Positions 1 through 64,000 of a stretch of 64,000 nt of DNA are shown here, one piece after another. This DNA is from Actinacidiphila alni (lineage in GTDB: Bacteria; Actinomycetota; Actinomycetes; Streptomycetales; Streptomycetaceae): assembly GCF_900112845.1 (NCBI RefSeq), contig NZ_FONG01000003.1, positions 62,001-126,000 of the forward strand, written 5' to 3'. Position numbers and translations under genes: made by a program. The notes under the pieces were generated by a model. That model was not told where the DNA came from. It ran no database searches and saw nothing but the letters and a program-made list of their open reading frames with translations. How positions within the stretch are numbered: position 1 is the stretch's first letter; each line of letters begins with the position of its first letter.

Positions 1-2
1 AG

Positions 3-380
3 GCCGTCGAGCCCGACAATTTCGACACCTTCGACCGCTTCCCCGACTACCTCACCCAGGGCCAGGCCGAGTCGTACATCAAGCTGCTGTCCGCGCACGC
101 GCACAGCAAGAACCTCGCCATCGCCCAGAAGAACACCGCCCAGCTCTCGGACGACCGCACCGCCAACGGCCTGGACTTCGCCGTCGCGGAGGAGTGCGCC
201 GACTACAACGAGTGCGGTGACTACACCGCGGCGTTCGGCAATCACGTGATCGTCATCGAGTACAGCGCCAAGGGCCTGAAGAAGGCGTGCTCGAACTGGG
301 GCTCCCAGCTCAGCGTCGTCCGCCGCGACCTGGACGTGGTGCCCAAGGGCACCTCGGGATACCTGCGCCAGACCTGCTGA
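3..380 (+). CDS. GH114-like secreted glycosidase, C-terminal part (5' end outside window)
   Basis: Open from the window edge to TGA at 378-380, giving the last 125 residues. The fragment starts with EPDNFDTF, which resembles the EPDN segment of the GH114 barrel (endo-alpha-1,4-polygalactosaminidase family), and continues with short TIM-barrel-like segments such as IAQKNTA, FAVAEEC and VIVIEYSA. The cysteine pair in EECADYNEC and the final Cys are compatible with an exported, disulfide-bonded protein. GH114 enzymes cut galactosamine-rich polysaccharides. A strong hairpin follows, so it is probably not cotranscribed with the sugar operon downstream, although the functions fit together. The signal peptide and most catalytic residues are outside the window; the family call rests on motif resemblance. 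Confidence 0.72.
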   Translation, partial: AVEPDNFDTFDRFPDYLTQGQAESYIKLLSAHAHSKNLAIAQKNTAQLSDDRTANGLDFAVAEECADYNECGDYTAAFGNHVIVIEYSAKGLKKACSNWGSQLSVVRRDLDVVPKGTSGYLRQTC

Positions 381-387
381 CCGCCGG

Positions 388-435
388 GCGCGGCCCGGTG
401 CGTCCGCCGCTCCCCGGCGGCGCACCGGGCCGCGC
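388..435. terminator. Hairpin terminator after GH114 gene
   Basis: A 15-bp perfect stem (388-402 with 421-435, starting GCGCGGCCCGG) encloses an inner 5-bp stem (404-408 with 416-420). It lies 7 bp after the stop. No T-run follows, as is common in actinomycetes. Confidence 0.7.
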
Positions 436-496
436 ACCCGCCGTCCCGCCCTCGCTCCCCGTCCAGCCCAGCACACCCCGCCTTCCGGAGGCACCG

Positions 497-1864
497 ATGA
501 CTGAAGGCCCCGCCATGCCCGGCGGCCCCCCGCCACCCGCAGGACCCGCCCGCCCCGCCCGCCCGTCCCGCCGGGACGTGCTGCGCGGCGGCACCGGACT
601 GCTCTCCGGCGCGGCGGCGGCCACCCTGCTCGCCGGGTGCGGCAGCGGCGGGGGAGACGGTGTCGGCGCCGACGGCCGGGTCACCGTCGAGCTGTGGCAC
701 GGCCAGACCGACACCGGCCGGGCCGCGATCCAGAAGCTGGTGGACGAGTTCAACCGCACCCACCCGAAGATCCGGGTCGACCCCGGCGGCGGCGTGCTGT
801 CCGACGCGATGCTGCAGAAGGTCACCGCCGCGCTCGCCTCCGGCTCCTACCCGGACATCGCCTACATCTTCGGCTCCGACCTGGCCAGCATCGCCCGCAG
901 CCCCAAGGTCGCCGACCTGACCGCGACCGTGGCGCACGGGCCCACCCCGTGGCGGCAGTTCTGGACCCCGGCACGCGAGGCGGTCACCGTCAACAAGCGG
1001 GTGCGCGCCGCGCCCGCGCTGATCGACTCGCTCGCCGTCGTCTGCAACAAGAAGCTCTTCGCGCGGGCCGGGGTGCCGCTGCCCGAAGCCGGCTGGACCT
1101 GGGACGAGTTCACCGCCACCGCCAAGAAGCTCACCAGCCACGCCGACGGCACCTTCGGCACCGGCTGGCCCGGCGTCGGCGACGAGGACACCGTCTGGCG
1201 GCTCTGGCCGATGATCTGGGACCTCGGCGGCGAGGTGATCGCCGCCGACGGCCACGGCATCGGCTTCGAGGACACCGGGGTGCGCGCCCTGGAGACCGTC
1301 GCGCGGCTCGCCGCCGACAAGAGCGTCTACATCGACCCCAAGCCCGGCAGCGAGCAGATGTACCAGGTCTTCCTCTCCGGCCGGATGGGCATGGTCGTCA
1401 CCGGGCCCTGGCAGCTGCCCGACATCGCGCAGGCCAAGGTCGACTACCACGTGGTGCCGCTGCCCAGCTACAGCGGCAAGGCCATCACGATCTCGGGACC
1501 CGACACCTGGACCGTCTTCGACAACGGCTCGGCGCGCGTCGCCGCCGCCCGCACCTTCGTCGAATGGCTGATCCAGCCCGCCCAGGACGTGCGCTGGGAC
1601 ATCCAGGCGGGCAGCCTGCCGCTCAGCCGCAGCACCCAGGCGCTCGGCGCCTGGCGGGACCGGACCGCCAGTACCGAGGGCCTGTCGGTCTTCACCCAGG
1701 CGCTGGAGACCGCCCGCGTACGCCCCGCACACCCCGCCTACCCGCAGATCTCCGAGGCGCTCGGCCAGGCGATCACCGCGGTGCTGCTCGGCCGCAGCAC
1801 CCCCGCCAAGGCGCTGCGCGGCTGTGCGCACGAAGCCAACGCCGCGCTGCTCATCCCGCGTTGA
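497..1864 (+). CDS. Sugar ABC transporter substrate-binding lipoprotein
   Basis: Captures an oligosaccharide outside the membrane and passes it to the two permeases downstream. The 455-residue protein has a twin-arginine-like start (SRRDVLRGG), a hydrophobic stretch and lipobox LAGC near residue 41, then a family-1 solute-binding fold (VTVELWHGQT, ALASGSYPDIAYIFGSD, MVVTGPWQLPDI). The ATG at 497 is preferred because GGAGG lies at 487-491; an in-frame ATG at 515 is the alternative, and longer upstream reading has no RBS. It is the first gene of a six-gene run ending at 7597. The substrate is inferred only from neighbours (GH114, GH4). Confidence 0.9.
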   Translation: MTEGPAMPGGPPPPAGPARPARPSRRDVLRGGTGLLSGAAAATLLAGCGSGGGDGVGADGRVTVELWHGQTDTGRAAIQKLVDEFNRTHPKIRVDPGGGVLSDAMLQKVTAALASGSYPDIAYIFGSDLASIARSPKVADLTATVAHGPTPWRQFWTPAREAVTVNKRVRAAPALIDSLAVVCNKKLFARAGVPLPEAGWTWDEFTATAKKLTSHADGTFGTGWPGVGDEDTVWRLWPMIWDLGGEVIAADGHGIGFEDTGVRALETVARLAADKSVYIDPKPGSEQMYQVFLSGRMGMVVTGPWQLPDIAQAKVDYHVVPLPSYSGKAITISGPDTWTVFDNGSARVAAARTFVEWLIQPAQDVRWDIQAGSLPLSRSTQALGAWRDRTASTEGLSVFTQALETARVRPAHPAYPQISEALGQAITAVLLGRSTPAKALRGCAHEANAALLIPR

Positions 1865-1874
1865 GGAGACGACC

Positions 1875-2900
1875 ATGTCGAAGACCACGCCAAGAACCGC
1901 GCCGCGGCAGCGGCCGGGACCTGCCGCGCCGCGCCGCCCCGCACCCCTGACCCTGTCCGACCACGACCAGGAGCGCTCCTACGAGCACGCCAGGCAGCTG
2001 CGGGCGCGCCGCCGCCGCGCCCGCGGCGAGACCGCCACCGCCTGGGCGTTCGTCTCGCCGTCCATCCTGGTCATCCTCGGCCTCAGCGTGGTGCCGGTGA
2101 TCTGGTCGCTGCTGCTGTCCTTCCGGGCCGACGACCTCGTCACGCCCAGCCGCTGGGTGGGCCTGGCCAACTACCGGGCGCTCAAGGAGGACCCGCACTT
2201 CAGCCAGGCCGTCCGCAACACCCTGGAGTACACCGCGCTGTACGTGCCGCTGAGCATGCTGCTCGGCCTGGCGCTGGCCCTCGCGCTGAACCGCAGGATC
2301 AAGCTCGTCGGCCTCTACCGCACGCTGATCTTCGTGCCGTTCGTCATCTCCGCGACCGCGCAGGGCGTGCTCTTCTCCTTCATCCTCGACCCGCAGTTCG
2401 GCGCGGCCAACTCCGTCCTGCACTCGCTGGGCATCTCCCAGCAGGGCTTCCTCACCGACCCCGGCCAGGCCCTGCTGGTGCTGGTGGCGATCTCGCTGTG
2501 GAGCGGCACCGGCTTCTGCGTCGTGGTCTACCTCGCCGCGCTCCAGGACGTGCCGCAGTCGCTCATAGAGGCCGCCCGCCTCGACGGCGCCGGCCGCCGC
2601 CAACTGCTGCGCCACGTCGTCCTGCCGACCCTCACACCGGTCAACGTCTTCCTGCTGCTCTGGCAGATCATCAACTCCCTCCAGGTCTTCGACCTGGTCT
2701 ACGTCACCACCAAGGGCGGGCCGCTCGGCTCCACCACCGTCATCGTCTACTTCATCTGGGAGCAGGCGTTCAAGAACTTCACCGCCGGATACGGGGCCGC
2801 CGCGGCCTATGTGCTGGCGCTCGTCCTGCTGGTGATCGGCGTCGGCCTGCGGCTGCTGCGCCGCCGCGGGCCCGCCGGCCTGGAAGGAGCCACCCGATGA
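1875..2900 (+). CDS. Sugar ABC transporter permease (MalF type)
   Basis: Membrane subunit of a carbohydrate importer, 341 residues. A basic cytoplasmic N-terminus of about 50 residues is followed by roughly six hydrophobic segments. The cytoplasmic loop EAARLDGAGRRQLLRHVVLP is the EAA motif that docks on the ATPase. The start is the ATG after GAGGAGAC, 10 bp past the binding-protein stop. The gene overlaps the second permease by 4 bp (ATGA), indicating translational coupling. No ATPase gene is present in the operon, so a shared MsiK-like ATPase elsewhere is the expected partner (family knowledge, not visible here). Confidence 0.92.
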   Translation: MSKTTPRTAPRQRPGPAAPRRPAPLTLSDHDQERSYEHARQLRARRRRARGETATAWAFVSPSILVILGLSVVPVIWSLLLSFRADDLVTPSRWVGLANYRALKEDPHFSQAVRNTLEYTALYVPLSMLLGLALALALNRRIKLVGLYRTLIFVPFVISATAQGVLFSFILDPQFGAANSVLHSLGISQQGFLTDPGQALLVLVAISLWSGTGFCVVVYLAALQDVPQSLIEAARLDGAGRRQLLRHVVLPTLTPVNVFLLLWQIINSLQVFDLVYVTTKGGPLGSTTVIVYFIWEQAFKNFTAGYGAAAAYVLALVLLVIGVGLRLLRRRGPAGLEGATR

Positions 2901-3802
2901 CCGCGACCTCCACCCTGCCCGACGCGGCGCCGCCCGGCTCCGCGTCCGACGCCGGCGGACCGGGAGTCCGGTCCCGCACCGGACGCCTGCGGCTGCCCTT
3001 CAGCGGCTGGCACCTGCTGCTCGCACCACTCGCGCTGCTCTTCGCGATCCCGCTGATCTGGCTGCTGATCAGCTCGGTGATGAGCAACGCCGAGATCAAC
3101 CGCTTCCCGCCCGCCCTGTGGCCCTCGCACATCGACCTCGGCGGCTACCGCTATGTGCTGGGCAACGCGATGTTCCCGCGCTGGTTCGCCAACTCGCTGA
3201 TCGTCTCGGTCGTCGCGGTCGTGTCCAACCTCGTCTTCGGCGCGCTCGGCGGCTACGCCTTCGCCCGGATGCGGTTCGCCGGGTCGCGCACCTTGATGGT
3301 GCTGATGCTGGCCACCATGGCGATCCCGTTCCAGCTCACCATGATCCCGACCTTCCTGGTGATGAAGCGGCTCGGCCTGATCGACACCCTCGGCGCGCTG
3401 ATCGTGCCTTCCCTGGTCACCCCCTTCGCGGTGTTCCTGCTGCGGCAGTTCTTCCTGTCGCTGCCTCGGGAACTGGAGGAGGCCGCGTGGATCGACGGCT
3501 GCTCGCGGCTGCGCGTGCTGGTGCTCATCGTGCTGCCGCTGTCGCGCCCGGCGCTGAGCACGGTCGCGGTGCTGACCTTCCTCAGCACCTGGAACGACCT
3601 CACCTGGCCGCTGATCGCCATCAACCACGACACCCAATACACCCTGCAACTGGGCCTGACCACCTTCCAGGGCCAGCACCACACCCGCTGGTCCGCGGTG
3701 ATGGCGGGCAATGTGCTCACCGTGCTGCCGGTGCTGCTGGCCTTCCTCGCCGCGCAGAAGTCCTTCATCCAGTCGATCACCTCCAGCGGCCTCAAGGGCT
3801 GA
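2897..3802 (+). CDS. Sugar ABC transporter permease (MalG type)
   Basis: Second membrane subunit, 301 residues. About 40 disordered, Pro/Ala-rich residues precede the first membrane span (LLLAPLALLFAIPLIWLLIS). The EAA loop is ELEEAAWIDGCSRLRVLVLI. It starts inside the stop of the preceding permease (ATGA) with AAGGAG just upstream. It forms the transmembrane heterodimer with the preceding product. Confidence 0.92.
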   Translation: MTATSTLPDAAPPGSASDAGGPGVRSRTGRLRLPFSGWHLLLAPLALLFAIPLIWLLISSVMSNAEINRFPPALWPSHIDLGGYRYVLGNAMFPRWFANSLIVSVVAVVSNLVFGALGGYAFARMRFAGSRTLMVLMLATMAIPFQLTMIPTFLVMKRLGLIDTLGALIVPSLVTPFAVFLLRQFFLSLPRELEEAAWIDGCSRLRVLVLIVLPLSRPALSTVAVLTFLSTWNDLTWPLIAINHDTQYTLQLGLTTFQGQHHTRWSAVMAGNVLTVLPVLLAFLAAQKSFIQSITSSGLKG

Positions 3803-3851
3803 CGCGGACCGTCGCCCCCTGCTCGCCACCACCACCACAGGAAGCCAGCTC

Positions 3852-4850
3852 ATGCCGGACACCTTCGACCTGCTCGTCATCGGGGACGCCAACCCCGACA
3901 TCGTCCTCGGACCGCTGGACGCGCCGCTCGCCTTCGGCCAGCGCGAACAGCTCGTCCCCACCGGCCTGCTGACCCTCGGCGGCTCGGCCGCCATCATGGC
4001 GTGCGGCGCCGCCCGGCTCGGTCTGAAGGTCGCCATCGCCGGACGGATCGGCGACGACGACACCGGCCGGTACGTGAGGACCGCCCTCGCCGAGCGCGGC
4101 GTCGACACCGGCGCGCTGCGCGTCGATCCGGCCGCGGCCACCCCGCTGACCGCCGTGCTCACCCGCGGCGACGACCGGGCCATCCTCACCGCGCCCGGCA
4201 CGCTGGCCACCACCCGGGGCGAGGACGTACCGTCGGAACTGCTCGGCGCCTGCCGTCATGTGCACGCCGCCTCGTACTTCCTGCTGCCGCAGTTGGCGGG
4301 CGCGCTGCCCGACCTCTTCCGTACCGCCCGCGCGCACGGCGCCACGACCTCCCTCGACACCAACGACGACCCGGCCGGTGCCTGGGACCCGCGGGGACTT
4401 GCCGCGCTGCTGCCCGTCACCGACATCCTGCTGCCCAACGCGCGCGAGGCGTGCGCCCTCGCGGCGAGCACCGACCCGGGCGCGCCCGTACCGGACGGCG
4501 ACCCGAAGCCCGCCGACGTCGAGCGGGCGGCGGGTGCCCTGACCGCGCGCGGCCCGCTGGTCGTGGTGAAGAACGGCGCGGACGGCGCGCTCGCCCACGA
4601 CGGCCGCGCCGCGCTGCACGCACCGGCCGTCCCCGTACGCCCGGTGGACACCGTCGGCGCGGGCGACAGCTTCGACGCCGGATTCGTCGCCGCGACCCTC
4701 GCCGGCCTGCCGCTCGCCGACGCCCTCGCCTTCGCCGCCGCCTGCGGCGCCCTGTCCACCCGCGCGCACGGCGGCACCCCCGCCCAAGCCACCTGGGACG
4801 ACGCCATGAGCCATGTCGTCACCACCCGCAATGGAGAGAACCCGTCATGA
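3852..4850 (+). CDS. PfkB-family carbohydrate kinase
   Basis: Cytoplasmic ATP-dependent sugar kinase of the ribokinase/PfkB fold, 332 residues. The N-terminus LLVIGDANPDIVL and LTLGGSAAIMACGAARLG match PfkB signature 1 and its GG switch. DTVGAGDSFDAG near residues 266-277 is signature 2, with Asp272 the expected catalytic base. Position in the operon suggests it phosphorylates a monosaccharide released by the GH4 enzyme next door, with which it overlaps by ATGA. The exact sugar cannot be read from sequence. Confidence 0.88.
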   Translation: MPDTFDLLVIGDANPDIVLGPLDAPLAFGQREQLVPTGLLTLGGSAAIMACGAARLGLKVAIAGRIGDDDTGRYVRTALAERGVDTGALRVDPAAATPLTAVLTRGDDRAILTAPGTLATTRGEDVPSELLGACRHVHAASYFLLPQLAGALPDLFRTARAHGATTSLDTNDDPAGAWDPRGLAALLPVTDILLPNAREACALAASTDPGAPVPDGDPKPADVERAAGALTARGPLVVVKNGADGALAHDGRAALHAPAVPVRPVDTVGAGDSFDAGFVAATLAGLPLADALAFAAACGALSTRAHGGTPAQATWDDAMSHVVTTRNGENPS

Positions 4851-6157
4851 GCACCACCAAGATCGCCTTCATCGGCGCCGGCAGCGTCGTCTTCACCCAG
4901 GGCCTGCTGGCCGACCTCTTCGCCTTCCCCGAGCTGAAGGACGTGCACATCGCGCTGCACGACATCGACCCGGAACGGCTGGAGACCGCGTACGGCGCCG
5001 CCCAGCACATCGCGGCCGAGCGCGGCGCGGCCCCGCGGATCACCGCGCACGCCGAGCGCCGCGCCGCCCTGGCGGACGCCGACTTCGTCATCAACATCAT
5101 CCAGGTCGGCATGGGGGAGGCGACCCGCACCGACTTCGAGGTGCCCGCGCGGTACGGGCTGCGCCAGACCATCGGCGACACCCTCGGCGTCGGCGGCATC
5201 TTCCGCGCCCTGCGCACCTTCCCGGTCCTGAGGGAACTGGGCCGGGACATCGCGGAGGTCTGCCCGGACGCCTGGCTGCTCAACTACACCAACCCGATGG
5301 CGATGAACGTGCAGTACCTGGCCCAGGCCACCGGCCTGACCCGGGTCGTGGGCCTGTGCCACTCGGTGTACTGGACGATGCACGACCTGGCGGAATTGCT
5401 GCGGCTGCCGCTGGAGGAGGTCACCTACCACGCGGCAGGCGTCAACCACCAGGCGTGGGTGCTGCGCTTCGAGTACCAGGGCGAGGACGTCTACCCGCGG
5501 CTGGACGCGCTGATCGAGAGCGACCCGCAACTGCGCCGCCGGGTCCGCGTCGACATGTACCGGCGGCTCGGCTACTACCCGACCGAGACCAGCGAGCACT
5601 CCTCCGAATACGTGCCCTGGTACCTGCACCACGACAGCGAGATCGAGCGGCTGCGGCTGCCGGTCGGCGCGTACCTCGGCATCGTGGACGAGAACGTCGC
5701 CGCGTACGAGAAGACCCGCGCCGCGCTCGCCGCCGGACTGCCGCTGCCGGTCGAGGGCACCATGGAGTACGCGCCGCAGGTCATCCACAGCATCACCACG
5801 GGCACCCCCCGTACCGTCTACGGCAACGTCCCCAACCACGGCCTCATCGACGACCTGCCCGCCGCGGGCACCGTCGAAGTGCCGTGCCTGGTCGACGGGC
5901 TGGGCGTGCAGCCGACCCGCGTCGGCGCGCTCCCGGCGCAGTGCGCCGCGCTGAACCGCACCTATCTGAGCACCACCGACCTGGTCGTCCGCGCCGCCCT
6001 GGAGGACGAGCCCCGGCACATCCGGCACGCCGCCATGACCGACCCGGCGACCGCCGCGTCCCTGCCGGTGGAACGGATCTGGGAGCTGTGCGACGACATG
6101 GTGCGCGCCCACGGCGACGCGCTCCAGCCGTCGCTGCGGGCCGTCCTGGGTACCTGA
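4847..6157 (+). CDS. GH4 NAD-dependent glycosidase (alpha-galactosidase-like)
   Basis: Cleaves glycosides by an NAD+- and Mn2+-dependent oxidation/elimination mechanism typical of GH4. The 436-residue protein has an N-terminal Rossmann motif (FIGAGSVVFTQGLL, residues 8-21), the metal-binding Cys in LCHSV (Cys171) and the metal-binding His in GVNH (His201). The CHSV form resembles MelA-type alpha-galactosidases rather than phospho-glucosidases. Translationally coupled to the kinase before it. With GH114 upstream, the substrate may be alpha-linked Gal, GalN or GalNAc (inference). Confidence 0.88.
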   Translation: MSTTKIAFIGAGSVVFTQGLLADLFAFPELKDVHIALHDIDPERLETAYGAAQHIAAERGAAPRITAHAERRAALADADFVINIIQVGMGEATRTDFEVPARYGLRQTIGDTLGVGGIFRALRTFPVLRELGRDIAEVCPDAWLLNYTNPMAMNVQYLAQATGLTRVVGLCHSVYWTMHDLAELLRLPLEEVTYHAAGVNHQAWVLRFEYQGEDVYPRLDALIESDPQLRRRVRVDMYRRLGYYPTETSEHSSEYVPWYLHHDSEIERLRLPVGAYLGIVDENVAAYEKTRAALAAGLPLPVEGTMEYAPQVIHSITTGTPRTVYGNVPNHGLIDDLPAAGTVEVPCLVDGLGVQPTRVGALPAQCAALNRTYLSTTDLVVRAALEDEPRHIRHAAMTDPATAASLPVERIWELCDDMVRAHGDALQPSLRAVLGT

Positions 6158-6343
6158 TCCCGCGCACGGCAGGTGACGCACGAACGGCGTGCGGCCCGGC
6201 CCGCACCGGATACGCGGGCCGCACCGAACGTGCGGCCCGTACCGGACGCGCCGCGTACGCCGGCCCCTTGCGCGCGCCGGCCGAGCGACGTACGCCGGAA
6301 ACGCGGGGGGCCGCCGCACCGTTCACGACAGACAAGGATTCCC

Positions 6344-7597
6344 ATGCCAGAAGTGACCCTGGCCCTGGTCGGAGCCGGACAGCGCGGAATGACCTACGCG
6401 CGGCACGCCGTCGCGAGCGGCGCGGGCCGCGTCACGGCGGTGGCCGAACCGGACCCGGCCCGCCGCGCCGCGGCCGTCGCCGAATTCGGTGTCGCACCCG
6501 GCCGGGCGTACCCCGGCTGGGCGGAACTGGCCGCCGCGGGCCGGACCGCGGACGCCGCGATCGTCGCCACCCAGGACCGGCAGCACCGCGACCCGGCCGT
6601 CCGCCTGGCCGACCTCGGCCACCACCTCCTGCTGGAGAAGCCGATGGCCACCAATGAGGCCGAGGCGGTCGACATCGCGGAGGCCGCCGAGCGCAACGGC
6701 ATCCTGCTCGCGGTCTGCCATGTGCTGCGCTACACGCCGTACACCGAGGCGCTCAAGCGCGTGGTGGACGAGGGCCGGATCGGCCGGCTGATCAGCGTCG
6801 AGCACCTGGAACCGGTCGGCTGGTGGCACCAGGCCCACTCCTTCGTCCGCGGCAACTGGCGGCGGCAGGACACCTCGGCGCCGATGCTGCTCACCAAGTC
6901 CTGCCACGACGTGGACTGGCTGATGCACCTCTTCGGCCGGGCCCCGGCCCGGGTCGCCTCCTTCGGCAGCCTGTCCCACTTCAGGGCGGCGGACCGGCCG
7001 GCGGGCGCGGCGGCGTGCTGCGTGGACTGCCCGGTCGAGCAGAGCTGCGCCTACTCCGCCAAACGCCTCTATCTGGACTGCCTCGGCGACCCGGGGCGGG
7101 AGTCCTGGCCGCTGTCGGTGGTCACCGACGCGCGCGACGAGGCCGGTGTCCTCCAGGCGCTGCGGACCGGACCGTACGGCCGCTGCGTGTACGACTGCGA
7201 CAACGACGTGGTCGACCACCAGGTGGTGTCGATGGAGTTCGCCGACGGCGCCACCTGCTCCTTCACCATGAGCGCCTTCACCCCGATGGACCACCGCAAG
7301 ACCCGGCTGATGGGCACCACCGGTTTCGTGGAGGGCGACGGCAGCACGCTGCGGATCGTCGACTTCCTGACCGGGCGCGAGCAGGTGCTCGACCCGCTGA
7401 CCGGAGCGGGCCCTTCGGCGGGGGACGGCCACGGCGGCGGCGACGAGGCGCTGACCGACGCCTTCCTGACGGCCGTCGCCACCGGCGACCGGGACCTGCT
7501 GCACACGGACGCGGCACGCAGCCTGGCCAGCCACCGGGTGGTCTGGGCGGCGGAACGCGCCAGGACGACGGGCACGGTGGTGACGCTCCAGGGGTGA
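6344..7597 (+). CDS. Gfo/Idh/MocA-family oxidoreductase or GH109-like protein
   Basis: 417 residues with an N-terminal Rossmann fold (VGAGQRG, residues 9-15) and the family motif EKP (98-100). A cysteine-rich insertion near residues 224-245 (CCVDCPVEQSC) is compatible with a structural metal site, as seen in some actinobacterial members. Members either oxidise sugars and inositols or, as in GH109, use bound NAD to hydrolyse alpha-N-acetylgalactosaminides; context makes both possible. The ATG at 6344 follows AAGGA. A 186-bp gap separates it from GH4, and it is the last gene of the operon. Confidence 0.82.
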   Translation: MPEVTLALVGAGQRGMTYARHAVASGAGRVTAVAEPDPARRAAAVAEFGVAPGRAYPGWAELAAAGRTADAAIVATQDRQHRDPAVRLADLGHHLLLEKPMATNEAEAVDIAEAAERNGILLAVCHVLRYTPYTEALKRVVDEGRIGRLISVEHLEPVGWWHQAHSFVRGNWRRQDTSAPMLLTKSCHDVDWLMHLFGRAPARVASFGSLSHFRAADRPAGAAACCVDCPVEQSCAYSAKRLYLDCLGDPGRESWPLSVVTDARDEAGVLQALRTGPYGRCVYDCDNDVVDHQVVSMEFADGATCSFTMSAFTPMDHRKTRLMGTTGFVEGDGSTLRIVDFLTGREQVLDPLTGAGPSAGDGHGGGDEALTDAFLTAVATGDRDLLHTDAARSLASHRVVWAAERARTTGTVVTLQG

Positions 7598-7653
7598 GCG
7601 GGCCGCGTCGCCGGGGGAGTCGGGGGAGCTGAGAGCGTCGGGGAGTCGGGGGA

Positions 7654-8562
7654 TCAGTGCCGGAGCGACGCCATCAGGGTGCGCATAGTCGGAACGAGGG
7701 TGCGGCGCAGCGCGGTGGTGTCGGCCGGGGCGGTGCGGATCGGGGAGCCGTCGGTGTTGACGGGGCCGCGGCCCGCGCCGTCCCACTGCTTGACGCCCTG
7801 GATGCTGAGCGAGAAGACGGCCCCGCCGTGCCGCACGGTGAGCGCCTGCCGGGTCGTGCCGTAGACCGTGTACGCCTCGTCGCCGATGCCGTCCAGCGGC
7901 CTGGTGACCTCGTGCGAATCGGACATGAAGCCGAAGTCGGCGGAGTCGACGGGCGTGGGCGCCGGCACCAGCACATGGGTGAGGTCGGCGAATTCGCCGC
8001 CGACGCCGGACCTCTTGTGGAGGTCGACGGTCAGGGTGAGGGTGTCGAAGGTGTCCCAGCCGGTGTTGTCCGTCGAGCCGGTGGCCATGCTGCACGAGAC
8101 ATGGTCCAGGCCCGGGCCCTTGGTGATCACGGGTGTGCTCGGGTAGAAGCCGTCGCCGACCGATGTGGTGAGCGGTTCGAGCCGCGCGATGGTGCAGGGA
8201 TTGCCGGTGACGCGGTAACCGTGCAGATCGGGACGGTCGCGGTCGCCGATGCCGGTGAGGGCGAGGACCGCGACCCAGACCGCGGACGCCGTGACCAGGC
8301 CGACCAGCGTCCACACGACACGCGTGCCGCGGCCCTCGGACCGCGGACGCCACGGACGGCCGCCCGGCGGACCGGACCGCGGGTCCCCGGGACCGCCCGG
8401 GTCACGCGGATGGTACGTGTCGGGGGTGCGCGGCAGCGGCAGCTGCATCCGCAGCCGGGAGAGCGCCGAACGCAGCGCCGGCGGGACGGGCTCGGCGCCG
8501 CTGAGTACCTCGCGCGCGGGATCCGGGTCGGGCTCCCCGACCAGCTCCGGTTCGGTGATCAT
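7654..8562 (-). CDS. Membrane-anchored protein of unknown function
   Basis: 302 residues; I do not recognise a named family. About 95 cytoplasmic, Pro/Arg-rich residues precede one membrane span (VVWTLVGLVTASAVWVAVLA), followed by an extracellular domain of about 185 residues. Two Cys (in NPCTIA and VSCSMA) could form a disulfide, reminiscent of DUF3558-like Streptomyces surface proteins. GGGAGGGGAT lies before the ATG. It converges with the sugar operon 56 bp away. Confidence 0.72.
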   Translation of the reverse strand: MITEPELVGEPDPDPAREVLSGAEPVPPALRSALSRLRMQLPLPRTPDTYHPRDPGGPGDPRSGPPGGRPWRPRSEGRGTRVVWTLVGLVTASAVWVAVLALTGIGDRDRPDLHGYRVTGNPCTIARLEPLTTSVGDGFYPSTPVITKGPGLDHVSCSMATGSTDNTGWDTFDTLTLTVDLHKRSGVGGEFADLTHVLVPAPTPVDSADFGFMSDSHEVTRPLDGIGDEAYTVYGTTRQALTVRHGGAVFSLSIQGVKQWDGAGRGPVNTDGSPIRTAPADTTALRRTLVPTMRTLMASLRH

Positions 8563-8648
8563 GCCGATCCCCTCCCTCGTACCCGTCGTCGCGGCGCACG
8601 GCCGGTCCGCCGCAACTGTACGGCGCGCCGGCCCCGCCGGGACATGGC

Positions 8649-8858
8649 TCAGCCGCCGGCCGCGCCGCCGTCCCCCTCGGGGGTGACCTCCAGCGCGACA
8701 CCGTTCGCGTGGGCGATCCGCAGCGCGTCGTCCAGTTCGTCGGACGCCACCGCCAGCGCGTACGCGTCACCCGACCGCCGGGCGGCGGCCACCGCCTCCT
8801 GAGCCACGCGCACCCGCTCCAGCATCGCCTCGGCGAATCCGTCCACCCGGACCTCCAT
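8649..8858 (-). CDS. Small conserved-type hypothetical protein
   Basis: 69 residues, predicted largely alpha-helical (AMLERVRVAQEAVAAARRSG, then SDELDDALRIAHANG) with a Gly/Ala tail. Composition and third-position GC look coding. The RBS is weak. It is 86 bp upstream of the membrane-protein gene on the same strand and may share its promoter. No function can be assigned. Confidence 0.55.
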   Translation of the reverse strand: MEVRVDGFAEAMLERVRVAQEAVAAARRSGDAYALAVASDELDDALRIAHANGVALEVTPEGDGGAAGG

Positions 8859-9052
8859 CCGACGTCATCGGCCGGTCCCCGCCCGCTCCCTCCCGTCGCC
8901 GCGCGAGGGCGGCCGGAAGCGCGGGGGAGATCGTGGATCACCGTCCATGCTAACGAGGCCCCCGGGCCGTCGCGCCACCCGAACCCCCGTATGGCGTAAG
9001 GAGGTTCACGGCCCGTCAGCCACGGGCAGGGGGTTGCCGGCGGTCGGTGGCG

Positions 9053-9093
9053 GACCGCACGGGGAGGCGGCGGAAGACCGCACGGGGAGGCGG
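9053..9093. repeat. 18-bp direct repeat
   Basis: GACCGCACGGGGAGGCGG occurs perfectly at 9053-9070 and 9076-9093, separated by 5 bp. Function unknown. Confidence 0.8.
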
Positions 9094-9216
9094 CCCGCGG
9101 AGGCGGGGGCGGGGGCGGACCGTGCGCGGCGGACATGATCGGATCGGCCGCCGATAGGAGAAGTCGATCAGCTGGCCGGAGTGCGCCGGTCCCAATCCGC
9201 GCCGCGCCGGGGTGAA

Positions 9217-9247
9217 TTGACAGTGTTAGGCATGCCTAACTTAGGCT
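9217..9247 (+). promoter_or_regulatory. Iron-box promoter of the siderophore operon
   Basis: A perfect 16-bp palindrome, GTTAGGCATGCCTAAC (9225-9240), is followed at once by TTAGG, giving a good match to the DtxR/IdeR/DmdR iron box (TTAGG...CCTAA type). TTGACA (9217-9222) fits a -35 and TAGGCT (9242-9247) a -10 with a 19-bp spacer, so the palindrome fills the space between them. Repressor binding under iron sufficiency would block RNA polymerase. Hexamer assignment is by eye. Confidence 0.85.
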
Positions 9248-9320
9248 CGTCGCACCCCAGGCCACCGGTCCTCCGCGGACCGTCGGCCGACGACCGCACG
9301 CCCGGAAAGTGGTCCCTCTC

Positions 9321-10523
9321 ATGCGGCTCCATGTGCTGGCTCTGAACCCGACCGACTCGGTCACCGAGGGATTCCTCCCGGCCGCCCGCCGCCTCGGCCT
9401 CGACGTCACCCTGCTCACCGACCAGCCGGCCGCGCACCGGGCCGCGTACGGCGCGGACACCTCCGTGCGGATCCAGGAGTGCGACGTCCGCGACTTCCGC
9501 GCGGTCGTCTCCCGGCTGTCGGCGGGCCGGCCGCCGGACGCGGTCTTCACCAACAGCGACCACCTCCAGGTCCAGGCGGCGCTCGCCGCCGACTACTTCG
9601 GGCTGCCCGGCAAGGACTGGCGGGCAGCCCTGCGCTGCAAGGACAAGGCCGAGACGCGGCGCCGTCTCGCCGCCACCGGCGCCGACACGGTGTGGTCGGC
9701 AGAACTGCCCGCCGACCGGGACCCGGCCGACACGCTCGCCGGCCTCGACGTGCCCTTCCCGTGCGTGATCAAGCCGCGGGAGGGCGTGGCGAGCGAGGAC
9801 GTCGTACGCGCCGAGGACCCGGCCGACCTGGCGGCCCGGGCGAAGGAGATCCGCGCCAACCGGCCGGGCGACGCACTGGTCGTGGAGGAATTCCTGCCCG
9901 GTGAGCTCCTCACCCTGGAGACCCTCGGCGACGGCACGGTCCGCCATGTGCTGGGCGGCTTTCGCACCACACTGTCCCCGCCGCCGTACTTCATCGAGGA
10001 GCGGCTGACCTTCGTCCCCGCGCACCCCGCGCCCGTCGTGGCCCAGGTGCTGGCCCAACTCGACGCGCTGGGCGTCGGATTCGGCGCCTGCCACACCGAA
10101 TTCGTGCTGCACGAAGGGCGCGCGCGGATCATCGAGGTCAACTACCGCGCCATCGGCGACCAGTGCGACCTGCTGCTCGCCGAACTGCTCGGCCTGCCGC
10201 TGTTCGAGTACATCCTCCGAACCCATCTGGGTGAAGCTCTCCCGGCCGTCCTGCCCGCCGCCACCGGCCGTGCCGCCCGGCTCGACTACCCCTACGCGCG
10301 GCAGGCGGGTACCCTCACCGCCGCGCCGGACCCGGCCGACCTGACCGTGGACGGCGTCCGCCTCGCCTACCGCCCGCTGCGCGCCGTCGGCGAGCGGCAC
10401 CCGCTGCACCGCACCAACCGCGACCTGCTCGGCGTCGTCCGCGCCATCGGCCCGGACGACGACACGGTGGAGCGGGCCGTCACCAGTTTCCTCGCCGGGC
10501 GGACCTGGGAGATCACCCCATGA
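9321..10523 (+). CDS. ATP-grasp ligase of NIS siderophore cluster
   Basis: 400 residues. An N-terminal pre-ATP-grasp domain leads into PCVIKPREG, LVVEEFLPGE and, at the metal-binding end, HTEFVLHEGRARIIEVNYR, all standard ATP-grasp elements. Such enzymes form amide bonds through acyl-phosphates. As the first gene of a coupled operon with two IucA/IucC synthetases it likely ligates a carboxylate and an amine during siderophore assembly. The ATG at 9321 is chosen (GGAAAG 11 bp upstream); a GTG at 9309 would add four residues. Confidence 0.82.
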   Translation: MRLHVLALNPTDSVTEGFLPAARRLGLDVTLLTDQPAAHRAAYGADTSVRIQECDVRDFRAVVSRLSAGRPPDAVFTNSDHLQVQAALAADYFGLPGKDWRAALRCKDKAETRRRLAATGADTVWSAELPADRDPADTLAGLDVPFPCVIKPREGVASEDVVRAEDPADLAARAKEIRANRPGDALVVEEFLPGELLTLETLGDGTVRHVLGGFRTTLSPPPYFIEERLTFVPAHPAPVVAQVLAQLDALGVGFGACHTEFVLHEGRARIIEVNYRAIGDQCDLLLAELLGLPLFEYILRTHLGEALPAVLPAATGRAARLDYPYARQAGTLTAAPDPADLTVDGVRLAYRPLRAVGERHPLHRTNRDLLGVVRAIGPDDDTVERAVTSFLAGRTWEITP

Positions 10524-12511
10524 CGGCGACCGACTCGGCCCCTCGTACGGCCGCCGACGCGACGGAACAGGCCCTGCTGCGGGACGTGTTGAGTGCCCTG
10601 CTGCGCGAGGACGTCGCCGGGCTGCGCACCCGCGGCACGCTGCTGCACCGCCCGGACGGCGACTGGCTCCGGCTCGCCCCCGAGACCGCGACCGGCACCG
10701 CGCTGCTGCTCCCGGTCGAACCGGACGGCTTCCAGTACGCGTACGCCGCCCGCCTGCCGCTGCTGCGCGAGGAAACGGCGCGATCGGCAGGCGAGGCGTC
10801 AGGACGCTCGGCGTCCACGGGTGACACGTCCAGGGGTGACGCCTCCATGAGCGCCGCGTCCACCGGAGAAGCGGCTACCGGAGAAGCGGCTACCGGAGAA
10901 GCGGCTACCGGAGAAGCGGCTACCGGAGAAGTGGCTACCGGAGAAGTGGCTACCGGTGAAGCGTCCACCGGCGCCGTGCACCGCGACCTGACCACAGGCG
11001 AAGAGGTTCTGGCGGCGCTGCGCGCCCTCGCCCCGCCCGAGGACCGGGCGGGCCACGCCGCCTTCGCCGAGGAGTACCGCGACGCCCTCACCGCCCTGCG
11101 GCTGCGCGCGGACTGCCGCGCCGCCACCATGGACCGGCTCACCGCACGGCACGGCGCCGACCCCGCCGGGTGGACCGGACCCGTCGGCGCCCTCGCGTAC
11201 GAGACGCTGGCCGCCCGTACCGACCACCCGGTGCACCCCACCGGCGCCGGCCGCAGCGGACTGACGGCACGTCAACTTCGCGCCTACGCACCGGAATTCG
11301 CGCCGCGCTTCACACTGCGCTGGCTCGCGTTGCCTGCGGGCGCCGTCGTCACGCACGGCCCCGACGCCGACCTCGGTCTCGGCGCGCTGCGCCCGCCACC
11401 GTCGGCGCTCGGCCTGCCGCGAGACCTCGACGTGAGCCATGTCACGCTTCCCGTGCACCCGTTGACGGCGGACGGGCCGTTGCGCGAGGCGCTGCGCGCC
11501 GCGGGACTCGACAGCGGGGCGCTGCTCGCGGACCGCCCCTGGCTCGATGTGGCGCCGACACTGTCGATGCGCACGGTCGCGGTGCTCGCCGAGCCCGGCG
11601 TCCACCTCAAACTGCCGCTCGCCACCTCGACGCTCGGCCTGCTCAACCGGCGCACCATCAAGCCCGGCAGCCTGACCGACGGCGCCGCGGGCCAGCGCCT
11701 GCTGGCCGAGGTCGCCGCGCGTGAACCCCGGCTGCGCGACCGGGTCCTGCACGCCGACGAGAGCCGCTTCGTGCACGCCGGGCACGAGTTGCTCGCCGTC
11801 CTCGTCCGGCGCCACCCGCCCGGCCTCGACGGCGCCGCCGTCCTGCCACTGGCCGCGCTGCTCGCCGACACCCCCGACGGGCGGCTCGTCCTGGACCACC
11901 TCGCCGACCGCTACTACGACGGCGACCCGTCGGCGCTGCTGACCGCGCTGCTCACGCTGCTTTTCGACTGGCAGACCACGCTGTTCGGCTACGGCATCGC
12001 CCTGGAGTCCCACCAGCAGAACATCTCCCTGCTGCTGGACGACGCCGACGGCCGTACCCGGTTGCGGCTGCTGTTCAAGGACGACGACGGGCTGCGGGTC
12101 CACCGGGCCCGGCTGCGCGCCGCCCTCGGCCCCGACGCGCCGGAACGCGCCGGCTTCGACGACCCGCGCATCCTCGTGGACGACGACGCGGCGATCGCCG
12201 ACCTGTTCACCACGATCACCGTCCACCTGTGCGCGGGCGCCTACGCCTTCGCCCTCGCCCGGCTCGGCCGCGCCCCACTGGTCGATCTGCTCGGCCTCGT
12301 CCGTGAGTTGCTCGACCGGGCCGTGCGACGGCTCGGCACCGGGCCGGGCGAGGCCGGCGCCGTGCTGCGCGACCGGGTGCTGGACGCCCCGTACCTGCCG
12401 ATCAAAGCGATGGTGAGCGCCGGGACGCTGCTCACCAAGAACCGCTCAGGAGCCACCGACATCAACAAGCACTACACCACCGGACCCAACTACCTGCCGC
12501 GGAGCCGCTGA
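10520..12511 (+). CDS. IucA/IucC-family NIS siderophore synthetase with repeat insert
   Basis: Condenses a polycarboxylic acid (usually citrate) with an amine or alcohol using ATP. At 663 residues it is longer than most relatives, largely because residues about 90-155 hold a Thr/Gly/Glu/Ala linker encoded by a 15-bp tandem repeat. Conserved blocks include LPLATSTLGLLNRRTIKPGS and YGIALESHQQNISLLLD, with a FhuF-like C-terminal region near the end. It starts within the ATP-grasp stop (ATGA) and overlaps the next synthetase, so the four proteins are translationally coupled. Confidence 0.9.
   Translation: MTATDSAPRTAADATEQALLRDVLSALLREDVAGLRTRGTLLHRPDGDWLRLAPETATGTALLLPVEPDGFQYAYAARLPLLREETARSAGEASGRSASTGDTSRGDASMSAASTGEAATGEAATGEAATGEAATGEVATGEVATGEASTGAVHRDLTTGEEVLAALRALAPPEDRAGHAAFAEEYRDALTALRLRADCRAATMDRLTARHGADPAGWTGPVGALAYETLAARTDHPVHPTGAGRSGLTARQLRAYAPEFAPRFTLRWLALPAGAVVTHGPDADLGLGALRPPPSALGLPRDLDVSHVTLPVHPLTADGPLREALRAAGLDSGALLADRPWLDVAPTLSMRTVAVLAEPGVHLKLPLATSTLGLLNRRTIKPGSLTDGAAGQRLLAEVAAREPRLRDRVLHADESRFVHAGHELLAVLVRRHPPGLDGAAVLPLAALLADTPDGRLVLDHLADRYYDGDPSALLTALLTLLFDWQTTLFGYGIALESHQQNISLLLDDADGRTRLRLLFKDDDGLRVHRARLRAALGPDAPERAGFDDPRILVDDDAAIADLFTTITVHLCAGAYAFALARLGRAPLVDLLGLVRELLDRAVRRLGTGPGEAGAVLRDRVLDAPYLPIKAMVSAGTLLTKNRSGATDINKHYTTGPNYLPRSR
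10862..10966 (+). repeat. 15-bp coding tandem repeat (TGEAA units)
   Basis: Unit ACCGGAGAAGCGGCT, in frame as Thr-Gly-Glu-Ala-Ala. Four perfect copies run 10862-10921, two with a single change (Ala to Val) run 10922-10951, and a degenerate seventh runs 10952-10966. The unit is a multiple of three, so copy-number change keeps the frame. Confidence 0.95.
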
Positions 12512-14289
12512 TGACGCTGCCCACCATCACCGGTCCCGCCGACTGCGCCCGGCACGCCGGACTCCCCGACGCCGACCGCGCCGTGGCGCACACCCTGCTC
12601 AACTGCCTGCTCCGCGAGGTGTCGGGGCCCGGGCACCGGACCGCCGTCATCGACGGCAGCCTGCTGGTACGGCTGCCGCGTGCCGGAGTCAGGCTGCGGG
12701 TCGCACTGCGCCGCACCTCCCTGCTCGGCGCGCACCGCTTCGCCGGACCGGTCACGGAACAGGCCGCCGACGGCGACTGGACCGAGATCGGCTGGCAGCG
12801 GCTCGCCGACCACATCCACACCGAACTGTCCGCGCTCACCGGTGTGCCCAACGACGAATTCCTCGACCAGGTCCGCTCCAGCCACCACGGTGTCGCCACC
12901 GCGCTGCGCGCCCCGCGCCCCGTCACGGCCGGGGTGCCGCTGGCCGGCTACCTCGCCTCGGAACGCTCCCTCGTCTACGGCCACCGCTTCCACCCCGCGC
13001 CCAAGGCCCGGGGCGGCGACCCCGGTTCGTGGGCGGCCTACGCCCCGGAGACCTCGGCGTCCTTCCCGCTGCGGCTGCTCGCCGTCCGCGAGGAGCTGAC
13101 GGCGCAGGAGTGCGCGGAGCCCGGCGCCGCCGACCCGCTGGACCGGCTCGCGCCCGTCCCGGCCGGCTACCGGCTGCTGCCGGCGCACCCCTGGCAGTAC
13201 GACCTGCTGCACCGGCACCCCGGCCTGCGCGCCGCGCTGCGCCGCCGGGACGTGCTCGACCTCGGCCCCGGCCGCACCCGTTTCGCCGCCACCGCGTCGG
13301 TCCGCACCCTCTACGACGGCGACACCTTCCTGAAGTTCAGTCTGAACGTACGTATCACCAACTGCCTGCGGAAGAACGCCCGTTACGAACTGGCGGGCGC
13401 CGTCGCGCTGACCCGGATGCTGCGGCCCGCCTTCGCCGACCTCGCCGCCCGCTTCCCCGGCGCCGATGTGCTGCGCGAGCCCGCCTACCGGGCCATGGCG
13501 CTGCCCGGCCGCGACGGCCGCCCCGACGTGTCGCTGCTCGAAGGCTTCGGTGTGATCGTCCGGGAGGGCCTGGACCGGCGGCTGGCACCCGGCGCCACCG
13601 CGCTGCTGGCCGCCGCCGTCGCCGACGAGTACCCGACCGGGCCCGCGCACATCTCCCGGCTGGTCGCCGGCGGCGGCCCCGCGGCGGCGCTGCGCTGGTG
13701 GCGGGCGTATCTGCGGCTGCTCGTGCCGCCGGTGCTTGCCGCCTACTTCGACCACGGCGTGGTGCTCGAACCCCACCTGCAGAATGTGCTGCTCTGTGTG
13801 GACGCCGACGGCAGCCCCGTGCAGGTGCTCTTCCGCGATCTGGAGGGCACCAAGCTGCTGCCCGGGCACCACGCGCGGGCGCTGGCCGCCCTGCCGCCCG
13901 ATGTCGCGGGCCCGCTGAGTTACGACGCCGACCGCGGCTGGGACCGGATCGTCTACTGCCTGCTGGTCAACCACGTCGCCGAGATGCTGGCCGCCCTCGC
14001 CGATCTGCACCCGGAGACCGAACCCGCGCTGTGGGCCGAGGTGCGCCGGGTGATCCGCGAGCACGCCGACACGCACGGCGGCCACCCCCGGCTCGACGCG
14101 CTGCTGGCCGGCGCCCCGCTGCCCGCCAAGGCGAATCTGCTCACCCGCTGGGAACGCGCCGCCGACCGCTTCGCGGGCTACGTACGCCTGCCGTCCCCCC
14201 TGGCCGAGGACGTCTCGCCCGCCCCGCCGAAGACCCGTATCCCGCGCCCCTCCCCACCCCGCTCCGACGGCACGAGGAGCCCGCGATGA
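12511..14289 (+). CDS. IucA/IucC-family NIS siderophore synthetase
   Basis: Second synthetase, 592 residues, the usual family length. Key blocks are TASVRTLYDGDTFLKFSLN followed by ITNCLRKN (nucleotide/citrate-binding core) and YFDHGVVLEPHLQNVLLCVD (the conserved E-x-H-x-QN segment). Stop and start overlap with the preceding gene (TGATG at 12509-12513). Two synthetases imply two successive condensations onto one backbone, as in staphyloferrin-type pathways. No N-hydroxylase gene is present, so a carboxylate rather than hydroxamate siderophore is more likely (inference). Confidence 0.9.
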   Translation: MTLPTITGPADCARHAGLPDADRAVAHTLLNCLLREVSGPGHRTAVIDGSLLVRLPRAGVRLRVALRRTSLLGAHRFAGPVTEQAADGDWTEIGWQRLADHIHTELSALTGVPNDEFLDQVRSSHHGVATALRAPRPVTAGVPLAGYLASERSLVYGHRFHPAPKARGGDPGSWAAYAPETSASFPLRLLAVREELTAQECAEPGAADPLDRLAPVPAGYRLLPAHPWQYDLLHRHPGLRAALRRRDVLDLGPGRTRFAATASVRTLYDGDTFLKFSLNVRITNCLRKNARYELAGAVALTRMLRPAFADLAARFPGADVLREPAYRAMALPGRDGRPDVSLLEGFGVIVREGLDRRLAPGATALLAAAVADEYPTGPAHISRLVAGGGPAAALRWWRAYLRLLVPPVLAAYFDHGVVLEPHLQNVLLCVDADGSPVQVLFRDLEGTKLLPGHHARALAALPPDVAGPLSYDADRGWDRIVYCLLVNHVAEMLAALADLHPETEPALWAEVRRVIREHADTHGGHPRLDALLAGAPLPAKANLLTRWERAADRFAGYVRLPSPLAEDVSPAPPKTRIPRPSPPRSDGTRSPR

Positions 14290-14429
14290 CCACGCCACTG
14301 CCCGTGCCCCACGCCGTAGGCGATGTCGCCGGCCACGCCGACGGATCGGATTCCGCACGCCGCGCCGCCCCGGTCCGACAGGAGGAGGAGCCCGCGATGA
14401 CCACGCCACTGCCCGTGCCCGACGCCGTA
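14274..14429 (+). repeat. Duplicated RBS/start region of decarboxylase gene
   Basis: The block at 14274-14318 recurs at 14385-14429 with one mismatch in 45 bp. Each copy contains GAGGAG, ATG and the codons for MTTPLPVP. The offset is 111 bp (37 codons), so both ATGs (14286 and 14397) are in frame. Confidence 0.92.
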
Positions 14430-15608
14430 CGGGACGCCGCGCGTGCTCAGCCGGACGGTCAACTGCCGCTGTACGTCTACGACCTGGGCGGGCTGCGGGG
14501 GCACGCGGCGGCCGTACGGGCGGCGCTGCCGGAGCGGGTCGAGTTGTACTACGCCGCCAAGGCCAATCCGGAGCCGCCGGTCCTGGCGGCCCTCGGGCCC
14601 TTCGTGGACGGCTACGAGGTGTCGTCCGGCGGTGAGAGCGCCCATGTCGCGGCGGCGGTGCCCGGGCGGCCCCTGGCCTTCGGTGGCCCCGGCAAGACAC
14701 CCGGGGAGATCGCTGCCGCGCTCGACCTCGGTGTGAACCGCTTCCATGTGGAGAGCGCGTACGAACTGCGCATGCTCGCGCACCTCGTGGCCGCCCGCGG
14801 CACCCACGGCAACCCCGTCAAGGTGCTGCTGCGCTTCAACCCCGCCGTCTCGGCGGGGGAGGTGGCGACCGGCGCGCTGGCGATGGGCGGCGGCCCCTCG
14901 CCGTTCGGCCTCGACCCGGCGCAGGCCGACGACACCGTCCGCGCGCTCACCGACGGCAGCCATCCGCAGCTGGAATTCCTGGGCGTGCACGCCCACTTGG
15001 CGAGCGGTCTCGCGGCGCCGCAACTGCTCGCCGTCGCCGGGTCCGTCGTCGCCTGGGCGACGGAGCTGGCGGGCCGGCACGGTGCCGCGCTGCGCGAGGT
15101 CAATGTCGGCGGCGGCATGACCGTCGACTACCGCCGTCCGGCGGACCGCTTCGACTGGGCCGCCTACGGCGCCGGCCTCGCCCGGTTGCTCGACGAACAC
15201 CCCGGCCTGCGGCTGCGGATCGAGCCGGGCCGCGCCCTGACCGCCTACTGCGGCTGGTACGTCACCGACGTGCTGGACGTGAAGCCCAGCCACGGCGAGG
15301 AATTCGCCGTACTGCGCGGCGGCACCCACCATCTGCGCACGCCCGCCGCCAAGGGCCACGACCAGCCGTGCGCGGTGCTGCCCGTCGCGGACTGGCCGCA
15401 CCCCTGGCCCCGGTCGGCAGCGTCGGGCGAACTGGTCACGCTCACCGGCCAGTTGTGCACACCCAAGGACGTACTGGCCCGGCGGGTCCCGGCGGCGGGA
15501 CTGCGCGCGGGCGACCGCGTGCTGTTCGGCCTCGCCGGTGCCTACGCCTGGAACATCTCGCACCACGACTTCCTGATGCACCCCGGGCCGGCCGTCCGCT
15601 TCGTCTGA
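14286..15608 (+). CDS. PLP-dependent decarboxylase (DAP/ornithine decarboxylase fold III)
   Basis: Alanine-racemase-fold decarboxylase. The PLP lysine lies in YYAAKANPEP; GGGM and EPGRALTAYCG fit phosphate- and substrate-binding loops. In related NIS clusters the SbnH-type enzyme decarboxylates an amino acid or citryl-amino acid intermediate, which fits here. Two possible starts exist: ATG 14286 overlapping the synthetase stop (440 residues) and ATG 14397 (403 residues) with the better GGAGGAGGAG RBS. Most homologues begin near the second, so the 37 extra residues are probably a duplication relic, perhaps still used for coupling. Confidence 0.85.
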   Translation: MTTPLPVPHAVGDVAGHADGSDSARRAAPVRQEEEPAMTTPLPVPDAVRDAARAQPDGQLPLYVYDLGGLRGHAAAVRAALPERVELYYAAKANPEPPVLAALGPFVDGYEVSSGGESAHVAAAVPGRPLAFGGPGKTPGEIAAALDLGVNRFHVESAYELRMLAHLVAARGTHGNPVKVLLRFNPAVSAGEVATGALAMGGGPSPFGLDPAQADDTVRALTDGSHPQLEFLGVHAHLASGLAAPQLLAVAGSVVAWATELAGRHGAALREVNVGGGMTVDYRRPADRFDWAAYGAGLARLLDEHPGLRLRIEPGRALTAYCGWYVTDVLDVKPSHGEEFAVLRGGTHHLRTPAAKGHDQPCAVLPVADWPHPWPRSAASGELVTLTGQLCTPKDVLARRVPAAGLRAGDRVLFGLAGAYAWNISHHDFLMHPGPAVRFV

Positions 15609-15610
15609 CG

Positions 15611-15658
15611 GCCCGTCCCCTCCCGGCCCGGCGGGTGCCGGGGCGGGAGGGGACGGGC
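15611..15658. terminator. Bidirectional hairpin terminator
   Basis: A 21-bp stem with one mismatch (15611-15631 with 15638-15658) and 6-nt loop CGGGTG sits between convergent genes. Confidence 0.8.
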
Positions 15659-15678
15659 GATGCCATGACCGGGTGGAG

Positions 15679-18312
15679 TCAGGAACCGTCCACCGTGATG
15701 GTGTGGCTGCCCGCCTTCACGCCGTGCAGCGTGACCCGGCCGTCCTTGGCCGCGGCCTGGAAGCCGTGCGCCTTGGACCCGTCCCAGACGACCTTGCCGT
15801 CCACCCGGACGGTGACCCGCGACCCGGAGGCCGGCACATCGATGTCGCCGGACGTCCCCTTGGGCGCGGTCACGTTCAGCGTGAACCGCTTGCCGCCCTT
15901 GCTCTGCTTCCAGTCCACCGTCAACGGGCCGTGCGGGGTCGGCAGTTGGCCCCGCGCCCAGGTGACGGAACCGGGGTGCGGCGCCACGTTCCAGGTGCTG
16001 AAACCGGGGCCGGTGGGCGTCGCGCCGAGCAGGTCGTTGGTCAGCGCGGGCACGACACCGGTCGACCAGCCGTGCGCGGCCGACGTGAAGCCGCCCTCGT
16101 ACATCGAGCCGTTCGGGCCGATGCCCTCCCAGTCGGTGACGCCGGGGCCGTGCGTGGCCATCCAGCCGTACAGCCGCTTGATCTCGTCGATCGCGGAGTC
16201 CGCCTTCCCGGCCAGGAAGCGCGCCTGGATCTCCGGGTAGGAGGTGAAGGCGTAGACCCGCTGGGAGCCGTCGGAGACCAGGGTGTTGTTGTCCATGAAG
16301 GCGTTGCCGTACGGCTGGGCCGTGGTCTTCGACAGGTGGTCGAGCGCCGAGGACGCCCTGTTCGGGTCGGCGACACCGGCGACGACCGCGAGACCGTTGC
16401 CGTCCTGCCCGTGCCGGACGTCGCCGGTGGCCGAGTCGAGGTAGGCGCCCGCGTCGCTGTCCCACAGATGCGCGTTGATCGCCGCGCTCACCGTGCCGGC
16501 CCGCTGGGTCCAGCGGTCGGCGTCCGCGCCGTGCCCGAGCGCCGTCGCCATCGCGGCGGCGTCCTTGAGCGCCTGCACGTACAGGGTGTTGTAGTACGTG
16601 ACCTCACCGCTGCGCGGCAGGAAGGCGTAGTCGCCGTAACCGCCGGTCCCGTTCAGGCCCTTGGAGAGCAGGCCGTTGGAGTCGGTGACGCTCGGGTACC
16701 AACTGTCCAGCGTCTTCACGAGGTTGGCGTAGTAGTCACGGGCGTAGTCGGTGTCGCCGGTGTACAGCACATAGTCCCAGCTGCTGGTCACCCACCACAG
16801 CGGGTAGTCGAAGAGGTGGAGCGTGTAGTTGTTGATCGAGGCGGGCGGGATCCAGCCGTCGTCGCGCTGGTGGTCGGCGAGGTCGGCCAGGACGTTCTTG
16901 GCCGCGACCGCCGAGTCGTGGGTCAGATACGTGGTGCGGCCGGAGACCGCCACATCGCCCACGTACGGGTCGCGGTCCCGCTTGGCGCCGTCGTGCAGCA
17001 CGAGCTTGCCGTCCAGCGTCGGGCTGTCGGCGTTGCGCGGGTCGACGTCGTCGGAGCGGAAGGTGTCGGTGACCAGCTCATTGGTGTACGAGGCGTCGTA
17101 CCAGTACTGATTGAGCTTGGTGTCGGAGGACTCGAACCAGCCGGTGTAGGAGTCGGGCGTGCCGAGGAAGGGCGTGAAGTCCAGGGACACGCCGTCGATC
17201 CGGACCGTGCCGGACGGCTGGGTCAGCGGCGCGTCGGAGGCCAGCGCGTCCAGGCTGATCTTCATGTAGCGGAAGCCGTGCAGCCCGTCGGAGCAGACCT
17301 TCGTACCGCTCAGGCAGTTCTTGGTGTCGGTCCAGATGCCGCCCTGCTGCGGGACCGCGTACTGATCGGTGCCGGGGCCGCCGGAGACGTCGGAGCGGGT
17401 GTAGTCGGACCGGTCGGTGAGGTAGTCCAGCGTCTCGGAGAAGGCCACCCGCACACCGGGGTTGTTGCCCGAGGCGCCCGCGAAGCTGATCCGCGGATAG
17501 CCGGAGACGACCTTGCCGAAGTCCAGCGTGACGCTGGGCACGTCGTCGCCGCTGACCAGGCCGGGCCACACCTCGTTGACCCGGGTGAACTCGCCCTTGC
17601 CGGACGGCTGGTCCTTGGTCACGGTGATCCGCACCTTGGCGGTGGTGACCGTGGAGGGGAAGGCGACCGCCCGCTGGACGGCGGTGTTGCCGGTCACCGT
17701 GGCGCGCGTCGTCCAGGCCGAGCCGTCCCAGGTCTCGACGGTGAAGTCCTGCGGTACACCGTCGGCGTTGGACAGCACCGTGATGCCGGGCAGCGGGACC
17801 GCGCTGGGGCTGGTGATCTCCAGCCAGGCGGGGTAGGTGGCGGCGTTGGCGTCGTTCCAGAAAGTGTCGGTGTCGCCGTCGACCGCGTTGCCCGCCACAT
17901 AGGTGCGGGGCTTGCCGTCGTTGCCGTTGTTCCCGTCGTGGAAGGAGGAGGCCGCCGCCGTGGTGCCGGCGGGCCACTTGGGCTTGGGCGCGGGCGTCGG
18001 CCGCTCCAGGGTGGCGGTGCCCTTGCCGAGGACGCCCTGGGGGTGGGTCACCCGGCCGGTGGTGGAGACCACCGACACCGGCCGTACGTCGCGGCTGGAG
18101 GGCGCCTGGACGTACTTCTGCCAGGAGGCGGAGTGCGGGGAGCGGGCGGAGGCCGGGCCGGTGACGGCCATGGCCGCGGTGAGCGCGCCGACGACGGCGA
18201 CGGCCTGCGCGATGCGGACCGAACGGCGGGACAGGCCCCGGGAAATGGGTGCGCGGGGCACCGAGCTACGAGAGGGATGCGCAGAGGACAAGGAGGGCTC
18301 CAGGGGTTTCAC
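15679..18312 (-). CDS. Secreted GH78-like alpha-L-rhamnosidase with discoidin-like domain
   Basis: 877 residues. The N-terminus has a long export signal (hydrophobic VAVVGALTAAMAVTG, likely cut after ASA near residue 55). Residues about 110-260 look like an F5/8-type carbohydrate-binding module (AVDGDTDTFWN, WLEITSP, VRITVTKDQ). The C-terminal two-thirds has the (alpha/alpha)6 pattern of GH78, with KRDRDPYVGD near residue 440 matching the family's R-D-R-x-x-x-x-GD substrate segment. Terminal rhamnose release outside the cell is the likely role. It diverges from the sugar ABC operon at 18688 and probably shares its regulation. Confidence 0.8.
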   Translation of the reverse strand: MKPLEPSLSSAHPSRSSVPRAPISRGLSRRSVRIAQAVAVVGALTAAMAVTGPASARSPHSASWQKYVQAPSSRDVRPVSVVSTTGRVTHPQGVLGKGTATLERPTPAPKPKWPAGTTAAASSFHDGNNGNDGKPRTYVAGNAVDGDTDTFWNDANAATYPAWLEITSPSAVPLPGITVLSNADGVPQDFTVETWDGSAWTTRATVTGNTAVQRAVAFPSTVTTAKVRITVTKDQPSGKGEFTRVNEVWPGLVSGDDVPSVTLDFGKVVSGYPRISFAGASGNNPGVRVAFSETLDYLTDRSDYTRSDVSGGPGTDQYAVPQQGGIWTDTKNCLSGTKVCSDGLHGFRYMKISLDALASDAPLTQPSGTVRIDGVSLDFTPFLGTPDSYTGWFESSDTKLNQYWYDASYTNELVTDTFRSDDVDPRNADSPTLDGKLVLHDGAKRDRDPYVGDVAVSGRTTYLTHDSAVAAKNVLADLADHQRDDGWIPPASINNYTLHLFDYPLWWVTSSWDYVLYTGDTDYARDYYANLVKTLDSWYPSVTDSNGLLSKGLNGTGGYGDYAFLPRSGEVTYYNTLYVQALKDAAAMATALGHGADADRWTQRAGTVSAAINAHLWDSDAGAYLDSATGDVRHGQDGNGLAVVAGVADPNRASSALDHLSKTTAQPYGNAFMDNNTLVSDGSQRVYAFTSYPEIQARFLAGKADSAIDEIKRLYGWMATHGPGVTDWEGIGPNGSMYEGGFTSAAHGWSTGVVPALTNDLLGATPTGPGFSTWNVAPHPGSVTWARGQLPTPHGPLTVDWKQSKGGKRFTLNVTAPKGTSGDIDVPASGSRVTVRVDGKVVWDGSKAHGFQAAAKDGRVTLHGVKAGSHTITVDGS

Positions 18313-18436
18313 GAGCCGCGTCCCGCAGCCCGCACCACTAAGAACGATTCAATTCGGCGCCGCCGAACCTAAGGGTCAACTGAGCTGGGGGTCAAGGGAT
18401 CTGTCAGCCCGGCCCCCGCTTTTTGCCGACCCTCGA

Positions 18437-18456
18437 ATTGAAACGTCATTGAAACG
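18437..18456. promoter_or_regulatory. Phased direct repeat, possible operator
   Basis: ATTGAAACG occurs at 18437-18445 and 18448-18456, an 11-bp period that puts both copies on the same DNA face. Likely a regulator site for the divergent sugar genes; the regulator is unknown. Confidence 0.45.
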
Positions 18457-18669
18457 CCTCGGGCGCCGGGCGTCCGGCGGTCGCAGCCGGGTCGGGCGCC
18501 GGATCCGTGCCGACGCGCCGCCGAAAGTGTCGAAGCCGCCACCTGCTCGGTTCGGCGGCCCGATCGGCGCAGGGATCACGCTTTGGTAACCCGCAGCAGG
18601 AGGCTTGACCCCTCAACAGCCGCACTTTAACGTCGCAGCGCGCAGCAAATTTCGGCGACGATGCCGAAT

Positions 18670-18679
18670 CTTTCGAAAG
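18670..18679. promoter_or_regulatory. CTTTCGAAAG palindrome overlapping RBS
   Basis: A 10-bp perfect palindrome with central CG, as in LacI-family operators. It overlaps the AAAGG RBS (18676-18680) of the binding-protein gene, so binding would block initiation of transcription or translation. Confidence 0.4.
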
Positions 18680-18687
18680 GCTGGACG

Positions 18688-19989
18688 ATGATGAAGCGCG
18701 TATTGCTCCCACGTGCCGTGGCCGGCGGCGTGGCGCTCGTGCTCGGGCTCTCCCTGGCGGCCTGCGGCGGCAGCGACTCCGGCAGCGGCGGTTCCGGCTC
18801 GTTCAAGGTGCTGGTCTACGGGGACGCCTCCAACAAGGTCGAGAAGCAGATCGTCGCGACGTTCAACAAGACGTCCAAGGTCAAGGCCGTGCTCCAGACC
18901 ATCCCCGGCGCGGACTACCAGCAGAAGCTCCAGACGATCATCAACACCAAGCAGGCGCCGGACGTCTTCTTCAACTGGGGCGGCGGCAGCATCCAGCCCT
19001 TCGTCAAGGCCGGCCTCCTCCTGCCGCTGAACGACATGATCGCCAAGGACCCGCGGCTGAAGGCCGACTTCCTGCCGTCGGTGTTCAACAGCGCCGTCGT
19101 GGACGGCAAGCCGTACGGCATCCCGATGCGCGGCACCCAGCCGGTCCTGCTCTTCGACAACAAGAAGGTGCTGGCCGACGCGGGCGTCTCGGAGCCCAAG
19201 ACCTGGGAGGACCTGCTCAGCGCGGTCAAGGTGCTCAAGGCCAAGCACATCACGCCGATCGCGCTCGGCGGCGGCGACCAGTGGCCGACCCTGATGTGGT
19301 ACGAGTACATGTACGACCGCATAGCGGGCCCCGGCCTGTTCGACAAGGCGATGAGCGGCGACAAGAGCGCCTGGGCCGCCCCCGAGAGCCGTACCGCGCT
19401 GTCCAGGCTCAAGGAACTGATCGACGCCGGAGCGTTCGGCAGCAACTACGACTCGGTCAAGTACACCGACGGCGGCTCGGTGGCACTGGTCGCGCAGGGC
19501 CGGGCCGGGTTCGAGCTGATGGGCTCCTGGTACTACTCCCAGCAGCAGCAGGACAACCCCGACTTCGCCAAGACCGGCCTGGGGTACACCTCCTTCCCGA
19601 CCGTCAGCGGCGGCGCGGGCGACCCCAAGGACATCGTCGGCAACACCAACAACTTCTACTCGGTGCTGAAGAAGACCAAGTACCCGGACGCCGTGGCGCA
19701 GTTCCTCAAGCTCATGTACTCCGACGAGTTCGTGAAGGCGCACATGGCGATCGGCAATCTGCCGACCACGACGAACACCACGAACTTCCTGAACACCGCG
19801 ACCGATCCGGCCTACGCCAAGTACCAGTACGACCTGGTCAAGGCCGCGCCCTCGTTCCAGCTCTCGTGGGACCAGGCGTATCCGCAGTCCGCGAGCGAGG
19901 CCATGCACACCGCCGTGCAGCAGTTCTTCGACGGCAAGCTCGACGCCGACGGCTTCATCAAGGCCATGCAGGCCCTGCCCACATCCTGA
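18688..19989 (+). CDS. Sugar ABC transporter substrate-binding lipoprotein
   Basis: 433 residues from the ATG at 18688, chosen because AAAGG lies 7 bp upstream; an ATG at 18661 is in frame but has no RBS. The signal peptide ends at lipobox LAAC, followed by a Gly/Ser linker and a family-1 binding fold (VLVYGDASNKVEKQIVATFN, KQAPDVFFNWGGGS, GFELMGSWYY). First gene of an operon with two permeases and a GH3 glycosidase, which suggests a beta-linked oligosaccharide or plant glycoside. Confidence 0.9.
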   Translation: MMKRVLLPRAVAGGVALVLGLSLAACGGSDSGSGGSGSFKVLVYGDASNKVEKQIVATFNKTSKVKAVLQTIPGADYQQKLQTIINTKQAPDVFFNWGGGSIQPFVKAGLLLPLNDMIAKDPRLKADFLPSVFNSAVVDGKPYGIPMRGTQPVLLFDNKKVLADAGVSEPKTWEDLLSAVKVLKAKHITPIALGGGDQWPTLMWYEYMYDRIAGPGLFDKAMSGDKSAWAAPESRTALSRLKELIDAGAFGSNYDSVKYTDGGSVALVAQGRAGFELMGSWYYSQQQQDNPDFAKTGLGYTSFPTVSGGAGDPKDIVGNTNNFYSVLKKTKYPDAVAQFLKLMYSDEFVKAHMAIGNLPTTTNTTNFLNTATDPAYAKYQYDLVKAAPSFQLSWDQAYPQSASEAMHTAVQQFFDGKLDADGFIKAMQALPTS

Positions 19990-20002
19990 ACCGGGACCTC
20001 AC

Positions 20003-20932
20003 ATGACCACCACCGCTGAACCCAGGGTGGCGAGGCGGCGACCGGTACGCCGGACCGGCGCCGCCGTGGTCCGCCCGGGCTTCGTCTGGGCCGTGCCCGC
20101 CACCTTGTTCTTCCTGATCTTCGCCGTCCTCCCGCTGATCCTGGTCGCGGTGCTCTCCTTCGCCAGCTGGGACGGCATCAGCGCGCCCCGGTTCGCCGGC
20201 CTCGACAACTGGCGCACGCTGATCCACGACCACGTCATGATCCAGAGCCTGTGGCTCAGCGTGCTGATCACGGTCCTCGGAGTCGTCGTGCAGACCCCGC
20301 TGAGCATCCTGCTCGGGGTGTGGGCGGCCGGACACCAGCGCAACCGTGCGGTGCTGTCCGCGATCTATTTCGTACCGCTGCTGCTGTCCGCGACCGCGGT
20401 GTCCATCCTGTGGCGGGCGCTGCTCGACCCGAACTTCGGCGTCCCCGCGCAGGCGAAGTGGCTCTTCGGCGACGGCAATCTGTTCGGCAGGCAGACCAGC
20501 GCCATCGGAGTGCTGGTGTTCGTGGGGGCCTGGCAATACACGCCCTTCCACACCCTGATCTACCAGGGCGCGGCCCGCGCGATCCCGCAGGTGCTCTACC
20601 AGGCCGCGGAGATCGACGGGGCGGGCCGCGTACGGCAGTTCTGGCACATCACCCTGCCGCAACTGCGCAACACCATGATCACCTCGATGATCCTCATGGT
20701 GGTCGGCGGCCTCACCACCTTCGACACCGTGCTGATCCTGACCCAGGGCGGGCCCGGCACCGACACCACCATCAGCGCGTACTACATGTACCAACGGGCG
20801 TTCAAGAGCTTCGACTTCGGCGGCGGCTCGGCCATCGCCCTGGTCCTCGTGCTCATCGCCACGGTCATCTCGCTCATCGTCGTCAAGGTCTCCGGCTACG
20901 ACAAGATGCGCGGCACCACGGAGGGCCTGTGA
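20003..20932 (+). CDS. Sugar ABC transporter permease (MalF type)
   Basis: 309 residues, six predicted spans beginning GFVWAVPATLFFLIFAVLPL. The EAA loop is QAAEIDGAGRVRQFWHITLP. It is 13 bp after the binding protein and its stop overlaps the next start by one base (TGATG). Pairs with the next permease; the ATPase is not encoded here. Confidence 0.92.
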   Translation: MTTTAEPRVARRRPVRRTGAAVVRPGFVWAVPATLFFLIFAVLPLILVAVLSFASWDGISAPRFAGLDNWRTLIHDHVMIQSLWLSVLITVLGVVVQTPLSILLGVWAAGHQRNRAVLSAIYFVPLLLSATAVSILWRALLDPNFGVPAQAKWLFGDGNLFGRQTSAIGVLVFVGAWQYTPFHTLIYQGAARAIPQVLYQAAEIDGAGRVRQFWHITLPQLRNTMITSMILMVVGGLTTFDTVLILTQGGPGTDTTISAYYMYQRAFKSFDFGGGSAIALVLVLIATVISLIVVKVSGYDKMRGTTEGL

Positions 20933-21750
20933 TGAAGCGCCGTCCCAACTACCTCGCCGGCCTGGGCTCCCTGGTCTGGCTCTTCCTCATCGGACTGCCG
21001 CTGTACGTGATGCTGGCGGCGACCCTCCAGGACCGCGCCGACTACTCCGCGAACGGTCCGCTGGCCTTCCCCGAGCACGTCACGTTGCACAACTACACGC
21101 AGGACTTCTCCAACGGCTTCGGCCACTTCTTCCTCAACACCCTGCTGGTCACCCTCGCGGTGGTCGCCATCGTGCTGCTGCTGGTGCCCCCGCTCTCGTA
21201 CGCCATCGTGCGCAGCCGAGGCCGGATCACCACCGGCGTCTTCCGGCTGTTCCTGCTGGGCCTGGCCATCCCCGCGCAGGCCGTGATCGTGCCGATGTTC
21301 TACGTCATCAGCAAGGCCGGCCTCTACGACAACCTGATCGGCGTCATCCTGCCCACCGCGGCCTTCTCGCTGCCGGTGTGCGCCCTGATCCTCACCGGGG
21401 TCATGCGGGACATCACCCCCGATCTGTACGAGGCCATGGCCATGGACGGCGCCTCCCCGTGGCGGGTCTTCTTCCAGCTGGTGGTCCCGCTGTCCAAGGG
21501 CGGGCTCTCCACGATCATGGTCTTCTCCGCGCTCCAGGCGTGGAACGGCTTCCTCTTCCCCCTGGTGCTGACCCAGTCCGACTCGTCCAAGGTCATCACC
21601 CTCGGCCTGTTCAACTTCCAGACCGAGCACGGCATCGACATCCCCGGCCTGCTGGCCGCGGTGGTCCTGTCGATGCTGCCCATCTTCGTCGTCTACCTGT
21701 TCGCCCGCCGCGCCCTGGTCCAGGGCCTCATGGGCGTCGGAGGAAAGTGA
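20932..21750 (+). CDS. Sugar ABC transporter permease (MalG type)
   Basis: 272 residues; the first span is near the N-terminus (LVWLFLIGLPLYVMLAATL), and the EAA loop is YEAMAMDGASPWRVFFQLVV. Coupled to both neighbours (TGATG before, GTGA after). Confidence 0.92.
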   Translation: MKRRPNYLAGLGSLVWLFLIGLPLYVMLAATLQDRADYSANGPLAFPEHVTLHNYTQDFSNGFGHFFLNTLLVTLAVVAIVLLLVPPLSYAIVRSRGRITTGVFRLFLLGLAIPAQAVIVPMFYVISKAGLYDNLIGVILPTAAFSLPVCALILTGVMRDITPDLYEAMAMDGASPWRVFFQLVVPLSKGGLSTIMVFSALQAWNGFLFPLVLTQSDSSKVITLGLFNFQTEHGIDIPGLLAAVVLSMLPIFVVYLFARRALVQGLMGVGGK

Positions 21751-24179
21751 CCGGCACCGTGGTCGAAACGACAGAACCCGTCACCCCGCCCTGGCGCGAC
21801 AGCGCGCTTCCCCCCGAGACCCGGGCGGACGCGCTGATCGCCGCGATGACCCTGCGCGAGAAGGCCGCCCAACTCGTCGGCGTCTGGGTCGGCGCGTCCG
21901 ACGACGGCGGCGAAGTCGCCCCGTACCAGCACGAGATGGAGGAACCCGTCGCACTGGAGTCGCTGCTGCCGCAGGGACTCGGCCAGCTCACCCGGTCGTT
22001 CGGCACCGCGCCCGTCGACCCGGCGCTCGGCGCGCTGTCCCTGCTGCGCACCCAGCGCGCCATCGCCGCCGCCAACCGCTTCGGCATCCCGGCGCTCGCC
22101 CACGAGGAGTGCCTGGCCGGCTTCGCCGCCTGGGGCGCCACCGCCTACCCCGTGCCGCTGGCCTGGGGCGCCACCTTCGATCCCGCGCTGATCCGCCGGA
22201 TGGCCCGCGCCATCGGCGACGACCTGCGGTCGGTCGGCGTCCACCAGGGACTCGCGCCCGTGCTCGACGTGGTGCGCGACGCCCGCTGGGGCCGGGTCGA
22301 GGAGACCATGGGGGAGGACCCCTATCTCGTCGGCACGCTCGGCACCGCCTACATCCAGGGCCTGGAGTCCGCGGGGATCGTCGCCACCCTCAAGCACTTC
22401 GCCGGATACTCCGCCTCCCGGGCCGGCCGCAACCTCGCCCCGGTCGGCATGGGCGCGCGCGAGCGGGCCGACGTGATGCTGCCGCCGTTCGAGATGGCGG
22501 TCAGGGAGAGCGGCGCCCGCTCGGTCATGCACGCCTACACCGACACCGACGGCCTGCCCTCGGCCGCCGACGCCGGGCTGCTCACCGAACTCCTCCGCGA
22601 CACCTGGGGATTCACCGGCACCGTCGTCGCCGACTACTTCGGCATCGCCTTCCTCAAGACCCTGCACGGCGTGGCCGGCACCCTCGGCGAGGCGGCCGGC
22701 GCCGCCCTCGCGGCGGGCGTGGACGTCGAGCTGCCCACCGTCAAGGCGTACGGCGAACCCCTGCTCAAGGCCATCACCGACGGCGTGGTCCCCGAGGCGC
22801 TCGTCGACCGCGCGGTGCGCCGCGTCCTGGTCCAGAAGGCGCAACTGGGCCTGCTCGACGCCGACTGGGACCCGGTACCCGCGGCGCTCGCCGGACTCGG
22901 CGTACGGTCCGCGGACAACGCCGCCGACGGCGCCCGTACGGCGGAGGAGGACGGTACCGACACCGGGGCCCTGCGCGGCCGGGTCGACCTCGACCCGGCG
23001 GGCAACCGGGCGCTCGCCCGGCAGGTCGCTGAGCAGAGCGTCGTCCTGCTGCGCAACGACGGCACCCTGCCGCTCACCGCACCGGCCACCATCGCCGTCA
23101 TCGGGCCCAACGCCGACACCCCGACCGCCGTCCTCGGCTGCTACGCCTTCCCCGTGCACGTCGGCGGACAGCACCCCGAGGTCCCGCTCGGCATCGAACT
23201 GCCCACCCTGCGCGAGGCGTTGACCGCCGAATTCCCTGCCGCGCGGATCGTCTCGGTGCCCGGCGCGAGCGTGGACGGCGCCGACACCTCGGGCTTCGCC
23301 GAGGCCGTACGGGTGGCGGGCGAGGCCGATGTCGTGGTGCTCGCCCTCGGCGACCGCTCCGGGCTCTTCGGCCGCGGCACCAGCGGCGAGGGCTGCGACG
23401 CCGAATCACTGGCCCTACCCGGCGTCCAGGAACAGCTCCTCGACACCCTCCTGGACGCGCACCCCGGCACCCCGCTGGTGGTGACCCTGCTCGCCGGACG
23501 GCCGTACGCGCTCGGCCGCGCCGCCACCGAGGCGGCGGCCGTGGTGCAGTCCTTCTTCCCCGGCGAGGAGGGCACCACGGCCATCGCCGCCGTGCTCAGC
23601 GGGCGGACCGAGCCCTCGGGCCGGCTGCCGGTGAGCGTCCCGGCCCGCCCCGGGGCCCAGCCGTCCACCTACCTGGCGGCGCGGCTCGGCCGGGCGAGCG
23701 AGGTCTCCAGCATCGACCCGACCGCGGCCTTCGCCTTCGGCCACGGCCTGACGTACACCCGCTTCCAGTGGACCGACCTCGACGTGCCCCGGCTGCACAC
23801 CGCCACCGACGGCGGGATCGACCTCGCCTTCACCGTCCGCAACACCGGTGACCGGCACGGCACCGAGGTCGTCCAGCTCTATCTGCACGACCCGGTCGCC
23901 TCCGTCGTACAGCCCGTGCAGCGGCTGATCGGCTACCGGCGGGTGCCGCTCGCGCCGGGCGGCGCGGCACGGATCCGGGTCACCGTCCCCGCCGATCTGG
24001 CGAGCTTCACCGGGCGCGACGGGCGGCGCGTGGTGGAACCCGGCGAGCTGGAGCTGCGGCTCGGCGCGTCCTCCACCGATCTGCGGCTCACGGTCGTCTG
24101 CACCCTGACCGGCCGGGCCAGGACGGTGGACCACACCCGCAGGCTGCACCCCGAGATCACGACGGTGCCCCAGCCGTAG
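21747..24179 (+). CDS. GH3 beta-glycosidase
   Basis: 810 residues from a GTG at 21747 with GGAGGAAA upstream, overlapping the permease stop. N-terminal TIM-barrel domain (GLAPVLDVVRDARWGRVEET, KHFAGY), nucleophile Asp about residue 295 in VVADYFG, then the alpha/beta sandwich domain (ESVVLLRNDGTLPL, IGPNAD) and a C-terminal fibronectin-III-like domain (FTVRNTGDRHGTEVVQLYL). No signal peptide, so it acts on imported substrate. GH3 covers beta-glucosidases and beta-xylosidases; specificity is not readable here. Confidence 0.9.
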   Translation: MTGTVVETTEPVTPPWRDSALPPETRADALIAAMTLREKAAQLVGVWVGASDDGGEVAPYQHEMEEPVALESLLPQGLGQLTRSFGTAPVDPALGALSLLRTQRAIAAANRFGIPALAHEECLAGFAAWGATAYPVPLAWGATFDPALIRRMARAIGDDLRSVGVHQGLAPVLDVVRDARWGRVEETMGEDPYLVGTLGTAYIQGLESAGIVATLKHFAGYSASRAGRNLAPVGMGARERADVMLPPFEMAVRESGARSVMHAYTDTDGLPSAADAGLLTELLRDTWGFTGTVVADYFGIAFLKTLHGVAGTLGEAAGAALAAGVDVELPTVKAYGEPLLKAITDGVVPEALVDRAVRRVLVQKAQLGLLDADWDPVPAALAGLGVRSADNAADGARTAEEDGTDTGALRGRVDLDPAGNRALARQVAEQSVVLLRNDGTLPLTAPATIAVIGPNADTPTAVLGCYAFPVHVGGQHPEVPLGIELPTLREALTAEFPAARIVSVPGASVDGADTSGFAEAVRVAGEADVVVLALGDRSGLFGRGTSGEGCDAESLALPGVQEQLLDTLLDAHPGTPLVVTLLAGRPYALGRAATEAAAVVQSFFPGEEGTTAIAAVLSGRTEPSGRLPVSVPARPGAQPSTYLAARLGRASEVSSIDPTAAFAFGHGLTYTRFQWTDLDVPRLHTATDGGIDLAFTVRNTGDRHGTEVVQLYLHDPVASVVQPVQRLIGYRRVPLAPGGAARIRVTVPADLASFTGRDGRRVVEPGELELRLGASSTDLRLTVVCTLTGRARTVDHTRRLHPEITTVPQP

Positions 24180-24202
24180 CGGACCGGCGGCGGCGCGGGT
24201 AC

Positions 24203-24244
24203 GGGCCCGCCGTGTTCCCCCGACGACGGGGACACGGCAGGCCC
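24203..24244. terminator. Bidirectional hairpin terminator
   Basis: A long imperfect stem (24203-24220 with about 24227-24244, one mismatch and one bulge) around CGACGA. It lies between the convergent GH3 and aldolase genes. Confidence 0.65.
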
Positions 24245-24252
24245 GCCTCTTC

Positions 24253-25143
24253 CTACGCGGACGTGGGCCCAAGGCGTCTCGCCGGGGGAGCGGCGGCTTC
24301 TTCGCGCAGGGGCGCAGCCGGACCCTCCGCGGCGGCCCGGGCCTCCAGGTGCCGCCACATCGCCGCGACGTTGAAGGCCGAGCCGAGGTCGGGGAGTTCG
24401 GCCAGATCCTCGTCGGGGATCGCCCGCAGCGGCGCGCCCGTGGCGGCCACCGCCAGGGCGATCCGGGCGAGCGATTCGACGGCCAGCGCCCGGGTGACGG
24501 CGGCGGCCACGGCGTCCGCGGGATCGCCGGTGCCGACGCTGACCAGGCCGTGCCCCCGCAGCACGACCACCGGTCGGTCGCCCATCGCCGCGACCATCGA
24601 CTCGGCCAGGTCCCAGCGGCGCACCAGGGCCGAGCGGGGCCAGACGGGAATGCCGTCGTGGGCCAGGCGCGCGGCCGGAATGTCGTACGAGCCCACCAGC
24701 GGAAGCCAGGGCAGACCGGCGACGGACGCGGCGACCACCGCCGGGGGATGGGTGTGCACGACGGCGGTGACCTCGGGCCTGGCCCGCAGGACACCGGTGT
24801 GGATGGGCAGTTCATTGGGCGCCGACCAGCCGGCGGGTACGTTCCCGGCGCCGTCGAGATCCACCCGCTGGACGTCGGCGACGGTGGTGAAGGCGAGACC
24901 GCGTTCGCGCGGGCCGCGCCCGCGCACCAGCAGCGCGTCCGGCCCGACGCGCGCGCTGACGTGCCCGAGGATGTGCTCGACCAGACCGGTCACCGCCAGC
25001 ACCCGGCAGGCGACGGCGATCCGCTCGCGCAGGGCCGCCGTGTCCGTGGTCTCCGCCGTGCCGGCGGCGCCCGCCGCGGGCCGTGCCGCCGACCCCGAAA
25101 CCACGGCGCCACCCGGACGCGGACCCGTACCCGTGTCCGTCAT
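24253..25143 (-). CDS. Class II aldolase/adducin-family enzyme
   Basis: 296 residues. Zn ligands expected for the FucA fold are present: HTHP (His130, His132) and RGHG (His198), with Glu111 in NELPIHTGVL as candidate acid/base. Family members split sugar phosphates or decarboxylate aromatic acids (for example dihydroxyphthalate decarboxylases). Lying in an operon with a bicupin dioxygenase-like protein and an acid-type transporter, the decarboxylase reading is attractive but unproven. Start ATG 25143 overlaps the AAA+ gene stop (ATGA). Last gene of the reverse operon. Confidence 0.78.
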   Translation of the reverse strand: MTDTGTGPRPGGAVVSGSAARPAAGAAGTAETTDTAALRERIAVACRVLAVTGLVEHILGHVSARVGPDALLVRGRGPRERGLAFTTVADVQRVDLDGAGNVPAGWSAPNELPIHTGVLRARPEVTAVVHTHPPAVVAASVAGLPWLPLVGSYDIPAARLAHDGIPVWPRSALVRRWDLAESMVAAMGDRPVVVLRGHGLVSVGTGDPADAVAAAVTRALAVESLARIALAVAATGAPLRAIPDEDLAELPDLGSAFNVAAMWRHLEARAAAEGPAAPLREEAAAPPARRLGPTSA

Positions 25144-26069
25144 CGCGCCGCCCGGGCCGGTCCGCCCGCCGTCAGGGCCGGCGCGGTCAGCTCCGCGGCG
25201 GCCTCCTCGGCCGCCGCGTACAGATCCGCCGCCGTCAGCAGCGACGGATCGCGCGCGGTGGCCAGTCGCAGGGCGAGGGCGCCGTGCACGGTCTTGCGGA
25301 TCCGCCGCCCGTCGAGCCCGCGGAGCAGCTCGCCCATCCGGCCGTGCACCGCGTCGTCGGCCGCGAGTGCCGCCAATTCCGGCCACTGCGCCGCCAGTTC
25401 GCGCAGCGAATCGGCGACGATGAGCGGGATCACCTCCTTGTCGGGCAGTTCGGTGCGGACGATCAGATCGGCCCGGGACAGAAAGGCGTCGTCCACCGCC
25501 TCGGCGAAATTCGTGGTGACCACCAGCAGCGTGCCGGGACGCTGCGCGCGCAGCACGTCGAGACCGCTGAGCACCGCGTCCGTGGCCCGGTGCACATCGA
25601 CCGGATTGGTGTCGAAGGACGCGGCCTGCCGCCGTACCGCCAGGGCCTCGACCTCGTCCACCAGCACCAGGGTGTGCGGGCGGCGCGCGGCCAGTTCGGG
25701 CAGCGACTCGCGGAAGAGCCGGGACACCGCCCGCTGGCTCTCGCCGAGCATCTCGCTGGGGAAGGCGTGCGGATCGACCTCGACCAGTGTCGTCGCGCCG
25801 TGCGGTGCCAGGGCCCGCGCGGCGGCCTGGGCCAGGCCCTGCGCGAGCGTCGTCTTCCCGGTGCCCGGCGGTCCGGCGAGCACGATCAGGCCGTGCGGGG
25901 CGACGGCCGAGCCCGCGAGCCGCCGCCCGTGCCGGAGCACGAGCACGGCGGTCGCGAGCAGCCGCTCCTTGACCGCGGGATCGGTGACGACCGCGTCCCA
26001 GGGGCCGTCGTGGTGGTCGGCGGGGAGCGCGTGGACCGCGGCCACGCCCTGCGGCAGCGCGCTGGTCAC
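25140..26069 (-). CDS. TRIP13/Pch2-like AAA+ ATPase
   Basis: 309 residues, one AAA+ module. Walker A is GPPGTGKT (66-73), Walker B LVLVDEVE (134-141), sensor 1 VVTTNF (Asn187), arginine finger region LSRADLIV (Arg199), and sensor 2 in GRRIRKTVHGALA. The WDAVVTD N-segment, the DEVEAL Walker B and the FLSRADL stretch closely follow eukaryotic TRIP13/Pch2, which remodels HORMA proteins. No HORMA, nucleotidyltransferase or effector gene is nearby, so a role in remodelling or activating an operon enzyme is inferred. GTG start 26069 lies 16 bp past the bicupin stop; the longer upstream reading overlaps that gene in another frame. Confidence 0.82.
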   Translation of the reverse strand: MTSALPQGVAAVHALPADHHDGPWDAVVTDPAVKERLLATAVLVLRHGRRLAGSAVAPHGLIVLAGPPGTGKTTLAQGLAQAAARALAPHGATTLVEVDPHAFPSEMLGESQRAVSRLFRESLPELAARRPHTLVLVDEVEALAVRRQAASFDTNPVDVHRATDAVLSGLDVLRAQRPGTLLVVTTNFAEAVDDAFLSRADLIVRTELPDKEVIPLIVADSLRELAAQWPELAALAADDAVHGRMGELLRGLDGRRIRKTVHGALALRLATARDPSLLTAADLYAAAEEAAAELTAPALTAGGPARAAR

Positions 26070-26085
26070 GGCGTACGGCCCCCGC

Positions 26086-27153
26086 TCACGGCCACGTCGG
26101 GCGGTCGAGCGCCGGCCACTGGATCGTGGTCGGATCACCGGCCTGCGCGTCCCGGATGTGCTCCGGCGGCTCCTCGAAGAGCACCAGCGGATCGGCCAGC
26201 ACCCGCATCGTCTCCAGCAGGCTGTCGAACATGTGGATGCGGACCACCTTCGCGGTCTTCTCCGGGTCGGTGTTGAAGTGCTGGTGCCACAGGAAGTGGT
26301 CGACGACGATGATGTCGCCCTTCTTCCACGGGTGCCGCTCGCCGCCCTCCGGCTCGGTGCCGAGATAGCTCTCCCCGCTGCCCTCCACCACGTACAGCCA
26401 CGCCTCGCCCGGATGGCGGTGCATCGACTGGCCGCGCGCCGGGCCGATCTCGAACATCGCCATGGTGATGCCCGACGCCTGGTAGCCGATGGCACGGTCG
26501 AGCAGGAAGGTGGTGCGGGTGCCGCGCGGGGTGTTGCGCAGTTCCAGCTCGTCCCAACTGGTGTGCAGCCGCCCGGAGCGGCGCGCCTCCTGCTCGCGCG
26601 CCAGCCGCCGCAGCCGGGCCGCGTACGGATCGGCGCCGTCCCGGCCGGGCGAGAAGGGCGGGCGCGGCGGAAGTTCGGCGACCGGGGTGTCGCCCGCGTC
26701 CTCCAGTACCGCCATGCCCATCGTCTCCAGCATCGGCTGGCTGGAGAAGGTCAGATAGCGGGCGGTGACGTCGCCGTCGTTGCCGCTGCGGTGCCAGGAC
26801 CAGGCCGGCAGGTGCAGCGAGTCGCCGGGACCCCAGTCGATCCGCCGCCCGTCGATCTCCGTCCAGCCGCGGCCCGCGACGACGAAGACCATCGCGTCCC
26901 AGGAGTGCCGGTGCACCGTGGTGGCGGTGCCGGGGTCGAACTCGTGGGCCAGCGCGTCCATCGTGCGGGTCGGCCGGTCGCCGTCCGCGCCCGCGTACAC
27001 CCCGATCCGGCTGCGCCGCTCGGTGGGGTGCATCGTCACGTCCTCCAGCGCGACGACGGTGCGGTGATTGTCCCGCCACTGTTCCAGGAATGCGGCGCGG
27101 CGCTGTTTCTGCACGTGGTAGTGGGTGACTTCGGTGGTGGTACGGGTGCTCAC
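26086..27153 (-). CDS. Bicupin protein, gentisate-dioxygenase-like
   Basis: 355 residues with two cupin domains. Domain 1 has HRHSWDAMVFVVAGRG and LPAWSWHR; domain 2 has MHRHPGEAWLYVVEGSGE and VDHFLWHQHFN. Both carry the His residues expected for a metal centre. Bicupins of this shape include gentisate 1,2-dioxygenase and related ring-cleaving enzymes, and also non-enzymatic binders. GTG start 27153 has GGAGG upstream. It sits between the transporter ATPase and the AAA+ gene, suggesting catabolism of the imported compound. Confidence 0.75.
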   Translation of the reverse strand: MSTRTTTEVTHYHVQKQRRAAFLEQWRDNHRTVVALEDVTMHPTERRSRIGVYAGADGDRPTRTMDALAHEFDPGTATTVHRHSWDAMVFVVAGRGWTEIDGRRIDWGPGDSLHLPAWSWHRSGNDGDVTARYLTFSSQPMLETMGMAVLEDAGDTPVAELPPRPPFSPGRDGADPYAARLRRLAREQEARRSGRLHTSWDELELRNTPRGTRTTFLLDRAIGYQASGITMAMFEIGPARGQSMHRHPGEAWLYVVEGSGESYLGTEPEGGERHPWKKGDIIVVDHFLWHQHFNTDPEKTAKVVRIHMFDSLLETMRVLADPLVLFEEPPEHIRDAQAGDPTTIQWPALDRPTWP

Positions 27154-27199
27154 GGTGCCTCCAGAACGGCGTCGTGCGGGGCGGCGGTCGGGGTGCGGG

Positions 27200-28336
27200 T
27201 CACGCGCCGGGGACGAGGGTGACCTTCTCGGGGGCCACCGACAGATGGACCTCGGTGCCGGGCTGGATCGACACCGTCGGGTTGGAACGGCAGTGGATCT
27301 CCTGCTTGCCGACGGCCACGATGTGGTCGACGACATCACCCATGAAGGCGCGGGTCACGACGGTCCCGGTCCACTCGGTCGGCACGTCGCCGCGCCGGGT
27401 GGTGGAGATGTCCACCGACTCCGGCCGGATCGACACCAGCACCGAGTCGCCGACCGCGGGCGGCGACTCCACCTGCCGGGCCACCAGCCGGCCCTGGGCG
27501 CAGTCGACCACCACCTCGTCGCCGGTCACCGACAGCACGGTCGCCTCGATGAAGTTGGCGGTGCCGATGAATTCGGCGACGAAGCGGCTGGCGGGCCTGG
27601 TGTAGATCTCGCGCGGTTTGCCGATCTGCTCGATCCGCCCCTTGTCCATCACCGCGATCCGGTTGGACATCACCAGCGCCTCGGACTGATCGTGCGTCAC
27701 ATAGATCGCGGTGAGGTTCAACTCCCTTTGCAGCCGCTTGAGTTCGAAGCGCATCGTCTCGCGCAGCTTGGCGTCCAGATTGGACAGCGGCTCGTCGAGC
27801 AGCATCAGCTCGGGCTGGGTCACCAGCGCGCGGGCCAGCGCCAGGCGCTGCTGCTGGCCGCCGGAGAGCTTGGTCGCGGGCCGGCGCGCGTACGAGCCCA
27901 GCTCGATCACGTCGAGCACCCGCTCGACGCGCTCCTCGATCTCCTTGCGGCCCGGCCGGCTGGCCCGCGGCATGACCTCCAGCGGGAAGGACACGTTCTT
28001 GAAGACCGACAGGTGCGGCCAGATCGCGTACGACTGGAACACCATGCCGAAACCACGGCTGTTGGCCTTGAGATTGATGCCCTTGCCCGCGTCGAATAGC
28101 ACCCGGCCGCCGAGCGTCACCCGGCCCTTCGTCGGGCGTTCCAGGCCCGCGATCGAGCGCAGCGTCGTGGTCTTCCCGCAGCCGGACGGGCCGAGCAGCG
28201 TGAACAGTTCGCCGTCGTGCACCTCGAAGTCGACTCCGTCCACGGCGAAGTGACGGGTGGTCCCTTCCGCGGCGCGGCGGGATCTGCGGCCAGGGGAATC
28301 TTCGTAACTCTTGGCGAGGGATTCGACGGTCAGCAT
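27200..28336 (-). CDS. ABC transporter ATPase, FbpC/PotA type
   Basis: 378 residues. Walker A GPSGCGKTT, Q-loop VFQSYAIWPHL, signature LSGGQQQR, Walker B LMLLDEPLSNLD, H-loop VTHDQSEAL, then a C-terminal TOBE domain (about residues 270-378). ATG 28336 is preferred with AGGAAAGG 9 bp upstream; a GTG at 28345 is possible. It powers the fused permease encoded just upstream in the operon. Confidence 0.93.
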   Translation of the reverse strand: MLTVESLAKSYEDSPGRRSRRAAEGTTRHFAVDGVDFEVHDGELFTLLGPSGCGKTTTLRSIAGLERPTKGRVTLGGRVLFDAGKGINLKANSRGFGMVFQSYAIWPHLSVFKNVSFPLEVMPRASRPGRKEIEERVERVLDVIELGSYARRPATKLSGGQQQRLALARALVTQPELMLLDEPLSNLDAKLRETMRFELKRLQRELNLTAIYVTHDQSEALVMSNRIAVMDKGRIEQIGKPREIYTRPASRFVAEFIGTANFIEATVLSVTGDEVVVDCAQGRLVARQVESPPAVGDSVLVSIRPESVDISTTRRGDVPTEWTGTVVTRAFMGDVVDHIVAVGKQEIHCRSNPTVSIQPGTEVHLSVAPEKVTLVPGA

Positions 28337-28397
28337 CCCCGACACCCTTTCCTCTCGTGCGTGCGGTTGCGCGCGGGTTGCGCGCGGTGGCGTACGG

Positions 28398-30191
28398 CTA
28401 GTTCGTGGAGTCGCCCTGGAGGCCGAAGCGCGCTCCCAGGCGGTAGGCGACGGAGACGAGCAGGACGAGGATCACGACCATGCAGACACCGAGCGCGGCG
28501 AGCGTGGTGAACTGCCCGTTCTCGAACTGCTCCCAGATCAGCACCGACAGCACCTCCTTGCCGGGGCTGTAGAGCAGGATCGTGCTGGACAGTTCGCGGA
28601 AGGACACCACGAGGATGTAGACCCACCCGGCCAGGAAGCCGCTGCTCATCAGCGGCAGTACCACCCGCCGGAAGGTCTGGAACCACGAGGCCCCGGACAC
28701 CGCCGCGGACTCCTCCAGCTCCGGCGAGATCTGCGCCATCGCCGCCGAGGAGTAGCGCATGCCGTACGGCAGATAGCGCGTGCAGTACGAGATCAGCAGG
28801 ATCAGCAGCGTCCCGTAGATCGGCAGTGAGCTGCGCAGATAGACGAAGGACAGCGCCAGGCCGAGCACCAGCCCGGGGATCACGATCGGGGTGAAGGCCA
28901 GCATGTCCAGCAGGCGCCGCCCCGGCGCCTTGGTGCGCAGCACGACCCAGGAGACGATCGCGGTGAGCAGCATGACCACCGTGGCCGCGCCGACGCCGAG
29001 GACCAGCGAGTTCTTGAGCGCGGTGAAGGCCAGCGGGGTGTGCAGCACCTCGCGGTAGTTGTTCAGCGACATCGTCTTGATCGCCTTGCGCGACGGCACC
29101 GCGTAGTACTTCAGCAGCGAGGCGTAGATGAGCACCGCGATCGGCAGCACCACGGTGAGCAGGAAGTAGCCGATCACCGCGGCGCCGGCCAGCGGCCTGG
29201 CCCGGCCCAGCTCCACCGGGCGCGGCCGGAACGCCTTGCCGGTGACCGTCTGGAAGTTGCGCGAGGAGCGTTGCAGCCAGGCCGACAGCAGCACACCGGC
29301 CGCCGCGATGGCCAGCAGACCGATGGCGTACGCGCCGGCCGCGCCGTAGTCGATCGGGTAGGCGCGCAGCACGAAGTAGATCCGGCTGGTGAAGACGTAG
29401 GTGCCGTTCTGCAGTCCGAGCAGGCCCGGCACCTCGAAGCTCTCCAGCGACTGGACGAACATCAGCAGCGCGCCCGAGATCATCGCGGGCCGCACCAGGG
29501 GAAGGGTGATCCGCCACAGGATCGTGCCGCGGCCCGCGCCCGACATCGCGGCCGACTCCTCCAGCGACGGGTCCATCGCACGGAAGGCCGCCACCATCAG
29601 CAGGAACGCCACCGGCGCCAGGTGCAGGCCCTGCACCCAGATCATGCCCCACACACTGAAGATGTTGATCGGCGACGCCCCGAACAGCGGCTTGAACACC
29701 AGGGTGTTGAGCAGCCCGATCGTCGGGTCGCCGAGGAAGATCCAGGAGGTGGCGTAGAGGATGCCGGGAATGATCAGCGGCACCAGCGACGCCGCGAAGA
29801 ACAGCCCCTTGAACGGGGTGTCGGTGCGCACCTGGACGTACGCCAGCGCGGTGCCGAGCAGCAGCGCGAGCGCGGCGGAACCGAAGGCGAACCAAAGCGA
29901 GTTGAGCATCATCGAGCCGGACTGCGAGTCGCCGCCGTAGGCCCGGCTGAAGGCGTCGAAGGAGAAGCCGCCGCCGCTGAGGAAGGTGTCGTGGAAGAGG
30001 TAGCCGAGCGGGACGAGCGCGAGATAGCCGACCACCACGACCGAGCCGCCGACCAGCAGGGTCTGGAAGGTCAGCAGCCGGCGCAGCAGCCGGACCGCGC
30101 GGCCGGGGGTGGCGGCGCCGTCTCCGGCCGGACCGTCGTCGGGCATCGGTTCGCCGCCGCGCGGCGCGGTGGGAGCGGGTGCGATCGCCAT
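28398..30191 (-). CDS. Fused ABC permease, FbpB type
   Basis: 597 residues with about twelve membrane spans and two EAA loops (EESAAMSGAGRGTILWRITL and EESAAVSGASWFQTFRRVVL), so one chain supplies both halves of the translocation pore. This fusion is typical of iron(III), phosphonate and aromatic-acid-type importers. It begins 7 bp after the binding-protein stop. No iron-box is seen upstream, arguing against ordinary iron uptake. Confidence 0.92.
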   Translation of the reverse strand: MAIAPAPTAPRGGEPMPDDGPAGDGAATPGRAVRLLRRLLTFQTLLVGGSVVVVGYLALVPLGYLFHDTFLSGGGFSFDAFSRAYGGDSQSGSMMLNSLWFAFGSAALALLLGTALAYVQVRTDTPFKGLFFAASLVPLIIPGILYATSWIFLGDPTIGLLNTLVFKPLFGASPINIFSVWGMIWVQGLHLAPVAFLLMVAAFRAMDPSLEESAAMSGAGRGTILWRITLPLVRPAMISGALLMFVQSLESFEVPGLLGLQNGTYVFTSRIYFVLRAYPIDYGAAGAYAIGLLAIAAAGVLLSAWLQRSSRNFQTVTGKAFRPRPVELGRARPLAGAAVIGYFLLTVVLPIAVLIYASLLKYYAVPSRKAIKTMSLNNYREVLHTPLAFTALKNSLVLGVGAATVVMLLTAIVSWVVLRTKAPGRRLLDMLAFTPIVIPGLVLGLALSFVYLRSSLPIYGTLLILLISYCTRYLPYGMRYSSAAMAQISPELEESAAVSGASWFQTFRRVVLPLMSSGFLAGWVYILVVSFRELSSTILLYSPGKEVLSVLIWEQFENGQFTTLAALGVCMVVILVLLVSVAYRLGARFGLQGDSTN

Positions 30192-30198
30192 CGACGCC

Positions 30199-31308
30199 TC
30201 ACTTCCCCGCCGACGCGCCGCGCAGCAACTGGTCGTACTTCTTGTCCCAGTCGGCGCCCTCCTTGGTCAGCCCCGTGACGTCGAACGGGACGAGCGTGGT
30301 GCCCTTCAGGCTCTGGTCGCCGGGGATCTTCGTGGACGGCGTGAGACCGAGGTCCACCAGCTCCTGCTGACCATCCGTCAACAGCCAGTCGTAGAAGAGC
30401 CAGGCGGCGGCCGGGTGCTTGGCGTCCTTGATCATGCCGACCCCGTTGGGCCGCGCGAAGGCCGGGATCTTCGAGACGCCGTCGGCCGGCAGGTGCGTGA
30501 CCGGCGCGCCCTTCTTCTCGGCGCGGTCGGTGATGTACGTGTAGTTCATCGCCTCGATCGGGCTCTGCCCCGCGCTGAGGAACTGCATCATCGTGGTGTG
30601 TCCCTTGGACACCTTGGAATTGCCGATGATGGCCTTCCACAGGGCGTCCACCTGGGCCTGTGTCTTGCCGTGGTCCAGCCAGTACTTGGTGAGGTTCTCG
30701 TACCAGTCGCTGTCGCTGATCTCGACGGTCAGCTTGCCCTTGTACTTGGGGGAGGCCAGGTCCTCCCAACTGTGCGGCTCGTCCGCGGGCTTGATCAGAT
30801 TGGTGTTCCAGGCCGGCTGGAAGACGTTGAAGCGGCTGGCCGTCCAGTGGGTGAACCTGCCGCTAGGATCGACCTTGTCCAGACCGGAGCCGGCGTAGTC
30901 GGCGAGGAATCCGTTCTGCGCCATGGCCGCCATCTCGACGAAGTCGGTCTCCACCGCGTCGCCGCCGGGCCGGCCCGCCTGCTCCTCCTGGGAGGTCCGC
31001 TGAAGGACCGTCTCGGAGTTGGCGCGGAAGACGCTGACGTGGATGTCGAACTTCTTCTCGAACGCCTTGGCCACCGGGGTCGCCACGTCCGCGGTCATGG
31101 AGGTGTACAGCGACAGCGTGTTGCCCTCCTTCTTGGCCAACTCCTGCGCCTTGGCGCGCTGCTGGGCCTTGGGCAGCGCGCTGATCTGCGAGTAGGCGGA
31201 ATTCGCGGTACCGGACGAGGCGCCGGGCGAGCTGCCGCCGCAAGCGGTGACGAGGGCCGCGGCCACCAGGGCGGACACGGCGAGCGCCGCGTTACGGGTG
31301 GTTCTCAT
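30199..31308 (-). CDS. ABC substrate-binding lipoprotein, Fe3+/acid type (copy 2)
   Basis: 369 residues with lipobox VTAC and a family-1 iron-type fold (LSLYTSMTADVATPVAKAFE, FRANSETVLQR, PNGVGMIKDAKHPAAAWLFY). Paralogous to the gene at 31452: shared blocks are FRANSETVLQR, KVSKGHT/KVTKGHT and PNGVG(M/L). AGGAG precedes the ATG. It lies directly before the permease and is probably its main partner. Tyr residues that bind Fe3+ in FbpA are not obvious, so an organic acid ligand is plausible. Confidence 0.88.
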   Translation of the reverse strand: MRTTRNAALAVSALVAAALVTACGGSSPGASSGTANSAYSQISALPKAQQRAKAQELAKKEGNTLSLYTSMTADVATPVAKAFEKKFDIHVSVFRANSETVLQRTSQEEQAGRPGGDAVETDFVEMAAMAQNGFLADYAGSGLDKVDPSGRFTHWTASRFNVFQPAWNTNLIKPADEPHSWEDLASPKYKGKLTVEISDSDWYENLTKYWLDHGKTQAQVDALWKAIIGNSKVSKGHTTMMQFLSAGQSPIEAMNYTYITDRAEKKGAPVTHLPADGVSKIPAFARPNGVGMIKDAKHPAAAWLFYDWLLTDGQQELVDLGLTPSTKIPGDQSLKGTTLVPFDVTGLTKEGADWDKKYDQLLRGASAGK

Positions 31309-31344
31309 GAGGGTGCGCTCCTGGGGAGACTGTGGTGAGGTGTC

Positions 31345-31422
31345 GGGACCGGCCGGAGGGGCCGGCCGGTGGGATCAGCTGGTGGGACCGGCCGGAAGGA
31401 TCGGATGGTGGGACCGGCCGGA
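31345..31422. repeat. Three 13-bp repeats between binding-protein genes
   Basis: GGGACCGGCCGGA at 31345-31357, 31384-31396 and 31410-31422. Each contains the palindrome CCGGCCGG. May form mRNA structure between the two genes. Confidence 0.7.
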
Positions 31423-31451
31423 GGCTGGCCGCGGGGATCGGCCGGGGAGGA

Positions 31452-32555
31452 TCAGCCGGTCTTGGCGACGCCGCGCAGAAGGGCGTCGTAGGCGGCGTTC
31501 CACTTGGCGCTGTCGGTCTCGGCGGATTCGGGGACGTTGTAGGTGGTGGTGCCGGCCGGGATCGGATCGGTGTAGCCCTTGACGGTGGTGGCCGCCGGGA
31601 TCCGCAGGGACTTCGCGATCGCCTGCTGGCCCGCGCTGAGCACCCAGTCGGTCCACAGCAGGGCCGCGGCCGGGTGCCGGGCGTGCGCCATCAGGCCGAC
31701 GCCGTTGGGGCGCAGGATCACCGGCTGCACGGTGGGCCGCCACGCCACCGGCGCGCCCTTCTTGGCCGCCTTGTCGATCGTGTGGCTGTAGACCGACAGG
31801 GCCACGCCGAACTGCCCCGCGCTGAGGAGTTCGCCCTGGACGGTGTGGCCCTTGGTGACCTTGCTGTTGGCGACGATCTTCTTGAAGAGCGCGTCCACGT
31901 CGGCGGCGCTCATGTGCTGATTGTCCGTCAGATAGGTGTGCATGGAGGCGTACCAGTCCCAGTCGCCGACCTCCAGCGACAGCTTGCCCTTCCACTTGGG
32001 ATCGGCGAGGTCGGCGAAGGTCTTCGGCGGCTGCCCCTGCGGGATGACGTCGGTGTTCCAGCCGACGACGAAGGCGTTGAAGCGTTCCGCGGTCCAGCCG
32101 CCGAAGGTGGTCGCCGACGGCCGCAGTCCCGCCTTGGACGGGCCGTCGTAGGGGGTGAGCACATGCTGCTTGTCCATCGACCGCAGTTCGGAGTCATTGG
32201 TGTCCACGACGTCGTTCTGCGGTTTGCCGGCCTGGTCCTCCTGGAGCACGCGCTGCAGCACGGTCTCGGAGTTGGCCCGGAAGGCGTTGACCTTGACGCC
32301 CGGATACGCCTTCTTGAAGCCGTCGACCAGGTCCTGGATGTCGGTGTTGGAGGTGTAGAGGTCGAGCACGCCGCCCTCGCTCTTGGCGTCGGCGAGCAGC
32401 TTCTGGGTGCGCTGCGCACCGGTCAGCGAGGCGTAGGGGGCGTACGGATCGGAGGCCGCCTTGCCGGAGCCGCCGCTCGAGGCGGGCGAGGAACCGCAGC
32501 CCACGAGGACGAGACCCGCGGCGAGGAGGCCGGCGGTGAGGGCACCTGGACGCAT
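31452..32555 (-). CDS. ABC substrate-binding lipoprotein, Fe3+/acid type (copy 1)
   Basis: 367 residues, lipobox LVGC, same fold and conserved blocks as the next gene (FRANSETVLQRVLQEDQAGK, PNGVGLMAHARHPAAALLW). ATG 32555 has CAGGAG upstream. First gene of the reverse operon. Two divergent binding proteins for one permease suggest two ligands or two affinities. Confidence 0.88.
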   Translation of the reverse strand: MRPGALTAGLLAAGLVLVGCGSSPASSGGSGKAASDPYAPYASLTGAQRTQKLLADAKSEGGVLDLYTSNTDIQDLVDGFKKAYPGVKVNAFRANSETVLQRVLQEDQAGKPQNDVVDTNDSELRSMDKQHVLTPYDGPSKAGLRPSATTFGGWTAERFNAFVVGWNTDVIPQGQPPKTFADLADPKWKGKLSLEVGDWDWYASMHTYLTDNQHMSAADVDALFKKIVANSKVTKGHTVQGELLSAGQFGVALSVYSHTIDKAAKKGAPVAWRPTVQPVILRPNGVGLMAHARHPAAALLWTDWVLSAGQQAIAKSLRIPAATTVKGYTDPIPAGTTTYNVPESAETDSAKWNAAYDALLRGVAKTG

Positions 32556-32877
32556 CGCACACTCCTGAAGCGAGAGCCGGACAGGATCCTCAAGAGGCGG
32601 ACGGCATCGGAGCGGTGGCTGTCCCGTCGGGGTGTCATCGTCCGGTGGCCGCGTTGAAGGTGACTGCATGAAACACGACCATCGGTCTTATGGTCTAACC
32701 ATGGAACAGGAGTGTTACCGCATCGTTACCCATGGGCGAATCGATGCCGTATCACCCGATTCGTCGGGGAATCGCAAGCGGACGGTGGAACGGTCTCCGG
32801 TAATCCTGTGCGAAGCATTGCGCCATGGGTCGAATGGACCTACCTTTTCGCACCACCCGCTCACCGTGAGGACCCCG
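32556..32877. other. Divergent intergenic region
   Basis: 322 bp between the ABC operon and the TctC gene. It contains the GntR-type operator; no gene is supported, and AT content is locally higher than in the flanks. Confidence 0.6.
32677..32702. promoter_or_regulatory. GntR/FadR-type operator
   Basis: ATGGTCTAACCAT (32690-32702) is a perfect inverted repeat of the TGGT-N3-ACCA form bound by FadR-subfamily GntR regulators. It overlaps a second inverted repeat, GACCAT (32677-32682) with ATGGTC (32690-32695). It sits between divergent genes; no regulator gene is nearby. Confidence 0.6.
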
Positions 32878-33984
32878 ATGACGCTGTCCCACTCCACGGA
32901 TCGACCACGGAACACCCCGCGCACCAGACCATCGCGGCGCCCGTACCGGACCCGGCGCGTCCTGGCCGGCGCGTCCGCGCTCACCCTGTTACTCACCGCC
33001 GTCGGTGCCTGCGGCCACAAGGACGCCGGCGCCGCCGAGGCCGCCGACAGCGCGCGCTCCTTCTACAACGGCAAGATCCTCCAGGTGATCGTGCCGTACG
33101 GACCCGGCGGCGGATACGACCAGTGGGCCCGCGCCCTCGCGCCGTACCTGCAGAAGTACCTCGGCGTCGCCACCGTGCACGTCGACAACAAGCTGGGCAG
33201 CGGCGGACTGCTGGGCACCAGTGAGATCTACGACGCGGAGCCCGACGGCCTGACCATCGGCGACACCAACGCCGGCGGCGACGTCTTCAACCAGATCGAC
33301 GACACCCTCGGCCTGCACCTGGACATGTCCAAGGTCAACTGGATCGGCCGCCCGGACGGCGACCCGCATCTGATCGTCACGCACGCCGACGGCCCCTATC
33401 CGACCTTCGCGAAACTCGTCGACGGCGGCCACCGGATCACCGCGCTCGCGACCGGCAAGGGCAGCGCCGACTACAACGCGACCGTGATCGTCTTCAACGC
33501 CTTCAAGGTGCCGTTCAGGATGAGCGCCGCCTTCACCGGCAGCAGCGACGAGAAGGAGGCATTCGTCGGCGGCAAGGGCGCCACGGCGTCACTGTCCGCC
33601 TCCGACGCCCTGGAGATCACGGACAAGGCCAACAGCGTGCTGCTCATGTCGGAGACACCCTTCGACGAACTGCCGCACGTGCCGACCGTCATCCAGGAGG
33701 CCGAGAAGCGCGGCGTCGACAGCGGCACGCTCCGGGCGCTGCACGCGCTCAGCGACGTCATGGACCTCGGCCACGCCTTCTTCGCCCCGCCCGGTGTGCC
33801 GCCCGCCCGGCTCGCCGTCCTGCGCGACGCCTTCCGGCAAGCGGTCCGCGACCCCGGATTCGCCGCCGCGGTCAAGAAGGCCGGCCTCTTCCTCGAACCG
33901 GAGTCGGACGCCTTCCTGACCAGGACCGTCGACACCGCCCTCGGCCAGCGCGCCCTGTTCGAGGAACTGCTCCGCACCGGCTGA
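32878..33984 (+). CDS. TctC/Bug-family tricarboxylate-type binding lipoprotein
   Basis: 368 residues. Signal peptide with lipobox VGAC; then the Bug fold (IVPYGPGGGYDQWAR, GLLGTSEIYDAEPDGLTIG, PHVPTVIQEAEKRG, FFAPPGVPPARL). Family members bind carboxylic acids including aromatic ones. The usual TctA/TctB membrane genes are absent here. ATG 32878 has GTGAGGA upstream. A rare TTA codon (32989-32991) lies in the signal peptide, so expression may depend on bldA tRNA. Divergent from the acid-type ABC operon and probably co-regulated. Confidence 0.85.
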   Translation: MTLSHSTDRPRNTPRTRPSRRPYRTRRVLAGASALTLLLTAVGACGHKDAGAAEAADSARSFYNGKILQVIVPYGPGGGYDQWARALAPYLQKYLGVATVHVDNKLGSGGLLGTSEIYDAEPDGLTIGDTNAGGDVFNQIDDTLGLHLDMSKVNWIGRPDGDPHLIVTHADGPYPTFAKLVDGGHRITALATGKGSADYNATVIVFNAFKVPFRMSAAFTGSSDEKEAFVGGKGATASLSASDALEITDKANSVLLMSETPFDELPHVPTVIQEAEKRGVDSGTLRALHALSDVMDLGHAFFAPPGVPPARLAVLRDAFRQAVRDPGFAAAVKKAGLFLEPESDAFLTRTVDTALGQRALFEELLRTG

Positions 33985-34130
33985 CGCATGCCTGACGCAC
34001 CGTCACCAGCCGTCCGTGGTACGGCGGAACGCCGCCATACGCCTGCGCCGCCCGACCCCCTGCGGATAGCCTCCGAAGGAGTCACGCACCATCGACGCAC
34101 CGTAAACCCATACGGACGGGGGCAGTTCAC

Positions 34131-34574
34131 GTGTCGAGCTACAAGGACACGAAATACCGTGCGATCTCGGCGTTCCAGCGCACCCTGGAGAATCCGCTCT
34201 TCCGCCGGGTTCCGTTCCAGACACTGGTGGAGACCACGGGGCGCAAAACAGGGCTGCGGCGCAGCACCCCGGTGGCAGGGCGGCGCGAGGGACGCGTGTT
34301 CTGGTTCGTCGCCGCGCACGGCCCCCGGGCGCAGTACGTGCGCAACATCGAGGCCGATCCCCGGGTGCGGGTGCGGTTCCACGGCCGCTGGTACACCGGC
34401 ACCGCCCAGTTGCGGCCCGAGGACGACACGACGCGGCGGCTGCGGACGATGCCGCGCCTGAACACCGCGCTGCTCCTGCTGCTCGGTACTGACGCGATGA
34501 CGATCCGCGTCGACCTCACCTCGCGCGAGGACCGGAAGTGGTCGCTCGCCGCGGTGGGCGGCGGCAGCAAGTAG
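34131..34574 (+). CDS. Deazaflavin (F420)-dependent nitroreductase-family protein
   Basis: 147 residues, split beta-barrel of the Ddn/DUF385 family: TTGRKTGLRRSTPV near residues 35-48 is the phosphate/F420-binding signature, followed by YVRNIEADPRVRVRFHGRWY. Such proteins reduce substrates with F420H2. GTG start with a G-rich RBS. Stands alone, ending at a strong terminator. Confidence 0.82.
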   Translation: MSSYKDTKYRAISAFQRTLENPLFRRVPFQTLVETTGRKTGLRRSTPVAGRREGRVFWFVAAHGPRAQYVRNIEADPRVRVRFHGRWYTGTAQLRPEDDTTRRLRTMPRLNTALLLLLGTDAMTIRVDLTSREDRKWSLAAVGGGSK

Positions 34575-34582
34575 CGGCAAAC

Positions 34583-34628
34583 GCCGGGGCCTTCGGCCGG
34601 ATCGGACGATCCGGCCGAAGGCCCCGGC
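34583..34628. terminator. Perfect 21-bp hairpin, bidirectional terminator
   Basis: 34583-34603 pairs perfectly with 34608-34628 around loop GGAC. Lies between the convergent oxidoreductase and protease genes. Confidence 0.9.
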
Positions 34629-34673
34629 GCACGAGCGGCCCTGCTTCTTAGGGCACCGCCCGGTCGGGGCGCC

Positions 34674-37600
34674 TCAGCGGCGCAGCGACAGCCGGTGCAC
34701 ACCGCCTTGCGTCGTGCCCACGTACAGCGCGCTGCCGTCGGCCGGCGCGGCCAGCGACAGCACATCGGTGTTCCGCAGCCCGCCCGAGACGCTGTGCCAG
34801 GTGCGGCCCCCGTCGGTGGAGCGGAGCACGCCCCGCGCGCCGTACGGGACTTCGCCCGGTACCCAGCGGCTCGTGGTGCCCGCGTACCAGTCGCGGCCGA
34901 CCTTCAGCAGGTCCGAGACCTGGATCCGCAGGTCCCCCGAGTCCGCGTCGTGGAAGGTCCGGCCGCCGTCGGAGCTGTAGCGCAGCGACGTACCGCCGAC
35001 GATCAGCGTCGAGCCGGTGAAGGACAGCGCCGAGACCTCGCCGCCCGCCGCCTTGGTGAGCGTCGCCCCGAAGTCGTCGGAGTAGTAGACGCCGTTGTAG
35101 CCGCCGAGCCAGATCCGGCCCGGCCTGTTCGGGTCGGCCGCGCAGGCGCGGAAGACGTCGTCCTTGCGCAGCCCCTTCCAGTGCCCGCCGCCGTCGGTGG
35201 TGGTGTAGAGACCCACCGCGTCCAGCCGCTGGTAGCCGACCGCCACCTTGTCCGGGTCGTCCTTGTCGATCAGCAGCGAGGTCGCGGTGCCGTCGAGGGT
35301 GCCCCGCGACTCCCACGTCCGGCCGCCGTCCACGGACTTCTGCAGGTCCAGGCCGAAGAGGTTCTCGAAGACCCGCCACACGATCCGCGGGTCCTTGGCG
35401 TACGTCCGCAGGAAGGAGATGCGGGTGCCGGTCGTGCCCTCGTTCTCCGCCGCGCCCCACTCCGGGCTCGTGGCCGGCAGCCGTGTGGAGTACATCCCCA
35501 CCGAGGTGCCCGCCATCAGCCGGTCGCCGGAGACCGCGAGCGACGGCACGCTCTCGCCCTGCACACCGATCCGCCGGTAGCCGCCGTCCCCGGTGGACCG
35601 GTAGACGCCCGAGGCACCCGCGCTGACGGTGTACGAACCGTCCGCCCAGCGGTCGTAGTCGAAGACGACCGACGTGGCGTTGGGCTGCGTCACCGGGGTC
35701 CAGGTCGCGCCGCCGTCCCTGCTGATCCGCGCGCCGGACGACAGCCCGTCGTAGTAGATGTCGCCCTGCGCGACCTTCACCAGGCCGCCGCCGCTGCCGT
35801 ACGGCGCGGCCCATGTGCGGCCGCCGTCCTTGCTGACGATGACGCCGCCGCCCTTGCCGAGCAGTTGCACCGCGACCAGCTGGTCCTCGGCGGAGAAGCC
35901 GGCGATCACCTGCGAACGGTCGCCGGGCAGCGTGAAGACCGGCTGCGCGGGCCGCGGATGCGCGCCCGACATGCCGCGCACCGCCCAGACCGACTGTCCG
36001 GCCCACACATAGAGGTCGTCGCCGCCGAAGGCCACGGACAGGATGTCGCCCTGGATTCCGAGGTCCTCGGCGGTCCAGGTGGCACCCGCGTCCCTGCTCA
36101 CGTACAGACCGTCCTCGGTCTGCGCGACCAGCACCTTGGTGTCCTTGTCCGCGACGAGGCCGCGGTAACCGGTGTCCGGGGCGTTCAGCCGCTGCCACGT
36201 ACGGCCGTTGTCGTCGGTGCGCATGATGCCGCCGGCGTTCACCGACCAGGAGGCGGCGGACAGCGCCGACCACCAGCGCTTCGGGTCGTGCGCGTCGATC
36301 ACGACACTCGGTGTGTCGGTCGCGGCGCCCGCGAAGGGCGTGCGGGTGATCTGCGACCAGTCGCGTCCGCTGTTCGTGGTCAGCCAGGCGCCGGTGTCGC
36401 CGCCCTGCGTCATGACGGCCTCGCCGGGCGCGCTCGGCGCCAGGGTCACAGGACCCGAGGCGCTGTTCGGGCCGACCGGCTTCCAGTCGGCGCCGCGCGA
36501 GTCCGCCGGGGTGACCTCGTAACCGCCCGTGCCGTACTGCCGCGCTCCGGTCGTCGCGGTGCCGCGCGCGGTCAGCCGGTAGACACCGGACGCCGTGCCG
36601 GTGAGCGCCGCGGTGAAGTAGTGCGGGTCGGCGGTGGGGCGGGTGGTCACGGTGTACGTCCGGCCCGCGGGCGGGTCGACGGTGAGCAGCGGCGGCGTCG
36701 CGAGCGGGGCGCCGCTGTAGACGTACGCGGTCGACGCGCCGTCGGACGGGTCGGGCGTGGCGTCCACGTGGAGCGGGATCGCCTCCAGCAGATACGGAAC
36801 GGCCAGCGGGTGGCCCGTGGCCGGGGTGACGGTGATCGCGCCGCTGAAGTGCGTGGTGGCCTCCGGGCGCCGGTCGCTCACCGTCAGCCGGACGGTCGCG
36901 GTGCCGCCTGCGGGAATCCTGACCCGGCCCGGGGAGACCCGGGCGCCTGGCCCGTCCACGGTGACCCGGCCGGTCACCGTGCGCGGGCCGTCATTGTGCA
37001 GGGTGACCGTCCGGCTCGCGCCGATCCGGGACGAGCCCATGTCGGCCAGGCCCAGCGAGACGCTGGTGGGGGAGGCGGTCAGGGTCTGCGCCGCCGCGGC
37101 GGGGACGTCAAGCCGCCCCGCGCCCTGCGCGATCCGGTCGACCCCCGGCAGCTGCTTCGCCGAACCGATCAGATCGGCGCTGATCGCCGCCGCCGACCGG
37201 TCCGGGTGCAACTGCCGCAGCAGCGCGGCGGAACCCGCGACCAGTGGCGAGGCCATCGAGGTGCCCGACATCTTCCAGACGCCGGAGGGCACCATCGCGG
37301 TGGGCACGGTGGAGCGGATGTCGACACCCGGTGCGACGATGTCCGGCTTGAGGTCGAAGTCCGCGTCGGGGCCGCGCGAGGAGAAGGAGGCGATCTGGTC
37401 GGAGGAATCGCGGCCGGAGAGCGTCAGCTTCCGGTCGGTGCCGGCCAGCGCGGCCAGGTCCTGGCCCTGGAAGCGGTCCACGCCCAGGACGACCAGGCGG
37501 TCCATCCACGGGTAGTCGTCGCCGGTCTCCGAGATCGTCATGCCGCTGCTCGCGCCGACCCTGACCTCGCCCTGTCCGATCGCACGGGTCGTCAGGTCCG

Positions 37601-38984
37601 GTGCCTGCGCGCGGTCGCCGAAGACCACAGGGCCGCCGCCCCCGCCGCCGGAGGCGCCGCCGACCAGGGCCAGCGCGCCGCGCTTCTGCGCCTCGCGGTA
37701 GACCGCCAGATCCTCCGGGTAGAGCGGATCGGCGTCACCCGCGGCCGGCGGATACGCGTACAGCACGATCTTGCCGCTGACGTCGCCGACCCGCTCCCAG
37801 TCCTCGGGGGTGCCCGCGCCGATGTCCACGACGGTGCCCGAGACCGGGGCGGCGGGCGGATTCGCCGAGACCAGGCCGCGGTAGGTCTGGAGCAGCTCGG
37901 ACCGCCCGGCGGGCCGCAGTTCGGGAATCCGGATGCCGCTGGTGGAGGCGCCCACCGCGATCACACCGCGGGCGGCCGCCGGGGCGCCGACCGTATATGG
38001 CCCAGGCCCCTCGTTGCCCGCCGCGGTGACCACCACGACGCCCGCGTCCACGGCCGCGCCCGCGGCCAGGCTCAGCGGGTCAGAACCGTCGCCGGGGCCG
38101 CCGATGCTCATGTTGATGACGTCGGCGCGGTGCGGATTGGCCGGGTCGACGGCCGCCTCGATGCCCGCGATGATCGTGGAGGTCAGGCCGGAGCCGTCGG
38201 CGTCCATCACTTTGTACGCCAGCAGTTGGGCGTCCGGCGCCGCCCCGGTGACGCCGCCCTTCTCGGCGGCCTTGCCCGCGATGATGCCCGCGACATGCGT
38301 GCCGTGCGCGTTGTCGTCCATCGGGTCGGCGTCGCCGTTGACGAAGTCGTAGCCGCCGACGACCTTGTGGCCCTCGCCGAAGCCGCCGCCGAGGTCGGGG
38401 TGGGTGTAGTCGACGCCGGAGTCGATCACGGCGATGGTCGTGCCCTTGCCCGTCACATTGGCGCCGGCCGGGTCGTGCTGCTTCCAGACCTGCGGCACAC
38501 CCGTCAGCGCGTTCGCGTCGTCGTCGGTCACGTGCATCACGGCGTCCGGCACGACGGCCTTCACGCCCGGCATGGCCTTGAGCTTGTCCACATCGGCCGC
38601 GGGGACGGTCATCGCCACCGCGTCGACCAGCAGGCCCAGTTTCCGTACGGACTTGGCGGCGGGCTCGATGCCCGCCCGGTCCGCCGCGGCCAGGAAGTCC
38701 CGCTGGCGGTCGCCGACGGCGCGCCGGCGCTCGGCCAGTCGCGCGGTCGCCGCTCCGGTGCCCGCCGTGCCGGACGCGGCGGCCGAGGGGGTGGCGGCCG
38801 GCGCGACGGCGGGTGCGCCGTCGAGTTCGACGATGACGTGCCGGGTGCCGCCCGCCTCGGGCGCCGCGCCCGCGCTGCTCTGCGGGACGGCTATCAGCAG
38901 GCCGCCGAGCACCGAGGCGGTGAGGCCGACGTGCAGTGTTCTTCGGGAGGGACTTCTGGAGGACCTTCGCAAGGAGTACGCCAT
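34674..38984 (-). CDS. Secreted S8 subtilisin-like protease with beta-propeller tail
   Basis: 1436 residues. Signal peptide (about 1-40), inhibitor-I9-like propeptide (about 47-150), then the S8 domain with Asp188 (IDSGVDYTHPD), His227 (AHGTHVAGI) and Ser about 575 (GTSMASP), carrying a PA-type insert between. Residues about 650-800 are beta-rich. The last 550 residues hold repeated S/T-x-D-x-G-x-T-W blocks (SRDAGATW, SKDGGRTW, SVDGGRTW, STDGGRTW) of BNR/sortilin-type propellers. The divergent regulator at 39077 probably controls it. Confidence 0.9.
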   Translation of the reverse strand: MAYSLRRSSRSPSRRTLHVGLTASVLGGLLIAVPQSSAGAAPEAGGTRHVIVELDGAPAVAPAATPSAAASGTAGTGAATARLAERRRAVGDRQRDFLAAADRAGIEPAAKSVRKLGLLVDAVAMTVPAADVDKLKAMPGVKAVVPDAVMHVTDDDANALTGVPQVWKQHDPAGANVTGKGTTIAVIDSGVDYTHPDLGGGFGEGHKVVGGYDFVNGDADPMDDNAHGTHVAGIIAGKAAEKGGVTGAAPDAQLLAYKVMDADGSGLTSTIIAGIEAAVDPANPHRADVINMSIGGPGDGSDPLSLAAGAAVDAGVVVVTAAGNEGPGPYTVGAPAAARGVIAVGASTSGIRIPELRPAGRSELLQTYRGLVSANPPAAPVSGTVVDIGAGTPEDWERVGDVSGKIVLYAYPPAAGDADPLYPEDLAVYREAQKRGALALVGGASGGGGGGPVVFGDRAQAPDLTTRAIGQGEVRVGASSGMTISETGDDYPWMDRLVVLGVDRFQGQDLAALAGTDRKLTLSGRDSSDQIASFSSRGPDADFDLKPDIVAPGVDIRSTVPTAMVPSGVWKMSGTSMASPLVAGSAALLRQLHPDRSAAAISADLIGSAKQLPGVDRIAQGAGRLDVPAAAAQTLTASPTSVSLGLADMGSSRIGASRTVTLHNDGPRTVTGRVTVDGPGARVSPGRVRIPAGGTATVRLTVSDRRPEATTHFSGAITVTPATGHPLAVPYLLEAIPLHVDATPDPSDGASTAYVYSGAPLATPPLLTVDPPAGRTYTVTTRPTADPHYFTAALTGTASGVYRLTARGTATTGARQYGTGGYEVTPADSRGADWKPVGPNSASGPVTLAPSAPGEAVMTQGGDTGAWLTTNSGRDWSQITRTPFAGAATDTPSVVIDAHDPKRWWSALSAASWSVNAGGIMRTDDNGRTWQRLNAPDTGYRGLVADKDTKVLVAQTEDGLYVSRDAGATWTAEDLGIQGDILSVAFGGDDLYVWAGQSVWAVRGMSGAHPRPAQPVFTLPGDRSQVIAGFSAEDQLVAVQLLGKGGGVIVSKDGGRTWAAPYGSGGGLVKVAQGDIYYDGLSSGARISRDGGATWTPVTQPNATSVVFDYDRWADGSYTVSAGASGVYRSTGDGGYRRIGVQGESVPSLAVSGDRLMAGTSVGMYSTRLPATSPEWGAAENEGTTGTRISFLRTYAKDPRIVWRVFENLFGLDLQKSVDGGRTWESRGTLDGTATSLLIDKDDPDKVAVGYQRLDAVGLYTTTDGGGHWKGLRKDDVFRACAADPNRPGRIWLGGYNGVYYSDDFGATLTKAAGGEVSALSFTGSTLIVGGTSLRYSSDGGRTFHDADSGDLRIQVSDLLKVGRDWYAGTTSRWVPGEVPYGARGVLRSTDGGRTWHSVSGGLRNTDVLSLAAPADGSALYVGTTQGGVHRLSLRR

Positions 38985-39076
38985 GCACCGAGGTCCTATC
39001 GAGGCCGGTGAGGGATCTGCAACGATTCAGGACGGCCCATTGCTGCCGCTGGCACGAGTGGGCCACGATCCGCGGT

Positions 39077-40024
39077 ATGACCCATGACCTGGCGGCGGTC
39101 GGTATCGACCGGTTCGACGAGACCGTCTACCGCGCGCTGCTGGCCCGGCACGCCGCCGCCCCGGCCGACCTGGCGGCCGAACTCGACTGCTCCGCCGACC
39201 GGGTGGGCCGCGCGCTGGCCCGGCTGCACGACCGCGGTCTGGTGGGCCGGATGGCCGGTACGCGCCGCCGGTACGCCGCGATCGAGCCGCAGCACGCGGT
39301 GGAGACGCTGGTTCGCGCCAGGACCGCGGAGCTGGACCGGGTCCGGGTGGCCTCCGCCGAGTTGTCCCGGCTGTTCGCCGCCACCCAGCACGGCGACGCG
39401 GAGGCGGTCGAGATCATCCAGGGCAGCGAGGCGCTCGGCCGCTGGTTCGTCCGGCTCCAGCAGGAGGCCCGCGAGGAGGTGCGGACGCTGGACCGGCCGC
39501 CGTACGCGCTCACCACCAGCAATCCGGTGGAGGAGAGCGCACTCGGCAAGGGGGTCAGCTACCGCGTCGTCTACGCGCCCGAGGCGCTGGAGTGGCCCGG
39601 TGTGCTGGACGACATCCGGCATCTGGTCGCCCGGGGCGAGCAGGCCCGGGTGCTGCCGGGCCTGCGGGCCAAGATCGCCATCGCCGACCGGCGGATCGCC
39701 CTGATGCCGCTCTCCCTCGACCTGACCGACGTCCGGGCCGCGGTGATCCACCGCTCGGCGCTGCTGGACGCGCTGGTGGACTACTGGCAGTTGTGCTGGC
39801 AGCAGGCGACCCCGCTGAACGCCCCGGCCGACGACCCGCTGTCGCAGGAAGACCGCTTGATGCTCTCCCTGCTGGTCGGCGGCCTCAAGGACGAGGCGAT
39901 CGCCCGCCAGCTCGGCTGGTCGATCCGTACGATGCGGCGGCGGATGAGCCGGCTGCACGAACTGCTCGGAGTGACCAACCGCTTCCAGGCCGGGGTGGCG
40001 GCGACCCGGCGCGGCTGGATCTGA
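39077..40024 (+). CDS. TrmB/LuxR-type HTH regulator
   Basis: 315 residues. The N-terminal winged helix (VYRALLARHAAAPADLAAEL, then VGRALARLHDRGLVGR) is TrmB-like; a central ligand-binding-like region follows; the C-terminal 60 residues are a LuxR-type HTH (DEAIARQLGWSIRTMRRRMS). Such two-HTH regulators commonly neighbour secreted S8 proteases in Streptomyces. It diverges from the protease with 92 bp between starts. Confidence 0.82.
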   Translation: MTHDLAAVGIDRFDETVYRALLARHAAAPADLAAELDCSADRVGRALARLHDRGLVGRMAGTRRRYAAIEPQHAVETLVRARTAELDRVRVASAELSRLFAATQHGDAEAVEIIQGSEALGRWFVRLQQEAREEVRTLDRPPYALTTSNPVEESALGKGVSYRVVYAPEALEWPGVLDDIRHLVARGEQARVLPGLRAKIAIADRRIALMPLSLDLTDVRAAVIHRSALLDALVDYWQLCWQQATPLNAPADDPLSQEDRLMLSLLVGGLKDEAIARQLGWSIRTMRRRMSRLHELLGVTNRFQAGVAATRRGWI

Positions 40025-40031
40025 CGGGCCG

Positions 40032-40589
40032 TCAGGAGGGCGTCGCCGGCTCGCGTTCCGCGTCGTCCAGGGCGCGCAGCCGCTCCAGTGCGGGGACGGC
40101 CGCGGCCAGCGCTGCCGCCTCGTCGGCCGGCAGCCGGTCGACCAGCCGGGCGAAGACCTCGACGCCGGAGCGGCGCCGCTCGGCGAGGTAGTCGAGACCG
40201 GCGTCGGTGAGCGCGACCAGGACGACCCGCCGGTCGGCCGGGTCGCTGCGCCGCTCGACCAGGCCCGCCCGCTCCAGCGAGGTGACCAGTGCGGTCACCG
40301 ACGGCTGCGTGACGCCCTCGATCGCGGCGAGGTCGGTGATCCGGCGCGGGCCCGTACGCCGCAGGGTGGCCAGCGCGGACGCCGAGGTGAGGCTCACGTC
40401 GCGGCGCGAGTGCCGGACGAGCGTGGACACCAGTGCGTACACCGCGTCGGCGGGACCGACAGCGCCGTCCTCGGGACCGGCCGTGTCGTCTTCGGGCTCG
40501 ACCACGCCGTCCTCGGGGTGGTCCGCGCCCGTCCTCGTGCCGGCCTTCGCGCTGGTCCCCGTGCTGGTCACGGCGGTGGATCCGGTCAT
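40032..40589 (-). CDS. MarR-family transcriptional regulator
   Basis: 185 residues. About 45 variable residues precede the winged helix (SALATLRRTGPRRITDLAAI, TQPSVTALVTSLERAGLV, DPADRRVVLVALTDAG), the classic MarR DNA-binding and wing motif. Divergent from the MFS exporter at 40683, with a perfect palindrome between them. Likely represses both genes until a ligand binds. Confidence 0.9.
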   Translation of the reverse strand: MTGSTAVTSTGTSAKAGTRTGADHPEDGVVEPEDDTAGPEDGAVGPADAVYALVSTLVRHSRRDVSLTSASALATLRRTGPRRITDLAAIEGVTQPSVTALVTSLERAGLVERRSDPADRRVVLVALTDAGLDYLAERRRSGVEVFARLVDRLPADEAAALAAAVPALERLRALDDAEREPATPS

Positions 40590-40625
40590 ACGCGCAGCAT
40601 AGCCGCGGTCGCGCCAGGCAGTCCA

Positions 40626-40655
40626 TTGACCATCTATATAGATGGTCGATACAGT
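40626..40655 (+). promoter_or_regulatory. MarR operator within MFS promoter
   Basis: GACCATCTATATAGATGGTC (40628-40647) is a perfect 20-bp palindrome. TTGACC (40626-40631) and TACAGT (40650-40655), 18 bp apart, fit a promoter for the MFS gene, so the repressor would cover it. Confidence 0.85.
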
Positions 40656-40682
40656 TGCTCCCGTTCCTACGGAGGAAGACCT

Positions 40683-42023
40683 ATGACGCACATCGAACCG
40701 ACCACGGCCACCGCGACCCCCAGCCCCTTCCGCCAGCCGAAAGCGGTCTGGGCGGTGGCGTTCGCCTGTGTGATCTCCTTCATGGGCATCGGTCTGGTCG
40801 ACCCGATCCTGCCGTCGCTCGCCACCAAGCTGGAGGCGAGTCCGAGCCAGGTCGAACTGCTCTTCACCAGCTATCTGGTCGTCACCGCGATCGCGATGCT
40901 GGTCACCGGCTGGGTCTCCAGCCGGCTCGGCGCCAAACGCACCCTCATCACCGGTCTGGTGCTGATCGTGGTGTTCTCCGCGGTCGCCGGGGCCAGCGGC
41001 AGCATCGGCGAGATCGTCGGCTTCCGGGCCGGCTGGGGCCTGGGCAACGCGCTGTTCATCGCGACCTCGCTCGCCGTCATCGTCGGCTCGGCCAGCGGCG
41101 GCTTCGCCGGGGCGATCGTGCTCTACGAGACCGCGCTCGGCGTGGGCATCGCGTGCGGCCCGCTGCTCGGCGGCCTGCTCGGCAACGTCAGCTGGCGCGG
41201 ACCCTTCTTCGGCGTCTCCGCCCTGATGCTGATCGCCCTCGTCGCCACCGCCGTCCTGGTCCCCGCGACCCCGCGCCCGGAACGGCCGTCCTCGATCAGC
41301 GAGCCGATCAAGGCGCTGCGGCACCGGAGCCTGGCCACCACCAGCGTCACCGGACTGCTCTACAACTGGGGGTTCTTCACCATCCTCGGTTACGCCCCCT
41401 TCCTGATGCACCTGTCACCGCTGAAGCTCGGCGGCGTCTTCTGCGCCTGGGGCGTGCTGGTCGCACTCTTCGCCGTCTTCGGCGCCCCGATGCTCAAGTC
41501 CCGGCTCGGCACCGCCCGTACGCTGTACGCCACCATGCTGCTGATGGCGCTCGACACCCTGGTCATCGGCATCTTCCCCGACCACCGCGGGGTCGTGATC
41601 GGCGCGACGATCGTCTCCGGCATCTTCATCGGCACCAACAACACCCTGGTGACCACCGCCGTGATGAGTATCGCCCCGGTGCCGCGCCCGGTCGCCTCGG
41701 CCACCTACGGCTTCGTCCGCTTCATCGGCGGCGGCCTCGCCCCTTACGTGGCGGGCAAGTTGGTCGAGCACTACAACACGCATGTGCCGTTCGTGCTCGG
41801 CGCGGTCGTGGTCGCGGCGGGCGCCGCCGTTCTGAGCACCGTCCACCGCGCCCTGGACGCGGCGGACAAGGAGGAGGCCCACGCGGGCCCGTCCCACGAA
41901 CGCGCCGACGCCGAGGCCGCCGTCCGCGAGACGCCCGGCCTCCCGGAGGAGGCGGTGCTGGCCGAACTGGCCCTGGCCGAGGACCGGTCGGCGGCCGACG
42001 ACCGCGCGGCGGACACGCCCTAG
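40683..42023 (+). CDS. MFS efflux transporter (DHA1 type)
   Basis: 446 residues with about twelve spans and an acidic C-terminal tail. VTGWVSSRLGAKRTLITGL is the loop 2-3 motif A, and GIACGPLLGGLLG resembles antiporter motif C. GGAGGAAGACCT lies before the ATG. Regulated by the adjacent MarR protein; a drug or metabolite exporter. Its end overlaps the convergent P-type ATPase by 4 bp. Confidence 0.9.
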   Translation: MTHIEPTTATATPSPFRQPKAVWAVAFACVISFMGIGLVDPILPSLATKLEASPSQVELLFTSYLVVTAIAMLVTGWVSSRLGAKRTLITGLVLIVVFSAVAGASGSIGEIVGFRAGWGLGNALFIATSLAVIVGSASGGFAGAIVLYETALGVGIACGPLLGGLLGNVSWRGPFFGVSALMLIALVATAVLVPATPRPERPSSISEPIKALRHRSLATTSVTGLLYNWGFFTILGYAPFLMHLSPLKLGGVFCAWGVLVALFAVFGAPMLKSRLGTARTLYATMLLMALDTLVIGIFPDHRGVVIGATIVSGIFIGTNNTLVTTAVMSIAPVPRPVASATYGFVRFIGGGLAPYVAGKLVEHYNTHVPFVLGAVVVAAGAAVLSTVHRALDAADKEEAHAGPSHERADAEAAVRETPGLPEEAVLAELALAEDRSAADDRAADTP

Positions 42024-44212
42024 GATCTGCCCGGCACCCGCCCGCCGTCCGCCCGCCCGCCGCCCGCCCGCCCGCCGTCCGCCCGGCGCCGGCCGTGCCA
42101 GGCGCTGTCGCGCAGCAGGCGCAGCCCGTTGAGACCGACGATGACCGTCGAACCCTCGTGACCGAGGACGCCCAGCGGGAGCGGTAGCGTGCCGAGCAGG
42201 TCCCACAGGACCAGCGCGGTGATGAAGACCGAGGCGACCACGAGATTCTGCACCACCAGGCGGCGGGCGCGGCGGGAGAGGGTCACGAGAGCGGGGACGG
42301 CGGCCAGTTCGTCGCGGACGACGACCGCGTCGGCGGTCTCCAGCGCGAGGTCGGACCCCGCGCGGCCCATCGCGAGGCCGGTGAAAGCGGCGGCCAGCGC
42401 CGGCGCGTCATTGACGCCGTCCCCGATCACCATCACCTTGCCCCCGGCCGCCTGCCGTTCCCGCACCGCCGCCACCTTGTCCCGCGGCAGCAGCCCGGCG
42501 CGTACGTCGGTGATACCGACCTCGGCGGCCACCAGCGCGGCGGCGCGCGGATTGTCGCCGGTGAGCAGGACGGGCGCGGCGCCGGTGAGCGCGGTCAGGT
42601 CGCGGACGGTCGCCGCGGCGTCGGGCCGGAGCCGGTCTGCGATGCCGAGGACGCCGACGGGCGCCCCGTCGCGGAGCACCACGACCGCGGTACGGCCGCG
42701 GCGCTCCAGGTCCGCGGCGGCGTCGGCGGCCGCGGTGCCGCCTGAGGCGGTGGTCTGCACGGCGGTGGTCTCCGAGGCGGTGGTCTGCGCGGCGGTGCCG
42801 GTCGGCCGGGGCGGGGCGCCGACCGCGATCGTGCGGCCGAGCACCGTCGCGGTCACCCCTTCGCCGGGGGTGGAGGCGAAGTCCGTGGCCTCCGGGACGG
42901 CGACGCCCTCCTCGCGGGCCGCCGCCACGATCGCCCGGGCCAGCGGGTGCTCGCTGGACCGCTCGGCCGCCGCCGCGAGGGCGAGCAGCCCGGCCCGGCC
43001 GAGTACGGGCCCTCCGGAGCGGGTGCTTCCCGGGCCGGTGTTTCCCGGTCCCGCGCTTTTCGGTCCGGACAACGCGGGCCCTGCGCCCGGCAGTTCGACG
43101 ACATCGGTGACCCGCGGTGTGCCCTCGGTCAGGGTGCCGGTCTTGTCCAGGGCCACGGCGTCGACCCGGCCGAGACGCTCCATCACCACCGCGGACTTCA
43201 CCAGCACGCCGTGCCGGCCCGCCGTGGCGATGGCCGACAGCAGCGGCGGCATCGTGGCGAGCACCACCGCGCACGGCGACGCGACGATCATGAAGGTCAT
43301 GGCCCGCAGCAGCGCCCCCGTCGGGTCCGCGCCCAGGGTCAGCGGGACAAGGAACACCGCGAGCGTGGCGGCGACCATCGCCAGCGAATAGCGCTGCTCG
43401 ACCTTCTCGATGAACAACTGCGTCGGCGCCTTGGTGCGCGACGCCTCCTCGACCATCGCCACGATCCGGGCGATCACGGAATCCGCGGGGTCCCGGCGTA
43501 CGGCGATCCGCAGTGCGCCGGTGCCGTTGAGCGTCCCGGCGAACACCTCGTCACCCGGCCCCTTGGCCGCCGGCAGCGGCTCGCCGGTGATGGTCGCCTG
43601 GTCCACCTCGCTCGCCCCGGCCAGCACCATGCCGTCGGCGCCGACCCGCTCGCCCGGCCGGACGAGCACGGTGTCGCCGATCCGCAACTCCCGACTGTCG
43701 ACGGTCTGTTCACCGCCGTCGGCGGTGATCCTGACGGCCGTGGCGGGGGCCAGGTCGAGCAGCCCGCGTACGGAGTCGGCCGTACGTGCGGTCGCCAGCG
43801 CCTCCAGCGCGCCGGAGGTGGCGAAGATGACGATCAGCAGCGCGCCGTCCAGCACCTGCCCGATGGCGGCGGCGCCGAGCGCCGCGCCGATCATCAGCAG
43901 GTCCACGTCGAGGGTGCCCGACCGCAGCGACCGCAGCCCGGCGAGCGCGGGCTCCCAGCCGCCGGCGGCGTACGCGACCGCGTACAGCGGTCCCCACCAC
44001 CAGGCGCCGAGGCCGGACAGCTGCAGCGGCAGCGCGAGGAGGAACGCGGCGGTGGCCGCGGCCGCCCACCGGGTCTCGGTCAGCGCGAAGGCCGGGGTAC
44101 GGCGCCGGGGGAGTGCGGCGGCCCGGCCGGTGGCGGCCGGCGCCGGGCGGTCGGCGCGCTCGTCGAGCGTGGGCGTGGAAGTGGAGGTGGACGGGGACGG
44201 GGACATGGTCAC
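42020..44212 (-). CDS. P1B-type heavy-metal ATPase (Zn/Cd/Pb-like)
   Basis: 730 residues from GTG 44212 (GGAGG 10 bp upstream; ATG 44206 also possible). Motifs: actuator TITGEPLP, metal site SPC in IVASPCAVVL, phosphorylation site DKTGTLTE, and GDGVNDAPAL. There is no N-terminal HMA or His-rich metal domain. SPC fits the Zn/Cd/Pb-exporting P1B-2 subgroup. The nucleotide domain has a long Gly/Pro/Ser insert (LSGPKSAGPGNTGPGSTRSG). Divergent from an ArsR gene with an operator between them. Confidence 0.9.
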   Translation of the reverse strand: MTMSPSPSTSTSTPTLDERADRPAPAATGRAAALPRRRTPAFALTETRWAAAATAAFLLALPLQLSGLGAWWWGPLYAVAYAAGGWEPALAGLRSLRSGTLDVDLLMIGAALGAAAIGQVLDGALLIVIFATSGALEALATARTADSVRGLLDLAPATAVRITADGGEQTVDSRELRIGDTVLVRPGERVGADGMVLAGASEVDQATITGEPLPAAKGPGDEVFAGTLNGTGALRIAVRRDPADSVIARIVAMVEEASRTKAPTQLFIEKVEQRYSLAMVAATLAVFLVPLTLGADPTGALLRAMTFMIVASPCAVVLATMPPLLSAIATAGRHGVLVKSAVVMERLGRVDAVALDKTGTLTEGTPRVTDVVELPGAGPALSGPKSAGPGNTGPGSTRSGGPVLGRAGLLALAAAAERSSEHPLARAIVAAAREEGVAVPEATDFASTPGEGVTATVLGRTIAVGAPPRPTGTAAQTTASETTAVQTTASGGTAAADAAADLERRGRTAVVVLRDGAPVGVLGIADRLRPDAAATVRDLTALTGAAPVLLTGDNPRAAALVAAEVGITDVRAGLLPRDKVAAVRERQAAGGKVMVIGDGVNDAPALAAAFTGLAMGRAGSDLALETADAVVVRDELAAVPALVTLSRRARRLVVQNLVVASVFITALVLWDLLGTLPLPLGVLGHEGSTVIVGLNGLRLLRDSAWHGRRRADGGRAGGGRADGGRVPGRS

Positions 44213-44302
44213 GGTGGCGGTACCTCCTGCGCGTCCGGGCACGGCGGCGCGCCCGCGATCGGGGAGCGCGGACGATGCGACCGGTCCACCGTACAGGAAC
44301 AA

Positions 44303-44318
44303 ATGAACAGGTCTTCAT
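44303..44318. promoter_or_regulatory. ArsR/SmtB-type operator
   Basis: ATGAACAGGTCTTCAT is an imperfect inverted repeat close to the SmtB/CzrA consensus half-site ATGAACA. It lies 23 bp before the ArsR start and 90 bp before the ATPase start. TACGAT at 44329-44334 is a possible -10 for a near-leaderless arsR mRNA. Confidence 0.65.
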
Positions 44319-44340
44319 GTGTCATCGCTACGATGAGGTC

Positions 44341-44718
44341 ATGGGTCACGGAGTCGAGGACAGGAACCGCGTCAGCGCACGCGAACGGCTGGAGACCGTG
44401 GGCGCCGCCGATGTCGCCGCCACGCTCCAGGCGCTGGCCACACCGTCCCGGCTGCGGATCCTGGCCAGGCTCCAGGAAGGGCCGTGCGCGGCGACCGACC
44501 TCGCGGCGGCGGTCGGCATGGAGCAGTCCGCCTGCTCCCACCAACTGCGCCTGCTGCGCAATCTCGGCCTGGTCACCGGCGAACGCAGCGGCCGTTCCGT
44601 GGTCTACAGCCTCTACGACAACCACGTCGCCGAACTCCTGGAACAGGCCCTCTTCCACGTCGAGCACCTGCGCCTCGGACTGCGCGACGCGCCCGGGAAT
44701 TCCATCGCCTCCGGCTGA
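44341..44718 (+). CDS. ArsR/SmtB-family metal-sensing repressor
   Basis: 125 residues, winged helix with recognition region EQSACSHQLRLLRNLGLV. The C-terminal helix has D-x-H-x10-H-x2-H (DNHVAELLEQALFHVEH), spaced exactly as the alpha5 site of CzrA/SmtB that senses Zn(II)/Co(II); no alpha3N cysteine pair is seen. Metal binding should release the operator and induce the divergent ATPase. Confidence 0.9.
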   Translation: MGHGVEDRNRVSARERLETVGAADVAATLQALATPSRLRILARLQEGPCAATDLAAAVGMEQSACSHQLRLLRNLGLVTGERSGRSVVYSLYDNHVAELLEQALFHVEHLRLGLRDAPGNSIASG

Positions 44719-44752
44719 TATGGCGCAGGTCACATTCACGGGCTGAAATAAC

Positions 44753-44811
44753 CGGGGACCCCATCCCCGTTTGCACCCACGTGGCCGTAAGCGGGGAACG
44801 GATCCCCGCTT
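44753..44811. promoter_or_regulatory. Two TetR-type operators
   Basis: Inverted repeats with 5-bp spacers: CGGGGA/TCCCCG at 44753-44769, and AAGCGGGGA/TCCCCGCTT at 44789-44811. Centres are 39 bp apart. They lie upstream of the TetR gene and suggest autoregulation. Confidence 0.7.
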
Positions 44812-44873
44812 GTGTCCGGCGGACGAACGCGGGATATCGCGGGCCGCGCATCAGCTCGGAAGGAGGGTCTGTC

Positions 44874-45554
44874 GTGACTGTCGTCACCGACGCGCCGGAA
44901 TCGGCCGTAGCGGCCGGACCGGCGGTGCGCAAAGCTCCGCGGACACGTGCGGACGCCCTTCGCAACCGGGAACGGATCGTGGCCGCGGCGCGGGAGATGT
45001 TCGTGGAGTACGGGCCCGAGGCCCCGCTCGACGAAATAGCCCGCCGGGCCGGCATCGGGAATGCCACGCTCTACCGGCATTTCGCCGACCGGCAGGCACT
45101 GCTGCACGACGTCCTGCTCTCCGTCATGGGCCGCACCATGGAACACGCGGAGCGGGTCGCCGTTCAGCACAGCGATCCCTTCACCGCGCTGCGCGACTTC
45201 GCACACATGGCGGTCGACGAACGCGTCGGCGCTCTGTGCGGGATGCTCGTCGGCGGCCCCGAGCGCGATTGCGCGGAGCTGGCCGCCAAGGGCGAGCGCC
45301 TGGAGCACGCGGTCGAGGCGCTGATGGAGCGCGCACGGCAGGCGGGCCAACTGCGTCCCGACGTGACCGTGGGCGATCTGCTGATCGCCCTGTCGCTGCT
45401 CACCCGCCCGCTGCCCGGCCTGGACTGTCCGAACGTCGACGAGGTCGCCCACCGGCATCTGCAACTCTTCCTCGACGGCCTCCGTTCGTCCACGCCGTCC
45501 GAACTCCCGGGCACGGCAACAGTTCTGGAGGATCTGCGCCGACGCGCCTCATGA
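44874..45554 (+). CDS. TetR-family regulator
   Basis: 226 residues. The N-terminal HTH is typical (IVAAAREMFVEYGPEAPLDE, GIGNATLYRHFADRQALL); the rest is the ligand-binding helical domain. GTG start with AGGAGGG 6 bp upstream. It precedes the DHA2 exporter gene on the same strand, which it probably controls; that exporter is now split by an island. Confidence 0.9.
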   Translation: MTVVTDAPESAVAAGPAVRKAPRTRADALRNRERIVAAAREMFVEYGPEAPLDEIARRAGIGNATLYRHFADRQALLHDVLLSVMGRTMEHAERVAVQHSDPFTALRDFAHMAVDERVGALCGMLVGGPERDCAELAAKGERLEHAVEALMERARQAGQLRPDVTVGDLLIALSLLTRPLPGLDCPNVDEVAHRHLQLFLDGLRSSTPSELPGTATVLEDLRRRAS

Positions 45555-45598
45555 CCGCCGACCGCGTACGCCCCCGGACGCCGGTCCCCACGCAACCG

Positions 45599-45693
45599 GT
45601 CCCAGAAATTCAGTCCCAGGAAATACGTCCCAGTAATACGTCCCCGTAAAGCGTCTCGCTTTTCCGTCCCGTAACACGTGTGTCCCGCAACAC
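45599..45693. repeat. Array of GTCCC-N2-AA repeats before exporter
   Basis: Four adjacent 13-14-bp imperfect units begin at 45599, 45613, 45627 and 45640 (GTCCCAGAAAT, GTCCCAGGAAATAC, GTCCCAGTAATAC, GTCCCCGTAAAGC). Two more lie at 45666-45677 (GTCCCGTAACAC) and 45682-45693 (GTCCCGCAACAC). Likely cis-regulatory; binding factor unknown. Confidence 0.7.
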
Positions 45694-45759
45694 CTTCAGA
45701 CGTCCGGCGTGCCCACAACCGCGCCCGCGTTTCTCCGCACTCCCGAAGTGGATACCCTC

Positions 45760-46938
45760 ATGTCTCGAACGGTCGACAGCCGTCTTCCGGATCCCAGCCG
45801 CTGGAAAGCGCTGGTATTCATTTCCCTGGCCCAGTTGATGGTCGTTCTCGACTCCACGATCGTGAACATCGCGCTGCCCAGCGCGCAGCGCGATCTCGGA
45901 ATCTCCGACGCCAACAAGCAGTGGGTCATCACCGCCTACGCCCTCGCCTTCGGCGGTCTGCTGCTCTTCGGCGGCCGGATCGCCGACCTGTGGGGCCGCA
46001 AGCGGGCCTTCGTCGTCGGCCTGACCGGTTTCGCCCTCGCCTCCGCGATCGGCGGCGCCGCCGCCAACCAGGCGATGCTGCTCGGCTCCCGCGCCGCCCA
46101 GGGCGCCTTCGGCGCGCTGCTCGCGCCCGCCGCCCTCTCGCTGCTCGCGGTGACCTTCACCGACGCGCGCGAACGCGCCAAGGCGTTCGGCATCTTCGGC
46201 GCGATCGCCGGTGGCGGCGGCGCGGTCGGACTGCTGCTCGGCGGTGTCCTCACCGAGTACCTGAACTGGCGTTGGACGTTCTTCGCCAACATCCCGTTCG
46301 CCATCGTCGCGGCCCTCGGCGCGTACTTCGTGATCCGTGAGCCCGAAGGCGGCCGGAACCGTTCCGCGCTGGACATCCCCGGCGTGGTGCTCTCCACCCT
46401 CGGCCTGGTCTCCCTGGTGTATGGCTTCACCCGCGCCGAGACCAACGGCTGGTCCGCGCCGTCCACGATCGGCCTGTTCGTGGCCGCCGGCGTGCTGCTG
46501 GCCGCCTTCGGTCTGGTCGAGTCCAAGGTGAGGGCCCCGCTGCTGCCGATGCGGGTGGTTACCGAACGCAACCGCGGCGGTGTCTACGCCTCGCTGGGCC
46601 TGGCCATCATCGGCCTGTTCGGTGTGTTCCTCTTCCTGACGTACTACCTCCAGGTCGTCCAGGGCTACTCGGCGATCAGGACCGGTTTCGCCTTCCTGCC
46701 GATGGTCGCGGCCTTCGTGGTCGGCTCGACGCAGATCGGCACCCGGCTGGTCACCCGGGTCCCGGCCCGCCGGCTGATGGCGCCCGGCTTCGCCGTCGCC
46801 GCCGTCGCGATGCTGCTGCTGACACGGCTGGACATCGGCTCGTCATACCCGGGCGTGATCCTGCCGGGCCTGGTGCTGCTCGGCGGCGTTGTCCCGACCG
46901 CGCGGCGCACGCGGACCGGCCCGAATGCGACAACCTAG
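45760..46938 (+). pseudogene. DHA2-type MFS exporter, 5' fragment (split by island)
   Basis: True exporter sequence runs to codon LLG at 46876-46884 (375 residues, about ten to eleven spans): LAQLMVVLDSTIVNIALP and GRIADLWGRKRAFVVGL are hallmark QacA/EmrB segments. After that the frame reads 17 island-encoded residues to TAG at 46936-46938. The missing C-terminus is at 52693-53109 in the same frame. A truncated protein could be made but lacks the last spans. TetR gene and repeat array lie upstream. Confidence 0.88.
46876..46884 (+). repeat. 9-bp direct repeat, left flank of island
   Basis: CTGCTCGGC, identical to 52693-52701. Both encode Leu-Leu-Gly of the exporter; consistent with a target-site duplication. 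Confidence 0.8.
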
Positions 46939-47078
46939 ACGCAAGCCGCCGCAACCCATAGCGACCTGTCTGTACCCGGCGTAGACTCGCACCTCCTCGC
47001 GTCGCTCCCGTATCGCTACATCTCGGAACGCACGCCAGAGGTCAGTGCGCAGGTTGACCCGTCTGGACGGAAGGCGCC

Positions 47079-48254
47079 ATGTCTACCACCGAAACGCACA
47101 CGACTACGTTCAGTGCCCGTCTCGATCTCCAGTGGACCGCGAGCATCCGCCCCGGACTCCTCCACGCCCACCCCGACGACTTACCGAGCCTTCTCGGCCC
47201 ACGCGACTGGTCATCACGCCGATTACCGATCATCGATGAGCACGTGCATGCGATCTACGGCGAGCAGATCCGCGCACTTCTGGCCCGCTACGGCATAGAC
47301 CACCCTGACCCCCTCGTGTTACCGGGCGGCGAGTCCGCGAAAACCGCAGACACCGTCGAGCGCATCCATCGGTACATGGAGACGCACGGCGTGCCCCGCT
47401 TCGCGGAACCCCTGCTCGTCTGGGGTGGCGGCGTCGCCCACGACGTGGCCGGATACGCCGCCGCGACGTACCGGCGAGGAGTTCCCTACATCACGTTCGC
47501 CACTACGCTCGTCAGCGCCATCGACGCGATGTTCGCGCTCAAGGTGGCGATCAACTCGCAGTACAAGAACCGCGTTGGCAGCTACCACCCGCCCGCCACC
47601 GCCTACGCCGACCCGGCGTTCTTCTCCACCCTCGACCGTGGCCAGATCCTCGACGGCACAGGGGAAATCCTCAAGATCGCCATCGCCCTGGACGGCGGCC
47701 TCTTCCCGGTCCTAGAGCAACACGGCCCGCGAGCGGTGGCCGAGCACTTCCAGGGTCGCGACCCCGCCACGCTGGCGATCCTCCATCGCAGCGTCTCGGC
47801 GATGGGCGAAGAGCTGAGCAACAACCCATTCGAGCACGATCCCCAGCGCGCCAGCTACGCGGGGCACGGCATCTCTCCCGGTATGGAGCCCGAGGTCAGC
47901 CATGGAGTCGCGGTCGCGCTGGATCTCCTCGTCACGACGATGATCGCGTGGCGGCGGGGCGCTGTTGCTACTCCCTACCGAGACCGGATCGTGCGCCTCG
48001 CCCACGCCCTGGGCCTGCCGCTATGGCACCCCGTGCTCGAACGGCCACAGGTCCTCTTCGACGCGCTCATCGACACCGCCCGCCATCGCGGCGGCCGACA
48101 GCGCATCCCGGCCCCCGTGCATGAGCCCGGCCGCGTTCGCTACCTCGACGGAATCGACCTCGCCGAGTTGCACCGCGCGCTCAACGACCTCCACCACGCC
48201 GCATCTCACGACCGAGCCCGGAGGACCCAATGGACCTCGACCACCGGAGAATGA
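47079..48254 (+). CDS. Sugar-phosphate cyclase, EEVS/dehydroquinate-synthase-like
   Basis: 391 residues. NAD-binding GGGVAHDVAGYAAATYRRGV, KVAINSQYKNRVGSYHPP, and putative metal ligands Glu196 (GTGEILK), His263 (YAGHGISPG) and His274 (VSHGVAVALD) match this superfamily; the PIIDEHVHAIYGEQI and YRRGVPYITF blocks resemble 2-epi-5-epi-valiolone synthases more than aromatic-pathway enzymes. It would cyclise a sugar phosphate (perhaps sedoheptulose 7-phosphate) to a cyclitol ketone. GGAAGG precedes the ATG. Three TTA codons (47181, 47223, 47319) suggest bldA dependence. First gene of the island. Confidence 0.82.
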   Translation: MSTTETHTTTFSARLDLQWTASIRPGLLHAHPDDLPSLLGPRDWSSRRLPIIDEHVHAIYGEQIRALLARYGIDHPDPLVLPGGESAKTADTVERIHRYMETHGVPRFAEPLLVWGGGVAHDVAGYAAATYRRGVPYITFATTLVSAIDAMFALKVAINSQYKNRVGSYHPPATAYADPAFFSTLDRGQILDGTGEILKIAIALDGGLFPVLEQHGPRAVAEHFQGRDPATLAILHRSVSAMGEELSNNPFEHDPQRASYAGHGISPGMEPEVSHGVAVALDLLVTTMIAWRRGAVATPYRDRIVRLAHALGLPLWHPVLERPQVLFDALIDTARHRGGRQRIPAPVHEPGRVRYLDGIDLAELHRALNDLHHAASHDRARRTQWTSTTGE

Positions 48255-48679
48255 CGCCACCATTCATCCGCGAATCGCACCGCGCTAGGTCGGGCGAAAC
48301 AGATGTGATCGTGTGGGATCTCCGCATCGGACAGCCCAACGTCAGCCGGGTGCCTGCTCCCGTCATGCACTCGATGGAGCATGCGCTGATCGCCTATCTC
48401 CGCCGGGACGGTCCGGCCGTCATCCACGCCGCGCCGATGGGGTGCGGCACCGGTCTCTATCTCGTCACGTTCGTCCTCGACTTCGAGGAGATCGCCCGAC
48501 TCGTCGCGAGTGCCCTCGAATCGCTCTTGCGCGCAACCGAGGTGCCGATGGCCGACACCGCGCAGTGCGGCGCTGCCGAGCACCACACGCTGAGTGGCGC
48601 GCAGGAGGTCGCCCGATGGCTTCTGCGTCATCGCGCCGAATGGGCGCAAGCGCTCGACCACCCCGACGACGACCGCTGA
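48230..48679 (+). CDS. LuxS-like S-ribosylhomocysteine lyase homologue
   Basis: 149 residues. The LuxS zinc motif HSMEH (His47, Glu50, His51) and third ligand Cys113 (QCG) are present, as is the catalytic Cys72 in PMGCGTGLYL; His17 and Arg32 match LuxS positions 11 and 39. The Asp that normally precedes SPMGC (Asp78 in B. subtilis) is His66 here. Streptomycetes usually recycle S-adenosylhomocysteine by AhcY, so this is probably a recruited isomerase/lyase. Starts inside the cyclase gene; ATG 48230 has GGAGG, ATG 48251 is the alternative. Confidence 0.83.
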   Translation: MDLDHRRMTPPFIRESHRARSGETDVIVWDLRIGQPNVSRVPAPVMHSMEHALIAYLRRDGPAVIHAAPMGCGTGLYLVTFVLDFEEIARLVASALESLLRATEVPMADTAQCGAAEHHTLSGAQEVARWLLRHRAEWAQALDHPDDDR

Positions 48680-48688
48680 GGAGCCCCG

Positions 48689-50008
48689 GTGTCGATCCAC
48701 GCCCAGCACTACACGCGCTATACCGAGTCCGCGACGATCCTTCAGCGCGCGCTGAAAGTCATTCCCGGCGCGGCCAACTCGTGGACCAGATGGACGGACA
48801 TCCCGATCAGCCCCGCCCGCGCCCAGGGCGCGCGCCTGTGGGATGTGGACGGCCGTGAGTACCTTGACTTCCACGGTGCGTTCAGCGCCATCGTCCTTGG
48901 CCACGCATATCCCGATGTCGCTCAAGCTCTGACCGACCAGGCTCACGGGCTCGTGCTCGCGGGCATCGGCCGGACTCCTGCCGAGGTCGAGTTGGCGGAA
49001 CGGCTCGTGCGCCACATCCCCAGCGCCGAGCAAGCGTTGCTTGCGCCATCTGGATCGGATGCGACGTATAGCGCGCTCCGCCTCGCCCGCGCCGTCACCC
49101 GGCGCGACTGCATCGTCAAGTTCGCCGGGAGCTTCCACGGGCCGCATGACTACGCGCTGCGCAGCGCCAACGACGCGGGCGAGGGGGGCACCGTTGGGCC
49201 TGACGGCGTGCTCAGCGCCGCCGCCCGCACCGTCATCACGTGCGAGTACAACGACCTTGAGGCCGTGGCAGACCTGTTCGCCCGGCGCGGCGAGGAGATC
49301 GCGGCCGCGATCGTAGAGCCGATCGCGTTCAACGCGAGCCTGCATCCCGAACCTGGGTTCCTCGATGGGCTCCGCAAGCTCACGACCGAGCATGGCGCGC
49401 TGCTCATCTTCGATGAGGTGATCACGGGCTTCCGCCTCGGGCTTGGCGGCGCGCAAGCGCAGTTCGGCATCACGCCGGACCTGACGACGCTCGGCAAGGC
49501 GCTCGGCAACGGCGTGCCTGTCGCGGCACTCGTCGGCCCCGAGCGCCACATGTCGCGCTTCGGCACCACGCCACATGGCACGGTGCCGTACTCGGGCACG
49601 CACAACGGCAACGGGCTTGCCGTAGCGGCGGCGAATGCGACCCTCGGCGTGATGGAGCGCGAGCCGGTTCATGAGCATCTAGCCCGGCTCGGCGACCGGA
49701 TGCGCGCGGGTCTCCGCGAGATCGCGCAGGACTGCGACGTGCCCGCCGTGGTGACGGGCTCCGCCTCGATCTACAACCTGCTCTTCACCGACACGCCGCC
49801 GAGGACGTTCGCCGACATCCTGAGCGTGGACGAATCGCTGTTCCTCGCCTACCGCAACGAGATGGTCAGGCGCGGAATCCTGGAGATGCCTTTACCACTG
49901 ATGCGCGCTCAGGTCACCTACAGCCATACCGACGCGGACGTTGACAGAGCCCTGGAGACCGCGCAGGTCGCGCTTAGGGCTGCGCGGGACCAAGCCGTGA
50001 ACTCATGA
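48689..50008 (+). CDS. Class III PLP aminotransferase (GSA-aminomutase-like)
   Basis: 439 residues. PLP site Lys270 in TLGKALGNGVPVAALVG, upstream Asp in LLIFDEVITGFRLG, and APSGSDATYSALRLAR for phosphate binding. Most like glutamate-1-semialdehyde aminomutases and sugar/cyclitol aminotransferases. It likely aminates the ketone made by the cyclase or LuxS-like step. GTG start with GAGGAG; 9 bp after the LuxS-like gene. One TTA codon at 49892. Confidence 0.88.
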   Translation: MSIHAQHYTRYTESATILQRALKVIPGAANSWTRWTDIPISPARAQGARLWDVDGREYLDFHGAFSAIVLGHAYPDVAQALTDQAHGLVLAGIGRTPAEVELAERLVRHIPSAEQALLAPSGSDATYSALRLARAVTRRDCIVKFAGSFHGPHDYALRSANDAGEGGTVGPDGVLSAAARTVITCEYNDLEAVADLFARRGEEIAAAIVEPIAFNASLHPEPGFLDGLRKLTTEHGALLIFDEVITGFRLGLGGAQAQFGITPDLTTLGKALGNGVPVAALVGPERHMSRFGTTPHGTVPYSGTHNGNGLAVAAANATLGVMEREPVHEHLARLGDRMRAGLREIAQDCDVPAVVTGSASIYNLLFTDTPPRTFADILSVDESLFLAYRNEMVRRGILEMPLPLMRAQVTYSHTDADVDRALETAQVALRAARDQAVNS

Positions 50009-50032
50009 CCTCAGACCGGAGGGATCGCACCG

Positions 50033-50800
50033 ATGGACAGCTTCGAAGCGACGCGCGCCACCCAGGGGCGGGCGTTACGAGCCCTCGCCCGGACGCTGGG
50101 GGCGGCCTCGCCTGGCGCTACGACGTACGACAGTGACGGCGTCACGGCATGCATCGTCCCGGCAGCGAAGAACGATGCAGACGCGAACTTCGCCGCCTAC
50201 ACGGCACCCGCTGCCCTCGCCTCCGCGCTTCCCGAGATCGCCGAAGCGTACGAAACGGCCGGCGTCGGGTCATGGGAGATCTACGTGCCCGAATCCGACG
50301 ATCAGACGGCGCGTGGCCTTGCCGCCGCCGGATACCGCAGACGTGACCGGCTCCCCGCCATCATCCTCGACCTGGCGACATTCGAGCCGCGCTCGATCGG
50401 GGACCTGGACTACGACGTACGCGGCGACGTTGCCACCCTGGGCCGCCTCAACGCCGCCGCCTACGACCGGCCCGAGCTGGCGCGGGCATTCGCTCAGACG
50501 CCAGACGTTCCTGGGCTCCGCGTCTACCGCGCCCGGCTCGACGGTGAACCGGCGTGCGCGCTACTGACGATCGACGTGCCCCACGCCGATGGCCTCGATT
50601 GCGCGGCGTACTTCCTGGCGACCGTGCCGAACGCGCGTCGCCGGGGGCTCGCTCCCCGACTGTTCACCGCCGCGTTGCTCGATGCCCGCGAACGTGGCTG
50701 CGACACATGCTCGGGGCAGGCGTCGCCCATGGGTGCGCCGATCTACGCCCGCATGGGCTTCCGCACGGCCTTCCACTTCGACCGGTACGAGAAAGGCTAG
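50033..50800 (+). CDS. GNAT-family N-acetyltransferase
   Basis: 255 residues. The C-terminal half carries the GNAT core: ACALLTIDVPHADGLDCAAY, then acetyl-CoA loop TVPNARRRGLAPRLFTAALL (R-R-x-G-L) and SPMGAPIYARMGFRTAF. The N-terminal half is less conserved. It probably acylates the amine introduced by the aminotransferase. One TTA codon near the start (50075). 24 bp after the aminotransferase. Confidence 0.82.
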   Translation: MDSFEATRATQGRALRALARTLGAASPGATTYDSDGVTACIVPAAKNDADANFAAYTAPAALASALPEIAEAYETAGVGSWEIYVPESDDQTARGLAAAGYRRRDRLPAIILDLATFEPRSIGDLDYDVRGDVATLGRLNAAAYDRPELARAFAQTPDVPGLRVYRARLDGEPACALLTIDVPHADGLDCAAYFLATVPNARRRGLAPRLFTAALLDARERGCDTCSGQASPMGAPIYARMGFRTAFHFDRYEKG

Positions 50801-50804
50801 CCAC

Positions 50805-51572
50805 GTGTCCAACGTTGCTCGGCAGCTTCCCGAATCCCAAGGCTGGTCGCTCGATCGCGCTATTCAGCTGCTACCAGCGCAGTTCGCAGCTCGCCTAGAC
50901 CTACGACGGCCGCACCTGTATCAGACGGAGGGTGGGCCGATGAATGGGCAGACAGGACGACAACAGATATTCAGGGAACTCGTCCGGACAATCGACTTCC
51001 AGCAGGTGATTGAGACGGGGACACATCGAGGGGCCACTACGGAGTTCCTCGCCGCTATCACCGGGGTGCCCGTCGCAACCGTTGAGTTGGCAGACCGCTA
51101 CCGTCAGTTTGCGCAGGCCCGCTTCGCGAGCAACCCCAACGTGCAAGTCTCTGATGGCGATTCCCGCGATTTCCTGCGGCGGCTAAGCGTGACGCGATCG
51201 GATGCCCTCACGCTGTTCTACCTCGACGCACATTGGTTGGACGATCTACCGCTCGCCGACGAGTTGCGGATCATCTCGGGTTCGTGGTCGAAGGCCGTCG
51301 TCGTGATCGATGACTTCCAGGTACCCGGCGATGCCGGATACGCCTACGACGACTACGGCCCCGGCAAGGCGTTGGCGGCGGACTACCTGCCCGACGAGAT
51401 CCGGTCTTGGACGCTCCTCTATCCCGCGATGGAGTCGGCTTCCGAGACTGGCGCCCGCTGCGGAGCCGCGTTTCTAGCCAGCCCATACCTCGCTGACGTA
51501 GTCGGCAAGCTTCGGACGCTGCGTCGTGCCCCGACGAGCCCGCCTGCCGGAACCCGCTCCCCTTCCGTCTAG
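50805..51572 (+). CDS. Class I SAM methyltransferase-like protein
   Basis: 255 residues from GTG 50805 (GAAAGG upstream); ATG 50940 is a shorter alternative. Motif I IETGTHRGATTEFLA, acidic motif II VATVELADRYRQFA, and FYLDAHWLDDLPLADEL resemble Methyltransf_24/TylF-like O-methyltransferases. The final acidic loop VVVIDDFQVPGDAGYAYDDY may coordinate metal. Likely tailors the pathway product. Four bp after the acetyltransferase; last of the biosynthetic genes, followed by strong hairpins. Confidence 0.75.
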   Translation: MSNVARQLPESQGWSLDRAIQLLPAQFAARLDLRRPHLYQTEGGPMNGQTGRQQIFRELVRTIDFQQVIETGTHRGATTEFLAAITGVPVATVELADRYRQFAQARFASNPNVQVSDGDSRDFLRRLSVTRSDALTLFYLDAHWLDDLPLADELRIISGSWSKAVVVIDDFQVPGDAGYAYDDYGPGKALAADYLPDEIRSWTLLYPAMESASETGARCGAAFLASPYLADVVGKLRTLRRAPTSPPAGTRSPSV

Positions 51573-51577
51573 TCTGT

Positions 51578-51630
51578 GGCGCGGTCGCGGCGGTCGGAGC
51601 CGTGGAGGCTTCGACCGCCGCGACCGCGCC
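51578..51630. terminator. Long hairpin terminator
   Basis: A 19-bp perfect stem (51578-51596 with 51612-51630) extended by a G-T pair and an inner 4-bp AGCC/GGCT stem. It ends the biosynthetic operon. Confidence 0.88.
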
Positions 51631-51644
51631 TTGACCGGCGGTGT

Positions 51645-51675
51645 CCACCGACTACGGCGGTGCCGTAGTCGGTGG
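51645..51675. terminator. Second hairpin terminator
   Basis: A 14-bp perfect stem (51645-51658 with 51662-51675, CCACCGACTACGGC arm), loop GGT. Serves the convergent small genes. Confidence 0.85.
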
Positions 51676-51690
51676 CGTGGGAAGTAGCCG

Positions 51691-51966
51691 CTACGGCTTG
51701 GGCTGCGTCCGTTCGCGCGCGGTGGCATACGGTCCTTCTAGCGGACGCCAATTCTCCGGAGCGCGGATCTCACCGGAGTCCCATAGGGCATAGCACTGGT
51801 TCAGCCACTCCCTTGCACCCTCGACCGTGCCCCGCTCGATGTACCAGCCGGGCCCGCCGGGCTGGCGCGGGAAACCGCAGAACTCTCGAAATCGTCGGTC
51901 GTACACCCCGAACGTGCGGCCGGGCCTGATCCGCGCGACGACGTAGCGACTGGCCGACGCGCTCAT
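51691..51966 (-). CDS. Small island protein, paralogue A
   Basis: 91 residues from ATG 51966, overlapping the preceding gene by ATGA. It shares with its neighbour the pattern AREWLNQCYALWDSGEIRAP / AEAWLQKCYQRWESGTTPAP followed by a W-R pair. Rich in aromatic residues; no signal or membrane segment. Function unknown. Confidence 0.7.
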   Translation of the reverse strand: MSASASRYVVARIRPGRTFGVYDRRFREFCGFPRQPGGPGWYIERGTVEGAREWLNQCYALWDSGEIRAPENWRPLEGPYATARERTQPKP

Positions 51967-52223
51967 AGGACCACCTGATTCGACTCCCAAGGAGACCAGG
52001 TGCGCCACTCGTCCGGTGCCGGAGTCGTGCCGCTCTCCCACCGCTGATAGCACTTCTGAAGCCAGGCTTCGGCGCCGTGTGGAGAGCGCCACTCCAACGG
52101 CAGCAGATTCGGGTGTGGCTCGGCCGGGTCATCGGGCAGAGCGCAGAACGCGTCTGCGGCTCGGTCCAAGATGACGTACCGGGTGGTACTACCGGGCAGG
52201 TTTACGACGGAGTATCGCGCCAT
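51963..52223 (-). CDS. Small island protein, paralogue B
   Basis: 86 residues, paralogous to the next gene (shared TRYVILDR/SRYVVARI, WLxxCYxxWxSG and APxxWR). Conserved Cys and Trp suggest a small folded domain. Coupled to its neighbours at both ends. Function unknown. Confidence 0.7.
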   Translation of the reverse strand: MARYSVVNLPGSTTRYVILDRAADAFCALPDDPAEPHPNLLPLEWRSPHGAEAWLQKCYQRWESGTTPAPDEWRTWSPWESNQVVL

Positions 52224-52554
52224 TCCACAGGCCCTTTCGTCTGCGTCCCCTGAGGGACCGCGCGGTGATAACGAGTGTCAGCGGTACCGTGTCGAGCGTC
52301 ATGCGCCATGAACCTGACGTCTCGATCGTCACGCGCGTCATGGGATCGAGCAGCGCCTGACGCAGCCTCGGTACATCTAGCTCGTATGCCTGCTGCTGAG
52401 CCTCTTCGAAGTCGCCCAGAGCATCTTCGACGGCATCTCCGACAAATGCGCGTACCTCGGACCACCCGGTGACCGCCCGCTCGCGTGGCGACTCATCGTC
52501 GCGCAGGATCGAGATCCGATAGCGCGGCGCGGACCTCCAGGGGAAGGCAGGCAC
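52189..52554 (-). CDS. Small island protein of unknown function
   Basis: 121 residues, acidic helical centre (FVGDAVEDALGDFEEAQQQA) and a very basic C-terminus (RSLRGRRRKGLWNGAILRRK). GTG start with GGAG 5 bp upstream. Overlaps the next gene by 35 bp in another frame. First of three coupled small genes. Function unknown. Confidence 0.6.
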   Translation of the reverse strand: MPAFPWRSAPRYRISILRDDESPRERAVTGWSEVRAFVGDAVEDALGDFEEAQQQAYELDVPRLRQALLDPMTRVTIETSGSWRMTLDTVPLTLVITARSLRGRRRKGLWNGAILRRKPAR

Positions 52555-52692
52555 GTTGCTCCTACGGTGCTAGATGAACACTCCTGGCCTCTAGCCTAGT
52601 CCCGAAGCGGCCCCCGGTGCACTTAGATCGACACCAAGAAGTCCGTCCAGGCTGGTGGACTATCCGCCATCCGTCATACGTGGGGACATCCC

Positions 52693-52701
52693 CTGCTCGG
52701 C
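52693..52701 (+). repeat. 9-bp direct repeat, right flank of island
   Basis: CTGCTCGGC, partner of 46876-46884. Confidence 0.8.
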
Positions 52702-53109
52702 CTCGGCATGGGCACGGCCTTCATGCCCGCCATGTCCCTGGCCACGCACGGCATCCAGCCGCAGGACGCGGGTGTCGCCTCCGCGATGGTGAACACCTCG
52801 CAGCAGGTCGGCGGCGCCATCGGCACGGCGCTGCTGAACACCGTCGCCGCCTCGGCCACCACCAGCTACCTCGCGGCGCACACCGCGGGTGCGGGCGGTC
52901 CGAAGCTGCTCCAGGCGCAGGGCCTGGTGCACGGCTACACGCACGCCATCTGGTGGGCGGTCGGCATCGAGGCCATCGCGGCCCTGATCGCCCTCACCTT
53001 CATCAACGCCGGCCGTCCCGGCTCCACCCGCGTCGCCTCCAGCGACGGCGACGGTGCGGGCAGCGCGGCCACCCAGGACGAGGCGGCGGTGCCGGTCGTC
53101 ATGCACTGA
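52693..53109 (+). pseudogene. DHA2-type MFS exporter, 3' fragment
   Basis: Continues the frame of 45760-46884: LLGLGMGTAFMPAMSLATHG, then DAGVASAMVNTSQQVGGAIG, the classic motif near the end of 14-span exporters, and one more span (WWAVGIEAIAALIALTFI). The joined protein would be 510 residues, the normal family length. It lacks its own credible RBS. Confidence 0.88.
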
Positions 53110-53317
53110 CGACACCCCGGCCGTACGGCCCGTCGCCGTACGAACCGTCAACCGCCCCGGTTCCACTCGCAGACGAGTGGGGCCGGGGCGGTCTCGCGTG
53201 CCGGCCTCCGTGGCCGTGTGCGATCACCGTCACGCCCGCGGGCATTGTCCGTACGGCGGGCGCCGGTTACCGTAATGGCTGTTCCATGGCGGACCGAGGA
53301 GAACGGGAGGGCGGACG

Positions 53318-53446
53318 ATGAGCGCGCACGAGCACCGCAGTACGCCCCGTCCCGGCGGTTCCTTCCACCTCCAGGTGGCCCGGCGCCATGTCGACCTGCT
53401 GCGGGTGAGCAGCGCCCTGTGTCCGGAAGTCCTCCCGGCCCGCTGA
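53318..53446 (+). CDS. Cysteine-type leader peptide
   Basis: 42 residues with GGGAGG 8 bp upstream. The segment RRHVDLLRVSSALC matches the actinobacterial putative leader peptide family found upstream of sulfur and amino-acid transport genes, where translation through the late Cys controls downstream expression. It precedes the polar amino acid ABC operon by 160 bp. Too short to be an enzyme; regulation by attenuation is inferred. Confidence 0.8.
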   Translation: MSAHEHRSTPRPGGSFHLQVARRHVDLLRVSSALCPEVLPAR

Positions 53447-53455
53447 CCGACCGGC

Positions 53456-53473
53456 CGGGCGCCGACGCGCCCG
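53456..53473 (+). promoter_or_regulatory. Attenuator-like hairpin after leader
   Basis: A 7-bp GC stem, CGGGCGC/GCGCCCG, with loop CGAC, begins 9 bp after the leader stop. It is positioned to respond to ribosome stalling. Confidence 0.5.
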
Positions 53474-53607
53474 CGCGACGCCGTAGCGGCAGCGTTTCCC
53501 CGTAGTAGCAGGAATCGACTCTTCCCCCGCGCCAACATGCCCGCCGTACCGGGCCGTTGACGTCGTCCCACGCTGCCGCGACCACCGCCAGACGGGAAGC
53601 ACCGACC

Positions 53608-54723
53608 ATGGAGCCCCACCGTACGTTTCCGCGTGCCCGCGCGGTCCCCGACCATCCGCCGCACACCGCCGACGCGTTGGTGAAAGCGCCGGGGCCGCGG
53701 GGCCCGTCCGATCCGCCGCCGTCCGCCGATGAGCCGCGCATCCCGCGACCGCTCGATGTCCGCCCCACCGACCGGGAGTTGCTGTCCGCCCGGCTCGTAC
53801 CGCTGCGCAGGCCCGGCCAATGGGCGTCCGCGCTCGTGCTGTTGGTACTGTTCGCGATGCTCGTGCACACCCTGCTGACCAACAAGCGGTTCGAATGGGG
53901 CACGGTCGGCGACTACTTCCTGCGCGGCTCGATCCTGCACGGCCTCGAACTCACCCTGTGGCTGACCGGCGCGGTCATGGCCAGCGGCTATCTGCTCGGC
54001 ATCGGCATCGCCGCGATGCGACTGTCCCGCAACCCCGTACTGCGCGCCCTCAGCTTCGGCTACGTCTGGCTGCTGCGCTCCGTACCGCCCCTGGTGCAGC
54101 TGCTGTTCTGGTATGAACTCGCCTCGCTGTACCCGCGGATCTCGCTCGGCATCCCCTTCGGCCATGAATTCGTCACCGTCAAGACGGCGCACCTGTTCAG
54201 CGGCATCCTCGCCGCGTACGTCGGACTCACCCTCGACGTGGCCGCCTTCTCCTCCGAGATCGTCCGCGGCGGCATCCTGTCCGTCGACCCCGGACAGGCC
54301 GAGGCGGCCCAGGCACTCGGCCTCGGCAACGGGCGGATCTTCCGGAGGATCGTGCTCCCGCAGGCCATGCCCGCGATCATCCCCGCCTCAGGCAATCTGC
54401 TGATCGGCATGCTCAAGGCGACCTCCATCGTCAGCGTCATCGCGGTGCAGGACCTCCTCTACTCGGCCCAGCTGATCTACAACCAGAACTTCCTGATCAT
54501 GCCGCTGCTGCTGGTGGCGACCGTCTGGTACGTCATCCTCACCACACTGCTGTCGGTCGGTCAGTTCTACGTCGAGCGGTACTACGCCCGGGGCAGCGGA
54601 CGCGGCGGCGGGCGGGACGGCGGCCGGTCGGCCGGGGCCTCCGGGCGCCGGCTGTGGCAGATCGCCCGCGGTAACATCCCGCTGTTCGGCCGCACCAGGA
54701 CCGACCTGGCGGGGCTGTCATGA
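53608..54723 (+). CDS. Polar amino acid ABC transporter permease
   Basis: 371 residues. A long Pro-rich N-terminus (about 70 residues), then spans typical of the HisM family ([38 protein letters not shown]) and the EAA loop [23 protein letters not shown] 53608 has GGGAAG upstream. Overlaps the ATPase by ATGA. Leader-peptide context suggests cystine or another sulfur compound as substrate. Confidence 0.9.
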
Positions 54724-55529
54724 CCGGGGCCGTCACGACCGGCGCCGCGCCGGCCGGGGAGAAGCGGGACCGGCCGCTGGTCAGGATTCGCGGCCTGCGC
54801 AAGAGCTTCGGCGGCCACCTGGTGCTGGACGGCATCGACCTCGATGTGCGCGAGGGCGAGGTCACCGTCCTGCTCGGCCCCTCCGGCTCCGGCAAGTCCA
54901 CGCTGCTGCGCTGCGTCAACCACCTGGAGCGGCCCGACGCGGGCTTCGTCGAGCTGGGCGGCGAGATCGTCGGCTACCGGCCGGGCCGCGGCCGGCTGCA
55001 CGAATTGCGTGCCCGCTCCCTGACCCGGCAGCGGGCCCAGGTCGGCATGGTCTTCCAGCAGTTCAACCTCTTCCCGCACCTGACGGTGCTGGAGAACATC
55101 ACCGAAGCGCCGGTCGCCGTGCGCGGCGTGCCCCGCAAGGAGGCCGCCGCCCGGGCGCGCACCCTGCTGGAACGGGTCGGCCTGGCCGGCCGGGAGAACT
55201 CCTATCCCCGGCAGATGTCCGGCGGCCAGCAGCAGCGGGTCGCCATCGCCCGCGCGCTGGCGATGGAGCCGCGGCTGCTGCTCTTCGACGAACCCACCAG
55301 TGCCCTCGACCCCGAACTCGTCGGCGATGTGCTCGCCGTGATGCGCGACCTCGCCGTCAGCGGCATGACGATGATCGTCGTCACGCACGAGATCGGCTTC
55401 GCCCGCGAGGTCGCCGACACCGTGGCCTTCCTGGACGGCGGCCGGATCATCGAGTCCGGCACGCCCGCCGACGTGCTGGCCGACCCCCGGCACCCGAGGG
55501 CGCGGGCCTTCCTGTCGGCCGTCCTGTAG
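54720..55529 (+). CDS. Polar amino acid ABC transporter ATPase
   Basis: 269 residues with a complete ABC set: [50 protein letters not shown], and the H-loop His in VVTHEIGFA. GlnQ/HisP type. Coupled to the permease. Confidence 0.93.
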
Positions 55530-55569
55530 CCCCCGCGTCCCGAATTCCGCCGGCCGTCCGGCTCGCGCC

Positions 55570-55640
55570 CCGTGCCCTCTACCCCATGCCCCTCGGCCCT
55601 CGGCCCTCGGCCCTCGCCATCGCCCATCGCCCCTCTCCTC
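55570..55640. repeat. C-rich simple repeats
   Basis: Tandem CTCGGCC/CATCGCC 7-bp-like units lie between the ATPase and binding-protein genes. They may form a spacer hairpin; nothing else is seen. Confidence 0.5.
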
Positions 55641-55709
55641 TTGCCTCCCGCCGACCGGTCGCGCGCGTCCGCGCACCGGTCCCCGTACCAGCGCTGAGAA
55701 AGGCCCACC

Positions 55710-56756
55710 GTGACCACCGAAAGACGCCCCGCCCGCCGCCTCCCGCGGCCGCTCGCCGCCACCACCGCGACCGTGCTCGCCGCGGCCCTCGGTCTCGCTC
55801 TGCTGACCGCCTGCGGTGACTCGTCCGACTCCGCCGGCACCTCGGACTCCTCCGCCTCCGACGCGGCGGCCGGCGGCGCGTCGCCGAAGGCCGCCGGATC
55901 GCCGGGTGCCGCGGACCCCGAGTCATCGACGGCCATACCGACCGAGGACGTCGTGTCGGGCGTGACCGCCGACCCGGCGCTGGCCGCCGAACTGCCCGCG
56001 GCGGCCAGGAGCAGTCACACCCTGACCCTCGGCACCACCCGCGCACCCGGCACCACCGGCCTGCCGCACGGCGGCGAGGACGCCAAGGGCACGCCCATCG
56101 GTCTCGACGTCGACCTGCGCGATGCCGTGGGCAAGGTGCTCGGCATCACCTGGAAGGTGCAGTACGGGACCTTCCCGACCGTCATCCCCGGTGTGCAGAA
56201 CGGCCGTTACGACGTCGGCCAGGACAACTTCGGTGTCACCAAGGCGCGCGAGCAGGTCGTGGACTTCGCGACCTACCTCAACGACGGCCAGTCCTTCCTC
56301 GGGGCCAAGGACGTCCCCGTCGACTCGGTGACCGCGCTCACCGACCTGTGCGGGCTGACCGTGGCCACCAGCCCGGGCTCGACCTTCCAGCAGATCCTCA
56401 CCGACGGCGCCTCCAAGTGCGCGGGCGCCGGCAAGAAGCCGTACAAGGTGCAGTACTTCACCGACACCGCGCCGATCTTCCTCGGCCTGGCGAACGGCAA
56501 GGTGGACGTGTTCTTCGGCCCCACCCTGGGACTGAAGTACGACGCCACCCATGTGCCGAACACCAAATTCCTCGGCGAGATCAGCACCACTCCGGTCGGC
56601 TTCGTGACGGCCAAGGGCTCACCGGTCGGCAAGGCGCTGAGCGACGCGGTGAACAAGCTGATCGCGGACGGCACTTACGCGAAGATCTTCGCCAAGTGGG
56701 GTGTGCCGGGAACGGGGATCACCAAGTCCGAGGTCAATCCGGCGGCCACCTTCTGA
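55710..56756 (+). CDS. Polar amino acid ABC binding lipoprotein
   Basis: 348 residues, lipobox LTAC, a Ser/Ala-rich linker of about 60 residues, then a family-3 fold (GLDVDLRDAVGKVLGITWKV, RYDVGQDNFGVTKAREQVVD, VTAKGSPVGKALSDAVNKLI). GTG start with GAGAAAGG. Third member of the leader-controlled transporter. Confidence 0.9.
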   Translation: MTTERRPARRLPRPLAATTATVLAAALGLALLTACGDSSDSAGTSDSSASDAAAGGASPKAAGSPGAADPESSTAIPTEDVVSGVTADPALAAELPAAARSSHTLTLGTTRAPGTTGLPHGGEDAKGTPIGLDVDLRDAVGKVLGITWKVQYGTFPTVIPGVQNGRYDVGQDNFGVTKAREQVVDFATYLNDGQSFLGAKDVPVDSVTALTDLCGLTVATSPGSTFQQILTDGASKCAGAGKKPYKVQYFTDTAPIFLGLANGKVDVFFGPTLGLKYDATHVPNTKFLGEISTTPVGFVTAKGSPVGKALSDAVNKLIADGTYAKIFAKWGVPGTGITKSEVNPAATF

Positions 56757-57262
56757 CCCAGGGCTGACACCACGTCACATCGCCCCGCCACGGCCCGGTC
56801 CCCGCGCGCGTTCCGCCCGGGGACCGGGCCGAACGCCGTGCCCGGGCGGTTCCGCGGACATGCCGACCACCACGAACACCTCCGGATCCAGAACCGTCTC
56901 GTCCCGCCGCCACCGCGTGCCGAATTTCCCACGTTGTAAAGCACGTTGGACCAGCATCCGGGAGCTGTCAAGCGTCCGCGCATGTACGGGCCGCGCTCGG
57001 CGGTACGGCCGACTCCGCTCGTCCGGCGACAGGATGAATCCCGTCCGCCCCGGAAAGGCCCAGGTCGCAAGGCCCTTGGTGAACGCGCCGACACCGGCGG
57101 CTGCGGTCACCATCACGGGAGCCCGCTGTGAGGATGTGCGCGAAGTGTGGACAACGCGGTGGCGCCGTGCTCTCATTCCGATGCCGAATTCCAACGTTGT
57201 CATGGCGGCGCCGCCCCGCAGTCACACACTCTCGGCTCCACATACCTCTTCAGGAGGATCTG
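56757..57262. other. Intergenic region with ACGTTG repeats
   Basis: 506 bp, no convincing gene. CACGTTG occurs at 56930-56936 and 56943-56949 (13-bp period) and AACGTTGT lies near 57194, immediately upstream of the GtaA-like gene region. The central CG resembles LacI-family half-sites. Confidence 0.5.
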
Positions 57263-59509
57263 ATGTCCGACACGATCAACACGCCCGCGGAGCCCGGACC
57301 GGAATCCGGCCGACTGCCGTCGTCCGGCGGCGGAGTGAGCCGCCGGGGCCTGCTGCGGAGCACGGGCGTGGTCGGTCTCGGCGCGGCCGGCGTCACCCTG
57401 CTGCCTGGCATGGCGCAGACCGCCCGGGCCGAGCAGCCGAACGGCGTCCCCGGGTCCGCCCCCGCCAACAGCGGCCACTCGGCGTCCGGTTCCGTTCTTC
57501 CGGTGTTCGACCCGATCCGCCCGCCGGCCGTGCCGCTCGCGGTGCGCTCCCCGTACCTGAGCACCTGGCTGGCGGGGGACCTGCTCGCCGGGCGCTGGCC
57601 GTCCTTCTGGACCGGCCGCACCACCGCCATGACGGGCCTGGCCAGGATCGACGGCACCGACTTCCTGTTCATCGGCGCGCCCAACATCCCCGACCACCCG
57701 CTGCCGCGCGGCATGGCGCAGCACTCGCTGACCCTCACCGCGACCCGCTCGCAGTACGTGCTGGCCGCCGGCGGCGTGGAGCTGACGCTCACCTTCCTGT
57801 CGCCGATCGAACCCGGCGACCTGCGGCGGCAGTCGATGCCGCTGTCGTACATCACGGCCGAGGTGCGCAGCACGGACGGCGCCGCGCACGACGTCGGGCT
57901 GTACTTCGACATCTCGGGGGAGTGGCTGCACGCCGACTCCGGCACCAAGATCCGCTGGGCGCGGGAGGAGGTGCCGGGCACCGCGGGCGGCCCGTCCCTG
58001 ACGTCGCTGTCCTTCACCCCGGACACCCCGCGGGTGCTCGCCGAGAACGGCGACATGGCCACCTGGGGCACCACGGTGTGGAGCGCCGCGCAACAGCCGG
58101 GTCTCACCTGGCAGATCGGCGCCGACACCGTCGTACGCAAGGCGGTGGTCACCGACGGCAAGCTCGGCAACGTTGTCGACGACGGGCAGCCACGCGCCAT
58201 CAACGACCGCTGGCCGGTCTTCGCCTTCCACTTCGACCTCGGCTCGGTGCGCCGCTCGCCGCGCACCGCGACACTGTCGGTCGGCCATGTCCGCGAGCCC
58301 GCGGTCAGTTACCTCGGCACCCAACTCCCGCCGCTGTGGCGCTCGTACTGGCCGGACTGGCAGCACATGGCCGCGTACTTCCACGCCGACGCCGGCGCCG
58401 CGGCCCGGCGTACGGACGCGCTCGACCGGAAGATCCGGAAGGACGCGACCGCGGCCGGCGGCGCCGAATACGCGGCGCTGTGCGCGCTCTCGCTGCGCCA
58501 GGCGTTCGGCGGCACGGAACTGGTGAGCAGGGACGGCAAGCCCTGGGCGTTCCTGAAGGAGATCTCCAGCGACGGCAATGTCTCCACCGTCGACGTCACG
58601 TATCCGGCGATGCCGGTCTTCCTCTACCTGGACCCGGCGTATCTGGGCCTGCTGCTCGGCCCGTTGCTGGACTACGCGGAACACGGCGGCTGGCCCAAGG
58701 AGTTCGCCGAGCACGACCTCGGCTCCAGCTATCCGAACGCCACCGGGCACAACGACGGCAACGAGGAGTCCATGCAGGTCGAGGAGTCGGCCAACATGGT
58801 GCTGATGAGCGCCGCGTACATCGCGCGCGTCGACTCCGCCAAGGCCCGCGCCTTCGCCACCGACCACTACGCGATCCTCAAGCAGTGGACGGACTACCTG
58901 GTCACCAACGCGCTCGACCCCGGCTACCAGAACCAGACCGACGACTTCACCGGCTTCATCGCGCACAGCGCCAACCTCGCGCTCAAGGGCATCCTCGGCA
59001 TCGGCGCGATGAGCCGGATCGCCGCCGCCGCGGGCAACTCGGCCGACGCCACCCGCTACCGGGCCACCGCCCGCGACTACATCGGGCAGTGGGTGACCAA
59101 GGCCCAGGACACCACGCCCGACCACCTCAAGCTCGCCTACGACCAGCCCGGCACCTGGAGCCTGAAGTACAACGGCTACCCCGACGCGCTGCTCGGCCTC
59201 GGCCTGGTCCCCGCCGCCGTCGCCCGCGAGGAGGCGGACTGGTACGCCACCCAGGTCAACCAGTTCGGGGTGCCGCTCGACCCGCGGCACTCGTACACCA
59301 AGGGCGACTGGGAGATGTGGACCGCCGCGTGGCTGCGCGACCACCCGGTCAGCGACCGGCTGATCGGCGCGCTCTACGCCTTCGCCACCTCCACACCGTC
59401 CCGGGTGCCCTTCACCGACCTCTACGACACGGTGTCCGACAACCAGTCGGGCTTCCAGGCGCGGCCGGTCGTGGGCGGCATCTTCGCGCTGCTGAGCCTG
59501 GACAAGTAA
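57263..59509 (+). CDS. Secreted GtaA/DUF4965-family protein (glutaminase-like)
   Basis: 748 residues. Twin-arginine signal (SRRGLLRST, then GVVGLGAAGVTLLPG, likely cut after ARA). Domain order follows fungal glutaminase A: a DUF5127-like beta domain (about 90-350), then DUF4965/DUF1793 (alpha/alpha)6-like region (ATGHNDGNEESMQVEESANM, DDFTGFIAHSANLALKGILG, YTKGDWEMWTAAW). The actual substrate in bacteria is unsettled; a glycosidase-like activity is possible from the fold. AGGAGG lies 5 bp before the ATG. Confidence 0.82.
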   Translation: MSDTINTPAEPGPESGRLPSSGGGVSRRGLLRSTGVVGLGAAGVTLLPGMAQTARAEQPNGVPGSAPANSGHSASGSVLPVFDPIRPPAVPLAVRSPYLSTWLAGDLLAGRWPSFWTGRTTAMTGLARIDGTDFLFIGAPNIPDHPLPRGMAQHSLTLTATRSQYVLAAGGVELTLTFLSPIEPGDLRRQSMPLSYITAEVRSTDGAAHDVGLYFDISGEWLHADSGTKIRWAREEVPGTAGGPSLTSLSFTPDTPRVLAENGDMATWGTTVWSAAQQPGLTWQIGADTVVRKAVVTDGKLGNVVDDGQPRAINDRWPVFAFHFDLGSVRRSPRTATLSVGHVREPAVSYLGTQLPPLWRSYWPDWQHMAAYFHADAGAAARRTDALDRKIRKDATAAGGAEYAALCALSLRQAFGGTELVSRDGKPWAFLKEISSDGNVSTVDVTYPAMPVFLYLDPAYLGLLLGPLLDYAEHGGWPKEFAEHDLGSSYPNATGHNDGNEESMQVEESANMVLMSAAYIARVDSAKARAFATDHYAILKQWTDYLVTNALDPGYQNQTDDFTGFIAHSANLALKGILGIGAMSRIAAAAGNSADATRYRATARDYIGQWVTKAQDTTPDHLKLAYDQPGTWSLKYNGYPDALLGLGLVPAAVAREEADWYATQVNQFGVPLDPRHSYTKGDWEMWTAAWLRDHPVSDRLIGALYAFATSTPSRVPFTDLYDTVSDNQSGFQARPVVGGIFALLSLDK

Positions 59510-59653
59510 GGGGCGCGACGGGGCCGGCGGCCGTCGGCGGACGGGCGGAACACTCGTACGGGCGACGCCCGTGACATCCCGCCGACGAGCCGCCGACACC
59601 CGGCCCTACCGCGTGCTACGGTCCCGAAGTCCCTTCGCCACAAGAGGATTTCG

Positions 59654-60106
59654 ATGCCGTATCAGCCGCCGGTGTGGCCGGTGCACGTGAAGGCCGTGGT
59701 GCTCGACGCGGAAGGCCGCGTCCTGCTGTCGAAGAACGACCGCGAGGAGTGGGAACTCCCCGGCGGCCCGCTGGACAGCGGCGACGCGGAGACCGGCAGG
59801 AGGCCGGACGCCTCGCCCGAATCCGCCGTGGAACGCCATGTGCTGGAGCGCACCGGCCTGCTGGTGGAGGCCGACGCGCTGATCGACGACGGCGTGTGGA
59901 TCCTGGAGACCACACCCGTCGAACGGTCCCTGATCGTCACCTACGGCTGCTCGCTGCTGCCGCCGGACCAGCCGCCGCCGGACCCCGAGGACCGTATCGG
60001 CGACGACCACAAGGGACACGCGCTCGTCCGGCTCGACCGGGTGCGGGACCTGGAGATGGCCGCCCCGTACAAGCGGGCGATCCTGTCCTGGTCCCGGCGC
60101 CGCTAG
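59654..60106 (+). CDS. NUDIX-domain protein with degenerate NUDIX box
   Basis: 150 residues. Fold landmarks are clear (VHVKAVVLDAEGRVLLSKN, WELPGGPLDSG), but the catalytic REUXEE segment reads as ERHVLERTG, so two metal-binding Glu are changed. Hydrolysis may be weak or lost. AGAGGA precedes the ATG. A lone gene converging on the HxlR gene. Confidence 0.78.
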   Translation: MPYQPPVWPVHVKAVVLDAEGRVLLSKNDREEWELPGGPLDSGDAETGRRPDASPESAVERHVLERTGLLVEADALIDDGVWILETTPVERSLIVTYGCSLLPPDQPPPDPEDRIGDDHKGHALVRLDRVRDLEMAAPYKRAILSWSRRR

Positions 60107-60176
60107 GCCGCGCGAGGCGCCGCGAGCCAAGCGCGACATTGCGGACACGCCCTAGCGCCCGGACCCGCCGCGGACC

Positions 60177-60611
60177 CTACTGTTCGTCGTTCCGGTCGGC
60201 GGCGCTCTCGTCGGCGGCGCGATTGGCGCGGTCGATCTCCGGCATGTGCTGCTCGGCCCAGGCGCGGACCGCGGCCAGCGGCGCGTCCAGGGACAGGCCG
60301 AGCGGGGTGAGGCGGTAGTGGACGCGCGGCGGCACCGTCGGTTCGACGCGGCGCGCGACCAGACCGTCCCTGGCCAGGCTCTGCAAGGTGGCCGAGAGCA
60401 TCTTCTGCGAGACGCCCGGCATACGGCGGCGCAGTTCGGCGAAGCGCACCTCGGCGGGGTCCGCCTCCGCGAGCACCTTCACCACCATCGAGGTCCACTT
60501 CGTGCCGATCCGGTCCAGCAGCCGGCGGGTCGGGCACAGCGGGTCGAAAAGGTCGCCGCGCGCGCCCACGGCGTGCGGGGCGGGGTCCGGCGCCGCCGGT
60601 GAGGAGGTCAC
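60177..60611 (-). CDS. HxlR-family transcriptional regulator
   Basis: 144 residues: DPLCPTRRLLDRIGTKWTSM carries the conserved N-terminal Cys used for thiol sensing in relatives, and the winged helix follows (ELRRRMPGVSQKMLSATLQS, RVHYRLTPLG). GTG start. Divergent from the hydrolase at 60708, which it probably represses. Confidence 0.88.
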   Translation of the reverse strand: MTSSPAAPDPAPHAVGARGDLFDPLCPTRRLLDRIGTKWTSMVVKVLAEADPAEVRFAELRRRMPGVSQKMLSATLQSLARDGLVARRVEPTVPPRVHYRLTPLGLSLDAPLAAVRAWAEQHMPEIDRANRAADESAADRNDEQ

Positions 60612-60707
60612 CTCGGGCTCACCACCTGTCGGGGAAGTGCGGTCTTGGCAGCCTCGACGCCGTTTCCTAGCGTGAGGTGGTCACCAATCGTAACCCGGGA
60701 GGCCACC

Positions 60708-61604
60708 GTGACGAACAGGCAGAGCACCACCGAGCGGACCAGCGCCCCGACCCCGGCTCCGCCCGCGCCGGACGTCGAACTGCGCCGTGTCGACGTCAAC
60801 GGCGTCACCTTGAACGTCGCCCTCGCCGGGGCGGGCCCTGCCGTCCTGCTGCTGCACGGCTTCCCGCACACCTGGCGGCTGTGGAGCGACGTACTGCCCG
60901 ACCTGGCGGCACGGCACCGGGTGATCGCCCCGGACCTGCGCGGCTTCGGGGACAGTACGCGGGCGGCCGACGGCTACGACGCGGGCACGCTCGCGTCCGA
61001 CGCCGCCGCGCTGCTGGACGCGCTGGGGGAGACCTCGGCGTCCGTGGTCGGCATCGACGCGGGCGCACCGCCCGCCTTCCTGCTCGCCATGCGCCGGCCC
61101 GGGCGGGTGCGGCGGCTGGTGCTCATGGAGTCGCTGCTCGGCAGGCTGCCGGGCGCCGAGGAATTCCTGGTCGGCGGCCCGCCGTGGTGGTTCGGCTTCC
61201 ATGCCGCGCCCGGCCTCGCGGAGTCCGTGCTCACCGGGAACGAAGGGGCGTATCTGGACTGGTTCCTGGACAACGGCACCCTCGGCGACGGGGTGCGCCC
61301 GCAGCTGCGGGACGCCTTCGTCGCGGCCTACACCGGCCGCGAGTCGCTGCGCGCCGCCTTCTCGTACTACCGGCAACTCCCGGTCAGCGCACGCCAGATC
61401 GAGGCCGCCGACGCGTCCGGCCGGCTCACCGTGCCGACGCTGGCGATCGGCGCGCACCCGGTGGGCGCCGCACTGGAACGCCAACTGCGCCCGCTGGCCG
61501 ACGACCTGACGGCACATCTGATCGAGGACTGCGGGCACATCATCCCGCTGCACCGCCCGGCCCAACTCCTCGCCCTGATCCGGCCGTTCCTCGCGGCCGG
61601 CTGA
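60708..61604 (+). CDS. Alpha/beta hydrolase, epoxide-hydrolase/dehalogenase type
   Basis: 298 residues from GTG 60708 (GGGAGG). Oxyanion motif HGFPHTW, DLRGFGDS, nucleophile elbow VVGIDAGAP with Asp rather than Ser, and His in EDCGHIIPL. An Asp nucleophile fits epoxide hydrolases and haloalkane dehalogenases. Next to an HxlR thiol-type regulator, suggesting detoxification of reactive electrophiles. Confidence 0.87.
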   Translation: MTNRQSTTERTSAPTPAPPAPDVELRRVDVNGVTLNVALAGAGPAVLLLHGFPHTWRLWSDVLPDLAARHRVIAPDLRGFGDSTRAADGYDAGTLASDAAALLDALGETSASVVGIDAGAPPAFLLAMRRPGRVRRLVLMESLLGRLPGAEEFLVGGPPWWFGFHAAPGLAESVLTGNEGAYLDWFLDNGTLGDGVRPQLRDAFVAAYTGRESLRAAFSYYRQLPVSARQIEAADASGRLTVPTLAIGAHPVGAALERQLRPLADDLTAHLIEDCGHIIPLHRPAQLLALIRPFLAAG

Positions 61605-62123
61605 GCGCCGCAGTGGCGGGGCGGCAGTGCCGTTCCTGCGTACTCCCGACCGTCCGGCGGCCTGGCCGGGCGCGGACGACGCCCCCGCTGAACTGTGGGC
61701 GCGGCACCGGCCGGAGGTCCGGGAGGGGGCGCTGTGGGTGAAGAGTCCGAAGCCTGGCGCCGCCTTCGAACCAGCCGTCTCCGGATGTGGGTTCCGGCAG
61801 GTCGGCGGCTGTGCGTCCGCGCGTTCCGCGCCTGCGATGTGTGCCATGTTGCCCCGGTGTGCCGCCCGTTCCTGGCTCATTCTGCGAATTGCACTCTGTG
61901 GCTTGCGAGTTGGGGGTGGCGACACCATAGTGGTGACGGCGGCGCAGTCGGTCGGCCAGATGACTACGTTGTCAGGACCCCTCCGCGCGCCCGGTCGTTC
62001 GTCACGTCGTCATCGCGGGAGCCCCCGACCCACGCGATGGCGGCGCAGGCCGAATCCGGTGGCAACGCCGCCGGGCGTGCCACCGCGACCCCACATACGC
62101 GGCCCCCACGAGAGGTGACGGCC
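61605..62123. other. Intergenic region before anti-sigma-like gene
   Basis: 519 bp. ORFs here look non-coding by composition and lack RBSs. A promoter candidate is at 61903-61931. Confidence 0.55.
61903..61931 (+). promoter_or_regulatory. Candidate promoter
   Basis: TTGCGA (61903-61908) and CATAGT (61926-61931) with 17-bp spacing, in a locally AT-richer stretch, 193 bp before the ATG at 62124. Confidence 0.45.
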
Positions 62124-62918
62124 ATGGCATCTTCGACGGGCAGACCATCGGTCACCGGCACACCGCGGATTCCGGCTCCGCGCCGCGCCGACGAGGCGCA
62201 CACCGTCCTGCGCGCCGCCGCAGGCGACCGCGCCGGGGTCGCCGCCGTACGTCACCGGGCCCGTGCCGAACTCGGCCGCTGGGGGCTGCCGGAGGGCGTC
62301 GCGGACGACGTCGTGCTCGTCGTCTCGGAACTGGTCACCAACGCCGTCGTGCACACCGTCGGCGACGGTGTGGTCTGCTCCCTGCGGCGCGCCGGGAACG
62401 AGGTCCGGGTCGAGGTCGGCGCCGAGGGGCACAGCGAGGCCCGGGCCGATGCCCGCCCGCCGGACGAAGGTGGGCGCGGCCTGGTGGTCGTGGCGGCACT
62501 GAGCACGGCATGGGGCGCGGGACCAGCGGCGCCCGGCGGCGGCTGGGCGCCCTGGGCGGCCTGGGCGGCCTGGGCAACGATCGCGGTGCCGCCCGCGGCG
62601 GTGCCGGCCGTGCCGCCGACGGCGTCGGCGCTGCCGGTCGGTCCGTCCGCGAGGGCCGTGCCCGTCGCACCGGTCGGACTGTCCGTGAGGCCCGGGCCCG
62701 TGGCGCCTGGCGGGCCGTCCGCGAAGGCCGCGGCGGGCGTGCCTGCGGTGCCTTTGGTGCCGGTCGATCCGTCCGCGGCCGTGCTGCCGTCCGTACCGGC
62801 TGCGCCCGCCGGGCCGGCCGCGCCCGCCCTGGAGGCCATGCCGTCGGCGGCGGTGGTTCCAGCCGCCCGGCGCGCCGGCCCTCGCGGGCCGCGTCTGGTC
62901 GCGGGGGCGGTCCGATGA
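62124..62918 (+). CDS. Anti-sigma-like ATP-binding protein (RsbW type) with low-complexity tail
   Basis: 264 residues. The HATPase N-box region VSELVTNAVVHTVG and G1-like DEGGRGLVVVAAL mark the RsbW/SpoIIAB-like fold used by many Streptomyces regulators. The usual C-terminal G-K-T-V-W strand is absent; after AWGAGPAAPGGGW the sequence turns into W-A-A repeats and a 120-residue Ala/Pro/Val tail. GAGAGGTG precedes the ATG. Coupled by ATGA to the next gene. Confidence 0.8.
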   Translation: MASSTGRPSVTGTPRIPAPRRADEAHTVLRAAAGDRAGVAAVRHRARAELGRWGLPEGVADDVVLVVSELVTNAVVHTVGDGVVCSLRRAGNEVRVEVGAEGHSEARADARPPDEGGRGLVVVAALSTAWGAGPAAPGGGWAPWAAWAAWATIAVPPAAVPAVPPTASALPVGPSARAVPVAPVGLSVRPGPVAPGGPSAKAAAGVPAVPLVPVDPSAAVLPSVPAAPAGPAAPALEAMPSAAVVPAARRAGPRGPRLVAGAVR

Positions 62919-63385
62919 AGCGGATTCCGCCGCCGGAGCGGCGGGCCGCCGCCGCGTCGTGGAATCTGCGCCGCGACAGGCTGCCGCTGGACGCCGGGGA
63001 CGCGGCGGCCGCGCGCGAGCGGATCGCGGTGCCGACCGTCGGCGGCTTCCCGCCGGGCCTCGGCTGCGACGTGGTCGAGACGTCCGCCGAGCACGGCCTG
63101 CGGATCCTGGACTGCCTGCCCAGCTCCGGCTGCGTCCTCGCCCGCGGCCGGCAGTGGTCCTGGATCGTGCCCACCGGCTCCGACATCGACGTACAGTGGC
63201 CGCCCGCCACCCGCTATCTGCCCGACGCGGCCGTCCTGGTCTCCGCGTACGAGCCGCGCGCCGCGGGCGCCACCCACAGCCTGGTGCACCTGCCGGACCA
63301 GGCTGTGCCGTACACCCACCCGATCCTGCTGTACTTCGCGGCCTGCTGCATTTCCGGTGTGCAGCCCGCGATGACGGTCGAGTAG
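62915..63385 (+). CDS. Conserved-type hypothetical partner protein
   Basis: 156 residues, unrecognised. Contains a CDVVETSAEHGLRILDCLPS segment, WSWIVPTGSDIDVQWPPATRY, and ends with YFAACCISGVQPAM including a Cys pair. The WPPATRYLP block resembles N-terminal parts of DNA primase/polymerase-like actinobacterial proteins, but this is weak. Overlaps the ATP-binding gene, so likely acts with it. Confidence 0.65.
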   Translation: MKRIPPPERRAAAASWNLRRDRLPLDAGDAAAARERIAVPTVGGFPPGLGCDVVETSAEHGLRILDCLPSSGCVLARGRQWSWIVPTGSDIDVQWPPATRYLPDAAVLVSAYEPRAAGATHSLVHLPDQAVPYTHPILLYFAACCISGVQPAMTVE

Positions 63386-63424
63386 CCCGCGGCGCGGCCG
63401 GCGGCGTACGGCCGGCCCGACGAC

Positions 63425-64000
63425 TCAGTGGCCGGTCTCCTCCGGGGCGCGCCTGGGCATCAGCGCGACGGCCGGGAGGCAGGCGGCGCCGAGTGCCAGG
63501 ACGACGATCAGGCTGATCGTCATGGCGTGGCCGAGACCGGCGCCGGCCGTGGTGAAGAACACCGAGGTGACGGCCGCCGAGCCGATGCCGGAGGCGAGCT
63601 GCTGGATCGCCGAGAGAGAGCCGCTGGCGCTGCCCGCCTCGTCGGGATCGATGTCGCCGAGCGCGATGTCGAAGATCGTGCCGTAGCAGGCGCCCATGCC
63701 GAGGCCGGTGACGAAGACCGGCGCGGCCAGCGTCCACAGCCCGAGGCCCGTACCGGAGTGGACGACCAGCGCCAGCAGCCAGCCGCCGCCCGCCAGGACG
63801 ACCGCGATCCCGGCGAAGATCAGCGTCCGGCCGAGCTTCTTGATCAGCGCCATGCAGGCGCCCGCCGCCACGATGATGCCCAGCGTCAGCGGCAGCAGCG
63901 CCAGCGAGGCGGTGCGCGGCGAGGCGTGCAGACCCTCCTGGATGAACAGCGACAGGACGTAGATCAGGCCGCTGGTGCTCGCGAAGACCACCAGGCCGAC
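63425..64000 (-). CDS. MFS exporter, C-terminal part (5' end outside window)
   Basis: Reading frame is open beyond the window edge; 191 residues visible plus stop. About five spans (LYVLS-like start, AGACMALIKKLGRTLIFAGI, LLALVVHSGTGLGLWTLAAP) and GLGMGACYGTIFDIAL with DEAGSASGSLSAIQQLASGI, typical of DHA2 14-span exporters. Confidence 0.88.
   Translation of the reverse strand, partial: VGLVVFASTSGLIYVLSLFIQEGLHASPRTASLALLPLTLGIIVAAGACMALIKKLGRTLIFAGIAVVLAGGGWLLALVVHSGTGLGLWTLAAPVFVTGLGMGACYGTIFDIALGDIDPDEAGSASGSLSAIQQLASGIGSAAVTSVFFTTAGAGLGHAMTISLIVVLALGAACLPAVALMPRRAPEETGH

Follow-up and report, generated by a model that had tools for sequence, protein, structure and literature searches.

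C7-cyclitols form a class that is the source of acarbose, validamycin and natural sunscreens, while LuxS, an enzyme usually taken to have a single reaction, serves as a genomic marker of AI-2 signalling. The LuxS reaction is a metal-assisted carbonyl migration in which Cys84 shifts the C2 proton (PMC3907816), and luxS and sahH are almost mutually exclusive (PMC524169). In the acarbose pathway, C2 epimerisation of the cyclase product takes place on the 7-phosphate (PMC9200736). Here we describe an island of Actinacidiphila alni, a soil bacterium similar to Streptomyces, in which a sugar-phosphate cyclase gene is followed by a gene for a LuxS-fold protein. The island lies in a stretch of 64,000 nucleotides of contig NZ_FONG01000003.1, referred to as the window.

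Similar to C7N aminocyclitol pathways, the island operon is headed by a cyclase of the sedoheptulose 7-phosphate (S7P) type, and amination and acylation would come later, as is typical of C7N. In contrast to those pathways, it has no cyclitol kinase, nucleotidyltransferase or pseudoglycosyltransferase, its cyclase has Tyr for Asp281, and a LuxS-fold protein is found where others employ other epimerases. The ebo operon (EboA-F) also contains a sugar phosphate cyclase from the S7P part of the tree, and the Mycobacteriaceae-like and Chloroflexi cyclase-LuxS loci described below add a TIM-barrel isomerase and a UbiA prenyltransferase (compare EboD, EboE and EboC). The island, however, lacks UbiA, TIM-barrel, TatD-like and phosphodiesterase genes, and we rejected an ebo identity for it given the missing Ebo partners; LuxS goes unmentioned in two ebo papers (PMC5133447, PMC6282210). 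A plasmid cluster of Streptomyces sp. NBC_00467 (L074) has an S7P cyclase, a small putative metalloenzyme and a class-III aminotransferase in the same order as the island, but the metalloenzyme in the LuxS slot is a cupin, an ABC exporter is present and the shared genes are only 31-36% identical.

A 5.8-kb insertion in an exporter gene

A foreign segment of 5.8 kb is inserted precisely into the gene of an MFS exporter (Table 1). The first-pass annotation had proposed that an island splits this gene, and both halves proved real: the gene is whole, and the site empty, in at least 11 genus-mates (L008-L018), where 'GLVLLGLGMGTAFMPAMSLAT' or close variants span the site in all 11 and read on to the full C-terminus. 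Joining the window flanks gives 510 residues counted from the ATG. The left flank can be aligned through 46884 in same-genus relatives and the right flank begins at 52692-52693, the two flanks meeting at one position with 9-10 bases of overlap. Because of this overlap, the extra DNA in the window copy amounts to 5,817 bp and one copy of the 9-bp repeat CTGCTCGGC belongs to the host, which agrees with the direct repeat noted earlier at both island ends. The earlier argument that the length is a multiple of three carries no weight, since taking out a precise insertion of any length restores the reading frame.

Table 1. Features of the island and the interrupted exporter gene (positions in the window)
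Feature	Position	Strand	Evidence
MFS exporter (DHA2 family), interrupted, N-terminal part	45709..46884 (GTG start; ATG alternative 45760)	+	Pfam MFS_1 1.4e-44; whole orthologues in genus-mates
9-bp direct repeat CTGCTCGGC, left copy	46876..46884	.	Flank comparison with relatives
Sugar-phosphate cyclase, DHQ-synthase fold	47079..48254	+	Pfam DHQ_synthase 2.9e-26; ValA 4p53 E 7e-63; alignment and tree
LuxS-fold enzyme, 25 bp overlap with cyclase	48230..48679	+	Pfam LuxS 4e-29; Tm LuxS 1j6x E 4e-28; alignments
Class-III PLP aminotransferase, glutamate-1-semialdehyde-aminomutase-like	48689..50008	+	Score under hemL cut-off
GNAT-domain acyltransferase, 255 aa, GNAT part C-terminal	50033..50800	+	Domain match
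Putative SAM-dependent methyltransferase, weakly supported	50805..51572	+	PHROG methyltransferase 0.0043; catechol O-MT 6aw4 E 0.011
Small orphan protein, 39% like its neighbour 51963..52223	51691..51966	-	
Small orphan protein	51963..52223	-	
Small orphan protein	52189..52554	-	
9-bp direct repeat CTGCTCGGC, right copy	52693..52701	.	Flank comparison with relatives
Interrupted exporter, C-terminal part	52702..53109	+	Read-through in relatives

The G+C content of the island is 67.3%, compared with 72.3% in the remainder of the window, and is the lowest among all 5.8-kb stretches of the window. GC3 values are 0.71-0.85 in island genes versus 0.90-0.96 in the neighbouring genes measured, and five TTA codons are present within the island versus none in the neighbours. 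LuxS is absent from the 34 other genomes of the genus that were searched. Together with the empty sites and the direct repeat, this composition and the absence of LuxS support the proposed recent insertion of a compact operon. A role in anti-phage defence was considered and set aside, the lone PADLOC match being weak and meaningless.

Five genes form the operon, in the order sugar-phosphate cyclase, LuxS-fold enzyme, class-III aminotransferase, GNAT and putative methyltransferase. They are spaced by -25, +9, +24 and +4 bp, and Shine-Dalgarno-like sequences precede the first four. This gene content, along with three tiny genes, had been read correctly from the start, with a weak match for the methyltransferase (best Pfam E only 0.04), whose plasmid homologues are located in glycan gene clusters and whose predicted structure (pLDDT 38) was too poor for use. 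The tiny genes include one paralogue pair, within the island; outside it, searches of 294 order genomes and of plasmid, phage and viral-contig collections (not each gene in each collection) gave no credible homologue. Two weak outside matches were discarded, as they overlie frames of more than 1,000 codons, the frame in L035 being a polyketide synthase.

A cyclase paired with a LuxS-fold protein

The best match of the cyclase is ValA, the validamycin EEVS, and alignment to 4p53 indicates that its three metal ligands are retained. In a tree that contained no EboD reference, the cyclase is split from DHQS with support of 99/100 and has EEVS-type enzymes as its nearest relatives. These comparisons support its assignment as a predicted sugar phosphate cyclase of the S7P group. 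The position of ValA Asp281 is Tyr in the window and Nocardia cyclases and Asp in four Mycobacteriaceae-like cyclases (active-site numbering after Kean et al. 2014 and Osborn et al., verified on the aligned 4p53 chain). Given this Tyr, the substrate and product of the cyclase may differ from those of the EEV route.

The cyclase-LuxS pair is also present in Nocardia sp. CNY236 (identity 49% and 46%) and in four genomes of the genus of G545 (Mycobacteriaceae-like), and it is listed for Chloroflexi SURF MAG 42 (PMC8756737, Table A1). The neighbours of the pair largely differ from group to group, and this type of LuxS lies beside a cyclase in every case. Comparison thus supports the view that the cyclase and the LuxS-fold metalloenzyme make up a module that recurs in unrelated genomes and clusters. 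We found no published description of such a module, and its recurrence in unrelated settings is a new result. The first-pass annotation had suggested a search for the five-gene set and had staked its reading on finding the genes together elsewhere, and the result counts in part against it: the pair does recur, but the full set is seen only here, with no second one found using LuxS as the marker in 34 genus-mates and 197 other order, 394 class and 395 phylum genomes. The cyclase-linked LuxS proteins (n=6) cluster on the tree, where a single origin has weak support (79/57). The two lineages of LuxS-paired cyclases fail to group in theirs.

Similar to S-ribosylhomocysteine lyase LuxS, the island protein has the fold, the metal ligands, the catalytic cysteine and the first-shell arginine and histidine, retaining His5, Arg32, His47, Glu50, His51, Cys72 and Cys113. 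Unlike that enzyme, it has neither the Ser-Phe motif at the N terminus nor Asp78, is paired with a cyclase and falls under curated cut-offs (102.9 versus 208 bits for the NCBIfam LuxS equivalog). All six cyclase-linked proteins share the metal ligands, the catalytic Cys and Arg32 without exception, whereas the Ser-Phe motif is found in none of them and in 29 out of 29 other full-length LuxS compared. A structure prediction from a two-row alignment (pLDDT 42) was too poor for use.

The genomic context also differs from that of canonical LuxS. Each of the six genomes that carry cyclase-linked LuxS, including the island host, encodes full-length SahH (S-adenosylhomocysteine hydrolase), and none of the five tested genomes with canonical LuxS does, a contrast confounded by ancestry in that four of the six belong to one genus. 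No nucleosidase above the cut-off was found in G545, Nocardia CNY236 or the window's genome, and in the last of these no recognised enzyme of this kind would provide LuxS with its substrate; three of four Mycobacteriaceae-like genomes do have a nucleosidase, indicating that the S-ribosylhomocysteine route exists there. Comparison supports a departure of the cyclase-linked proteins from S-ribosylhomocysteine recycling, and the LuxS of the island is very probably non-canonical. That the usual LuxS job is unlikely here is the most telling point, and it was absent from the first-pass annotation.

A proposed C7 aminocyclitol pathway and its alternatives

In the proposed pathway, the cyclase would convert sedoheptulose 7-phosphate or a close relative to a 2-epi-5-epi-valiolone-type C7 cyclitol ketone. 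The metal and Cys72 of the LuxS-fold enzyme would enolise the resulting alpha-hydroxy-ketone, leading to a carbonyl shift or C2 inversion, possibly with loss of water, which would be the chemistry that LuxS applies to the ribose of S-ribosylhomocysteine. The aminotransferase would then turn the ketone into an amine, the GNAT enzyme would acylate it and the last enzyme would perhaps methylate, yielding an N-acylated C7 aminocyclitol. In gene content the locus resembles a C7N aminocyclitol cluster, with S7P cyclase and aminotransferase in one operon. The amination, acylation and methylation steps rest on one operon, because the full set has been seen once. Of the N-acylated, methylated aminocyclitol suggested at first, the N-acylated aminocyclitol is plausible and still our preferred guess; the methyltransferase assignment is weak (PHROG 0.004). 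We consider it somewhat more likely than not that the LuxS-fold enzyme acts on the cyclase product or a descendant of it; for an N-acylated aminocyclitol as the end product the balance is even.

The same proteins may be read differently. The LuxS-fold protein could still convert S-ribosylhomocysteine to homocysteine and DPD (AI-2), the latter being used as a signal or a C5 building block, with the cyclitol made independently. The fold, metal ligands, catalytic Cys and equivalents of Arg39 and His11 are indeed all retained, and the nucleosidase in three of the Mycobacteriaceae-like genomes would fit such a role. However, this reading is distinctly improbable given the loss of the Ser-Phe motif throughout the cyclase-linked type, its invariable position next to a cyclase, the missed NCBIfam cut-off, the presence of SahH without a nucleosidase above the cut-off in the window's genome, and the lack of LuxS in any other sampled genome of the order. 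Somewhat less improbable, but still doubtful, is a pathway with no aminocyclitol, in which the substrate of the cyclase is a different sugar phosphate and the products of the aminotransferase, GNAT and last genes modify some other compound, such as a glycan or amino acid. Consistent with this are the Tyr in place of EEVS Asp281, an aminotransferase nearest to glutamate-1-semialdehyde aminomutase and the glycan clusters that hold homologues of the last gene; against it, the cyclase is closest to EEVS-type enzymes rather than DHQS, and the cyclase-metalloenzyme-aminotransferase layout is also found on the Streptomyces plasmid.

Unlikely too, to a degree between these two, is a reading of the insert as a degraded or mobilised element with silent cargo, either moved by a site-specific integrase in trans or a transposase-less cassette. 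The 9-bp repeat and inverted ends that match imperfectly (TGTCCC.AC; chance about 0.03) are in keeping with such an element, as are the absence of an integrase or transposase gene from the insert and of a serine integrase (PF07508) from the window's genome; the five TTA codons may limit translation. In contrast, the five genes are all open and tightly spaced, mostly with ribosome-binding sites, and show no signs of decay, and the insert ends gave only short weak matches in 346 family genomes, leaving mobility unsupported as well. Overall, we lean slightly towards the explanation that combines an inserted operon, a recurring cyclase-LuxS module, a non-canonical LuxS and a C7 aminocyclitol route.

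More broadly, this LuxS-fold branch could have given up its roles in the methyl cycle and AI-2 production and become a metal-dependent enzyme devoted to cyclitols, isomerising or dehydrating them as the partner of S7P cyclases in pathways to natural products, in both Actinomycetota and Chloroflexi. We hold this proposal neither above nor below an even chance. If true, it would make LuxS an old fold with a second reaction, to our knowledge the first for this fold on a substrate other than S-ribosylhomocysteine, and genomes carrying a branch that acts on cyclitols would be misannotated as AI-2 producers. A cyclase beside a LuxS without the Ser-Phe motif would then provide a genomic marker for unexplored C7-cyclitol clusters.

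Insertion of the island into an exporter gene

The first-pass annotation had proposed that a 5.8-kb island splits an exporter gene in this 8.27-Mb genome, and alignment to relatives lacking the island bears this out. Among about 34 other species of the genus, at least 11 have an uninterrupted site with the complete exporter C-terminus and thus the gene whole. In genus relatives the left-flank query aligns up to window position 46884 and the right-flank query begins 9-10 bases earlier. From this overlap the insert measures 5,817 bp and is bordered by CTGCTCGGC, a direct repeat of 9 bp. That the insertion is real is virtually certain. The additional argument that its length is a multiple of three, rejoining the gene in frame, carries no weight, since precise insertions of any kind rejoin.

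Features of the split exporter gene and the island operon (window positions)
Feature	Position	Remark
DHA2-family MFS exporter	45709-46884 and 52702-53109	single gene in two parts
Cyclase	47079-48254	same strand as other four operon genes
LuxS	48230-48679	operon strand; 25-bp overlap with cyclase
Aminotransferase	48689-50008	operon strand
GNAT	50033-50800	operon strand
Putative methyltransferase	50805-51572	operon strand

Past the overlap, the operon genes are spaced by +9, +24 and +4 bp, and Shine-Dalgarno-like sequences lie upstream of the cyclase, LuxS, aminotransferase and GNAT genes. No second occurrence of the five-gene set has come to light so far. The opposite strand of the island carries three small orphan genes, the first two paralogous, which no family in Pfam, NCBIfam or PHROG names.

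At 67.3%, island G+C is the minimum among all 5.8-kb stretches of the window, whose remainder has 72.3%, and GC3 is 0.71-0.85 in island genes versus 0.90-0.96 in adjoining genes. Neither the 34 other genomes sampled in the genus nor 197 further genomes of the order carry LuxS. The island has five TTA codons (three in the cyclase, one each in the aminotransferase and GNAT genes; window 47079-50800) versus none in the measured neighbours, and its expression may therefore depend on bldA. Both a target-site duplication and an attachment core are compatible with the direct repeat and with the inverted ends, which match imperfectly (TGTCCC.AC, p about 0.03). We found no integrase or transposase within the island and no serine integrase in the whole genome, and 346 family genomes yielded only short weak matches to the island ends.

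The cyclase-LuxS pair and its neighbours

A cyclase scan with one genome per species picked out Nocardia sp. CNY236 as the sole close relative; its cyclase (49% identity) has a LuxS gene (46% identity) directly after it. In a tree, the window and Nocardia cyclases are placed with sedoheptulose 7-phosphate (S7P) cyclases, separate from DHQS. At Leu267, Asp281 and His360 of the validamycin cyclase ValA, sites which we take to distinguish EEVS (2-epi-5-epi-valiolone synthase type) from DDGS, both retain Leu and His and have Tyr at 281; Mycobacteriaceae-like cyclases retain Asp at 281. Tree placement and these residues point to S7P or a close relative as the probable substrate.

Across the class sample, LuxS occurs in 10 of 395 genomes; the window's own aside, only that of G545, a genome of a Mycobacteriaceae-like genus, adjoins a cyclase. 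Gene order (moeA, galU, mscL, moaB) suggests that this genus belongs in Mycobacteriaceae. The pair is present in 4 of its 148 genomes, in the order ABC transporter, FtsX permease, CrtC-like, TIM barrel, LuxS, cyclase, UbiA, polyprenyl synthase (locus L032, 6675-16447; also L044, L045 and L046). This cluster looks like a prenylated-cyclitol pathway, ebo-related, with LuxS added. Its neighbour set resembles that in Chloroflexi SURF MAG 42, where TIM barrel, LuxS, EEVS, UbiG and UbiA are tabulated without comment (PMC8756737). Overall, the pair is constant and its neighbours vary between groups. The Nocardia locus (L031, 7702-13497) is a distinct cluster surrounding the same pair; cyclase, LuxS and a gamma-glutamyltransferase-like gene are divergent from a Gfo/Idh oxidoreductase and an IolE-like TIM barrel. 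Among the papers searched, none was found to describe the cyclase-LuxS module.

Probable departure of the cyclase-linked LuxS from its canonical role

Equivalents of His11, Arg39, His54, Glu57, His58, Cys84 and Cys126 (B. subtilis numbering) are retained in all six cyclase-linked LuxS proteins. None of the six has the N-terminal Ser-Phe motif, which every one of the 29 other full-length LuxS proteins has; in the six, the residue ahead of PMGC is His, Asn or Ser rather than Asp or Tyr. We take this motif and residue to be substrate-holding in LuxS crystal structures. In ordinary LuxS from other classes of the phylum (L050-L070), Tyr replaces Asp before PMGC and the Ser-Phe motif is retained. 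The window LuxS also scores below the LuxS equivalog cut-offs.

All six genomes with cyclase-linked LuxS encode a complete S-adenosylhomocysteine hydrolase (SahH); none of five ordinary-LuxS genomes does, a contrast confounded by ancestry. In bacteria, luxS and sahH almost never occur together (PMC524169). No nucleosidase scores above the family cut-off in Nocardia CNY236, G545 or the window's genome; three of the Mycobacteriaceae-like genomes have a nucleosidase. Given sequence, genome context and scores, the cyclase-linked LuxS is very likely non-canonical.

Proposed chemistry of the module

The known LuxS reaction is migration of a carbonyl along a polyol via metal-assisted enolisation, with the C2 proton shuttled by Cys84 (PMC3907816). 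The LuxS-fold enzyme could apply the same enolisation to an alpha-hydroxy cyclitol ketone, which would suit it as substrate. In validamycin and cetoniacytone biosynthesis, a VOC-fold metalloenzyme performs a step comparable to one in the acarbose pathway. There, the cyclase product is epimerised at C2 after phosphorylation (PMC9200736). A Streptomyces sp. NBC_00467 plasmid (L074, 3818-8717) has genes for an S7P cyclase, a cupin, a class-III aminotransferase and an ABC exporter, in what seems to be a C7-aminocyclitol cluster not yet characterised; there, the cupin stands where the island has LuxS. These parallels suggest that a small metalloenzyme beside the cyclase is a recurring slot, filled in the island by a LuxS fold. 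A further cyclitol cluster lies on the S. clavuligerus megaplasmid (L071, 4831-12813; ROK kinase, S7P cyclase, DegT aminotransferase, HAD, GNAT).

The aminotransferase, GNAT and putative methyltransferase would act after the LuxS-fold enzyme, and together they suggest an N-acylated, possibly methylated aminocyclitol as product. The finding to pursue is that the cyclase-LuxS module recurs and that its LuxS has lost features typical of its usual function.
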